Shown piece by piece: positions 1-38,168 of a DNA stretch of 38,168 nucleotides. The stretch is from Chloroflexota bacterium (GTDB taxonomy: Bacteria > Chloroflexota > Anaerolineae > UBA4142 > SHND01): positions 1 through 38,168 of the forward strand of contig JAKOPZ010000189.1 of the NCBI GenBank assembly GCA_029778615.1, written 5' to 3'. Position 1 is the first letter of the stretch. Every line of letters begins with the position of its first letter. The notes under the pieces are model-generated. The model saw only the letters and a program-made list of their open reading frames with translations. It did not search any database and had not been told where the DNA came from. The position numbers and the translations under genes are program-made.

Positions 1-480
1 ATGCGGCACGCGCAAAATTTCGTCGGGCGCGACCTGCATTCCCGCGAGCGTTACCGGCGGATTCAGAATCAAATTCGCGCGGCGGTTCGTCGCCCAATCC
101 CAATCATACACTTGCGACACGCTTGAAAAAATGGGTACGCGATTATCGGAAAACAGTGAAAACAATTTTGGCGCTTTGCCGTCCGTTTTGCCGCCGTAAT
201 CTACGAGGTCGAGGATGCCTGTCGTCGCCGCATATCCGCGCAGTTCGAGATTCAAATCGGCGTGCTGCGCGGCAGGGCGGTCTGTGGGTGGCGAAACGGG
301 AACGAGCGCGGCGTAGGTTTCGCCCGCGATGTTTTGACATTCGGAACCGACGAGCAGGGGCAAAAAAACGCGCGCGGTCAGGGGCGCGGCGCGAGGCGGC
401 TCTGCCGCGAGCGGCGGCGCGAGCACGAGCACAAGACACACGGCGACAAGCGAGAACCCAAGAGTGCGAATCGTTTTCAT
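1..480 (-). CDS. Exported protein, N-terminal part only (runs off left edge)
   Basis: An open frame of 160 codons starts with ATG at 480-478 and continues without a stop to base 1, so only the N-terminus is in the window. Residues 1-25 form a typical signal peptide: a basic start (MKTIR), a hydrophobic core (LGFSLVAVCLVLVLA) and a small-residue cleavage region (PPLAAE). A short ARVFLPLLVG stretch follows, of a kind often seen just after the signal in Chloroflexota surface proteins. The rest (about residues 45-160) has no motif I can name. It contains TDRPAAQHADLNLELRGY and VYDWDWATN, so an extracellular sugar-binding or hydrolase domain is possible but unproven. It is divergent from the gene at 540, with a 59-bp spacer. 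I am confident that it is coding and secreted, but not of its function. Confidence 0.7.
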   Translation of the reverse strand, partial: MKTIRTLGFSLVAVCLVLVLAPPLAAEPPRAAPLTARVFLPLLVGSECQNIAGETYAALVPVSPPTDRPAAQHADLNLELRGYAATTGILDLVDYGGKTDGKAPKLFSLFSDNRVPIFSSVSQVYDWDWATNRRANLILNPPVTLAGMQVAPDEILRVPH

Positions 481-539
481 TCGTAATTGAGAGCGGCGGG
501 AGCGCGGGGTGACGCGGCGTTAGAGTATAATGCGGTACG

Positions 540-1052
540 ATGAACGCACAAACTGTTGCCCAAACGATTCAATTGATTCTCGCGCCGGTGGTGATGATTT
601 CTGCGTGCGCGTTTTTGGCAAACGGTTTGATGAGCCGTTTCATGCGCATCAACGACCGAATGCGGACCTTGGCGCAAGAGCGTTTTGAATTGCTCCGCGC
701 GGCGCATCGCGACACGGATTTGCGCGACGATTTATTTTTTCAACAGCGGTTGCACGAAACGGACCGCCAACTGCCCTCGCTGCTGCAGCGGCACCAATTG
801 TTGCGGAACGCGCTGCTTTTGATTTACTGCGCGATTGCGACGTTTATTGTGGATATGTTTGTGATTGGTTTGAGCGCAGTGTTGAACCAAACCCTGCTCG
901 CTTCGCTTGCGCTGGGTGTCTTTTTGATTGGCACCACGCTGGTGTTTTTGACAATTCTTTTGGAAATTCTCGAAGTGATACGGTCGCATCACGGCTTGAA
1001 CGAAGAGGTAAAGAATATTGCTTTGCTCGAGTTGGAGCAAGAGACAAAATGA
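540..1052 (+). CDS. DUF2721 family membrane protein
   Basis: This 170-residue protein has a transmembrane segment at about residues 9-30 (IQLILAPVVMISACAFLANGL), a cytoplasmic basic/acidic helical stretch with RFMRINDRMRTL at 33-44, and two further membrane segments at about 90-115 and 120-145. The architecture and the SRFMRINDRMRTL motif match the DUF2721 family, whose function is unknown. A TATAAT hexamer at 526-531 lies only 8 bases before the ATG, so the mRNA could be leaderless or nearly so. No good -35 box and no Shine-Dalgarno site are seen. The stop codon overlaps the start of the acetyltransferase gene (ATGA at 1049-1052), so the two are probably co-translated. Confidence 0.75.
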   Translation: MNAQTVAQTIQLILAPVVMISACAFLANGLMSRFMRINDRMRTLAQERFELLRAAHRDTDLRDDLFFQQRLHETDRQLPSLLQRHQLLRNALLLIYCAIATFIVDMFVIGLSAVLNQTLLASLALGVFLIGTTLVFLTILLEILEVIRSHHGLNEEVKNIALLELEQETK

Positions 1053-1522
1053 TTTTGCTGCGCCGCGCTACCGCGTCTGATGCGCCGGTCATTCTCGAAT
1101 TGTTGCGGCGCGCGTTTCAAGAATATGACGGCGTTCTCGACCCTCCTTCCGGCGTACACAAAGAAACGCTCGACAGCGTGCGCGAAAAAATGGAAATGGG
1201 CGCGTGGACTCTGGCATTCGAACATGAAACGCCCGTCGGTTGTGTGTGGCACGAAACGCGCGGCGAATGTGTTTACCTTGGACGTTTAGCTGTGCTGCCC
1301 GAAGCGCGCGGGCGCGGCATCGGACGCGCGCTGATGGATGAGGTGGAAACGCAAGCGCGCGCCGAAAAAATTTATCGCGTGCAGCTCGGCGTACGCGCGG
1401 CGCTGCCGGAACTGCGCGCGACATACGAGCGACGCGGGTATCGTGTGACCGCCGCGCAGGCACATGCAGGATACAGAGAACCCACGTATTTTACGCTGGA
1501 AAAAGAATTGCCGCGCACGTAA
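1049..1522 (+). CDS. GNAT family N-acetyltransferase
   Basis: This 157-residue protein carries the acetyl-CoA-binding signature of the GCN5-related fold: VYLGRLAVLPEARGRGIGRALMDEVETQA at about residues 75-103, containing the R-G-x-G-I-G pyrophosphate loop. Later strands follow (IYRVQLGVRAALPELRATYERRGY), including the usual 'YERRGYR' turn. It should transfer an acetyl group from acetyl-CoA to an amine, but the substrate cannot be deduced. The start overlaps the stop of the DUF2721 gene by 4 bases. No secretion signal is present, so it is cytoplasmic. Confidence 0.85.
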   Translation: MILLRRATASDAPVILELLRRAFQEYDGVLDPPSGVHKETLDSVREKMEMGAWTLAFEHETPVGCVWHETRGECVYLGRLAVLPEARGRGIGRALMDEVETQARAEKIYRVQLGVRAALPELRATYERRGYRVTAAQAHAGYREPTYFTLEKELPRT

Positions 1523-1557
1523 CAAACGCCCGTTACTTTATACTAAGCACATAGCGT

Positions 1558-1944
1558 ATGGAACAGCTTGACCGTATCGAGATACATGATTTGCTGCTGC
1601 GCTGTATCGTCGGCATCAATGCAGCGGAACGTAAAAACAAGCAAGACGTTTTAATCAATCTTGTCATGTGGGCGGACACGCGCCCCGCCGCGCGCAGCGA
1701 CAACATTGACGATGCGGTAAATTATCGGACTGTCACCAAACAAATCATTGAGCATGTCGAACAATCCGACTATTTTTTGGTCGAACGGTTGGTTGAACGC
1801 ATTGCGGAAATCTGTTTGCGCGATGAACGTGTGGTGCGAGTGCAAGTGAGTGTGGAAAAGCCCGGCGCGCTGCGTTTTGCGCGTTCGGTGGGTGTGACGA
1901 TTACGCGTACGCGCACAGATGTTTTTACGGACGCGGAAACGTAG
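1558..1944 (+). CDS. folB: Dihydroneopterin aldolase
   Basis: FolB (128 residues) converts 7,8-dihydroneopterin to 6-hydroxymethyl-7,8-dihydropterin and glycolaldehyde in folate synthesis. The family features are visible: the N-terminal strand and loop [25 protein letters not shown] with the substrate-binding Glu24, the VNYRTV segment with Tyr56, [11 protein letters not shown] (about residues 75-84), and [16 protein letters not shown] with the catalytic Lys101. The length is normal. It lies 34 bases upstream of the FolK-FolE fusion, so the neighbouring genes catalyse adjacent folate steps. No Shine-Dalgarno sequence precedes the ATG. A TATACT hexamer at 1539-1544 could be a -10 box, but without a convincing -35. 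Confidence 0.93.
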
Positions 1945-1978
1945 TTCTTACGTATTCCTTTTGAAAGCGAGTTCCAGG

Positions 1979-3196
1979 ATGAATGACGCATATATTTTTG
2001 TTGGTTCCAATATTGAACGGGACAAGAATTATTTTGACGCGGTGAAACGCCTGCGCGCGTTGGGAAAATTGGTTGCTGCATCGCCGGTCTATGACACGCT
2101 CGCGGTGGGCGATGATTCCCTGCCGCGTTTTTACAATGGCGCGGTATGGCTGAAAACGGATTTGACGCCGCACGCGCTGCGAAATGCGCTGCGCGACATT
2201 GAACACGTTATGGGACGCGTTCGCACGACAAACAAAAATGCGCCGCGCCCAATTGACCTCGATGTGGTGTTGTATGGTGAGGCGATGATTGACGACGGCG
2301 AATTACAGATTCCGGACCCCAATATTTTTGAACGTCCGTTTATGGCGCGCGCGTTGGCACATGTGAATCCCGATTACGTGATTCCGCCCGATGGTCCAAC
2401 GTTGGCGGAACTGGCGTGCCGAATTCGCGGCAAGGCGAGCGAAATGCCGCAAGTCCCGCAGTTGAGTGAGCAAGTGCAAACATTGGTTCAAAAATTTTCT
2501 CAGGAGCGAACTTTAATGCCCGAGCATACATCTCGCGTGACACACGGCTACGCGGAGGAAGAATGGGGCAAGCCCATGCCGGAATTGGATGCGGCGCGTC
2601 CACTGGCTGAAGGACGCGTTGCGACGGATACGGATACCGCGCACGCGGCAATTGCGGATGCGGTGCGAACGATTTTGTTGAATGTAGGCGAAGACCCGAC
2701 GCGTGAAGGGTTATTGAAAACGCCGGAACGCGTGGCGCGTGCGTATGATGAATTGCTCTCCGGTTATCAGATTGACCCGGTGGCGTTGATTAACGATGCT
2801 TTTTTTGACACGGAATATCATGACATGGTGGTCGTCAAAGACATTGAATTTTTCAGCTTGTGTGAACATCACATGCTGCCGTTCTTTGGCAAGGCGCACG
2901 TAGCGTACATTCCCGAAGGACAAGTTTTGGGACTCTCGAAAATTCCGCGCATTGTGGAAATGTACGCGCGGCGTTTGCAGCTGCAAGAAAAGATGACGCA
3001 CGAGATTGCGGATTTTATTCAAGAGTTGTTGAATCCGCGCGGCGTCGCCGTTATCGTGACCGGACAGCACATGTGCTCGATGATGCGCGGGGTAAACAAA
3101 CCCGACGCGAAAATGGTAACGCAAGTGATGTACGGCGAATTTGAAAATCGCGAAGTGCGCGAGATGTTGAATGAGCGGCTGCGCGCGGAGGATTGA
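1979..3196 (+). CDS. folKE: FolK-FolE fusion: HPPK plus GTP cyclohydrolase I
   Basis: This 405-residue protein joins two folate enzymes. Residues 1-155 are 6-hydroxymethyldihydropterin pyrophosphokinase: [47 protein letters not shown] and [16 protein letters not shown]. Residues about 205-405 are GTP cyclohydrolase [20 protein letters not shown], the zinc-site strand [40 protein letters not shown] and the second zinc cysteine in [13 protein letters not shown] cyclohydrolase I makes dihydroneopterin triphosphate from GTP, the shared precursor of folate and of 7-deazaguanines. The ATG at 1979 was chosen because the longer frame from 1919 overlaps folB and encodes a non-conserved tail. A well-spaced internal Shine-Dalgarno and ATG at 2502-2518 could also produce FolE alone. 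Confidence 0.92.
2502..2518 (+). promoter_or_regulatory. Internal ribosome binding site and ATG for a stand-alone FolE
   Basis: Inside the fusion, AGGAG at 2502-2506 stands 9 bases before an in-frame ATG at 2516-2518 (codon 180). Starting there would give 226 residues, the usual size of GTP cyclohydrolase I. The linker upstream (about residues 160-205) is not conserved. The site suggests either two products from one frame or a recent fusion of formerly separate genes. Confidence 0.5.
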
Positions 3197-3219
3197 CTCG
3201 AATGCAACTTCAAGAACGA

Positions 3220-3253
3220 AACCTTCTGATGAGAAACGTCAGAAGGTTTTTTT
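3220..3253 (+). terminator. Intrinsic terminator of the folB-folKE unit
   Basis: A 10-bp perfect stem (AACCTTCTGA at 3220-3229 with TCAGAAGGTT at 3239-3248) has a 9-base loop and runs into a T-tract at 3247-3253. It lies 24 bases after the folKE stop and separates that unit from the transporter promoter. Confidence 0.88.
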
Positions 3254-3270
3254 GTTTCAAAGAATTTCGC

Positions 3271-3299
3271 TTGAAAATGGAACAGGGATTTGCTACAAT
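3271..3299 (+). promoter_or_regulatory. Sigma-70-type promoter for the transporter/DUF3800 unit
   Basis: TTGAAA at 3271-3276 and TACAAT at 3294-3299 are separated by exactly 17 bases, with a TG at 3291-3292 giving an extended -10. The predicted start near 3306 leaves a 5' leader of about 22 bases, too short for a riboswitch. Confidence 0.75.
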
Positions 3300-3327
3300 C
3301 CACCCACTTTACAAACAAGGAGCGAAG

Positions 3328-3999
3328 GTGCGTTATTCTCAATGGTTTCTACTCATCGCGACAGTTTTTGTTACCTGCCTCGTCGTCGCAAATATCATCG
3401 CGGTCAAATTGGTTGATATTTTTGGTTTGATTTTGCCCGCTGCCGTTATTGTTTTCCCAATCAGTTACATCGTGGGCGATGTGCTAACTGAAGTGTATGG
3501 ATATGCGGCGGCGCGGCGCGTGATTTGGATTGGATTCTTTTGCAATCTCATCGCTGTCGCCGCGATTTGGTTCGGTGGCTTGTTACCGCCCGCGTCCTTT
3601 TGGCAGGGACAGAATTCGTACGAGATAATTCTCGGTTTCACCCCGCGTCTCTTGCTTGCATCCTTTGCTGCGTATCTCATTGGCGAATTTGCCAACTCGC
3701 TTGTGCTGGCAAAGATGAAGGTAACGACGAATGGGCGTTGGCTATGGGCGCGCACCATTGGTTCGACATTTGTCGGGCAGGGCTTGGACTCGCTCGTTTT
3801 TATTTCGATTGCTTTTGTGGGAGTCATTCCCTTTGAGGGATTGTTCAGCGCAATCGTCGCGCAGTGGCTCTTTAAGGTTGGCTATGAGATTGCCGCGACG
3901 CCACTAACTTACGCGGTTGTGAATTGGCTCAAGCGCAGCGAAGGGCTGGACACATTTGACCGTCATACCAATCTTAATCCTTTGACTCTCGGAGAATAA
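3328..3999 (+). CDS. Queuosine precursor (preQ0/preQ1) transporter, YhhQ/VUT-1 family
   Basis: This 223-residue integral membrane protein has about six hydrophobic segments. The first is QWFLLIATVFVTCLVVANIIAV, followed by the family-typical ILPAAVIVFPISYIVGDVLTEVYGYAAARRVIW. Later come LLLASFAAYLIGEFANSLVLAKMK and the TIGSTFVGQGLDSLVFISIAF stretch. The family (COG1738, YhhQ) imports 7-deazaguanine precursors of queuosine. The GTG at 3328 is preferred over the TTG at 3193 because AAGGAG at 3317-3322 lies 5 bases upstream and the promoter at 3271-3299 lies inside the longer frame. Only 6 bases separate it from the DUF3800 gene, and a transglycosylase-fold gene lies 5 kb downstream. This suggests it supplies base for that system, though supplying tRNA queuosine is the conservative alternative. 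Confidence 0.88.
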   Translation: MRYSQWFLLIATVFVTCLVVANIIAVKLVDIFGLILPAAVIVFPISYIVGDVLTEVYGYAAARRVIWIGFFCNLIAVAAIWFGGLLPPASFWQGQNSYEIILGFTPRLLLASFAAYLIGEFANSLVLAKMKVTTNGRWLWARTIGSTFVGQGLDSLVFISIAFVGVIPFEGLFSAIVAQWLFKVGYEIAATPLTYAVVNWLKRSEGLDTFDRHTNLNPLTLGE

Positions 4000-4005
4000 C
4001 GGCAC

Positions 4006-4602
4006 GTGGCAATCGTCACTGTGTTCGTGGATGAATCATTCTCGGCGGCGACGAGCGATGACTATTTTGTCGTGGTGATTGGCGTCATAACCCAAGACCG
4101 TCGTCGCTTGGAGTTGATGACTCGACGAATACGCAAGCAACGCGTCAAAGCAAGCTCGGAATTCAAAGCGTCCGTAACACCGCCCAAGTTGGTGAAACGG
4201 TTCTTGAAAGAGTTGGCAGAGGATTCAAACATTTCTATTGTCGCTGCGATTTGGGAAAGCAAGAGAGATGCAGTTGGGGATTTTGAGGAATTGTATCGGC
4301 AATTGGTGGCGCGCTGTGTTTTGAGAGCCATCAAGAAATTTCCACGCGCTAAAGTGCATATTGATAAACGGTATTCGCACAAGCGCGGACAGCAAGCGCT
4401 CGATTTGGAAATTCGGCGCGCGCTCGCGTTGGTGCGCGGCAATGTTGTCCAAATTTTTCAGGAAGATTCGCGACGCGTCCAAGAGTTGGCGGCAGCCGAT
4501 TTTGTGGCATGGGCATTCATGCAGCACTATTGTCATGCGAATGCGGAATTTTACAATTTGATTCGCGCGCGCGTAATTCACATGGACAATTTGAGCCAAT
4601 AA
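4006..4602 (+). CDS. DUF3800 family protein (RNase H-like fold predicted)
   Basis: This 198-residue protein starts with VTVFVDESFSAA, the acidic Asp-Glu motif (D9, E10) that opens DUF3800 proteins. A hydrophobic strand follows (YFVVVIGVIT), then a central acidic strand (KVHIDKRYSHKRG) and a C-terminal aspartate helix (ELAAADFVAWAFMQHY). DUF3800 members are predicted to have an RNase H-like fold and often lie near mobile or defence genes, but their function is unknown. It starts with GTG 6 bases after the transporter stop and is probably co-transcribed with it (GGAG at 3991-3994). Base use already shifts toward AT here compared with the fol genes. Confidence 0.65.
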   Translation: MAIVTVFVDESFSAATSDDYFVVVIGVITQDRRRLELMTRRIRKQRVKASSEFKASVTPPKLVKRFLKELAEDSNISIVAAIWESKRDAVGDFEELYRQLVARCVLRAIKKFPRAKVHIDKRYSHKRGQQALDLEIRRALALVRGNVVQIFQEDSRRVQELAAADFVAWAFMQHYCHANAEFYNLIRARVIHMDNLSQ

Positions 4603-4739
4603 AAAAAGCGGCTCCCCCTAGGCACCGATAACCACCGTCTCGCCGCAGACGCGTCTGCGGGTGACGGAGTGGGACTCCCAAATATGGAGCCAGTGACACT
4701 AGGACTTACGAGTCGCTACAAACACTATATGTCGTCACT
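4603..4739. other. Structured non-coding spacer with perfect 18-bp palindrome
   Basis: The 137-base gap between the DUF3800 gene and the cassette holds nested inverted repeats. The core CCGCAGACGCGTCTGCGG (4643-4660) is a perfect palindrome. It is flanked by CCGTC/GACGG (4635-4639 and 4663-4667), and further out by GGCTCC/GGAGCC (4610-4615 and 4685-4690). A further AGTGAC (4692-4697) is complementary to GTCACT (4734-4739), which abuts the start codon of the next gene. No Shine-Dalgarno site and no good promoter are visible. It could be an operator, a structured leader RNA, a terminator without a U-tract, or the end of an inserted element. Confidence 0.6.
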
Positions 4740-5192
4740 ATGAAAAAGTCAACCCCAAAACGGAAATTGTTGCTGATTGCCTGTTCGCAACGCAAAAAAC
4801 GGGACAAAGGATTAATGCCCGCGCTCGAACGCTATGATGGGGTGAATTATCTTGTAATTAAAAAGTTGATGCGTGAAGGAAAATTCCCAAAGAATGTGGA
4901 CATCAAAATTCTTTCAGCAAAATATGGGTTGATTGATGCAGAGACGCCGATTCCATATTACAATCGGCGGATGGATAGACAACGGGCAGTCGAATTGCAA
5001 ACACAGGTCAAACGAGAACTCAACAAGATCGCTCACAGACATTATGAAGAGACTTTTGTGAATATGGGGAAAACCTATTTGATTGCAATGGAAAGCTATA
5101 ATGATGTATTGATGCCAGCAGCAATAAAAATTGCCGAGGGTGGAATCGGGCAAAAAATGAAGAGAATGCGCGATTGGATTCTTTCAGATTAG
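4740..5192 (+). CDS. Small CSxxK protein, DUF6884-like
   Basis: This 150-residue cytoplasmic protein is basic and its first strand, KLLLIACSQRKK, ends in a Cys-Ser-x-x-Lys motif (C15, S16, K19). A second motif, ILSAKYGLIDAETPIPYYNRRM (about residues 57-78), resembles the second conserved block of DUF6884-type proteins as I recall it. Function in the family is unknown. The spacing Cys-x3-Lys equals the start of the PCx3KPY motif of archaeosine synthase ArcS, which acts on preQ0 in RNA. That similarity is only suggestive. It is the first gene of the cassette, 19 bases before the NurA-like gene, and clearly less GC-rich than the housekeeping genes around it. It has no Shine-Dalgarno site, and the start is taken as the first ATG of the frame. 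Confidence 0.6.
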   Translation: MKKSTPKRKLLLIACSQRKKRDKGLMPALERYDGVNYLVIKKLMREGKFPKNVDIKILSAKYGLIDAETPIPYYNRRMDRQRAVELQTQVKRELNKIAHRHYEETFVNMGKTYLIAMESYNDVLMPAAIKIAEGGIGQKMKRMRDWILSD

Positions 5193-5211
5193 CGAAAAAC
5201 GGGAAAATCGA

Positions 5212-7095
5212 ATGTCAAGCATTTCTGATATTTATGGAAGCTATCGCGATGCGTTGAACTTTTCACGCGACAAATATACTGCTATGTACAACGGTCGCGC
5301 GGAAAACGCGCGCGACTTTTATGATGCGTTTTTAAAACAACTCGTATGCGGGTTTGATACACTCTTTCAAGATCAAGGATCGCAGCGCGCTTTGCACAAT
5401 TACATCGAACGCTTCTTTGGCGGCAAGACAATTGACTTTGTGGCGATTGATGGGCATAACGAGAAAAAAACTTTTCAAGATTTCATTGTTTTCGCCGCGT
5501 GCGCGTATGGTGCTAAAGGGCAGGTGAATCTTACAGACAATCCGCCCACAATCCAATATCAGAAATGGACGATTGACAAAGATGTCTCGATGGTTACTTA
5601 TATCCCCGTTCCATTTTCGCAATTTGCTGATGTGATTGACCAAGAACATCGTGAAACCTTCCTCGTTTCTGACAGTGAAAAAATAGACTTGTCGAGCATT
5701 GACACGTGGATGATGGAACTCGCAGAGGTTTATCTAGCCTACAATGTCGCTTCCTCATCGGCGCTGGAACGACCACGCATGATACTGATGGATCGTTCCC
5801 CAAGCAGCATGTTGGCGGATGTTGCATTCAAACCCGAAGCATTGACAATGCTCAAATATCCATATGACCGACGAGAACTAACCATTGAGGATGCAACAGT
5901 CGCGCTGGCACATCCATTCAATGATGCTCTGAGTATTCCCTCGTTGAAACGTTTTCGCCAATATATGGCAATCCTTGCCGAGTTGCATCGTCAGCGTTCC
6001 AAGCAAATCAACCTGAACCAATTTGCGTCTAAAAGAGGTTTGGATTTGCACGACCTTCGCGATGCGATTGATTATTTGACTCAGCAACGCGAATCTGAAA
6101 CTCAAATTATTCCCCCTTTTGCGCGAATCGAAAATCGCGGGGGAGAAGATTGGCTTGTCACCGAAACGGATTGTGCGACATCGTGGGCATATACCGTAAG
6201 TTTGTTTGAGAATATTTGTCACCGACTCTTTATCGAAAAAGACCAACGCGCACTGCTCTACGAGTCACCCGATGAATATGGTGTCGTGCGAATGCGTTGG
6301 ATGTCGCCCGATGATGTTCGCTTCTTGATTGCAGTCGGATTGCGCGCCTTGATTGAAAAATGTTGGGAACGCAAGATTCTATTGACGGGAATCATCAAAG
6401 ATTCCGCCTCACGTTATTTCTCGCGCAACTATATGGGCGTCATGAAATTACTTGCCGCGCAAGATTCAGGCGAAGGGTACCCCGACTTAGTCGAGTTGGA
6501 TGTGCGTCAACTTCCGTGGACGGATCGGATTTTGCTCGAATTGCTCCCACTGCTGGATAATAATTTGAATGCGCCTTGGACAACCATCGAGTTTGACTCT
6601 ACCTACATGACGTTACATGCGGAAGCCGACGAAAGAGGACGCTCAAAAATCGCTGGCGTGAAACAATATATTGTTGCGCCAGAGCGACTCTTTGCGCGTT
6701 CCTTGGGCCAGTTTTTTCTCAAGCGCGAAAAAAATACACCTCTGATGGGACATGTTGTGTTCATTGATCGTTTAGTATTTCCCGAATGGGATCACGAGGC
6801 GCTCGATCAAGTCACAATCCAGACGCCGCTATTGGGACGCATCCAACCTCTATGTTATCCAACGCGCGATACTCTGAACGTTGGGCAAATGCTGAATATG
6901 TACTTGCTCAACATTCTCACGCGCAATCATTTTCCCGAAGTGATTGGCTATCCTGACCCATTGCATAAAGCGGATTGGGGGGCAAAATCGGTAGGCAAAC
7001 GGATTGGAGCGATGGTAGCGTCCAGCACTTTTTCTTTTCGTTCGCAGCCGCTGCATCGCACTTTTCGCGATCTGCGCGATTCGTTTAAACGTTAA
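5212..7095 (+). CDS. NurA-like nuclease domain protein, partner of HerA
   Basis: This 627-residue protein has scattered motifs of the NurA 5'-3' nuclease fold. They are a first acidic strand DFVAIDG (residues 75-81, D80), a second acidic strand RMILMDRSPSS (189-199, D194) after a helix with ELAEVY, and ILLTGIIKDSASRYF (389-403, with the K-D/T-S turn typical of NurA). The C-terminus has HVVFIDRLVFPEWD (514-527) and GYPDPLHKADWGA (579-591), matching the usual ending 'P-x-x-L-x-x-A-D'. The middle (about 245-330) is an insertion that may include a winged-helix-like segment. NurA nucleases work with HerA, and the HerA gene follows after 12 bases, which supports the call. The family match is my reading of motifs, not a search result. 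Confidence 0.6.
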   Translation: MSSISDIYGSYRDALNFSRDKYTAMYNGRAENARDFYDAFLKQLVCGFDTLFQDQGSQRALHNYIERFFGGKTIDFVAIDGHNEKKTFQDFIVFAACAYGAKGQVNLTDNPPTIQYQKWTIDKDVSMVTYIPVPFSQFADVIDQEHRETFLVSDSEKIDLSSIDTWMMELAEVYLAYNVASSSALERPRMILMDRSPSSMLADVAFKPEALTMLKYPYDRRELTIEDATVALAHPFNDALSIPSLKRFRQYMAILAELHRQRSKQINLNQFASKRGLDLHDLRDAIDYLTQQRESETQIIPPFARIENRGGEDWLVTETDCATSWAYTVSLFENICHRLFIEKDQRALLYESPDEYGVVRMRWMSPDDVRFLIAVGLRALIEKCWERKILLTGIIKDSASRYFSRNYMGVMKLLAAQDSGEGYPDLVELDVRQLPWTDRILLELLPLLDNNLNAPWTTIEFDSTYMTLHAEADERGRSKIAGVKQYIVAPERLFARSLGQFFLKREKNTPLMGHVVFIDRLVFPEWDHEALDQVTIQTPLLGRIQPLCYPTRDTLNVGQMLNMYLLNILTRNHFPEVIGYPDPLHKADWGAKSVGKRIGAMVASSTFSFRSQPLHRTFRDLRDSFKR

Positions 7096-7107
7096 GGAGA
7101 AACCACC

Positions 7108-8958
7108 ATGTTCGTCGCAAACATCATTGGCACGTTGATGAGGATTGAAGAAGATTCGATTACTCGCTATCGCTACGAAATTTGGTTTGACTATACGCGC
7201 AAAGCCATCAATACCATTGGGGAAGGCGCAATGCTCGCGATTCCAAATTTTTCTGGAAATGATAACGAGACACATTACAGCATTCTCGAAGTCACAGGCA
7301 TTTTGCCCATTCATTACGCGCTCGGAAATGACACGAGCGGTTATCCTGGATTTGTCGTTGAAGCGGCGCACAATGCAGGACAGGATTGGACGACGCAAGC
7401 GGATAGGTCAACGGAAGACACAACAAAAATTCGCTGTGTTGGGGTACCGACAAATCTTGAAATCGTTGAGAAACATTTTGCAAAAACGGCTAGCGAGCCC
7501 CACGTGCAAGAAGAAGGTAATTTGCCGATGGTGGGTCATCCCGCCCAGTTGCTCGATACTGCAATGACGGAACGAATCGCCAATTTGAACATTGATTTGC
7601 AAAACGATAATGTAATTCAAATTGGAACGTTGGTGCGGGATGAGAATGTGCGCGCTTATTTGCGAATTGAAGAACTCATCAAAGTCCACTTTGGGTTGTT
7701 CGGTTTCACTGGTGCAGGTAAATCAAATCTCTTGAGTACGCTTGTTCGCAAGCTACTCAGTCAAGAAAAAGAAAAAGTAAAAATCGTGTTTGTTGATTTG
7801 ATGAGCGAGTACACGGGACTGCTACTGGATCAGTTGGTCGAATTGGAAGGCGCACGGCTGATCAATATCGGAGCCAAGACCACACCTGAATCTGTCCTCA
7901 CTTACTATCATTTGAAAAGTGAGACCAACAAGCACCCTGATCAAGATAACAAAGAAGTAATCAAAAACAATCTCGCGCACGCAACAACCGATTTGCTCAA
8001 CACGACAGTTCTCCCAAAAGCATTAAAGCAGCGTCAAGATGATTTACGGAGACCAATCGCCAAGCTCCTGTCGCAGGGAAAAGTTCTTTTTGTCAGAGAA
8101 GAACAAGTACTGATGGGAGAAATAATCAGAGACGCGGAATCGGAATTTCGTGGCAATATGGGCAATGCAGGAAATGCGGTACGCCAGTTTGTGAGAAGTC
8201 TTGTACAGAAATATGGCAAGGTTGTGCCAAATTCAGAAACAGCAAAAGCGATTGAAAAAGAAATTAACGACTTTGCAGCATCGAATAAACTCTCAGACAC
8301 CGCATTCCAAAACCTTTCGATCGTTCAAAATCGCTGTGCCGAAGCGGCGGAGCAACCACAAGAAACAATTCCCACAAGCGCGCAGATTGGCACAAGCCAA
8401 ATCATTGATGAATTGAATGATCGCTCTCGCTCGAGTCTACTTGTTTTTCAGGCACATGATCCCGATGCGCTCCGTGAGTTCGCTGCAAAACTCGCGGGCA
8501 TTGCGTACGAGTCACGGCGCAAGACAGGACAAATCACACCACTTGTTTCCTTCATCTTTGACGAGGCAGATGAGTTTATTCCTCAGCAACCAACAAGCGA
8601 TACTCAGAGGAACACCAAAGCTGCGGCGATGACGCTCGCACGACGCGGACGTAAATTCGGTTTGGGACTTGGAATTGCAACACAACGCATCCGTTATCTT
8701 GATACCAGCATCCTCGCACAGCCCCACACCTATTTCGTTTCCAAGCTCCCGCGCAAAACAGATCGCGAAGCCATCGCTGAAGCATTTGGAATTTCTGAAG
8801 ACATGTTTCGCCAAACGTTCAAGTTCAAGAAAGGGGATTGGCTCTTGGCGAGCTATGATGCCGCAGGACTTGAAGCAATACCGATACCGATTCACGCGGA
8901 GGATGCGAATACAAAAATTCTTGAATTTGTAGAAAGTCAAAAAACCGCCCCGCACTAA
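7108..8958 (+). CDS. HerA-type hexameric DNA-translocating ATPase
   Basis: This 616-residue protein has an N-terminal beta-rich HAS-barrel-like region (about residues 1-110). The FtsK/HerA ATPase core follows: Walker A GFTGAGKSN (199-207), the post-A strand VKIVFVDLMSEYTGLL, Walker B VSFIFDEADEF (480-490, D485/E486), the arginine region LARRGRKFGLGLGIATQRIRYLD (510-532) and the C-terminal KKGDWLLA strand. A helical insertion (about 260-440) lies between the Walker motifs. HerA forms a hexameric ring that pumps DNA to NurA in end resection, and bacterial HerA proteins are common in anti-phage systems. A good AAGGAG site precedes the ATG by 9 bases. It lies 12 bases after the NurA-like gene and 20 bases before the transglycosylase-like gene, so the three must form one transcript. 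Confidence 0.88.
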   Translation: MFVANIIGTLMRIEEDSITRYRYEIWFDYTRKAINTIGEGAMLAIPNFSGNDNETHYSILEVTGILPIHYALGNDTSGYPGFVVEAAHNAGQDWTTQADRSTEDTTKIRCVGVPTNLEIVEKHFAKTASEPHVQEEGNLPMVGHPAQLLDTAMTERIANLNIDLQNDNVIQIGTLVRDENVRAYLRIEELIKVHFGLFGFTGAGKSNLLSTLVRKLLSQEKEKVKIVFVDLMSEYTGLLLDQLVELEGARLINIGAKTTPESVLTYYHLKSETNKHPDQDNKEVIKNNLAHATTDLLNTTVLPKALKQRQDDLRRPIAKLLSQGKVLFVREEQVLMGEIIRDAESEFRGNMGNAGNAVRQFVRSLVQKYGKVVPNSETAKAIEKEINDFAASNKLSDTAFQNLSIVQNRCAEAAEQPQETIPTSAQIGTSQIIDELNDRSRSSLLVFQAHDPDALREFAAKLAGIAYESRRKTGQITPLVSFIFDEADEFIPQQPTSDTQRNTKAAAMTLARRGRKFGLGLGIATQRIRYLDTSILAQPHTYFVSKLPRKTDREAIAEAFGISEDMFRQTFKFKKGDWLLASYDAAGLEAIPIPIHAEDANTKILEFVESQKTAPH

Positions 8959-8978
8959 AAATCAAAGCGATTCAGTTT

Positions 8979-10163
8979 ATGCGAACCATCAATCATAACG
9001 GCAAAGAACTTGCCACTCCGAATCTCTTTGCCAGTTACCGCCTCGGTGATGTTACTTCCGCAGGCGTCAAATTCTTTCCGTGGAAAATCACCAACACTCA
9101 AGCCGTGCTTGTCAACGCTTATGATTTGATCGAAAATCCGAAATGTTCAGGGTATCGCAAACGCTTGACCGAACAAGGCAAAACGATTCGACAACACATC
9201 GAGTTCAATGGTCCCTTGATGATTGATTCGGGAGCGTATTATTTTCTTCGGAGCGGGAACATTCACGTTCGTCCCACCGATGTTCTGCAAGTTGAACAAA
9301 ATTCTGACGCAGACCTCGGCGTGATTCTCGATCATCCCTTTCCTCCCAAAGCGAGCGACAAACAACAGCGCATCAACCGCACCCTAGCAAACACGCGTAC
9401 GATGTTTGCCAATTTTACAAAAGAGGAACATTCCGCGTTTGAATTACTGCCTGTGATTCACGGACACGATGCCAAGACGATAAAAAAGACGATTGACCGT
9501 TTGTATCATATTTCTGAAAAATACAACGGCGGCAAACTGGACAAACTAGGAATCGGCAGTCTCGCGCCTCTCGCGCAAAATGGGAATAAAGAACTTGCCG
9601 TAGAAGTCCTCACAAGCGTTCGAAGCTATTTGCCCAACACATATCTCCATTGTTTTTCAATGGGGTCGTCGCTTCTAATGTTGCTGGCTTTTTATTGCGG
9701 CGCAGATACAGTAGATTCTCAAACTTGGATTGTGAGCGCGGCATTCAAATTCATTCAGATGCCTGGACATGCTATCGTTCGCCTCGCCACACGCGAACGT
9801 GCCGCGAATCCCTATCGTTATCACAAGAAAATGCAAGAGCTCAAAAGGTTAATCCGCGATTTGTACGAACAGGAAGAATTCGTCCTGAAAGATTGGCAAT
9901 CGGGTGAGATTCTGCGCGATCCGAACGAGAGCGATCTAGACCAATACATCAATGAATTGACCGACCGACGGGGCGACCGTCATCTTCACAATCGTGCTTG
10001 TCACAATCTCTGGGTTTTCAATTTCGAAGCAAAACGCGCTCGCCAAGAAAAACAGCATGGAAAATTTGAGGAATTCATTGAAGGACGACTCAAAGGTACC
10101 AAATACTATGACGCTTTTGTGTATGCTAAACAAAGAAAGAGGGATTTGAAAATTCGCGCTTGA
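8979..10163 (+). CDS. Divergent tRNA-guanine transglycosylase-fold protein (DpdA/TGT-like)
   Basis: This 394-residue protein follows the TGT (beta/alpha)8 motif order. LATPNLFASY (11-20) stands for the N-terminal TP-F-PV block. MIDSGAYYF (81-89, D83) stands for DSGGFQ, and GVILDHPFPP (114-123, D118) for the second aspartate. LLPVIHGH and KLGIGSLAPL (189-198) follow. HCFSMGSSLLMLLAFYCGADTVDSQTW (224-250) places D246 at the nucleophile position of the FDCxxPTR motif. The C-terminus ACHNLWVFNFEAKRARQ (340-356) matches the TGT ending. The CxCxxC zinc ligands are missing. TGTs swap guanine for a 7-deazaguanine in tRNA, and the paralogue DpdA does so in DNA. The setting with NurA/HerA genes favours DNA as substrate, but this is inference. 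The stop codon lies inside the -35 box of the trp promoter. Confidence 0.72.
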   Translation: MRTINHNGKELATPNLFASYRLGDVTSAGVKFFPWKITNTQAVLVNAYDLIENPKCSGYRKRLTEQGKTIRQHIEFNGPLMIDSGAYYFLRSGNIHVRPTDVLQVEQNSDADLGVILDHPFPPKASDKQQRINRTLANTRTMFANFTKEEHSAFELLPVIHGHDAKTIKKTIDRLYHISEKYNGGKLDKLGIGSLAPLAQNGNKELAVEVLTSVRSYLPNTYLHCFSMGSSLLMLLAFYCGADTVDSQTWIVSAAFKFIQMPGHAIVRLATRERAANPYRYHKKMQELKRLIRDLYEQEEFVLKDWQSGEILRDPNESDLDQYINELTDRRGDRHLHNRACHNLWVFNFEAKRARQEKQHGKFEEFIEGRLKGTKYYDAFVYAKQRKRDLKIRA

Positions 10164-10188
10164 CACGCGCCTCCCATTCTGCTATATT
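10160..10188 (+). promoter_or_regulatory. Strong sigma-70-type promoter of the trp operon
   Basis: A consensus TTGACA at 10160-10165 and TATATT at 10183-10188 are 17 bases apart. The -35 box contains the stop codon (10161-10163) of the transglycosylase-like gene, so the spacer between the units is fully compressed. Transcription should begin near 10195, at the start of the T-box leader. No separate terminator for the upstream cassette is visible. Confidence 0.85.
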
Positions 10189-10262
10189 ACCGCCAACAAA
10201 GACGCTGACGCAGACGAGTACGCGTTTTACGAATTTCAGAAAGTCCGTTGTCATCAAGCAAC

Positions 10263-10290
10263 ACAACATCTCATGCTGATGTTGTTTTTT
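10263..10290 (+). terminator. Terminator-like hairpin inside T-box Stem I
   Basis: ACAACATC (10263-10270) pairs perfectly with GATGTTGT (10278-10285) and is followed by six T. The same bases also take part in a longer alternative stem: 10251-10267 against 10301-10317, 16 of 17 paired. The two forms exclude each other. It may be a pause or early terminator, or may stop read-through from the upstream cassette. Confidence 0.45.
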
Positions 10291-10527
10291 ACGAAGGTGC
10301 GTTGTGTTGATTGATGAGGATGTGAGACGGACAATTACGAAAACGCCGAATGGACTGCCGAGTTTTGGAATCGAACGGGTAGGGGCGACGGTTTATCCTC
10401 GCCCAACATCAAGTAAATTCCAACGGAAAACGCCCCCGTTATCGCGGCTGAGGGGATGAAGATTAGAGACTGGACATTAGCATGCCGTCTCGTCGAGTCC
10501 CTGCTAGAGTGAGACTGGCTCAACCTT

Positions 10528-10552
10528 TCCGTCGCACCGCGACGGATTTTTT
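10528..10552 (+). terminator. Second terminator-like hairpin in the trp leader
   Basis: CCGTCGC (10529-10535) and GCGACGG (10539-10545) form a perfect 7-bp GC-rich stem with a 3-base loop, followed by six T at 10547-10552. It occupies the Stem III position of a T-box but looks like a complete intrinsic terminator on its own. Confidence 0.55.
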
Positions 10553-10644
10553 GTTTTTGGGCGGTTCGCTGTGAACGTTACGGCGAACGTTCCTTACGAC
10601 ACAGAGCGGTCTCAATTAGGGTGGTACCACGGGCAGTATTTCAA

Positions 10645-10677
10645 AACGCTCGTCCCTTTCGGGATGAGCGTTTTTTT
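10645..10677 (+). terminator. T-box attenuator terminator before trpE
   Basis: AACGCTCGTCCC (10645-10656) pairs with GGGATGAGCGTT (10661-10672) over 12 bp with a TTTC loop and a T-run at 10671-10677. It directly follows the T-box sequence and ends 17 bases before the trpE start, the standard arrangement for tRNA-controlled attenuation. Confidence 0.92.
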
Positions 10678-10694
10678 ATTTTCTGGAGGTGAAC

Positions 10695-12182
10695 ATGTTC
10701 CAACCATCACGCGACGAATTTCTTGAATATGCTCAACGCGGCAATCTCGTACCCGTTTTCCGCGAATTGCCCGCCGATTTGGAGACACCTGTTTCCGTGT
10801 ATCTCAAATTGCGCGGCAACGGAAATTCTTTTCTTTTGGAATCGGTGGAAGGCGGCGAACAAATTGCGCGCTATTCGTTCATCGGCGTCCATCCTTCACG
10901 CGTCATCACGTTGAGGAATGGCGATTCGCTCGACGCCGTGCGCGACGCGTTGAAAAATTTTCGCGCGGTCTCTGTCCCCGGTCTGCCGCGTTTCACGGGC
11001 GGCGCAGTCGGCTTTCTCACATACGACATCGTGAATCAATTTGAGCGCATTCGCACTCATCGCAACGGCAACTATCAAGAATATCCGCTGCGCGAATTGC
11101 CTGAAGCGATGTTTATGCTCGCGGATACGCTTATCGCGTTTGACCATGTGAAACATCGCATGTTGGTTATTGCAAACGCGCACATTAACGGTGATGCACA
11201 CAAAGCGTATGACGAAGCGACTGCGCGCATCAATCAACTCATCGCGCGATTGCGACAACCGCTTTATCCGCCGATGCGCGGCAGCGTCGCAAATGGCTTT
11301 CAATTGAAATCGAACATGACGCCCGAACGTTATTGCGAAATGGTGCGCGCGGCGCAAGAACACATCGCGGCGGGTGATATTTTCCAAGTGGTGTTGTCGC
11401 AGCGTTTTGAACGCGAGACACACGCGGAAGCGTTTGAAATTTATCGCGCGCTGCGAAGATTGAATCCGTCGCCGTACATGTTTTTCCTTGATTTCGGTGA
11501 AACGCAATTCGTCGGCGCGTCGCCCGAAATGTTGGTGCGCTTGGAAGATGGCATCGCGCAATTGAATCCGATTGCGGGAACGCGACGACGCGGCGCGAAT
11601 GAACAAGATGATGTCGAATTGGAAAACGAATTACGCAGTGACCCGAAAGAACGCGCGGAACATGTAATGCTCGTGGATTTGGGACGCAATGATTTGGGGC
11701 GTGTGTGTGAATTTGGTTCAGTGAAGGTTCAAGATTACGCGGTGGTGGAACGTTATTCCCACGTAATGCATCTCGTCTCGCGCGTCGTAGGAAAATTGCG
11801 CGAGGAATACGACGCGTTCGATTTGGTGCGCGCGACATTTCCTGCCGGTACGCTTTCAGGTGCCCCAAAAGTGCGCGCGATGGAAATTATTGATGAACTC
11901 GAAAACGCGCAGCGCGGTCCATACGCGGGCGCGGTTGGCTATTTCGGATTTCCAACATGTAGAGACGTTTCGGCGGAACGTCTCTACGGCAACATGGACT
12001 TGTGCATCACGATTCGCACTATCGTCATGCGATACGATGCAGTTCATCGCCGCAGTCACGCTTACATTCAAGCGGGCGCGGGCATTGTCGTCGATTCCGT
12101 TCCCGAACAAGAACATCAAGAATGTGTGAACAAGGCGAAAGCGTTGGCGGAAGCGATTCGGATGGCGGAGGAAGAGGTGTAG
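10695..12182 (+). CDS. trpE: Anthranilate synthase component I
   Basis: TrpE (495 residues) makes anthranilate from chorismate with ammonia provided by TrpG. The N-terminal feedback site is visible ([20 protein letters not shown]). The chorismate-binding core has [61 protein letters not shown] and [19 protein letters not shown]. The ATG at 10695 has the GGAGGTG ribosome site just upstream. One oddity: in the conserved segment GYFGF-(S)[11 protein letters not shown], 11 extra residues (about 421-431) are encoded by a palindromic DNA element. Gly432-Asn433-Met434-Asp435 follow normally. The stop TAG is the first three bases of a heptamer repeat array. It is the first gene of the T-box operon. 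Confidence 0.96.
11955..11987 (+). repeat. Palindromic element inserted in frame in trpE
   Basis: GTAGAGACGTT (11959-11969) and AACGTCTCTAC (11977-11987) form a perfect 11-bp hairpin with loop TCGGCGG. The 33-base segment adds exactly 11 codons to the conserved GYFGF/GNMD motif of TrpE and keeps the frame. GTAGAGACGT...ACGTCTCTAC palindromes are, from memory, common dispersed intergenic repeats in Chloroflexota and cyanobacteria, but an in-gene copy is unusual. Confidence 0.8.
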
Positions 12183-12350
12183 CAAGTAGCAAGTATCAAG
12201 TAGTAGGTAGCAAGTATCAAGTAGTAGGTAGCAAGTATCAAGTAGCAGGTATCAAGTATCAAGTAGCAGGTATCAAGTATCAAGTAGCAGGTATCACGCA
12301 TCACGTAGCACGTATCGCGTTATCCTTACTACCTACTACCTGCTACTTAC
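12180..12350 (+). repeat. Heptanucleotide array with inverted arm (trpE-trpG spacer)
   Basis: Twenty consecutive 7-mers at 12180-12319 follow the degenerate word TA(G/T)CA(A/G)G, for example TAGCAAG, TATCAAG, TAGTAGG and TAGCAGG. Higher-order 21-bp periodicity is clear. The inverted arm at 12324-12350 reads the same words on the other strand, so the spacer can fold into a long hairpin. The first heptamer supplies the trpE stop codon. Confidence 0.92.
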
Positions 12351-12364
12351 AAGGAGAACCGAAC

Positions 12365-14089
12365 ATGATCATCGTCATTGATAACTACGATTCGTTCACC
12401 TACAACCTCGTGCAGTATCTCGGCGAACTCGGCGCGACGCTGCGCGTGTTTCGCAATGACCAAATTACGCTCGACGAAATTCGCGCGTTGAATCCATCGC
12501 ACATTGTCATTTCCCCCGGACCCGGTGACCCAACCGAGGGGGGGGTGTCGAATGAGGTGATACGCGAATTGCACCAAACGATTCCGATACTCGGCGTGTG
12601 CTTGGGGCATCAATGCATGGGACATGTGTTTGGCGGCAACGTCACACGCGCACCGCGTTTGATGCACGGCAAAACCTCGCGCGTGTTTCATCGCGGGCGC
12701 GGCTTGTTTGAAGGAATGCCGAATCCATTTGAGGCGGGACGCTATCACTCGCTAATTGTGCAAGAGCCATTGCCCGAACCACTCGTCGTCACCGCGTTCA
12801 CCGACCAAGGCGAAGTGATGGGCTTGCAGCACAAGACCGCGCCAATGTACGGCGTGCAATTTCATCCCGAATCGGTTCTCACGCCGCACGGGAAACAGTT
12901 GTTGAAAAATTTTCTTGAGGTATCAAGTAGCACGTATCAATCTGAAAGTAGCAGGTATCAGGTATCAGGTAGCAAGTATCAGGTAGCAAGTAGCACGTCT
13001 AAGATGACAACCCACCCTACTACCTCCTACGTGCTACCTAATACTCTCACCAAGGAGCCAATCATGATACGCGAAGCCATTGCCAAATTGATGGAAGGGA
13101 AAAATCTTTCGCAGCTCGAAGCGGAAACTGTCATGCACGAAATTATGGACGGCACCGCGACGCCCGCGCAAATGTCCGCGTTCCTCGTCGCGCTCCGATT
13201 AAAAGGCGAAACGATGGAGGAAATCGCGGGCTGCGCGCGCGTGATGCGCGACAAAGCCGTGCGCGTTTCGCCACAACGCACCGACCTTGTGGACACCGCA
13301 GGCACAGGCGGCGACAAATCGGGAACGTTCAACATTTCCACCACAGCCGCGTTCGTGATTGCGGGCGCGGGACTCGGTGTGGCGAAACACGGCAACCGCG
13401 CGATTTCGGGACAGTCGGGCAGTGCCGATGTGTTGGAAGCGCTCGGCGTGAATTTTGATTTGACGCCCGAACAAAGCGCGCGCTGCATTGACGAAGTGGG
13501 CATCGGCTTTTTGTTTGCGCCGAAACTGCATCCCGCGATGAAAAATGTCGCGCCTGTGCGTAAAGAACTCGGCATCCGTACCGTGTTTAACATTTTGGGA
13601 CCACTGACGAATCCCGCGTATGCACCCGCACAAATCATCGGCGTCTTTGACGGCGCGTATGCTGGCACAATGGCGCATGTGCTAAAATCGCTCGGCAGTC
13701 GCGCGGCGTTTGTGTTTCACAGCGCGGATGGTCTTGACGAACTCACCACCACTTCAGAAAATCACATCACCTTTTTCACAAACGGCGTCGTGCATACAGA
13801 AACGCTCGACGCGCGCGAACTCGGACTCGAACGCAATGTGCGTGAAGAATTGCGGGGCGGCACGCCGCAAGAAAACGCAAACATCGCGCGCCAAATTTTG
13901 CGCGGCGAGGAACGCGGCGCAAAACGCAACGTCGTCATGTTGAACGCGGCAGCCGCGTTAGTCGCAGGCGGTAAGGCAAATGATTTAGGGGAAGGATTAG
14001 AACTCGCGGCAGAGGCAATTGATTCAGGACGCGCGTACAGGGCGATGGAAAATTTGGTGGCGTTGAGCAAGAGTTTTGCTCAGAGTTGA
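12365..14089 (+). CDS. trpGD: TrpG-TrpD fusion: anthranilate synthase glutaminase plus anthranilate phosphoribosyltransferase
   Basis: One open frame of 574 residues encodes two enzymes. Residues 1-186 are the TrpG amidotransferase, with [27 protein letters not shown], the nucleophile Cys79 in GVCLGHQ and the His167/Glu169 pair in YGVQFHPES. Residues 234-574 are TrpD, with [55 protein letters not shown] and GLDELTTT. TrpG supplies ammonia to TrpE, and TrpD joins anthranilate to PRPP. The linker (about 187-233) is the translation of a heptamer array ([16 protein letters not shown]), so the normal trpG stop has been lost. The start at 12365 has AAGGAG 8 bases upstream. TrpD keeps its own ribosome site and ATG at 13064. 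Confidence 0.93.
12921..13046 (+). repeat. Heptanucleotide array inside the trpGD reading frame
   Basis: Eleven 7-mers at 12921-12997 (TATCAAG, TAGCACG, TATCAGG, TAGCAAG and similar) use the same word family as the trpE-trpG spacer. An inverted arm follows at about 13018-13045. The frame stays open through the whole element, so it is translated as a linker between TrpG and TrpD. Confidence 0.9.
13052..13066 (+). promoter_or_regulatory. Retained ribosome binding site and ATG of trpD inside the fusion
   Basis: AAGGAG at 13052-13057 lies 6 bases before the ATG at 13064-13066, where canonical TrpD homology begins ([12 protein letters not shown]). This indicates that trpD was, or still is, also translated independently as a 341-residue protein. 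Confidence 0.7.
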
Positions 14090-14091
14090 AT

Positions 14092-14165
14092 TGTCATTTC
14101 GAGCCGCAGTTGCGAGAAATCTCTGCGCGGGTATAGAGAGATTTCTCGCTGCCCTCGAAATGACA
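14092..14165 (+). repeat. GTCATTTCGAG-type hairpin repeat (trpD-trpC spacer)
   Basis: TGTCATTTCGAG (14092-14103) pairs with CTCGAAATGACA (14154-14165), and inside it GCGAGAAATCTCT (14112-14124) pairs with AGAGATTTCTCGC (14137-14149). This gives a long, nearly perfect hairpin filling the 87-base spacer. The GTCATTTCGAG...GAGAAATCTC wording is that of a dispersed repeat I recall from several bacterial phyla. No ribosome binding site for trpC is visible after it. Confidence 0.85.
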
Positions 14166-14176
14166 GTTGTGTAACT

Positions 14177-14977
14177 ATGATTCTCGACGACATTGTGCGC
14201 GTCAAGCGCCAAGAAATCGAAAAACGACGCGCGCGTATTTCGCAAGCTGAATTTCGCGTGCGCGCGGAAAATTCGCCGCCCGTGAAAAATTTCGCGGACG
14301 CGCTGCGGGGGGGGGAATGTGTTGCGCTCATTGCGGAAATTAAACCCGCGTCGCCCTCGCGCGGTGATTTGAACGCGAACGCGGACCCCGTAAAAATCGC
14401 GCGCGTGTATGATGAAAACGGCGCGTCCGCGATTTCGGTTTTGACAGACCGCCAATTTTTCAAAGGCGAATTAAACAACTTGAAAGCCGCGCGTGTTGGC
14501 GCGGATGTTCCACTGTTACGCAAAGATTTCATCATTGACGAATATCAAGTGTACGAATCGCGCGCGCTCCAAGCCGATGCGATTTTGTTGATTGTGCGAA
14601 TTCTCGACGATGCGCAATTGCGCGCGTATCGTGAATTGGCGGAAGCGCTCGACATGTCCGCGCTGGTGGAAATTCACGACGAACGCGAATTGGAACGCGC
14701 GTTGAAATCGGACGCAAACATCATCGGCATCAACAATCGCAATCTCGCGGACTTTACATTGGATTTGGCGACGACGGAACGACTCGCGCCAAAGGTTACA
14801 CAAGGAAAAATTATCGTGAGTGAAAGTGGGATTTTTTCACGTGCGGATGTGGAACGCGCGGGAAACGCGGGCGCGGACGCGGTGTTGGTGGGTGAAGCGT
14901 TGATGCGTGCGGAGGATGTGGGGGCGAAGGTGCGCGAGTTGGCGACGGTAGGGAACGTTCGCCGCAACGTTCCGTAA
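14177..14977 (+). CDS. trpC: Indole-3-glycerol phosphate synthase
   Basis: TrpC (266 residues) closes the indole ring, turning the CdRP intermediate from TrpF into indole-3-glycerol phosphate. The family blocks are all present: ILDDIVRVKRQEIEKRR, IAEIKPASPSRGDLN with the catalytic lysine, AISVLTDRQFFKGELNNL, LLRKDFIIDEYQVYESRALQADAILLI, IIGINNRNLADFTLDLATTERL and IVSESGIFSRADVERAGNAGADAVLVGEALM. The last eight residues (GNVRRNVP) and the stop codon are encoded by the first unit of a 22-bp tandem repeat, so the C-terminal tail is repeat-derived. It lies between trpD and trpF in the T-box operon. Confidence 0.95.
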   Translation: MILDDIVRVKRQEIEKRRARISQAEFRVRAENSPPVKNFADALRGGECVALIAEIKPASPSRGDLNANADPVKIARVYDENGASAISVLTDRQFFKGELNNLKAARVGADVPLLRKDFIIDEYQVYESRALQADAILLIVRILDDAQLRAYRELAEALDMSALVEIHDERELERALKSDANIIGINNRNLADFTLDLATTERLAPKVTQGKIIVSESGIFSRADVERAGNAGADAVLVGEALMRAEDVGAKVRELATVGNVRRNVP

Positions 14978-15127
14978 CGTTCGCCGCAACGTTCCGTAAC
15001 GTTCGCCGCAACGTTCCGTAACGTTCGCCGCAACGTTCCGTAACGTTCGCCGCAACGTTCCGTAACGTTCGCCGCAACGTTCCGCAACTTCGCCGCAACG
15101 TTCCGCAACTTCGCCGCAACGTTCCGT
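14954..15127 (+). repeat. 22-bp tandem array, eight units, overlapping the end of trpC
   Basis: Six 22-bp units (AACGTTCGCCGC followed by AACGTTCCGT) run from 14954 to 15085. Two 21-bp variants that lost one G follow to 15127. Each unit holds two copies of the self-complementary AACGTT. The trpC stop codon (14975-14977) spans the first unit boundary. A related copy in the opposite orientation (17 of 18 bases) lies in the trp leader at 10574-10591. A short GGAACGAA/TTCGTTCC hairpin follows at 15154-15175. Confidence 0.93.
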
Positions 15128-15190
15128 AATGTGCGGTAGGGAATGAAATGCGAGGAACGAAACGGCGTTCGTTCCGTACGGGATTTGTAA

Positions 15191-15826
15191 ATGACGATTG
15201 TCAAAATCTGCGGTATCACAAACATTGACGATGCGCGCATTGCGATGGACGCGGGTGCGGACATGCTCGGTTTCATTTTTTATCCGCCCAGTCCGCGTTA
15301 CGTCACGCCTGAGCAAGCGCGCGAAATGGTTTCCGTCATTCGTGAAACGTCAAACGTGAAAACAGTTGGTGTGTTTGTGAACGAGTCGCTCGAACATATT
15401 CGCGCGGTGATGGAGATGGCATCGCTCGACTTGGCGCAATTGCATGGCAAAGAATCGCCGGAGATGCTGCGCGAATTGGGAACGCGCGCATACAAATCCA
15501 TTCAAGCGACTGACCTTGACACGGCGCGCGCACTGATGGCAAACTATCGCGCGTCTATAAATGGAAACGTTCCCGCGTTCATCGCCGACGCGCCGCCTGC
15601 GAAATTACCCGGCGGAAATGGGATGGTTGCCGATTGGAGCGTTGCGCGCGAAATTGCAAACGAGTTTTCGATTTTGCTCGCGGGCGGCTTGAATGTAGAA
15701 AATGTGCGTGAGGCGATTGAAATGGTGCAGCCATACGGCGTGGATGTTTCGAGCGGCGTCGAACGCGCGCCGGGGTTGAAAGACCATGCGAAAGTGCGAG
15801 AATTTATTGAACAGGTGAAAAGGTGA
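15191..15826 (+). CDS. trpF: Phosphoribosylanthranilate isomerase
   Basis: TrpF (211 residues) is a TIM-barrel isomerase that converts N-(5-phosphoribosyl)anthranilate to CdRP. The N-terminus VKICGITNIDDARIAMDAGADMLGFIFYPPSPRYV contains the catalytic cysteine. LDLAQLHGKESPEM, the aspartate strand AFIADAPPAKLPGGNGMVADW and the phosphate-binding ending LLAGGLNVENVREAI...GVDVSSGVERAPGLKD are standard. No Shine-Dalgarno site precedes the ATG, which follows the 22-bp array and a short hairpin. The stop lies at the edge of an octamer repeat. Confidence 0.95.
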   Translation: MTIVKICGITNIDDARIAMDAGADMLGFIFYPPSPRYVTPEQAREMVSVIRETSNVKTVGVFVNESLEHIRAVMEMASLDLAQLHGKESPEMLRELGTRAYKSIQATDLDTARALMANYRASINGNVPAFIADAPPAKLPGGNGMVADWSVAREIANEFSILLAGGLNVENVREAIEMVQPYGVDVSSGVERAPGLKDHAKVREFIEQVKR

Positions 15827-15890
15827 CAAGATGACAAGGTGAGCGACGTAGTTTGTCGCAGTCACCTTGTCACTCCGTCACCCTGTCAAC
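15815..15890 (+). repeat. Octanucleotide array with inverted arm (trpF-trpB)
   Basis: Octamers of the type GTGACAAG, ATGACAAG and GTGAGCGA run from 15820 to about 15845. The inverted arm at 15859-15889 reads GTTGACAG, GGTGACGG, AGTGACAA and GGTGACTG on the other strand. The array covers the last codons of trpF and reaches the trpB start. Confidence 0.8.
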
Positions 15891-15892
15891 GC

Positions 15893-17068
15893 ATGTCAAA
15901 AGGCCGTTTTGGAAAATTTGGCGGACAGTACGTTCCCGAAACGTTGATGCCCGCGCTCGCGGAATTGGAACAAGCGTACGAAGACGCGAAACGCGATGAA
16001 AATTTCGCGCGCGAGTTTGACGAATTGCTGCAAAAGTTTGTCGGGCGTCCGACGCCGTTGTATTTTGCGAAACGTTTAACGGAATTGTGCGGCGGCGCGA
16101 AAATTTATTTCAAGCGCGAAGATTTGGCACACACGGGCGCGCACAAAATCAATAACGCGTTGGGACAAGGACTGCTCGCGAAACGCATGAACAAAACGCG
16201 CATCGTTGCCGAAACGGGCGCAGGACAGCACGGCGTCGCGACGGCGGCAACCTGCGCGATGTTGGGACTCGAATGTGTGGTGTACATGGGAACGGATGAC
16301 ATCAAACGCCAACAGCCGAATGTGTTTCGAATGAAATTGTTGGGCGCGGACGTGCGCGAAGTGAATGCGGGCAGTCGCACGTTAAAAGATGCCATCAATG
16401 AAGCGCTGCGCGATTGGGTGACAAATGTTCGCACGACGCATTATCTTCTCGGTTCGGCACTCGGTCCGCATCCGTATCCGACGATGGTGCGCGAATTTCA
16501 AAGTGTGATTGGACGCGAGGCGAAACAACAATTGCAAGACGCGGAAGGAAAATTGCCAACGACGTTGATTGCGTGTGTCGGGGGCGGAAGCAATTCGATT
16601 GGATTGTTTGACGCGTTTCGCCATGATGATGTGGAAATGATTGGCGTGGAAGCGGGCGGACGCGGCATCGAATCAGGCAAACATGCGGCGCGTTTTGCGG
16701 AGCGCGGGATTGGTGTGTTGCACGGAACGTACACGTATCTTTTGCAAACGGATGATGGGCAAGTGCGCGAAACGCATTCCATCAGCGCGGGTTTGGATTA
16801 TCCCGCCGTCGGTCCCGAACACGCGGAATTTTTTGAAAACGAACGCGCGGGGTACACCTACGCGACGGATGAGGAAGCGCTCGACGCGTTCCAAAAAATT
16901 TCGCACTACGAAGGCATCATTCCTGCGCTGGAATCCGCGCACGCGGTTGCCGAAGTGTTGAAACGCGCACCGAAAATGAAACGCGATGAAATTGTGATTG
17001 TAAATTTGTCGGGGCGCGGGGATAAAGATTTGCAGACGGTGATGCGAGAACTGGAGACTGGAGACTAG
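15893..17068 (+). CDS. trpB: Tryptophan synthase beta chain (TrpB1 type)
   Basis: TrpB (391 residues) condenses indole with serine using PLP. It starts with the canonical [22 protein letters not shown]. The PLP lysine is Lys85 in [19 protein letters not shown], followed by [16 protein letters not shown] and the phosphate-cup sequence [10 protein letters not shown]. The C-terminus [13 protein letters not shown] is standard. The ATG at 15893 was preferred because the frame from 15839 begins within the repeat. The last residues (ETGD) and the stop TAG are encoded by heptamers of type CTGGAGA. It is followed by trpA, its channel partner. Confidence 0.96.
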
Positions 17069-17105
17069 AGATTGAGTGAGTCTCCAGTCTCTAAGCTCTA
17101 GTCTT
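17051..17105 (+). repeat. Heptanucleotide array with inverted arm (trpB-trpA)
   Basis: CTGGAGA, CTGGAGA and CTAGAGA at 17051-17071 are followed by the inverted arm at 17079-17104 (GACTAGA, GCTTAGA, GACTGGA on the other strand). The trpB stop codon (17066-17068) lies in the third heptamer. Confidence 0.85.
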
Positions 17106-17114
17106 GTTTTTGAG

Positions 17115-17900
17115 ATGAACCGAATTGACGAAACCTTTAATGCACTAAAGAACAAACGCGCGGCGTTGATGCCGTATTTGCCTCTTGGGTTTCCGAACAT
17201 TCAAACGTCGCGCGAGTTGATTCGCGTCGCGCAAGACGCGGGCGCGGATATTTTGGAATTGGGCGTGCCGTTCAGTGACCCGCTCGCGGATGGTCCGGTG
17301 ATTCAACATGCGACGCAAGTGGCGTTGGGAAACGGGATGACGCTGAAAAAATGTTTGGATTTGGTGCAAGACGCGCGCGCGAATGGTGTTACAATTCCGT
17401 TGGTGTTGATGGGCTATTACAATCCCATCTTGCAATACGGTTTGAAAAAATTCGCGCGTGACGCGGTCGAAGCGGGCGCGGACGGTGTCATTGTTCCCGA
17501 TTTGCCGGTGGAAGAAGCGGATGCTTTGCAAGACGCGGCACGCGAGGTTGAACTGCACGTTGTGTTTCTCGCCGCGCCGACGAGCAGTGACGAACGTTTG
17601 AAAAAAATCAGCAAGGCGACGCGCGGCTTTATCTATCTCGTTTCGCTGACGGGTGTCACCGGCGCGCGCAATGATTTGCCTGAAGGCATTGCTGCATTTG
17701 TGACGCGAACGCGCGTGGTGACAGACAAACCCCTGTGCGTCGGCTTTGGCATTTCAAACGCCGAGAACGCGAAACGTGTCGCACATTTCGCGGATGGGGT
17801 CATTGTCGGCAGCGCGCTCGTTTCGAAAATTGGCGAGCCGGAAAACGCGGTGGAAAGCGCGCGTGGGTTTCTCGCCGAGTTACGTGAAGCAGTCAAGTAG
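17115..17900 (+). CDS. trpA: Tryptophan synthase alpha chain
   Basis: TrpA (261 residues) cleaves indole-3-glycerol phosphate and passes indole to TrpB. The catalytic residues are Glu48 and Asp59 in ILELGVPFSDPLADGPVIQ. Loop 6 and the phosphate site are seen in FIYLVSLTGVTGAR, LCVGFGISNAENAKRV and ADGVIVGSALVSKI. The ATG at 17115 was taken as start because the longer frame from 17076 is repeat-derived. It completes the trpE-GD-C-F-B-A set, and the next gene starts 11 bases later. Confidence 0.95.
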   Translation: MNRIDETFNALKNKRAALMPYLPLGFPNIQTSRELIRVAQDAGADILELGVPFSDPLADGPVIQHATQVALGNGMTLKKCLDLVQDARANGVTIPLVLMGYYNPILQYGLKKFARDAVEAGADGVIVPDLPVEEADALQDAAREVELHVVFLAAPTSSDERLKKISKATRGFIYLVSLTGVTGARNDLPEGIAAFVTRTRVVTDKPLCVGFGISNAENAKRVAHFADGVIVGSALVSKIGEPENAVESARGFLAELREAVK

Positions 17901-17911
17901 AAGGAAGTTTT

Positions 17912-18694
17912 GTGGCTCAAGTTCTCAAACCCGGTGCCGTGGTTGGAAATTATAAAGTCATCGAACTCGCGGGTGACGGCACTCAATCCAACATTTATTT
18001 CGCCGAACGCGAAAATACATTTTGCTGGCTCATTCAAATTGAAGCGCCGGATTGGCAGCCGGACGTGCGCGTCGCCGACGTGGAGCGTTTTCAAATTGAC
18101 AAGGGTGAATGGGTTGCGTTTCCCGTTGGCGGGACGAGCATGGTCAATCTCGCGAGTTGGGTAGACCGGCTCGAACTGCCTTATATCGGCTGGCGTTGGG
18201 CGACGCTGGCGCGCGAGATTGGATTGCTGCACGCCAAGAAAATTGTTTTGCAAGAGGTGCGCGTCTTTTCGCTGGACTACTTGTTTTTCAACAATGTCGG
18301 TGAGTTGACGTTGGCGCAGGACGAACCGGGCAAACTGGACAAGCACGCGTTTCCCGTGCCCGACGACCCCGAAGAGGTCACCGCCGCGTCGGATGTCTTT
18401 GCGTTGGGCGAATCACTCAAAGCATTGGCAGGCGAAAATTTGTCGAGCCGTGTTGCAAGTGTGTTGAACCGCGCAACGGACCCGGACATATCCAAGCGGT
18501 ATCCGAACGCAACTGTGTTTGCCGAAGCATTAGGTCGTGTACTGCCGGACCCCAATCGAGAAAAAATCATTACCCCGCGCAGTCGCACACGTTCGGCGAT
18601 TCTGATTGCGGTCTTGCTTTTTTTGTGCTTGGCAGAATGTGTGACACTGGTTGTGTGGGCAATTTTAAATCAATACATTGGCTTGCCTTTTTGA
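17912..18694 (+). CDS. Membrane-anchored pseudokinase
   Basis: This 260-residue protein has the outline of a Ser/Thr kinase fold. VVGNYKVIELAGDGTQSNIYFAERE (10-34) resembles the glycine-rich loop, TAASDVFALGESLKALAG resembles subdomain IX (SDVYSLG), and RATDPDISKRYPNATVFAEAL resembles the end of the C-lobe. The VAIK lysine, the HRD catalytic loop (here HAKKIVLQEVRV) and DFG are absent, so catalysis is unlikely. A single transmembrane segment lies near the C-terminus (about 227-252, ILIAVLLFLCLAECVTLVVWAIL). It starts with GTG after AAGGAAG, 11 bases after trpA and just before trpS, so it is carried in the trp operon. Its role there is unknown. Confidence 0.7.
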   Translation: MAQVLKPGAVVGNYKVIELAGDGTQSNIYFAERENTFCWLIQIEAPDWQPDVRVADVERFQIDKGEWVAFPVGGTSMVNLASWVDRLELPYIGWRWATLAREIGLLHAKKIVLQEVRVFSLDYLFFNNVGELTLAQDEPGKLDKHAFPVPDDPEEVTAASDVFALGESLKALAGENLSSRVASVLNRATDPDISKRYPNATVFAEALGRVLPDPNREKIITPRSRTRSAILIAVLLFLCLAECVTLVVWAILNQYIGLPF

Positions 18695-18722
18695 ATCCAG
18701 TCCATACCGCATGGGGATATTT

Positions 18723-19724
18723 ATGACGACAAAGAAAATTGTATTTTCGGGAATTCAACCTACCGGCGATTTTCATATCGGCAATTATATTGGCGCGATA
18801 AAACGCTGGGTCGCCGAGCAGGATTTGTACGACAATATCTTTTGTGTGGTTGATTTACACGCCATCACACTGTACCAAGACCCGAAAATTTTGCGCGCGA
18901 AAATTCGTCAAGCGGCGGGCGTGCTGTTGGCGTGCGGGATTGACCCGCAAAAAAGTTTATTGTTTGTGCAATCGCATGTCCCCGCGCACGCAGAACTCGC
19001 GTGGATTTTGAATTGTGTTACGCCCGTCGGTTGGCTAGAACGCATGACGCAATACAAAGACAAATCGGCGAAACTGGAAAGCGTCAGCACGGGACTGTTG
19101 GACTATCCGGTATTGATGGCGTCAGACATTTTGTTGTACCAAACGGATTACGTTCCCGTTGGCGAAGACCAAAAGCAGCATATTGAATTGACGCGCGATG
19201 TCGCGCAGCGCTTCAACGCGTTGTACGGTGAAACGTTTGCGATTCCCGAAGGCACAATTCCAAAAATTGGCGCGCGCATCATGGGCTTTGATGACCCGAC
19301 GGTGAAAATGTCCAAGAGCCTCGCGGCTGAACAAAAACATCACGCGGTCGGATTGCTCGATTCACCCGACCAAGTATGGGCGGTGCTGAAACGCGCGACG
19401 ACGGATTCGGGCAAAGAAATCACGTTTAGTGAGGATTCAAAAAAAGCGGGCGTGAAGAATTTGCTCACGGTGTATCAAGCGTTGACGGGACAAACGCAAG
19501 CGGAAATCGAAAATCATTTCGAAGGAAAGTTGTACGGCGCGTTGAAACGCGAAGTTGCAGATGTGATTATCGAGGCGCTCAAGCCGCTGCAAGCGCGTTA
19601 CAACGAATTGATGCAAGACACAAGCGCGCTCGATGCAATTCTCCAACGCGCCGCCGAACAAGCCGCCGCGCGCGCCGCCCCAACGTTGCGAAAAGCAAAA
19701 GAGAAGGTGGGATTTGTTGTATAG
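18723..19724 (+). CDS. trpS: Tryptophanyl-tRNA synthetase
   Basis: TrpRS (333 residues, class I) charges tRNA-Trp. The HIGH motif is present as GIQPTGDFHIGNYIGA near residues 10-25, the tryptophan pocket as FVQSHVPAHAELAW and YPVLMASDILLYQTDYVPVGEDQKQHIELTRD, and the KMSKS loop as PTVKMSKSLA. The ATG at 18723 gives the usual start MTTKKIVFSGIQPTG. The start lies 28 bases after the pseudokinase stop. Being downstream of a Trp T-box fits: low charging of tRNA-Trp would raise both synthesis of the amino acid and its synthetase. Confidence 0.95.
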   Translation: MTTKKIVFSGIQPTGDFHIGNYIGAIKRWVAEQDLYDNIFCVVDLHAITLYQDPKILRAKIRQAAGVLLACGIDPQKSLLFVQSHVPAHAELAWILNCVTPVGWLERMTQYKDKSAKLESVSTGLLDYPVLMASDILLYQTDYVPVGEDQKQHIELTRDVAQRFNALYGETFAIPEGTIPKIGARIMGFDDPTVKMSKSLAAEQKHHAVGLLDSPDQVWAVLKRATTDSGKEITFSEDSKKAGVKNLLTVYQALTGQTQAEIENHFEGKLYGALKREVADVIIEALKPLQARYNELMQDTSALDAILQRAAEQAAARAAPTLRKAKEKVGFVV

Positions 19725-19821
19725 GGCGATAGTGTGATAGTGCGATAGTGTGATAGTGCAATCGTGCATCAAGGTCAAACGCCAAGTTCTAATCTCCAGT
19801 CTCCAGTCTCCAATCTCCAAC
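19725..19821 (+). repeat. Octamer and heptamer repeats (trpS-trpB2 spacer)
   Basis: Five octamers of type GATAGTGT/GATAGTGC run from 19728 to about 19768. Four heptamers (CTCCAGT, CTCCAGT, CTCCAAT, CTCCAAC) lie at 19794-19821. The second word is the complement of the trpB-trpA word. No terminator is obvious, so TrpB2 may belong to the same transcript. Confidence 0.8.
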
Positions 19822-19838
19822 ATTCCAAAGGAGGGAAT

Positions 19839-21221
19839 ATGTCCGACCAAACCAAATACGTTTTGCAAGAAAGTGAAATGCCCACGCAGTGGTACAACAT
19901 TCAAAATGATTTCGCGACGCCACTGCCGCCCGTGATTCATCCCGGCACCGGGCAGCCGATTGGTCCCGCCGACCTCGCGCCGCTGTTTCCGATGGAATTG
20001 ATTATGCAAGAGGCGAGCGTCGGTCCGTACGCGACGAGTTATGTCGACATTCCCGAAGAGGTGCAAGAGGCGTACAAATTGTGGCGACCCACGCCGCTCA
20101 TTCGCGCGCGGCGTTTGGAAAAAGCGTTGGGCACACCCGCGCACATTTATTTCAAGTACGAAGGCGTTTCGCCATCGGGTTCACACAAACCCAATACGGC
20201 GGTGCCGCAGGCGTACTATAACAAAAAAGAAGGCACAAAACGCATCACCACCGAAACGGGCGCGGGACAATGGGGCAGCGCACTCGCGTTCGCGTGCCAA
20301 TTGTACGACATTGAATGCAAAGTGTACATGGTCGCGATTTCGTACCGCCAAAAACCGTACCGCCGTTTTTTGATGGAAACCTACGGCGCCCAAGTCGTCT
20401 CCTCCCCTTCCCCCGACAATCCGATTGGACAAAAATTTCTCGCGCAAGACCCCGAACACACGGGCTCACTCGGACTTGCGATTAGCGAAGCGGTTGCGGA
20501 TGCCGCGCCGCGCGAAGATACAAAATATTCACTCGGCTCGGTGTTGAATCACGTATTGATGCACCAGACGATTATTGGACAGGAAGCGCTCAAGCAGATG
20601 GAAATGGCGGGCGAATATCCCGATATCGTCGTCGGCTGCGCGGGCGGCGGCTCGAACTTTGCGGGCATCGCGTTACCGTTCGTGCGCGAAAAAATGAAAA
20701 GTGGCAAGAATACGCGCATCATCGCCGCCGAACCGACTGCCGCGCCTTCGTTGACGAAAGGTGTGTACACGTACGATTTCGGCGATACGGGGCAAATTAT
20801 TCCGCTCGTAAAAATGTACACGCTGGGTTCGTCATTCATTCCCGCGCCAATTCACGCGGGCGGCTTGCGTTATCACGGCATGGCGCCCATCGTCTGCAAA
20901 TTGTACGACGAAGGTTTGATTGAAGCCGTCGCCGTTGGGCAAAACGCCGTGTTTGAATCGAATGTGTTGTTTGCGCGCGAAGAAGGCATTCTCCCCGCGC
21001 CCGAACCCGGTCACGCGATTCGCGTGGTGATTCAAGAAGCAATGAAAGCAAAAGAAGAGGGCGTCAAGAAAACGATTCTGTTCAACCTGTGCGGTCACGG
21101 ACATTTTGACCTTGCGGGTTACGACGCATACATGCGCGGGCAATTGCAAGATTTCGAATATCCGCGCGAAGAAGTGGAAAAAGCGATTTCGATGCTGCCG
21201 AAAGTGGAGATGGCGTCGTAA
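19839..21221 (+). CDS. trpB2: TrpB2-type tryptophan synthase beta chain-like protein
   Basis: This 460-residue PLP enzyme belongs to the TrpB2 subgroup. It has a long N-terminal extension (about residues 1-80, with [24 protein letters not shown]), [12 protein letters not shown], the PLP lysine Lys117 in [13 protein letters not shown], the TrpB2 hallmark [14 protein letters not shown] (Trp in place of the His of TrpB1), and the phosphate cup [11 protein letters not shown]. TrpB2 enzymes usually act without TrpA, using free indole or salvaging it. The ATG at 19839 follows a strong AAAGGAGG site by 4 bases. Having TrpB1 and TrpB2 within 4 kb suggests specialisation: one for the TrpA complex and the other for indole recovery. 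Confidence 0.9.
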
Positions 21222-21296
21222 TCAGAGCACAGAACCCAGAACCCCGATTACAGATTTTGCATCGTCTGGATTCTGTGTTCTGTTATCTGTAATCTG
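21222..21296 (+). repeat. Heptanucleotide array with inverted arm (after trpB2)
   Basis: The forward words CAGAGCA, CAGAACC, CAGAACC, CCGATTA and CAGATTT are mirrored by an inverted arm reading CAGATTA, CAGATAA, CAGAACA and CAGAATC on the other strand. The two arms fold into a hairpin immediately before the next start codon and may also terminate transcription. Confidence 0.8.
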
Positions 21297-21683
21297 ATGA
21301 ACGACCTCTTTGAAAAAATCTACACCCTCGCCCGCGCGATTCCGTTTGGCAAAGTGACGACGTACGGACAACTCGGCGCGATGGTGGGCTTGAGTGACAT
21401 GCGTTATGTCGGCGATGCAATGAACGCGTGTCCCGACGATGTGCCATGGCAGCGTGTGATAAATTCGCGCGGGACGATTTCGCTCGGCGGCGCGACGGGT
21501 TCCAAACAACGCGCGCTGCTCGAACAAGAGAGCGTGGTGTTTGACGAAAACGGACGCGTGGATTTTGCAGAGGTCGGTTGGATTCCCGATGCCGAATGGT
21601 TGGAGGAGAATGGTTACAAATTACCGCCGCCATTGGCGCAAGAAAAAAAGAAAAACGAAGGTGAGCAATTGAGTTTGTTCTAA
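21297..21683 (+). CDS. Alkyltransferase-like (ATL) DNA-binding protein
   Basis: This 128-residue protein matches the DNA-binding domain of O6-methylguanine methyltransferase (FEKIYTLARAIPFGKVTTYGQLGAMVGL). In place of the PCHR active site it has PWQRV (residues 50-54), so the acceptor cysteine is replaced by Trp51. This is the hallmark of ATL proteins. They bind O6-alkylguanine, flip it out and hand the lesion to nucleotide excision repair instead of repairing it directly. NSRGTISLGGATGSKQRALLEQE continues the family pattern. The basic, acidic C-terminal tail (about 110-128) ends in EQLSLF, which looks like a beta-clamp binding sequence (QLSLF). Confidence 0.9.
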   Translation: MNDLFEKIYTLARAIPFGKVTTYGQLGAMVGLSDMRYVGDAMNACPDDVPWQRVINSRGTISLGGATGSKQRALLEQESVVFDENGRVDFAEVGWIPDAEWLEENGYKLPPPLAQEKKKNEGEQLSLF

Positions 21684-21687
21684 TGCG

Positions 21688-21759
21688 AGTAGCAGGTAGA
21701 ATGTAGCAGGTAGCAGGGATGGGATTCTCTGCTACCTGCTACTCTTTTTACCTACTACC
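21688..21759 (+). repeat. Heptanucleotide hairpin array
   Basis: GTAGCAG, GTAGAAT, GTAGCAG and GTAGCAG are followed by the complementary CTGCTAC, CTGCTAC, a T-run and CCTACTACCC. The arms form a stem of about 14 bp followed by CTTTTT, so it could serve as an intrinsic terminator. The word matches that of the trpE-trpGD arrays. Confidence 0.85.
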
Positions 21760-21765
21760 CAAACT

Positions 21766-22602
21766 ATGGAAGCGACGGAACTGAACCTCTCAATTGTTTC
21801 ACTACAAAATGTTTTGCTCCACGAAGAAATCGAACACAAGCGCGTAGAGAAATTGACGCGGCGTTTGCGCGATGAACGCGTATTAAAAAATCCGCCGATG
21901 GTGGCGCAAGTGAACGACAACGGCACGCCGCGTTATGTCGTTCTCGACGGCGCGTCGCGTACGAGCGCATTGCGCGCGCTGAACATTCCCGACATTCTCG
22001 TACAAATTGTGGATTATCACTCGCCGCAAGTGAAACTCGACTCGTGGCATCATCTCTTGCTCGACATTACGCCGAGTGGATTGCGGCGCGAACTCGATGA
22101 AGTGACTTGCGTTTCAATGGTCGAGATGGACGAAGCGCAGGCAGAGCGCGAATTGCAGGAACGAAAAATTCTCGCGTACCTTAAATTTACCGACGGACGT
22201 TCGGCAGGATTACGATGCAGCGATGATTTGAGAGAACAAGCCGAAGCATTGAATGAAGTGGTGCGTTCGTACGAAGCCAAAGTGGAATTGTATCGCGTCT
22301 CGACGACCGACCTTGAACAACTCGTCGCCGACCCGCAACGGCTCGCGGCGGTGATGGTGTTTCCGCGTTACACGCCCGACGAAATCATCGAACTCGCGTT
22401 GAGCGGCGCGCGTGTGCCGATGGGCATCACGCGTCACATTATTCCCGGACGCGCGCTGCGCGTAAATTTGCCGCTCGATATTTTGGAAAGCAACCAATCG
22501 CTCACCGAAAAAAATACATGGCTCGACGCGTGGCTCCAAGAGAAAATGAAAAATCGCAACGTGAGATATTATCAAGAGCCGGTATTTTTGTTTGATGAAT
22601 GA
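21766..22602 (+). CDS. ParB-N/SerK-like domain protein
   Basis: This 278-residue cytoplasmic protein has an N-terminal ParB/sulfiredoxin-like domain. LHEEIEHKRVEKLTRRLRDERVLKNPPMVAQ is followed by the core YVVLDGASRTSALRALNIPDILVQIVDY (about residues 64-92), with VLDGASR in place of the GHHR/GERR motif. The C-terminal part (about 200-278: VMVFPRYTPDEIIELALSGARVPMGITRHIIPGRALRVNLPLDIL) looks like the SbnI/SerK (free serine kinase) family. Those enzymes phosphorylate L-serine to O-phosphoserine. The assignment is tentative, and a DNA-binding regulator is the alternative. If it is a serine kinase, its position near two serine-using TrpB genes is noteworthy. Confidence 0.5.
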   Translation: MEATELNLSIVSLQNVLLHEEIEHKRVEKLTRRLRDERVLKNPPMVAQVNDNGTPRYVVLDGASRTSALRALNIPDILVQIVDYHSPQVKLDSWHHLLLDITPSGLRRELDEVTCVSMVEMDEAQAERELQERKILAYLKFTDGRSAGLRCSDDLREQAEALNEVVRSYEAKVELYRVSTTDLEQLVADPQRLAAVMVFPRYTPDEIIELALSGARVPMGITRHIIPGRALRVNLPLDILESNQSLTEKNTWLDAWLQEKMKNRNVRYYQEPVFLFDE

Positions 22603-22607
22603 AATAT

Positions 22608-22790
22608 CAATGCACAATGGGCAATGCACAATCCACAATGGGCAATGCACAATGCACGATGGACAATGCACAATCCACGATGGACAATGCACAATGCACG
22701 ATGGACAATGCACAAACCACTAATCACCCAATCACCTAATCACCCAATCACCTTATTCGCTTCATCTCCAGTCTCCAATGTCTAGTCTCC
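22608..22790 (+). repeat. Fifteen heptamers CAATGCA-type plus octamers and heptamers
   Basis: Fifteen uninterrupted 7-mers at 22608-22712 (CAATGCA, CAATGGG, CAATCCA, CGATGGA) follow the previous stop codon by 5 bases. Octamers AATCACCC/AATCACCT follow at about 22722-22752, then CTCCAGT, CTCCAAT and CTAGTCTCC words at 22766-22790. A TATAAT at 22795-22800 may be the -10 box of the next gene, but it lacks a clear -35. Confidence 0.9.
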
Positions 22791-22833
22791 ATGATATAAT
22801 CCCGCGCGCGGATTCAAGAAAGGCACGCCCACA

Positions 22834-23457
22834 ATGTCTCTCCCCGATTTCGGTTTGCTCAACTGTTTTTATTTGTTCCTCTTGATGCTTGGCGTGTTTT
22901 ACGCGCTCTTTCTCCTCATCACAGGTGGACTGCATTCCATTCACATGCCTTCGCTCGATATTGATTTGGGCGGCGGGCATATTCCCGATACCGCGCATGT
23001 GGACATCGGCGGCGGAGCAGGACATGATGTCAGCATCGTCTCACTCAGCCCAATTAGCATTGCCGCGTTCGTTACATCGTTTGGCGGCATCGGTTTGATT
23101 GCCACACTCGGCATGGGGTGGAACAGCATGGCAAGCGTTATCGCCGCCGTCATCGGCTCCATCGTCGTCGCCATTCTTTCGCATTTTGCATTTTTCTATT
23201 TGTTCATCGCGCCGCAAGCATCCTCCGCGCTCAAATCGAGCGACATTATCGGACGCGCTGCCCAAGTCACCGCGCCGATTCCCGGTAACAGCGTCGGCGA
23301 AATTGCGTATGTTTCGATGGGCGAGCGGCATACGGCAACCGCGCGTTCCAGCAATGGGCAAAACATTGCGCGCGGCGCAACCGTCATTATCGAAGGCATC
23401 ACAGGCACTGTGATGAATGTGCGTTTGGAATCCGAAAGACAAGAAAAGGAAGGTTAA
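22834..23457 (+). CDS. NfeD-like membrane protein, flotillin partner
   Basis: This 207-residue protein has an N-terminal membrane segment (about 8-33), a Gly/His-rich loop (LDIDLGGGHIPDTAHVDIGGGAGHD), and two further membrane segments (about 70-95 and 100-130). The C-terminal OB-fold-like region is GRAAQVTAPIPGNSVGEIAYVSMGERHTATARS...IARGATVIIEGITGTVMNVR, typical of short NfeD/YuaF proteins. Such proteins form an operon with flotillin, organise membrane microdomains and affect fluidity. The flotillin gene starts 1 base after its stop codon, which confirms the pairing. Confidence 0.82.
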   Translation: MSLPDFGLLNCFYLFLLMLGVFYALFLLITGGLHSIHMPSLDIDLGGGHIPDTAHVDIGGGAGHDVSIVSLSPISIAAFVTSFGGIGLIATLGMGWNSMASVIAAVIGSIVVAILSHFAFFYLFIAPQASSALKSSDIIGRAAQVTAPIPGNSVGEIAYVSMGERHTATARSSNGQNIARGATVIIEGITGTVMNVRLESERQEKEG

Positions 23458-23458
23458 G

Positions 23459-25027
23459 ATGCAACCACTTGTAATCGTTTTTGCGGCATTCGCCGTCATC
23501 TTCGTTTTGTTTATTTTGTTTCTGCTCATTTCGGGACGTTATCAAAAAGTCGGACCGAATGAGGCATTGATTATTTCCGGACGCGGCACCACGCGCATTG
23601 ACCCCGTTACGGGAAAACGCGAACGCATCGGCTACCGCATCGTCAAGGGCGGCGGCACAATCGTTTGGCCCGTTGTGGAAACGGCGAAACGCTTGTCGCT
23701 CGAAGTGATGACGATTGAAGTGGAAACGCCGCGTGTGTACACCGCGCAAGGCGTCCAAGTCACAGTGGATGGCATCGCGCAAGTCAAAGTCAAAAGTGAT
23801 GAAGTTTCTATCGCCACTGCTGCCGAACAATTCCTTTCCAAAAATGTCGCGGAAATCAAACAAGTCGCGCTGCAAACATTGGAAGGTCACTTGCGCGCGA
23901 TTGTCGGCACATTGAGCGTAGAGGAAATTTACCGCGACCGTGACCAATTCGCGCAGCGCGTGCAAGAAGTGTCCGCGACGGACATGGCGAACATGGGTCT
24001 CGGCATTATTTCGTTCACCATCAAAGACATCAAAGACGACAAACAATATCTCGATTCGCTCGGCGTCGCGCGCACTGCCGAAGTAAAACGCGACGCAGCG
24101 ATTGGACAGGCGCTTGCGACGCGCGATGCAAAAATCAAAGCCGCCGGCGCGGAACAAGAAGGCGAACAAGCGCGTTTTGCCGCACAGACCAAAATTGCCG
24201 AAGCGGACAAAGATTATCAAGTGCAAAAAGCCGCGTATGACGCCGAAGTGAATCGCCAAAAAGCGGCGGCGGAACTCGCGTACGATTTGCAAAAAAATAT
24301 CACCAACCAACAAGTGCGCGAGCAAGAAGTCCAAGTGCAGGTCGTCGAAAAGCGCAAACAGATTGAAGTGCAAGAACAAGAAGTTGCGCGGCGGCAGCGC
24401 GAATTGGAAGCGACGGTACGCAAACCGGCAGAAGCAGAACAATATCGCATCCAAACGATTGCGGATGCAAACAAATATCAAGCCATCACAAGCGCGACGG
24501 GTCAAGCCGAAAGCAATCGCCAAATCGGTCAGGGCGAGGCAGACGCGAACAAATCGCGCGGTCTCGCGCAAGCGGACGTGACGCGCGCAGTCGGTCTCGC
24601 GGAAGCGGAAGCAAACAAAGCGCGTGGTCTCGCCGAAGCCGAAGTCATTCAAGCGCAAGGTTTCGCCGAAGCGGAAGCGATGAAGAAAAAAGCCGAAGCA
24701 TGGCGCGAGTACACGCAAGCCGCCATCATTCAACAACTCATCGAAGCGATGCCAAAAATCGCGGCGGCGATTGCCGAGCCGTTGTCGAAAACCGACCGCA
24801 TTGTGGTCATTAGCAACGGCGGTGGTGATGGGAGCGGCGCGGGCGCGTCAAAAATTTCCCAAGATGTCGCCAACATCGTCGCCCAAGTTCCCGCGACGGT
24901 GGAAGCGCTCACCGGCGTGGACATTATCAAGACGCTGAAAAATTTGCCGCAAGTGCAGCAGAGCAATACAGTTGACACAACTGCCCAAGAGCCAAATCGT
25001 CCGACGGATATATCGAACGAAACATAA
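23459..25027 (+). CDS. floT: Flotillin
   Basis: This 522-residue protein has an N-terminal membrane anchor (about 3-24, VIVFAAFAVIFVLFILFLLISG), then a PHB/SPFH domain (YQKVGPNEALIISGRG, VWPVVETAKRLSLEVMTIEVETPRVYTAQGVQVTVDGIAQVKV, about 28-190). A long coiled coil with EA-rich repeats follows (about 215-440), including near-repeats of GLAEAEANKARGLAEAEV. Flotillins form oligomeric scaffolds of bacterial membrane microdomains. The start at 23459 follows AAAAGGAAGG. The longer frame from 23417 would overlap the NfeD gene and add non-family sequence. A strong terminator follows at 25046. The acidic C-terminal tail (VDTTAQEPNRPTDISNET) is probably disordered. Confidence 0.93.
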   Translation: MQPLVIVFAAFAVIFVLFILFLLISGRYQKVGPNEALIISGRGTTRIDPVTGKRERIGYRIVKGGGTIVWPVVETAKRLSLEVMTIEVETPRVYTAQGVQVTVDGIAQVKVKSDEVSIATAAEQFLSKNVAEIKQVALQTLEGHLRAIVGTLSVEEIYRDRDQFAQRVQEVSATDMANMGLGIISFTIKDIKDDKQYLDSLGVARTAEVKRDAAIGQALATRDAKIKAAGAEQEGEQARFAAQTKIAEADKDYQVQKAAYDAEVNRQKAAAELAYDLQKNITNQQVREQEVQVQVVEKRKQIEVQEQEVARRQRELEATVRKPAEAEQYRIQTIADANKYQAITSATGQAESNRQIGQGEADANKSRGLAQADVTRAVGLAEAEANKARGLAEAEVIQAQGFAEAEAMKKKAEAWREYTQAAIIQQLIEAMPKIAAAIAEPLSKTDRIVVISNGGGDGSGAGASKISQDVANIVAQVPATVEALTGVDIIKTLKNLPQVQQSNTVDTTAQEPNRPTDISNET

Positions 25028-25045
25028 TTTTTTGCATAGACACCC

Positions 25046-25110
25046 AACGCGAATCTACGCGAATCAAGACGAAAAAAATTTCGCAAGATTCGCGTAGATT
25101 CGCGTTTTTT
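25046..25110 (+). terminator. Long hairpin terminator after the flotillin gene
   Basis: The 20-base arm at 25046-25065 (AACGCGAATCTACGCGAATC) pairs perfectly with 25087-25106. An inner CGAAA/TTTCG stem is nested within it, and the T-run extends to 25110. Each arm is itself built from a repeated word (CGCGAATC, CTACGCGAATC), like the other spacer repeats. Confidence 0.88.
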
Positions 25111-25115
25111 GCCCG

Positions 25116-25901
25116 ATGGACATCAGAAGTTACAATCGCGACGCGTGGGATAAACAAGTCGAACAAGGCAACGTCTGGACGCAGCCCGTTTCGCCTGAAG
25201 TGATTGCGAATGCGCGACGCGGCGATTGGAGCGTTTTACTCACCGAACAAAAGAGCGTGCCGCGCGAATGGTTTGTGGTGCGAGGACAAAGCGACATTGG
25301 CGGACTGGATATTTTGTGTTTGGCATCAGGCGGCGGACAACAAGCGCCAACGTTCGCGGCGGCGGGCGCACACGTTACCGTGTTGGACAATTCGCCGAAA
25401 CAATTGGAGCGTGACCGTTTTGTCGCCGAACGCGAAGGTTTGGAAATTGTGACGATTGAAGGCGACGCGCGCGATTTGTCCATGTTCGCGGATGAATCGT
25501 TCGACCTCGTGTTTCATCCCGTCTCCAATTTGTTTATTCCCGAAGTGCGACCCATTTGGCGTGAAGCGTTTCGCGTACTGCGGCGGGGCGGCATTTTGCT
25601 TGCGGGCTTTATGAATCCCGCGATGTACTTGTTTTCGTACGACGCGTTGGATGGCAAAGAGCCGCTGGTCGCGAAATACAAATTGCCGTACTCGGACATT
25701 GACCAAATGCCAAAGAGGGAATTGGAGAAACTCATCGCGGAAGGTTCACCGCTCGAACACAGTCACACGCTCACCGACCAAATCGGCGGACAACTCGACG
25801 CGGGGTTTCATCTCGTCGCGATGTACGAAGATTTTCACACGCACGTCGCATTGAGCCAATACATGCCAACGTATCTGGCGACGCGCGCGCTCAAACCTTG
25901 A
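25116..25901 (+). CDS. Class I SAM-dependent methyltransferase
   Basis: This 261-residue protein carries the Rossmann-type methyltransferase motifs. Motif I is [36 protein letters not shown] (about 65-100), with a GGGQ loop and the acidic LDNS end of strand 2. [33 protein letters not shown] follows, then the post-motif helix [21 protein letters not shown]. It fits the Methyltransf_11 type, and the substrate is unknown. The N-terminal 60 residues ([27 protein letters not shown]) resemble small-molecule methyltransferases. No ribosome binding site is clear because the start lies 5 bases after the flotillin terminator. Confidence 0.85.
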
Positions 25902-25912
25902 ACGGTGCGCTC

Positions 25913-26857
25913 ATGTCATCGGAAAATCGTTTTCAGCTGACGCGCTTTGCGTGGCTCTCGATTGGCGCGGCGGTTGCAACCATTGGCTTGAAGGTTGCGG
26001 CGTTTGGCGTCACCGGCTCGGTGGGTTTACTTTCCGACGCGGCGGAATCGTTGGTGAATCTTGTGGGCGCGGTGGTCGCGTTGGTGATGCTGACAATTGC
26101 GGCGCGTCCGCCTGACGAGGAACACGCGTACGGACACGGCAAAGCGGAATATTTTTCCAGCGGCGTTGAAGGCGCGTTGATTTTTATCGCCGCCATTTCG
26201 ATTGCGTATGCGGCGTTCGTGCGCTGGCTCAATCCGCAGCCATTGGAAGCGCCCGGGCTGGGTTTGCTCATCGCCGTCGTCGCGTCGGCAATTAATTTCG
26301 GAGTTGCCCAAGTTCTGAAACGCGCGGGCAAAGAATACAATTCCATCACGCTCGAGGCGGACGCACAGCATTTGTTGACGGACGTGTGGACTTCGGGTGG
26401 GGTCATTGTCGCGTTGGCGGCGGCAGCGTTCACAGGTTGGAATTGGCTCGACCCGTTGATTGCGTTTGCCGTCGCGCTGAATATTTTGTTTACGGGGTTT
26501 CAATTGGTGCGGCGCTCGGTGTTGGGCTTGATGGACACGGCGCTTCCGTCTGTCGATTTGAAAAAAATCAATTCGATTCTCGACGGATACAAAACGCAAG
26601 GCATCGAATTTCACGCGGTGCGTTCGCGGCAAGCGGGCGCGCGGCGTTTCGTTTCCATGCACGTGCTCGTTCCGGGAAAATGGACGGTGCAGCGCGGGCA
26701 TAAACTTTTGGAAAAAATTGAAGCCGACATTCGCTCAAGTTTTCCGGCGATTACGGTGTTTACGCATTTGGAATCGCTCAACGACCCCGCTTCGTATGAC
26801 GATACGAAATTGGACCGCGCAAATGAAAACGGAAAAAAAGAACCGCCGCCGAATTGA
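25913..26857 (+). CDS. Cation diffusion facilitator (CDF) metal exporter
   Basis: This 314-residue protein has six membrane segments and the CDF metal site. It has [14 protein letters not shown] in TM2, [18 protein letters not shown] after TM2, and [17 protein letters not shown] in TM5 (the HxxxD zinc/manganese site). The cytoplasmic C-terminal domain (about 205-295) has the usual ferredoxin-like pattern ([42 protein letters not shown]). Such proteins export Zn, Co, Fe or Mn in exchange for protons. The ATG at 25913 was chosen; a TTG at 25898 overlapping the previous stop is an alternative that would give translational coupling. Confidence 0.9.
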
Positions 26858-26872
26858 TTCGGCGGCGGTTTT
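26841..26872. terminator. Bidirectional terminator between the CDF and tsaD genes
   Basis: AACCGCCGCCGAA (26841-26853) pairs with TTCGGCGGCGGTT (26858-26870) around a TTGA loop. It has T's downstream and an A-run (26833-26839) upstream, so it can act on both strands. It encodes the last codons of the CDF gene and meets the tsaD stop codon. Confidence 0.88.
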
Positions 26873-27887
26873 AAACGAGCTTCAAGTTTGGCACAACATC
26901 CAAATCCCACGCACTCGTCTCCCCTGCGCGATAGTGACGCGACGCGGCGGCAGCAATCATTGCCGCGTTGTCCACACACAATTTTGGCGGCGGAAATATC
27001 ACGGGACGCGACGCCCGCGCGCTCATTTCCGCGCGCAGTGATTTATTTGCCGCGACACCGCCCGCGAGCAAAACGTATTTCGCCTCAAATTCTTTCACCG
27101 CGAGAATTGTTTTTTTCACGAGTATGTCCACAATCGCCACCTGCGCGCTCGCGGCAATATCGTGCACCGGCAAATTTTGCGTCCCAAGTTTTTTCGTCAA
27201 ATTCAGTACCGCCGTTTTCAATCCGCTAAAGGAAAAATCGTACGGGCGTTTGGTGTGGGCGCGCGGAAGTTTGAACGCGGACGCGTCGCCGTTTTCTGCC
27301 GCGCGTTGAATGGCAGGTCCGCCGGGGTAGCCGAGATGCAAGAGGCGCGCAATTTTGTCGAACGCTTCGCCCGCCGCGTCGTCAATCGTGTGCCCGAGTT
27401 CGACGTATTCGCCGTGTCCGCGCATCAACACGAGCGACGAATGTCCGCCGCTCGCGACGAGCGCGACGAGTGGAAACACATTTTCCATTTCGGGCTGCAC
27501 ATAGGGCAAACCCGCATCGAGCCAATTCGCGTAAATATGTCCTTCCAAATGATTGGTGCCGAGCAGGGGCAAATTTTGCCCGAGGGCGATGCCTTTGGCG
27601 GCGTTCACGCCGACGAGGAGCGAGCCCGCGAGTCCGGGTCCGTGTGTGACCGCAATCGCGTTCAAATCGCGCCAGGTTACGTTTGCGGCGTCCATCGCTT
27701 CGTGAATCACCGGAATAATTTTCAAGACATGTTCGCGCGACGCGACTTCGGGAAACACGCCGCCATATTTCGCATGCATTTCCGCTTGCGACGCGACCAC
27801 ATTCGACAAAATACGGCAGCCATCCTGAATCACTGCGGCTGCCGTTTCGTCACACGAGGTTTCGATGCTTAAAATCAAATCAGTCAT
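26871..27887 (-). CDS. tsaD: tRNA N6-threonylcarbamoyladenosine transferase
   Basis: TsaD (338 residues) transfers the threonylcarbamoyl group to A37 of ANN-decoding tRNAs, with TsaB and TsaE. The ASKHA-fold motifs are clear: LILSIETSCDETAAAVI, GGVFPEVASREHV, VTHGPGLAGSLLVGVNAAKGIA, the metal ligands His113 and His117 in TNHLEGHIYANW, SGGHSSLVLM, DDAAGEAFDKIARLL, PYDFSFSGLKTAVLN and LLAGGVAANKSLR. The length is normal and the protein is cytoplasmic. Upstream (58 bases) is the PP2C-like/propeller gene in the same direction, with a hairpin repeat between them. Confidence 0.96.
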   Translation of the reverse strand: MTDLILSIETSCDETAAAVIQDGCRILSNVVASQAEMHAKYGGVFPEVASREHVLKIIPVIHEAMDAANVTWRDLNAIAVTHGPGLAGSLLVGVNAAKGIALGQNLPLLGTNHLEGHIYANWLDAGLPYVQPEMENVFPLVALVASGGHSSLVLMRGHGEYVELGHTIDDAAGEAFDKIARLLHLGYPGGPAIQRAAENGDASAFKLPRAHTKRPYDFSFSGLKTAVLNLTKKLGTQNLPVHDIAASAQVAIVDILVKKTILAVKEFEAKYVLLAGGVAANKSLRAEMSARASRPVIFPPPKLCVDNAAMIAAAASRHYRAGETSAWDLDVVPNLKLV

Positions 27888-27891
27888 GATA

Positions 27892-27945
27892 ACAGGTAGT
27901 ATGTATCAGGTAGCGCATAGGAGTCAACTTGCTACCTGATATTTG
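27892..27945. repeat. Heptamer hairpin between tsaD and the PP2C-like gene
   Basis: CAGGTAG, TATGTAT, CAGGTAG and CGCATAG words include a perfect 11-bp inverted pair, TATCAGGTAGC (27904-27914) with GCTACCTGATA (27931-27941). On the minus strand the stop TAG of the upstream gene (27948-27946) falls in a TAGCAAA heptamer. The word is again the TAGCAGG/TATCAGG family. Confidence 0.85.
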
Positions 27946-30567
27946 CTATTTGAGTATGTTCGCCATATACGCCGCGTCCGAATTGATGAAATAGATTTTG
28001 CGTTTCGTTTCGTTCACGGTGAAATCCTGCAAATTCTTGAACACGTCGCCTTTTTCCGCGTAGGGTTTGAACTGACGCACAAATTTTCCGTTTTTATCAA
28101 ATTCCACAATGCGTTGGTTGCCCGCGTCGGCGACATAGAGCGAGTCCACTTCGGCGCGCGTGTAAATTGCCACCGGATTTTTGAGCGGCGTTGCCAACGC
28201 GCCGAGTTGAAAGGGTACGGGCGTGCCCGCGCGGAAACGCTGCACCGTGCCGTTATCGTTCAGCACCCACACATCCCCGTCAATTGCCAAATCCACCGCT
28301 TTGTTCAAAACGGGCTGCGCGTTCGCGGGAAAATAATTTTCGCCTTTGGTTGCGTAACCGGAGGCGTTGGGTGCGTAGCGATAAATTTGATTGTTGCGCG
28401 CGTCCAACAAATAAATGTTGCCGCCGAAATTTGCCAGCGCGCGCAAGTCGCCCCATTTGTTCGCGTCCTCCACTTGCGTTACGTTCCACTGCTTGCCTTC
28501 AACGTCGTACAACAAAATCGCGTTCTTGGTCAACGCGACCAGATTGACCTTGTCCGGCGTTGGCGCAACGGTGGTCATCCACTGCAACGCGTCCACCTCC
28601 ACCTTTTCCAACTTGTCGCCGACGTTAAGCAGCACCCCATTGTTGTCGGTCGGTTCTGCCGCGCCCGAAGCATCATTCACCGTATAGTTATAGATGTGTC
28701 CGCGTCCGTCGAGCAAAAAGATTTGGTCGTTGCTCGCGGCAATTTGTTTCAACTGCGCGCCGCCGGGCTGGGCGAGCGTCGGCAAAAAGTACAGCACCGT
28801 TACGCCGTCCAACTCGTTCATTTGGTCTTGAATGCGATACAACACGCCGCGCGCTTTGGTGGAATCGCGAATCGTTTGCGCGTCCTGAACAATCGTGAGA
28901 GCGTTCTTTAACTGCGCGCGTCGCGCGGTCAGGTCGGGATTGACTTCGGCTTGTTTGACCAACGTATCCGCCTGCGCGATGAGCTCTTCGTATTGGGCGG
29001 TGAGCGCGCTTTGGCGATTCAGGTACGCGCCGCCCGCCAACACCACAAAGACGACGGGCAAGGTCAATGCCATCGCCTTGAGCCAAATGGGGTCACTCGT
29101 CGCGCGGCGCGGAATAAGCGCGGTAGAGCGCGGCGTCGCGCCGGGCAGAATCAAACGCACCAACAGCAAAAAGAAACTAATCAACATGCCGACGCCGAGA
29201 TTGAGAAGACGATTGGTCTGTTTGCCGAACGCGTCCCAATCCACCGCGCCAATTGTGCGCGCCAGCGCGCCGCTCACTCCGGCTGCCGCCACCGTCAGTG
29301 TGTTTGCAACCCCGCCGACCGCGCGCGAAACACTTTCTTGCTGCGCCGCACGTCGCGCCAGGCGTTCCGCGCGCCGGCGTTCCAATTCCGCTTCCCATTC
29401 TTGACGCGTCGGTTCCCGCGCGGGCGGTGCCGTATCGCGCGCAGGTGTGAAAGGCGACGGGGCAGGGAGTGGCATTGCCATCGCGGACGAAGCATAGACG
29501 GGCTGTGGAATTTCGGGCTCGTCTTGTGTTTCGAGTTCCGGCGCTTGCGCGTCGTGCGGCGATTCCTCATCGTCCGGCACATCATCCCAATTCAATTCCA
29601 TTTCGGACGCGGGCACGGCTTGCGGCGCAGTTTCCGTATCCCATTCTTGGTCGTCGTCCGTTTCTGGCAAAGGCGGCTCTGATTCGTCGAGCGAAACGAG
29701 TGAATCGAGCGGCACGGGCAGAGATTCAATATGCGGCTCAGCGCCAAATATTTCGGCGGCGGGCGTTTCCGACAAATCATCCACCACGACCGGCACGCGC
29801 GGGTCCATCAATTCCGCAATCAGCGCGGTCATGTCTGCGTCTTCGCCCAATTCTTCCAAATGACTCGCGATGTCTTGCGCGCTGCGTTCAGTGAACGCGA
29901 CGGCGAGTTCTTGCGTTGAAGCGAGCTGGGTCAACGCGCGCGTTGCCAAAACGAAAACATCACCCGCGCTGACGGAGGTGTGTGCGAGGTCACACGCGAA
30001 TTCACGGCGAATGCCGAGCGGGGCAGACGCCGCGCCCTGCGGCGCAATTAACGGGGCATCTTCGACGAACCAATCGGATTCGTGTGGATAGCGCGCGAGT
30101 TTTTCACTCGCTTCCACATACACCACAGCAGGACCCGCTTGCCCGATATACAAATCATTCCCGCGCAGCACCACTGCGCTCACGCCTGCCATGCGCCGCG
30201 CTTCGCGCGCGAGTTGCCGATTGGAATCGAATAAATATACATTCGCCGCGCGCAGTGCTTCGGACAAACTGAAACTGATGCTGCCGCGTCCGGCGGCAAA
30301 CGTATCGCGAATGACTTCAATCAACGCGCGTTCGACATCACTGCGTCCTTCGACCTCGCCGCTCACGTCGAGACAAATGTATAAATTGCCGCGCCCGCGC
30401 GCGAGGTCGCCGAGGCGCGCTTCGACAAACGTCGCCACGTTATCGGGTTGGTCTTGCCACATGCCGTCCACAACGGATACGGTGGCAATATCCACATCGA
30501 ACGCGGGAATCAACGCTTCGGTGTCCTGAACATCCAAATCAGACGCGGGCGTGGAAAAATCGTCCAT
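27946..30567 (-). CDS. PP2C-like domain protein with membrane segments and C-terminal beta-propeller
   Basis: This 873-residue protein has four parts. Residues about 25-260 look like a PP2C fold: AGVSAVVLRGNDLYIGQAGPAVVYV, VSAGDVFVLATRALTQL and EDADMTALIAELM align with the GDSR, SDG and DN blocks, but the metal aspartates are mostly lost. Residues about 265-410 are an acidic, Pro-rich and then basic helical linker. Membrane segments are at about 455-475 and 495-515. After a coiled coil (about 517-590), repeats such as QIFLLDGRGHIYNYTVN, NIYLLDARNNQIYRYAP and SLYVADAGNQRIVEFDKNGKFVRQF form an NHL-like propeller. It is probably a membrane sensor or scaffold and unlikely to be an active phosphatase. 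The substrate is unknown. Confidence 0.72.
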   Translation of the reverse strand: MDDFSTPASDLDVQDTEALIPAFDVDIATVSVVDGMWQDQPDNVATFVEARLGDLARGRGNLYICLDVSGEVEGRSDVERALIEVIRDTFAAGRGSISFSLSEALRAANVYLFDSNRQLAREARRMAGVSAVVLRGNDLYIGQAGPAVVYVEASEKLARYPHESDWFVEDAPLIAPQGAASAPLGIRREFACDLAHTSVSAGDVFVLATRALTQLASTQELAVAFTERSAQDIASHLEELGEDADMTALIAELMDPRVPVVVDDLSETPAAEIFGAEPHIESLPVPLDSLVSLDESEPPLPETDDDQEWDTETAPQAVPASEMELNWDDVPDDEESPHDAQAPELETQDEPEIPQPVYASSAMAMPLPAPSPFTPARDTAPPAREPTRQEWEAELERRRAERLARRAAQQESVSRAVGGVANTLTVAAAGVSGALARTIGAVDWDAFGKQTNRLLNLGVGMLISFFLLLVRLILPGATPRSTALIPRRATSDPIWLKAMALTLPVVFVVLAGGAYLNRQSALTAQYEELIAQADTLVKQAEVNPDLTARRAQLKNALTIVQDAQTIRDSTKARGVLYRIQDQMNELDGVTVLYFLPTLAQPGGAQLKQIAASNDQIFLLDGRGHIYNYTVNDASGAAEPTDNNGVLLNVGDKLEKVEVDALQWMTTVAPTPDKVNLVALTKNAILLYDVEGKQWNVTQVEDANKWGDLRALANFGGNIYLLDARNNQIYRYAPNASGYATKGENYFPANAQPVLNKAVDLAIDGDVWVLNDNGTVQRFRAGTPVPFQLGALATPLKNPVAIYTRAEVDSLYVADAGNQRIVEFDKNGKFVRQFKPYAEKGDVFKNLQDFTVNETKRKIYFINSDAAYMANILK

Positions 30568-30619
30568 TGCGCGGATTATACAACGGGCGCGCGCGGATGT
30601 AAATTGATTTCCGCGCGCG

Positions 30620-31192
30620 TCAGTCTACAAATTCTATTTCGCCTTCGGCGATTTTTGCGATTCGCACCAATGCTTTAACGGGAAGGTTGAGTTCTTCCAA
30701 CGCCGCGCGTCCGCCATCGTGCGTTTTTTCAATCACCGCGCCGATGCCGACGACGCGTGCGCCGCCGCGTTCGGCGAGACGACACAGCGCCAACATCATT
30801 TGGGCGTTGGTGAGAAAATCGTCAATCAAGACGATGCGGTCTTGCGCCGACAAAAATTCCGGCGAAACAAATAAATCAATCGCTTGATTGTACGTGTGTG
30901 AAAGCGTTGACTCTTGTAATAGTTCGCGCGGCATTCCCGCCGCGCGGCGTTTGCGCGCAACGATGAGCGGGATGGAGAGGGCGGTTGCCGTTGCCAGCGC
31001 GGGCGCGATGCCGCCGGTTTCGACAGTCATGATTTTTGTCGGCTGTGTATCGGCAAACAGCCGCGCCAATTCGGCGCCGATTGCTTGCATCAACGCGGTG
31101 TCAATTTGATGATTGAGAAACGAATCAACTTTGAGCGTGCCGCGCCCAAGGTCAGCGCTCTCGGCGCGGATGCGTTCTTTGAGAATTTCCAT
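30620..31192 (-). CDS. xpt: Xanthine phosphoribosyltransferase
   Basis: Xpt (190 residues) converts xanthine and PRPP to XMP in purine salvage. It begins MEILKERIRAESADLGRGTLKVDSFLNHQIDTALMQAIG, characteristic of the Bacillus-type enzyme. ETGGIAPALATATALSIPLIVARKRR follows, then the PRPP-binding loop QDRIVLIDDFLTNAQMMLAL and the C-terminal ALVRIAKI. No purine riboswitch is visible upstream: the 79-base gap to the ligase gene holds a heptamer hairpin only. It lies 52 bases upstream of the PP2C-like gene. Confidence 0.92.
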   Translation of the reverse strand: MEILKERIRAESADLGRGTLKVDSFLNHQIDTALMQAIGAELARLFADTQPTKIMTVETGGIAPALATATALSIPLIVARKRRAAGMPRELLQESTLSHTYNQAIDLFVSPEFLSAQDRIVLIDDFLTNAQMMLALCRLAERGGARVVGIGAVIEKTHDGGRAALEELNLPVKALVRIAKIAEGEIEFVD

Positions 31193-31213
31193 CTGCGGAA
31201 AAAAGAGTAACCC

Positions 31214-31270
31214 GTATTCAGTTATCAGTCATCCGTTATCAGAGCCAGAGCGACTGAGGACTGAATACAG
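31214..31270. repeat. Heptamer hairpin between ligase and xpt
   Basis: CAGTTAT, CAGTCAT, CCGTTAT and CAGAGCC words are enclosed by GTATTCAGT (31214-31222) and its complement ACTGAATAC (31260-31268). The element fills the spacer up to the ligase stop codon. Confidence 0.8.
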
Positions 31271-31271
31271 C

Positions 31272-32912
31272 TCACTGTCCTTCGCGTTCCATCATTTCGC
31301 GCAAGGTTTGGATGGTTTCAATTTCGTGCGGCGCTTTGTCCGGACGAAACGCGACGATGCGCGCGTGCCGCAGGGCGACACCGGATTTGTAGGCGGGTGA
31401 ACGCTGCACATTATTGAATGCCACTTCGACGACGACTTGGGGTTGGACGAACACGGTGCCGCGCGTTTGATGCGTTTTCAATTCCAAAAGTCTTGGCGTG
31501 AGCGCTTGGAATTCTTTATCGGTCAGACCTTTGAATGTTTTGCCCACTTCAAGAAATTCACCGCTCGTTTCGTCGCGCGCGGCGAGATGTTGATTCGAAA
31601 GCCAGCCGTGCCGCCGTCCATAGCCCCATTCCGACGCAACAATCACGAGGTCGAGCGTGTGCACAGGTTTCAATTTCAACCACTGTTTGCCGCGCTCGCC
31701 GGGCGTGTATGGCGACTGTAAATTTTTCACCATTACGCCCTCGTGTCCCGCTGCGCGTGCGGCGCGCAAGAATGTTTCGCCTGCCTGAACGGATTCAATC
31801 AGGTTGCGCGGTACGCATTCAATTTCACCGGCGATGTTTTTCAACGTTTGCCAACGCGCGGTATTCGGCGCGTCGAATAAACTTGCCCCGTCGCAATACA
31901 GACAATCAAAAACAAACAACTGCACCGGAATTTCTTGCTGCATTTGCGCCACATCGCGCGCGCGTCCAACGCGGCGCATCAGAATTTGAAAGGGTCGCGC
32001 GCGTCCGTTCGCGTCTATCGCAATCACTTCGCCTTCGAGAATCGCGTCTTGAGCGCGAATAGCGCGGCGCGCCAAGTCCGCGACTTCGGGCAGGGACACG
32101 GTAATGTCCGAAAGATGGCGCGAAAATAGTTTTACGTCGTCGCCGTGTTTGTGGATTTGGACACGTGCGCCATCCAATTTGTATTCGAACGCGACGGGCG
32201 GCGAAATTTCTTGTAACGCTTCGGCAACACTTGCGACGCTTTGGGCGAGCATGGGTTTGAGTGGGCGTCCCAACTGCAAGCCCAGCTGTTGTAATCCTTT
32301 TTCGCCGCGCGCAATCGCCGCTTCTGCGACCGCGCCCATATCGCCCGCGAGTTGGTTCGCGCGTCGAATTTGTGCCGCCGGAATGTTTGTGTTGCGCGCC
32401 AACGCGTCGAGCAGGGCACCTTCGCTTACGCCAACCCGCATTTCACCGCTCACTTGTTTGGTGATGTATTTGGCTTCGACGATGGAAGCGCGGCGCAAGA
32501 GCGCGGCAAGCAGTTCATCTTTGCGCGCCCGCGAACCCGCGCCGGTCGCGTCGGCAATTTTTTCGTAGGTGTGATAGACCTCCAAAAGTTGCAGGGGCGG
32601 TCCTTGCGGCTGCCATGCGCGCGTCGTGAGCCACTGCGCCACCGCGTCGCCAAAATCAACTGCGCTGTCCGACCATTCGATTTCGCTGCCGACCACTTGA
32701 GCCAAGACGCGATTCAGCGCCGCGCCGCTGAGGTTGACGATGCGGGCATCACTTTCGGGAAAAATCCGTCCGATGAGCAAGCGCGCGGCGGGCGCGATTT
32801 CTGGCGGCGCGAGTTGTTTCAGATAGGCGCCGACCAGTGCGCTGTGTTCCAGTTTCTTTTTGGTCGCGGCGAGTTGTTCGCCGAGATTCGCGAGAGCTAA
32901 AAACAAAGACAT
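31272..32912 (-). CDS. lig: ATP-dependent DNA ligase (archaeal/eukaryal type)
   Basis: This 546-residue protein has an N-terminal DNA-binding domain (about 1-215; ARLLIGRIFPESDARIVNLSG, KYITKQVSGEMRVGVSEG). The nucleotidyltransferase core has the adenylated Lys245 in FEYKLDGARVQIH, DAILEGEVIAID (motif III), EGVMVKNLQSPYTPGERGKQWLKLKP (motifs IV and V), and a C-terminal OB domain (VEVAFNNVQRSPAYKSGVALRHARIVAFRPDK). It seals nicks using ATP. The domain order matches archaeal LigI-like enzymes. In bacteria, it is an addition to the NAD-dependent LigA and usually serves repair. The tRNA-Pro gene lies divergently 127 bases away. Confidence 0.92.
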   Translation of the reverse strand: MSLFLALANLGEQLAATKKKLEHSALVGAYLKQLAPPEIAPAARLLIGRIFPESDARIVNLSGAALNRVLAQVVGSEIEWSDSAVDFGDAVAQWLTTRAWQPQGPPLQLLEVYHTYEKIADATGAGSRARKDELLAALLRRASIVEAKYITKQVSGEMRVGVSEGALLDALARNTNIPAAQIRRANQLAGDMGAVAEAAIARGEKGLQQLGLQLGRPLKPMLAQSVASVAEALQEISPPVAFEYKLDGARVQIHKHGDDVKLFSRHLSDITVSLPEVADLARRAIRAQDAILEGEVIAIDANGRARPFQILMRRVGRARDVAQMQQEIPVQLFVFDCLYCDGASLFDAPNTARWQTLKNIAGEIECVPRNLIESVQAGETFLRAARAAGHEGVMVKNLQSPYTPGERGKQWLKLKPVHTLDLVIVASEWGYGRRHGWLSNQHLAARDETSGEFLEVGKTFKGLTDKEFQALTPRLLELKTHQTRGTVFVQPQVVVEVAFNNVQRSPAYKSGVALRHARIVAFRPDKAPHEIETIQTLREMMEREGQ

Positions 32913-32940
32913 GTTTTGTCGTTTGGATGTTGGTCGCCGT

Positions 32941-32983
32941 AACCAATTCTTGCGTTGGAGCGGTTATGACGAATGAATTGGTT
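32941..32983. promoter_or_regulatory. Inverted repeat upstream of ligase and tRNA-Pro
   Basis: AACCAATTC (32941-32949) and GAATTGGTT (32975-32983) are perfect complements 25 bases apart in the divergent spacer. It may be an operator or a weak hairpin in the ligase leader. No further evidence is visible. Confidence 0.35.
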
Positions 32984-32999
32984 GCGCCGCAATTTTGAT

Positions 33000-33028
33000 T
33001 TGGTGAAACGCCGCGAGCCGCGTATAAT
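33000..33028 (+). promoter_or_regulatory. Promoter of tRNA-Pro
   Basis: TTGGTG (33000-33005) and a consensus TATAAT (33023-33028) are 17 bases apart, placing the start about 5 bases before the mature tRNA. Confidence 0.65.
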
Positions 33029-33039
33029 GATTGCGATTT

Positions 33040-33113
33040 CGGGGTGTAGCGCAGCCCGGTAGCGCGCTTCGTTCGGGACGAAGAAGTCGGAGGTCCAAAT
33101 CCTCTCACCCCGA
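33040..33113 (+). tRNA. tRNA-Pro (anticodon CGG)
   Basis: A full cloverleaf can be drawn. The acceptor is CGGGGTG/CACCCCG (33040-33046 and 33106-33112), the D arm is GCGC-AGCCCGGTA-GCGC, and the anticodon arm is CTTCG-TTCGGGA-CGAAG with anticodon CGG. The T arm is GGAGG-TCCAAAT-CCTCT, and the discriminator is A33113. CCA is not encoded (CCT follows). The T loop has C where U55 (pseudouridine) is almost invariant. It reads the CCG proline codon. Confidence 0.93.
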
Positions 33114-33120
33114 CCTGTTC

Positions 33121-33164
33121 AAGAGTAACACGTGTTGAAATTCGACGCGGTTACTCTTTTTTTT
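33121..33164 (+). terminator. Terminator of tRNA-Pro, overlapping the 3' end of mazG
   Basis: AAGAGTAAC (33121-33129) pairs with GTTACTCTT (33150-33158) and is followed by eight T to 33164. The T-run and part of the stem encode the last codons and stop of the opposing mazG gene. Confidence 0.85.
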
Positions 33165-34149
33165 GCGGCGAATGCGTTTGCACAAATTGTTTGCTCGCCG
33201 CGTTCAAGGCGCGTTCCGCGTCTATCCCATGCTCTTCGGCAATTTGGGCAATCTCTAGCAGCAGTGTCCCCACCGCGCGTTCCCGGTCGCGCGCCCGCGC
33301 GATTTTTGTTTGCAGTGCGTCGTTTCGTTTTGGCATTTGCGCGTTCGCGGCTTGCTTGGCATTGCGCCGCGCGCGTTCGGAAATTTTCTGCGCGCGGGTG
33401 AGCGCGGGCAGCTGGCGCGGAATCCCGGCATCGAGCGCGTGCAAGTCATGTGTCTGCCCTTGACGTTTTTTTTCTTCGCGTTTGATTTGTTCCCAATTGC
33501 GGATAACACTTTCGGCATCGTGCGCCTGCACGTCCCCGAAAACGTGCGGGTGCCGTCGAATCAATTTCGCGGCGAGCTCGGTCCCGACATCGCTCAGGGA
33601 AAATTCGTTTTGGTCGCGCGCAATTTGCGTTTGAAACAAAACATGCAAGAGCAAATCGCCGAGTTCTTCTTGCAGATGCGCGCTGTCGCCGTCCGAAATC
33701 GCTTCGATGACTTCGTAACATTCTTCCACCAACGCGCGGGTGATGCTGGCGTGCGTCTGTTCCAAATCCCACGGACAGCCGCCGACGGGTGCGCGCAGTT
33801 GCGCCATGATGTTGGCGAGCGTGAGGGGCGAGCTCGCGTGCGCGAGCGGCGCAAGGTACAGAACGGCGCGGCGCGACAATTTAGCCTGTGTGATTGTACC
33901 GAGAGTAAAGAGTTTGACGCGCTGGTTTTGAAGAAGCGTGACCGCGTGCGCGGCGGGATAATTGACGCAAAGCGTGCGCGCGATTTCTTTAAGGTTCGAC
34001 GCGGCCACATTAAAGACGAGTGCGGGACGGTCGGTGTCCAAGCGCGGAAACGCGTCCGCAACAAGCTCGCGCGCGTCGAGAATTTGCAAGCCGCGCGCGA
34101 ACGGGTCGAGTTGCAATTGTTTGAAAATCAGGTCGAGGTCCGGATTCAT
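33151..34149 (-). CDS. mazG: MazG nucleotide pyrophosphohydrolase with N-terminal methylase remnant
   Basis: This 332-residue protein hydrolyses NTPs or abnormal nucleotides to NMP and pyrophosphate. The MazG core is at about 108-225: LRAPVGGCPWDLEQTHASITRALVEECYEVIEAISDGDSAHLQEELGDLLLHVLFQTQIA, with the EExxE and ExxD metal motifs, then KLIRRHPHVFGDVQAHDAESVIRNWEQIKREEK. The first 100 residues (LQILDARELVADAFPRLDTDRPALVFNV, VNYPAAHAVTLLQNQRVKLFTLG) look like the C-terminal half of a tetrapyrrole-methylase domain, as in YabN-type fusions, but without its catalytic half. A second short MazG-like helix pair is at about 250-310. The gene converges on the tRNA terminator. Confidence 0.9.
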   Translation of the reverse strand: MNPDLDLIFKQLQLDPFARGLQILDARELVADAFPRLDTDRPALVFNVAASNLKEIARTLCVNYPAAHAVTLLQNQRVKLFTLGTITQAKLSRRAVLYLAPLAHASSPLTLANIMAQLRAPVGGCPWDLEQTHASITRALVEECYEVIEAISDGDSAHLQEELGDLLLHVLFQTQIARDQNEFSLSDVGTELAAKLIRRHPHVFGDVQAHDAESVIRNWEQIKREEKKRQGQTHDLHALDAGIPRQLPALTRAQKISERARRNAKQAANAQMPKRNDALQTKIARARDRERAVGTLLLEIAQIAEEHGIDAERALNAASKQFVQTHSPQKKE

Positions 34150-34169
34150 AAGTATTGTGCAGCGCCCCG

Positions 34170-35372
34170 TCAGCGACGTGTGACAAAGAACGCGGCGAGT
34201 CCGAGTAACACCGCGCCGACAAATAAAACCACTGCGAGAGCGAGAACCAGAACGGTGTTGTCGTTCGGCGCGGGCGGTGGTTGAAGGTCGGGCACCCCGC
34301 CAAAGATGCGCGTGCGCTGTGGCTCCACTTCATCCGCTGCCGGAATGGCAACCCGCGTGGTGTCGGGCGTGGACGCGAGACGCGTTGCCTGGTCAGGCGC
34401 AATGGTTGGAACGTCCGCGAAAGTGGGTGGGATATTTGGCGTCGGCGTGGCGGAAGGTTCGGCGGTTTCTGCCGGCGCAAGCGTTTCGGTCGCGGTGGGA
34501 ACTGCGGTTGCCGTTTCGGTGAACGTTGCGGTCGCTGTGGGTGTTTCTGTCGCGGGCAAGGTTGGTGTGGCAGTGGCAGCATTCCCTGTGCCGTTGCTGT
34601 TTAGGATGAGTGAAGGCGGGGGTTTGGGCGGGTGCAGGTCGGCGATGTCAAACACTTGATTCGCGCTTCCCTGCGCGTTCGCGGCGTGAATCAAAACGCG
34701 GTCGGCGTTCGGGTCAAAGACGTAATTTTGCGCGTTGTTTTGGGTGCGGGCATTTTCCAAATCAATGTTGAAAAAATCGCCGCCGTCCGCGACGACAATC
34801 AATGCCGAAAGCAAGGCAGAACGTCCCGGCGAACCTTTGTCATCGCGGTCGCGCAGCTGTGCGTACACGAGCGCGCCGTCGGCGTCCGAGCCATCGGGAT
34901 TTTTCACGCGCCCGAAAACAAAATAGGGTGTGGTCGTTTTGAGCGGAGCGCCCAATTTGACAGACCAATGCGCACCGCCGTTGGTCAGTGTCTCGTCGTC
35001 GGAAATCACATCAAAGGTATAGCTGCCTTTGGCGACGAGATTCTTGACGACGACATAGTGTGTGGTGCCCTGAAAATTTGCGCCGCGCACATCGTTAAAG
35101 GTCCCGATGCCGGCGACTTGCACACTGCCGGTTGTCGCGCCGCGCGTGCGCCATGAAACTACAAATTGGTTCTCGACGCTTCTGCCGTTGGAGCTCACCA
35201 GCACGTTGGAAATGCAAACGGTTGGGGAAGGGTCTGCGCTGACCGGGGCATTCAAACAGGAATTGCCTTGCATCGGCGGGGAAGCCGTCGCAGGGAACAA
35301 TGCAAGAAACGCAGCCGTCATAAACAACAGGCATGACAAGACTGCGCGTCCAAGAGCTTTGACCGGGTTCAT
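34170..35372 (-). CDS. Surface protein with Thr/Pro stalk and C-terminal membrane anchor
   Basis: Starting at ATG 35372 the protein has 400 residues. It has a signal peptide (MNPVKALGRAVLSCLLFMTAAFLALFPATASPP), then a fibronectin-like beta domain (about 45-175; NQFVVSWRTRGATTGSVQVAGIG, HYVVVKNLVAKGSYTFDVISDD), a second beta region up to about 250, and a low-complexity Thr/Pro/Ala stalk (ATPTLPATETPTATATFTETAT). A C-terminal membrane helix follows (VLVLALAVVLFVGAVLLGLAAFFVTRR). It is a cell-surface protein anchored at its C-terminus, with its function unknown. The open frame extends upstream to 35492, but the promoter at 35483-35511 lies over that extension, so a start at 35372 or 35420 is favoured. 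It is divergent from the lipoprotein gene at 35608. Confidence 0.75.
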   Translation of the reverse strand: MNPVKALGRAVLSCLLFMTAAFLALFPATASPPMQGNSCLNAPVSADPSPTVCISNVLVSSNGRSVENQFVVSWRTRGATTGSVQVAGIGTFNDVRGANFQGTTHYVVVKNLVAKGSYTFDVISDDETLTNGGAHWSVKLGAPLKTTTPYFVFGRVKNPDGSDADGALVYAQLRDRDDKGSPGRSALLSALIVVADGGDFFNIDLENARTQNNAQNYVFDPNADRVLIHAANAQGSANQVFDIADLHPPKPPPSLILNSNGTGNAATATPTLPATETPTATATFTETATAVPTATETLAPAETAEPSATPTPNIPPTFADVPTIAPDQATRLASTPDTTRVAIPAADEVEPQRTRIFGGVPDLQPPPAPNDNTVLVLALAVVLFVGAVLLGLAAFFVTRR

Positions 35373-35482
35373 CGAAATGGCGTTCCATATTGCACTGTGC
35401 TCAAGCTCTTGTAACCTCATGCGCCAAACCAGCAAGAAAAATTCAAGAAATTGGATGTGCAATATGCGCGTTAGTAAGCCAA

Positions 35483-35511
35483 TATGTACCATCCTTACAG
35501 GGGTTTGTCAA
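35483..35511 (-). promoter_or_regulatory. Promoter of the minus-strand surface protein
   Basis: On the minus strand a consensus TTGACA (35511-35506) is 17 bases from TACATA (35488-35483). It predicts a start near 35476 and a leader of about 100 bases. Confidence 0.6.
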
Positions 35512-35540
35512 AGAATTGGACGCTCTGATCCATAGAGGTT

Positions 35541-35568
35541 TTGACGCGTTTGTACAGTGTGCTATACT
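35541..35568 (+). promoter_or_regulatory. Promoter of the plus-strand lipoprotein gene
   Basis: TTGACG (35541-35546) and TATACT (35563-35568) are 16 bases apart, 40 bases before the ATG at 35608. It lies back-to-back with the minus-strand promoter at 35483-35511. Confidence 0.65.
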
Positions 35569-35607
35569 CGCCCGTCGGAAAGCGGCGCGAGCACAAAGCG
35601 TGCCGCA

Positions 35608-37863
35608 ATGAAACGAAATTACTTTACTTCTCCGGTTTGCAAGGCAATGTTGTTCGCGCGTTTTCTGTTTATTGTATCCCTTTCGCTCTTTGTTCTCCTC
35701 CTCGCCGCATGTGGACAGCGTCCGCCCATTGAGACTACGATTCTTTCTCCTGTGGGCGAGACCGCGACCCCGGTCATTGACCTTCAAGTTGATGCAGCAC
35801 AAACCGAACAAACACTTACGCCTGCGGCGCCAAGCGAAACGGCGGAACCGACCGCCCTCGCGACGAGCACTCCCTTTGTCACTCCCACTGTTCAACCCAC
35901 ACTGAGCATCAGCGCCACACAAGCGATTTCGGCGTCCGAAACCATTTCGCCGGCAGGGTCTACCGAAAGCATAACGCCGACGGCGGAAGCGAGCGCGTGC
36001 TTTGGCTCTATCAACGGCAGTGTGGTCGCGGACTTGAACGGGAACGGGCAAGCGGAATCGGGCGAACCGGGCTTGCGGGATGCGAAATTGTTTTTGTACA
36101 ATGCAAGCGGTGTGGTCGCGTTATACACGACGGGCAACGGGCAATTTTATTTTCCCGGACTCGTCGCGGGAAAATACACGCTCACTGCCGCACCGCCCGC
36201 AGGATATACGCCGACGGGACAACCTACGTACGAGCTGCAAGTCAAGTGCGGGGAAACCATCACGCAGAATATTCTGATGATGGTGAGCGGCGCAGTTACG
36301 CCAACTGTGACTCCTACGGCGCAGAGCAGGAGCAAAATTACACCCGTTGTCAGCGAACAAGGTACGCCGCGTGCGAGCAAGAGCGGGACGGGCGAGAGCA
36401 ATTTCAAACCGTTCACCGTCGCGGCGGTGTACGACATTGCCGGTTGCGGTTCTATCAATGCTCCCGGCTTGTATCGGCTTGCGACTTCGCTCACGAGCCA
36501 ATGGGACTGTATTCAAATTTACAGCGACAATGTAATTTTCGATTGTCAGGGCTATGCGTTGAACGGAACGGACTTGAATGGTTACGGCGTCGTCGTGCAT
36601 CAAATCGGCAATGTGTTGAGTCAGCGCGCGCCGCGCAATATCGAAATTCGTAATTGCAAATCACAAAAACACAAGTACGGAATTTTTATTGACGCGGCAG
36701 ACAATTTGTATATTCACGACAATACGTTGACAAACCAGTTCCGCGATACGGACGAACGGAACTTTGGACAATTTCTCGGATTGAGCGAAGGCGGCGGAAT
36801 GCGCGTCGGTTCGACTACGAACGCGTTAGTTGCGGACAATCGCACGGACGGCAGCGCGATTGGGATTGATGTACGCAATTCGAGCGGCGTGACGGTGCGC
36901 GGCAATTCGGCGAACGGGAATACGGCGTGGGGTGTGCATTTCTATAATGTGCAGTACAGTGAAATTTCAAACAACACCACGACGGACAATTTGCGCTATT
37001 GCGCGTGGGGAAATGGCACGGTGGGCCCCGGTTGCGATGCGGGCGGCATTATGTTGCAAAGTGGTTCGAGCAAAAATGTTATCAAAGACAATACCATCAC
37101 CGGCTCGAACGGCAACGGCATTTTTATCAAAGCGCACGGAACGCCATGCGGCGACGGCAACGTGATTTCAGGAAATACGATTAGCGGTTCGTTGTATAAC
37201 GCGATTGAACTTTCATTTTGCCGCGATAACAAATTGGAAGGGAATCGTATCAGCAATTCGCTCGACGGAATTTGGCTGGGGTTCGCGACCAATAACGCGC
37301 TCGTCGGCAATCAATTGCAAGATTTGGGCAATCACGGAATCATTTCGTGGAACAGCAGTGACAATAACGTTTCGACGAATACGGTTATCAACAGTCGCGA
37401 GGGTTTGTATTTTTATTCGTCGGATTATGACCGCGAACAATTTTTCTTTGTGCAAGGCGCGCCGGAAGACCACACTTCGCGCGGCAATTGTTTGTGCGAC
37501 AATCGTTTGTTGAGCAATGCGGTGGCGGCGATTCACTTGAACAATTCGCTCAAGAATCAAATCACGCAAAATCACCTCACCAACAACGGCGTCAATTTTG
37601 TGATGGAAGGTAACACCGCAGGCAATATCATTCAGGACAACATCATCGAAGGCGGTTCGTACAACATCACAGTCCCGCGCGTACAAAACGCTTCCTTTGC
37701 TGTCCGACCGAACGCGCTGACCGCGTTCGACCAGAACGGGCGCGCGCTGTCGTATGCACAATTCGTACAAACTGTGCTGATGGACAATGAGAACGATTCG
37801 TTTGACTTGAGGTGGTTCAAGTACAAGCTGCGAATTTCATTGGGCTTGAACGTGCAAGAATAA
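35608..37863 (+). CDS. Lipoprotein with SdrD-like domain and right-handed beta-helix
   Basis: This 751-residue protein has a lipoprotein signal peptide with lipobox LLAAC (Cys35), followed by a Thr/Pro-rich spacer (to about 125). Residues about 130-230 are a carboxypeptidase-regulatory/SdrD-like beta domain (ACFGSINGSVVADLNGNGQAESGEPGLRDAKLFLYN, GKYTLTAAPPAGY). Residues about 290-700 are a parallel beta-helix with repeated N-x-x-x-x-N-x-I/T rungs (YGIFIDAADNLYIHDNTLTNQ, GVTVRGNSANGNTAWGVHFYNVQYSEISNN, NGIFIKAHG, DGIWLGFATNNALVGNQLQDLGNHG). It is of the NosD/PbH1 type, found in polysaccharide-binding or lyase proteins. It is exported and lipid-anchored, with an unknown carbohydrate target. The ATG at 35608 gives the best signal peptide. 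Confidence 0.85.
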   Translation: MKRNYFTSPVCKAMLFARFLFIVSLSLFVLLLAACGQRPPIETTILSPVGETATPVIDLQVDAAQTEQTLTPAAPSETAEPTALATSTPFVTPTVQPTLSISATQAISASETISPAGSTESITPTAEASACFGSINGSVVADLNGNGQAESGEPGLRDAKLFLYNASGVVALYTTGNGQFYFPGLVAGKYTLTAAPPAGYTPTGQPTYELQVKCGETITQNILMMVSGAVTPTVTPTAQSRSKITPVVSEQGTPRASKSGTGESNFKPFTVAAVYDIAGCGSINAPGLYRLATSLTSQWDCIQIYSDNVIFDCQGYALNGTDLNGYGVVVHQIGNVLSQRAPRNIEIRNCKSQKHKYGIFIDAADNLYIHDNTLTNQFRDTDERNFGQFLGLSEGGGMRVGSTTNALVADNRTDGSAIGIDVRNSSGVTVRGNSANGNTAWGVHFYNVQYSEISNNTTTDNLRYCAWGNGTVGPGCDAGGIMLQSGSSKNVIKDNTITGSNGNGIFIKAHGTPCGDGNVISGNTISGSLYNAIELSFCRDNKLEGNRISNSLDGIWLGFATNNALVGNQLQDLGNHGIISWNSSDNNVSTNTVINSREGLYFYSSDYDREQFFFVQGAPEDHTSRGNCLCDNRLLSNAVAAIHLNNSLKNQITQNHLTNNGVNFVMEGNTAGNIIQDNIIEGGSYNITVPRVQNASFAVRPNALTAFDQNGRALSYAQFVQTVLMDNENDSFDLRWFKYKLRISLGLNVQE

Positions 37864-37913
37864 CGCGCGGTTCAAATTTGAAAATGAAAATCGCGTTCGA
37901 GCGCAAACGCGAA

Positions 37914-37955
37914 AAAAGAGAGCGTCGAGTCTGATTAAACTCGACGCTCTCTTTT
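37914..37955. terminator. Bidirectional terminator between the lipoprotein gene and 5S rRNA
   Basis: AAAAGAGAGCGTCGAGT (37914-37930) pairs perfectly over 17 bp with 37939-37955 around CTGATTAA. The stem has A/T ends on both sides and serves the lipoprotein gene (plus) and the rRNA operon (minus). Confidence 0.92.
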
Positions 37956-37969
37956 ATTTTCAAAAAATC

Positions 37970-38086
37970 TCTTGGCGATGACCTACTCTCCCGGAGGGTC
38001 GCCCCTCGAGTACCATGGGCGCTGGTGGGCTTGACTGCCGGGTTCGGAATGGAGCCGGGTATTTCCCCACCGCTTGAATCACCAGA
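37970..38086 (-). rRNA. rrf: 5S ribosomal RNA
   Basis: Read on the minus strand, the segment begins TCTGGTGAT, carries the conserved CCATTCCGAACCCGGCAGTCAAG block and GAGAGTAGGTCATCGCCA near the 3' end. TGGTGAT and ATCGCCA close the terminal helix. The length is about 117 bases, and exact ends are approximate. It is the last gene of an rRNA operon whose 23S gene must lie beyond the right edge. Confidence 0.93.
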
Positions 38087-38168
38087 GAATGCTCAATCTA
38101 TGTCGGATACACTATATTGGGGATGCCGTGCACGAGGCACCGCATCCTGCGCCACATCCGCCGGGGTG
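38087..38168 (-). other. 23S-5S spacer (partial)
   Basis: This 82-base stretch upstream of 5S shows GGATGCCGTGC/GGCACCGCATCC as an imperfect hairpin (38121-38148), plausibly a processing stem. No tRNA gene and no recognisable 23S 3' end are seen before the edge. Confidence 0.4.

Follow-up and report, generated by a model that had tools for sequence, protein, structure and literature searches.

A NurA-HerA locus with a transglycosylase and a DUF6884 protein is a probable modular relative of the Dpd restriction-modification systems

Do a divergent nuclease, a DNA-pumping ATPase and a guanine transglycosylase, encoded side by side, belong to one system, and could that system mark DNA as self? 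The question is raised by positions 4740-10163 of the window, by which we mean the whole 38,168-nucleotide stretch of Chloroflexota DNA analysed here. A sequence-only reading had seen in these positions a four-gene unit that might label host DNA with a 7-deazaguanine and degrade unlabelled DNA.

Results

The locus is a low-GC block that begins upstream of the four genes

Genes A to D (150, 627, 616 and 394 aa) run in one direction with spacers of 19, 12 and 20 bases, exactly as first described, and the AT-richness noted at the outset is equally clear, with a GC content of 0.468 across 3197-10178 and of 0.544-0.545 in the flanks. The four genes of the proposed unit stand, but its extent does not: the low-GC block, at about 3197-10163, also contains two overlooked genes immediately upstream, encoding a YhhQ-type transporter (about 3328-3999) and a DUF3800 protein (4006-4602), and this block is not present at the equivalent site of a relative. 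At its right end, the TGA stop of gene D (10161-10163) lies inside a promoter-like TTGACA (10160-10165) with TATATT (10183-10188) 17 nt downstream, in agreement with the earlier placing of the last stop within the trp promoter. Three relatives that do not have the genes at this position keep the promoter-like box. Between it and trpE lies a T-box leader candidate at 10196-10660 (E 1.1e-15; 77 bits, below the family gathering score of 93). The features are as follows.

3328-3999, plus strand: YhhQ-type transporter (COG1738, Pfam Vut_1) for preQ0/queuosine precursors; Pfam 3.8e-52
4006-4602, plus strand: DUF3800 protein, putative accessory; Pfam 6.9e-7
4605-4719, minus strand: DUF3800-III RNA motif (Rfam RF02962); 46.7 bits, gathering score 43.8
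4740-5192, plus strand: gene A, DUF6884 protein (CSxxK protein); Pfam 7.1e-9, over cut-off
5212-7095, plus strand: gene B, divergent NurA-like nuclease (putative); Pfam NurA 0.0026, below cut-off
7108-8958, plus strand: gene C, predicted HerA-type hexameric DNA translocase ATPase; Pfam DUF87 1.4e-18, over cut-off
8979-10163, plus strand: gene D, predicted tRNA/DNA-guanine transglycosylase (TGT), type I; Pfam TGT 2.8e-18, over cut-off
10160-10188, plus strand: promoter-like TTGACA-17-TATATT of the trp leader, at the right-hand limit of the inserted block

The transporter start, a GTG at 3328, was picked by comparison with genome G604. The DUF3800-III RNA motif sits between the DUF3800 gene and gene A, on the opposite strand.

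Genes B to D encode a putative nuclease, a motor and a transglycosylase

Gene C combines the HerA central domain with a Walker A motif, GFTGAGKS (K205), and a Walker B motif, FIFDEAD, and on these sequence features it classifies as a HerA; its best PADLOC model is HerA 'Type III coevolved' (3.8e-101). The assignment of gene B as NurA is putative, and draws on a sub-threshold Pfam match (17.7 bits, and 19.3 bits or 8.6e-4 for its orthologue, against a cut-off of 21), on an IDG motif at D80 and PDPLHKADWGA near the end, and on its position, a slot that is filled by clear NurAs in other loci. An AlphaFold model of B built from a two-sequence alignment reached a pLDDT of 33.6 and was discarded, hhalign against the clear NurAs gave no signal, the profiles being too shallow, and PDB sequence searches with B and NurA2 returned no credible match. 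Relatives of these two proteins were found neither in viral contigs nor in plasmids.

The product of gene D had been called TGT-like, which both the Pfam match and an alignment to archaeosine TGT (1iq8) confirm: the catalytic D83 and D246 are kept, and the CxCxxC zinc motif is absent. Against the curated DpdA model (NCBIfam NF041059) the protein scores 23.8 bits where the cut-off is 200, and against the PADLOC DpdA profile 5e-6, compared with 1e-114 or better for the true DpdA in L085. Archaeosine TGT is its best NCBIfam match (1.5e-23), at 82.9 bits against a TgtA cut-off of 350, and the TGTs of these systems, at 339-395 aa, are shorter than the 582-aa archaeosine enzyme. The window genome has a separate housekeeping Tgt. 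At E 1e-15, relatives of the window TGT were confined to its own genome in a phylum sample of 400, and none occurred in viral contigs. We propose that gene D may put preQ0 into DNA.

A DUF6884 protein and a precursor transporter connect the locus to Dpd islands

An invariant CS-x-RK motif runs through the family of gene A, which matches DpdC and YaaA profiles weakly (PADLOC DpdC, 7.5e-4). On a second look, its predicted model was found to resemble 2q07 (AF0587, which we take to be ArcS-like; Z 8.7) and YaaA 5caj (Z 6.2, a score equalled by unrelated FtsZ chains). A Foldseek search with the model gave no match below 1e-3, and a DUF6884 sequence search of the PDB gave no credible match. DUF6884 is the domain reported for DpdC (PMC11888242), and our model is like YaaA, the family of DpdC, both of which speak against the earlier statement that the locus lacks DpdC. 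Since the same DUF6884 family occupies the DpdC position at the front of a canonical Dpd island, we propose that gene A fills the DpdC slot, as a DpdC-like enzyme that may act on inserted preQ0. In a viral contig, a DUF6884 gene directly precedes a DpdA-like gene.

The transporter is single-copy in the window genome and, within the genus, is confined to system-bearing genomes, while two genomes of the genus without it retain a housekeeping Tgt. QueC was looked for and not found, and the window genome seems unable to make preQ0; a search of Rfam gave no preQ1 riboswitch near the transporter. YhhQ is encoded in 299 of 396 genomes of the class, so its presence by itself was rejected as evidence and only its adjacency and the pattern within the genus were counted.

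The gene set recurs in other families and exchanges its modules

Co-occurrence across genomes upheld the view of the four genes as a unit. Among the sampled genomes of the class, the transporter, DUF6884, NurA, HerA and TGT genes stand together in seven genomes from six families (the window, G571, G604, G440, G714, G419 and G409), with three separate TGT lineages between them, and an eighth locus ends at its contig edge. Full NurA loci so far all come from one bacterial class, in a limited sample. In 381 genomes, every intact DUF6884 match (9/9) stands next to the transporter, and all except one (8/9) clearly stand next to a TGT. Because the arrangement recurs in other families, a chance neighbourhood was rejected.

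Parts of the locus are replaced as sets. In G604 the NurA-HerA-TGT trio has been swapped together while DUF6884 is still 77% identical, and in the sister genome G556 a transporter-DUF3800-DUF6884-TGT frame holds a DruE-like helicase/PLD instead of NurA-HerA. G633 has a canonical Dpd island (DpdA, E, F, G and H) headed by the same three genes, for transporter, DUF6884 and DUF3800. DUF3800 occurs in the G556, G604 and G633 loci as well as in the window. A plasmid carries a HerA-Mre11-Rad50-TGT combination. A type II TGT joined to a remnant of HerA is encoded by a phage, which seems to have taken its marking gene from such an operon. The phage TGT and the viral pair of DUF6884 and DpdA-like genes would be expected if the mark protects DNA.

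Discussion

We consider the locus probably a modular Dpd-related restriction-modification system with a 7-deazaguanine self mark and NurA-HerA as its restriction half. Observed here are the genes present, their recurrence, the exchange of modules, the conservation of catalytic residues and the fold resemblance of gene A; DNA as substrate, the chemistry of the mark, the self/non-self logic and the role in defence are what we infer. The YhhQ transporter would import preQ0, which the TGT would exchange for guanines of host DNA; the DUF6884 protein may then act on the nitrile group of preQ0 once inserted, like DpdC (giving the amide ADG) or ArcS. HerA would load onto unmarked incoming DNA and pump it, and NurA would degrade it; HerA may also cover the ATPase function of DpdB in classical Dpd. 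Several results weigh against this reading: the DpdA score of the TGT far below the cut-off and its missing zinc motif, the lack of a DpdB match among the genes at 4006-10163, the sub-threshold NurA score of gene B, and the confinement of full NurA loci so far to one bacterial class in a limited sample. The 7-deazaguanine link suggested from the first reading has gained ground, through the adjacent transporter and through DUF6884 in a canonical Dpd island and next to a viral DpdA-like gene, and the marking logic itself keeps its conditional form.

The locus is like the Dpd islands (DpdA-K) in pairing a TGT with a DUF6884/YaaA-type protein in the proposed DpdC slot, and the canonical island of G633, a genome of this class, shares the YhhQ-DUF6884-DUF3800 front; YhhQ has been reported near dpd islands (PMC11888242). 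It differs in that its TGT lies outside the canonical DpdA family and NurA-HerA stands in place of DpdD-K, PADLOC profiles of DpdB and DpdD-K having no match among the five genes at 4006-10163. In some loci of BREX-related capture (BRC) a HerA translocase likewise accompanies a TGT, and 7-deazaguanine self-marking has been proposed there (PMC12839542). However, BRC has PglZ, a BrxC-like protein, DUF4007 and a STAND NTPase as its foundation, accompanied by GNAT. DpdC is not part of it, and NurA goes unmentioned in the text of that paper (PMC12839542); PglZ, DUF6079 (BrxC-like), DUF4007 and STAND NTPase were all absent from the Pfam and PADLOC matches of the genes at 4006-10163.

Adjacent NurA and HerA, with the motor feeding the nuclease, recall the archaeal and bacterial end-resection pair. 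Here they are coupled to base-marking genes rather than to Mre11-Rad50 (the plasmid combination excepted), and gene B is very divergent. The pairing of HerA with a nuclease as effector in defence is also known from HerA-nuclease anti-phage systems (PMC11291478) and CRISPR-associated NurA/HerA (PMC10910872), which the text covered here does not describe with a TGT, DUF6884 and a preQ0 transporter. A resemblance to Druantia lies in the sister locus of G556, whose DruE-like helicase (8.3e-134) occupies the YhhQ-DUF3800-DUF6884-TGT frame; the window is without DruE, and other Druantia proteins were not seen.

Other readings follow in falling order of probability. It is unlikely that the logic is reversed and type IV-like, with NurA-HerA attacking 7-deazaguanine phage DNA and the TGT sensing, stripping or exchanging the base. 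The TGT reaction could in principle remove a base as well as insert one. Phages with 7-deazaguanine DNA do exist (PMC6884629), but the cassette carries its own marking genes, its precursor transporter and DpdC-type enzyme point to the making of a mark, and a canonical Dpd island, a self-marking system, has this front end too.

We regard it as quite improbable that the TGT and DUF6884 mark invader DNA, or DNA nicked or resected by NurA-HerA, as a block or tag and leave host DNA alone. Archaeal HerA-NurA is reported to make single-stranded ends (PMC5715905) that might be a TGT substrate; against this, classical Dpd marks host DNA (PMC12839542), and a protective role of the mark is suggested by the phage, which seems to have retained the TGT but not the nuclease.

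Hardly probable, too, is a TGT acting on tRNA in a queuosine- or archaeosine-like side path, with the transporter serving ordinary tRNA modification and NurA-HerA forming a separate repair or defence pair. The archaeosine TGT match of gene D and the commonness of YhhQ in the class would suit it, yet a separate housekeeping Tgt is present and relatives without YhhQ retain theirs, NurA, HerA and TGT move together, in several TGT lineages, and these TGTs fall well short of the archaeosine enzyme in length. Very improbable is a mere hotspot of unrelated systems with no joint function: DUF3800, DarT/macro and toxin-antitoxin genes do lie at or near such sites, and NurA, HerA, DarT and DarG figure in a list of putative CRISPR auxiliary genes (PMC10910872), but the same set keeps an operon-like order from one site and family to another, with trio-wise exchange.

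Beyond the self-marking restriction-modification system proposed for the window, we hold more tentatively, as a possibility just short of an even one, that such loci belong to a wide class of 7-deazaguanine DNA restriction systems of modular build, in which a near-constant front of transporter, DUF6884 and TGT would work with exchangeable DNA-processing modules. In the window's host, immunity would then run on salvaged preQ0 that the cell cannot make itself, and phages would steal the marking enzyme from the operon for counter-defence. The exchangeable modules in that broader class are NurA-HerA (several lineages), HerA-Mre11-Rad50, a DruE-like helicase with PLD, and DpdE-H. The literature searched holds no published description of this gene combination. 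If the proposal is true, archaeal-style NurA-HerA would be a new effector type in base-modification immunity, and 7-deazaguanine marking would turn out to be a module that various DNA shredders share. DUF6884 would gain a testable enzymatic role, and the cassettes, with about five genes, would lend themselves to reconstitution more readily than Dpd islands, which have up to eleven. It would also suggest that immunity can hinge on a scavenged nucleobase.

The gene block at the trp site

The sequence-only reading had described four closely spaced genes, AT-richer than their flanks, whose last stop codon lies inside a promoter, and the window bears this out. Genes A, B, C and D (4740-5192, 5212-7095, 7108-8958 and 8979-10163) are separated by gaps of 19, 12 and 20 bases, the GC content of the whole block is 0.468 as compared to 0.544-0.545 in the flanks, and the final TGA (10161-10163) falls within a promoter-like TTGACA (10160-10165), followed 17 nt beyond by TATATT. 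Two genes in front of A-D belong to the same unit, which is listed here with the neighbouring RNA features.

About 3328-3999: YhhQ-type transporter gene (preQ0/queuosine precursors; Pfam, 3.8e-52), in front of A-D
4006-4602: DUF3800 protein gene, in front of A-D
4605-4719, minus strand: DUF3800-III RNA (Rfam; 46.7 bits, over the gathering score)
10196-10660: T-box leader candidate upstream of trpE (Rfam; E 1.1e-15; 77 bits, below the gathering score of 93)

The DUF3800-III RNA lies between the DUF3800 gene and A, on the strand opposite to them; no match at the gathering score was found in three other DUF3800-bearing loci compared. The T-box leader candidate precedes trpE, so T-box control of the trp operon is probable.

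In G454, a genome of the same genus, the block is replaced by 1.57 kb of unrelated genes between folB-folKE and trpE, namely an alpha/beta hydrolase and a PIN/AbrB-type toxin-antitoxin pair. Homology to the window restarts at 10149-10179, coinciding with the end of D, in G454, G544, G556 and G604, and the genes up to D appear to be an inserted block. The unrelated TGTs of the window (10152-10163) and of G604 (locus L028, 3142-3153) share a C-terminal KIRA and stop, encoded by the same bases and adjoining the shared trp promoter; these identical ends suggest cassette exchange at one boundary.

Proteins encoded by A to D

A is a DUF6884 protein (Pfam, 7.1e-9, over the cut-off) with weak similarity to YaaA and DpdC. 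B scores below the cut-off against the NurA profile (Pfam, 0.0026; 8.6e-4 for an orthologue), and its position, these weak profile matches and shared motifs support its assignment as a putative NurA. C is a HerA ATPase, for which the best PADLOC model is labelled 'Type III coevolved' (3.8e-101). D is a TGT (Pfam, 2.8e-18), nearer to archaeosine TGT than to DpdA and under the curated cut-offs of both; it retains both catalytic aspartates, D83 and D246, and lacks the CxCxxC zinc motif, which is likewise absent from the phage 9g enzyme and present in other TGT lineages.

The AlphaFold model of A (pLDDT 80, pTM 0.78) has 2q07 (AF0587) as its nearest structure (Z 8.7 over 117 residues, rmsd 3.9). 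It also resembles YaaA (5caj; 136 residues, rmsd 3.9), with a Z of 6.2 that unrelated folds reach as well. One A homologue weakly matches DUF5591 (0.024), a domain of archaeosine synthases. The DpdC domain has been reported as DUF6884 (PMC11888242), conversion of dPreQ0 to dADG is ascribed to DpdC (PMC12839542), and a DpdC-like activity has been suggested for phage ArcS proteins (PMC6884629). From these likenesses and reports, we infer that A acts on preQ0 once inserted.

Recurrence of the gene set and precursor supply

The set proposed from the window as a new system also occurs elsewhere; together with YhhQ, it is present in full in seven genomes of six families, the window genome among them. 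Using B as query against 396 genomes of the class, we found G571 (69% identity), where YhhQ and DUF6884 are followed by a TGT directly before NurA and HerA. Its locus (L015, 2154-12005, G571:C284) carries the set with a type I TGT, the lineage of D, and in addition encodes a macro-domain/DarT pair, a PIN-like protein and an ATPase resembling BrxC/D; a published list of putative CRISPR auxiliary genes includes NurA, HerA, DarT and DarG (PMC10910872). At the same trp site, G604, of the same genus, has the order YhhQ-DUF3800-DUF6884-NurA-HerA-TGT, and despite a DUF6884 77% identical to A, its NurA, HerA and TGT are of a second lineage (type II; TGT about 25% identical to D). A profile built from this second TGT lineage retrieved G440, G714 and G419, all ordered YhhQ-DUF6884-NurA-HerA-TGT with one additional ORF in G714, and G409, a third lineage (type III) ordered YhhQ-TGT-NurA-HerA-large ATPase-DUF6884.

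Ten of the 381 genomes searched have a DUF6884 profile match; each of the nine intact matches adjoins YhhQ, and eight clearly adjoin a TGT. The ninth, G633:C518, reads YhhQ-DUF6884-NurA-HerA, then a TGT candidate, called by motif only, that is broken by the contig end. Two transporter genes followed by a DUF6884 stub (L086, 465-2523, G599:C6) look like the decayed remains of a system of this kind.

QueC was not found in the window genome (assembly 95% complete), whose single YhhQ is situated in this block. Within the genus, YhhQ is confined to the three genomes carrying such a block, and housekeeping Tgt is retained in two genomes without YhhQ. Because most genomes of the class have YhhQ (299/396), its adjacency rather than its presence is the argument; G571, G714 and G419 have a second YhhQ besides the locus copy.

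Module exchange and the link to Dpd islands

G556 retains YhhQ-DUF3800-DUF6884 and a TGT sharing 77% identity with D, and its middle encodes a DruE-like helicase of 1804 aa, which contains a PLD domain, together with a 426-aa protein. The same helicase end is found with a 428-aa protein and the TGT on an Oligoflexia contig; the 426-428-aa protein of both loci has no family match. This pairing of TGT and DruE-like helicase, in Chloroflexi (L016, 3248-11137, G556:C98) and Oligoflexia (L017, 1-5099), is a second version of the effector part and seems to have moved horizontally. A third is found within a single stretch of a cyanobacterial plasmid, where the DUF6884 protein is 44% identical to A:

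L014, 2502-13978 (AP018313.1, 40-kb Aulosira laxa plasmid): HerA-like, Mre11-like, Rad50-like, type II TGT and DUF6884 genes

In G633:C63, YhhQ-DUF6884-DUF3800 precede two DpdA and DpdE, F, G and H (very strong scores for both DpdA and for DpdE, F and H; 2e-22 for DpdG). By its gene content, this is a 7-deazaguanine DNA restriction-modification (Dpd) island of canonical type, with DUF6884 occupying the place of DpdC.

In the TGT tree, type I, haloarchaeal plasmid TGTs and canonical DpdA are each recovered as a well supported group, the type II grouping is less firm and type III is isolated, with long branches limiting resolution. These groupings indicate that NurA-HerA coupling spans at least three TGT lineages. 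The haloarchaeal plasmid loci (L005, L006, L008 and L010) are archaeal relatives, with TGTs about 25% identical to D. Their neighbours vary (DUF6884, a 'BREX ATP-binding' protein, a queuosine precursor transporter, QueD/QueE, Csa3), and a further DpdA-like gene lies nearby in L005, L006 and L010.

Phage traces and overall reading

A viral contig with terminase and major head protein (L088) encodes a type II TGT (7803-9026) whose in-frame start contains 22 residues 77% identical to the HerA of type II operons. The simplest reading is that this scrap would be a scar of TGT capture from a HerA-TGT operon, with loss of motor and nuclease; a TGT kept without either is what is expected if the mark protects phage DNA. 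In L089, another viral contig, a DUF6884 gene (product 50% identical to A) lies immediately upstream of a DpdA-like gene.

The nearest published systems, in parts, are BRC systems, some of whose loci pair HerA with a TGT; they have PglZ and no DpdC (PMC12839542). A literature search, with subscription journals mostly outside its reach, returned nothing relevant joining 7-deazaguanine with NurA or preQ0 with HerA. Taken from sequence, the window system is most likely a self-marking restriction-modification system.
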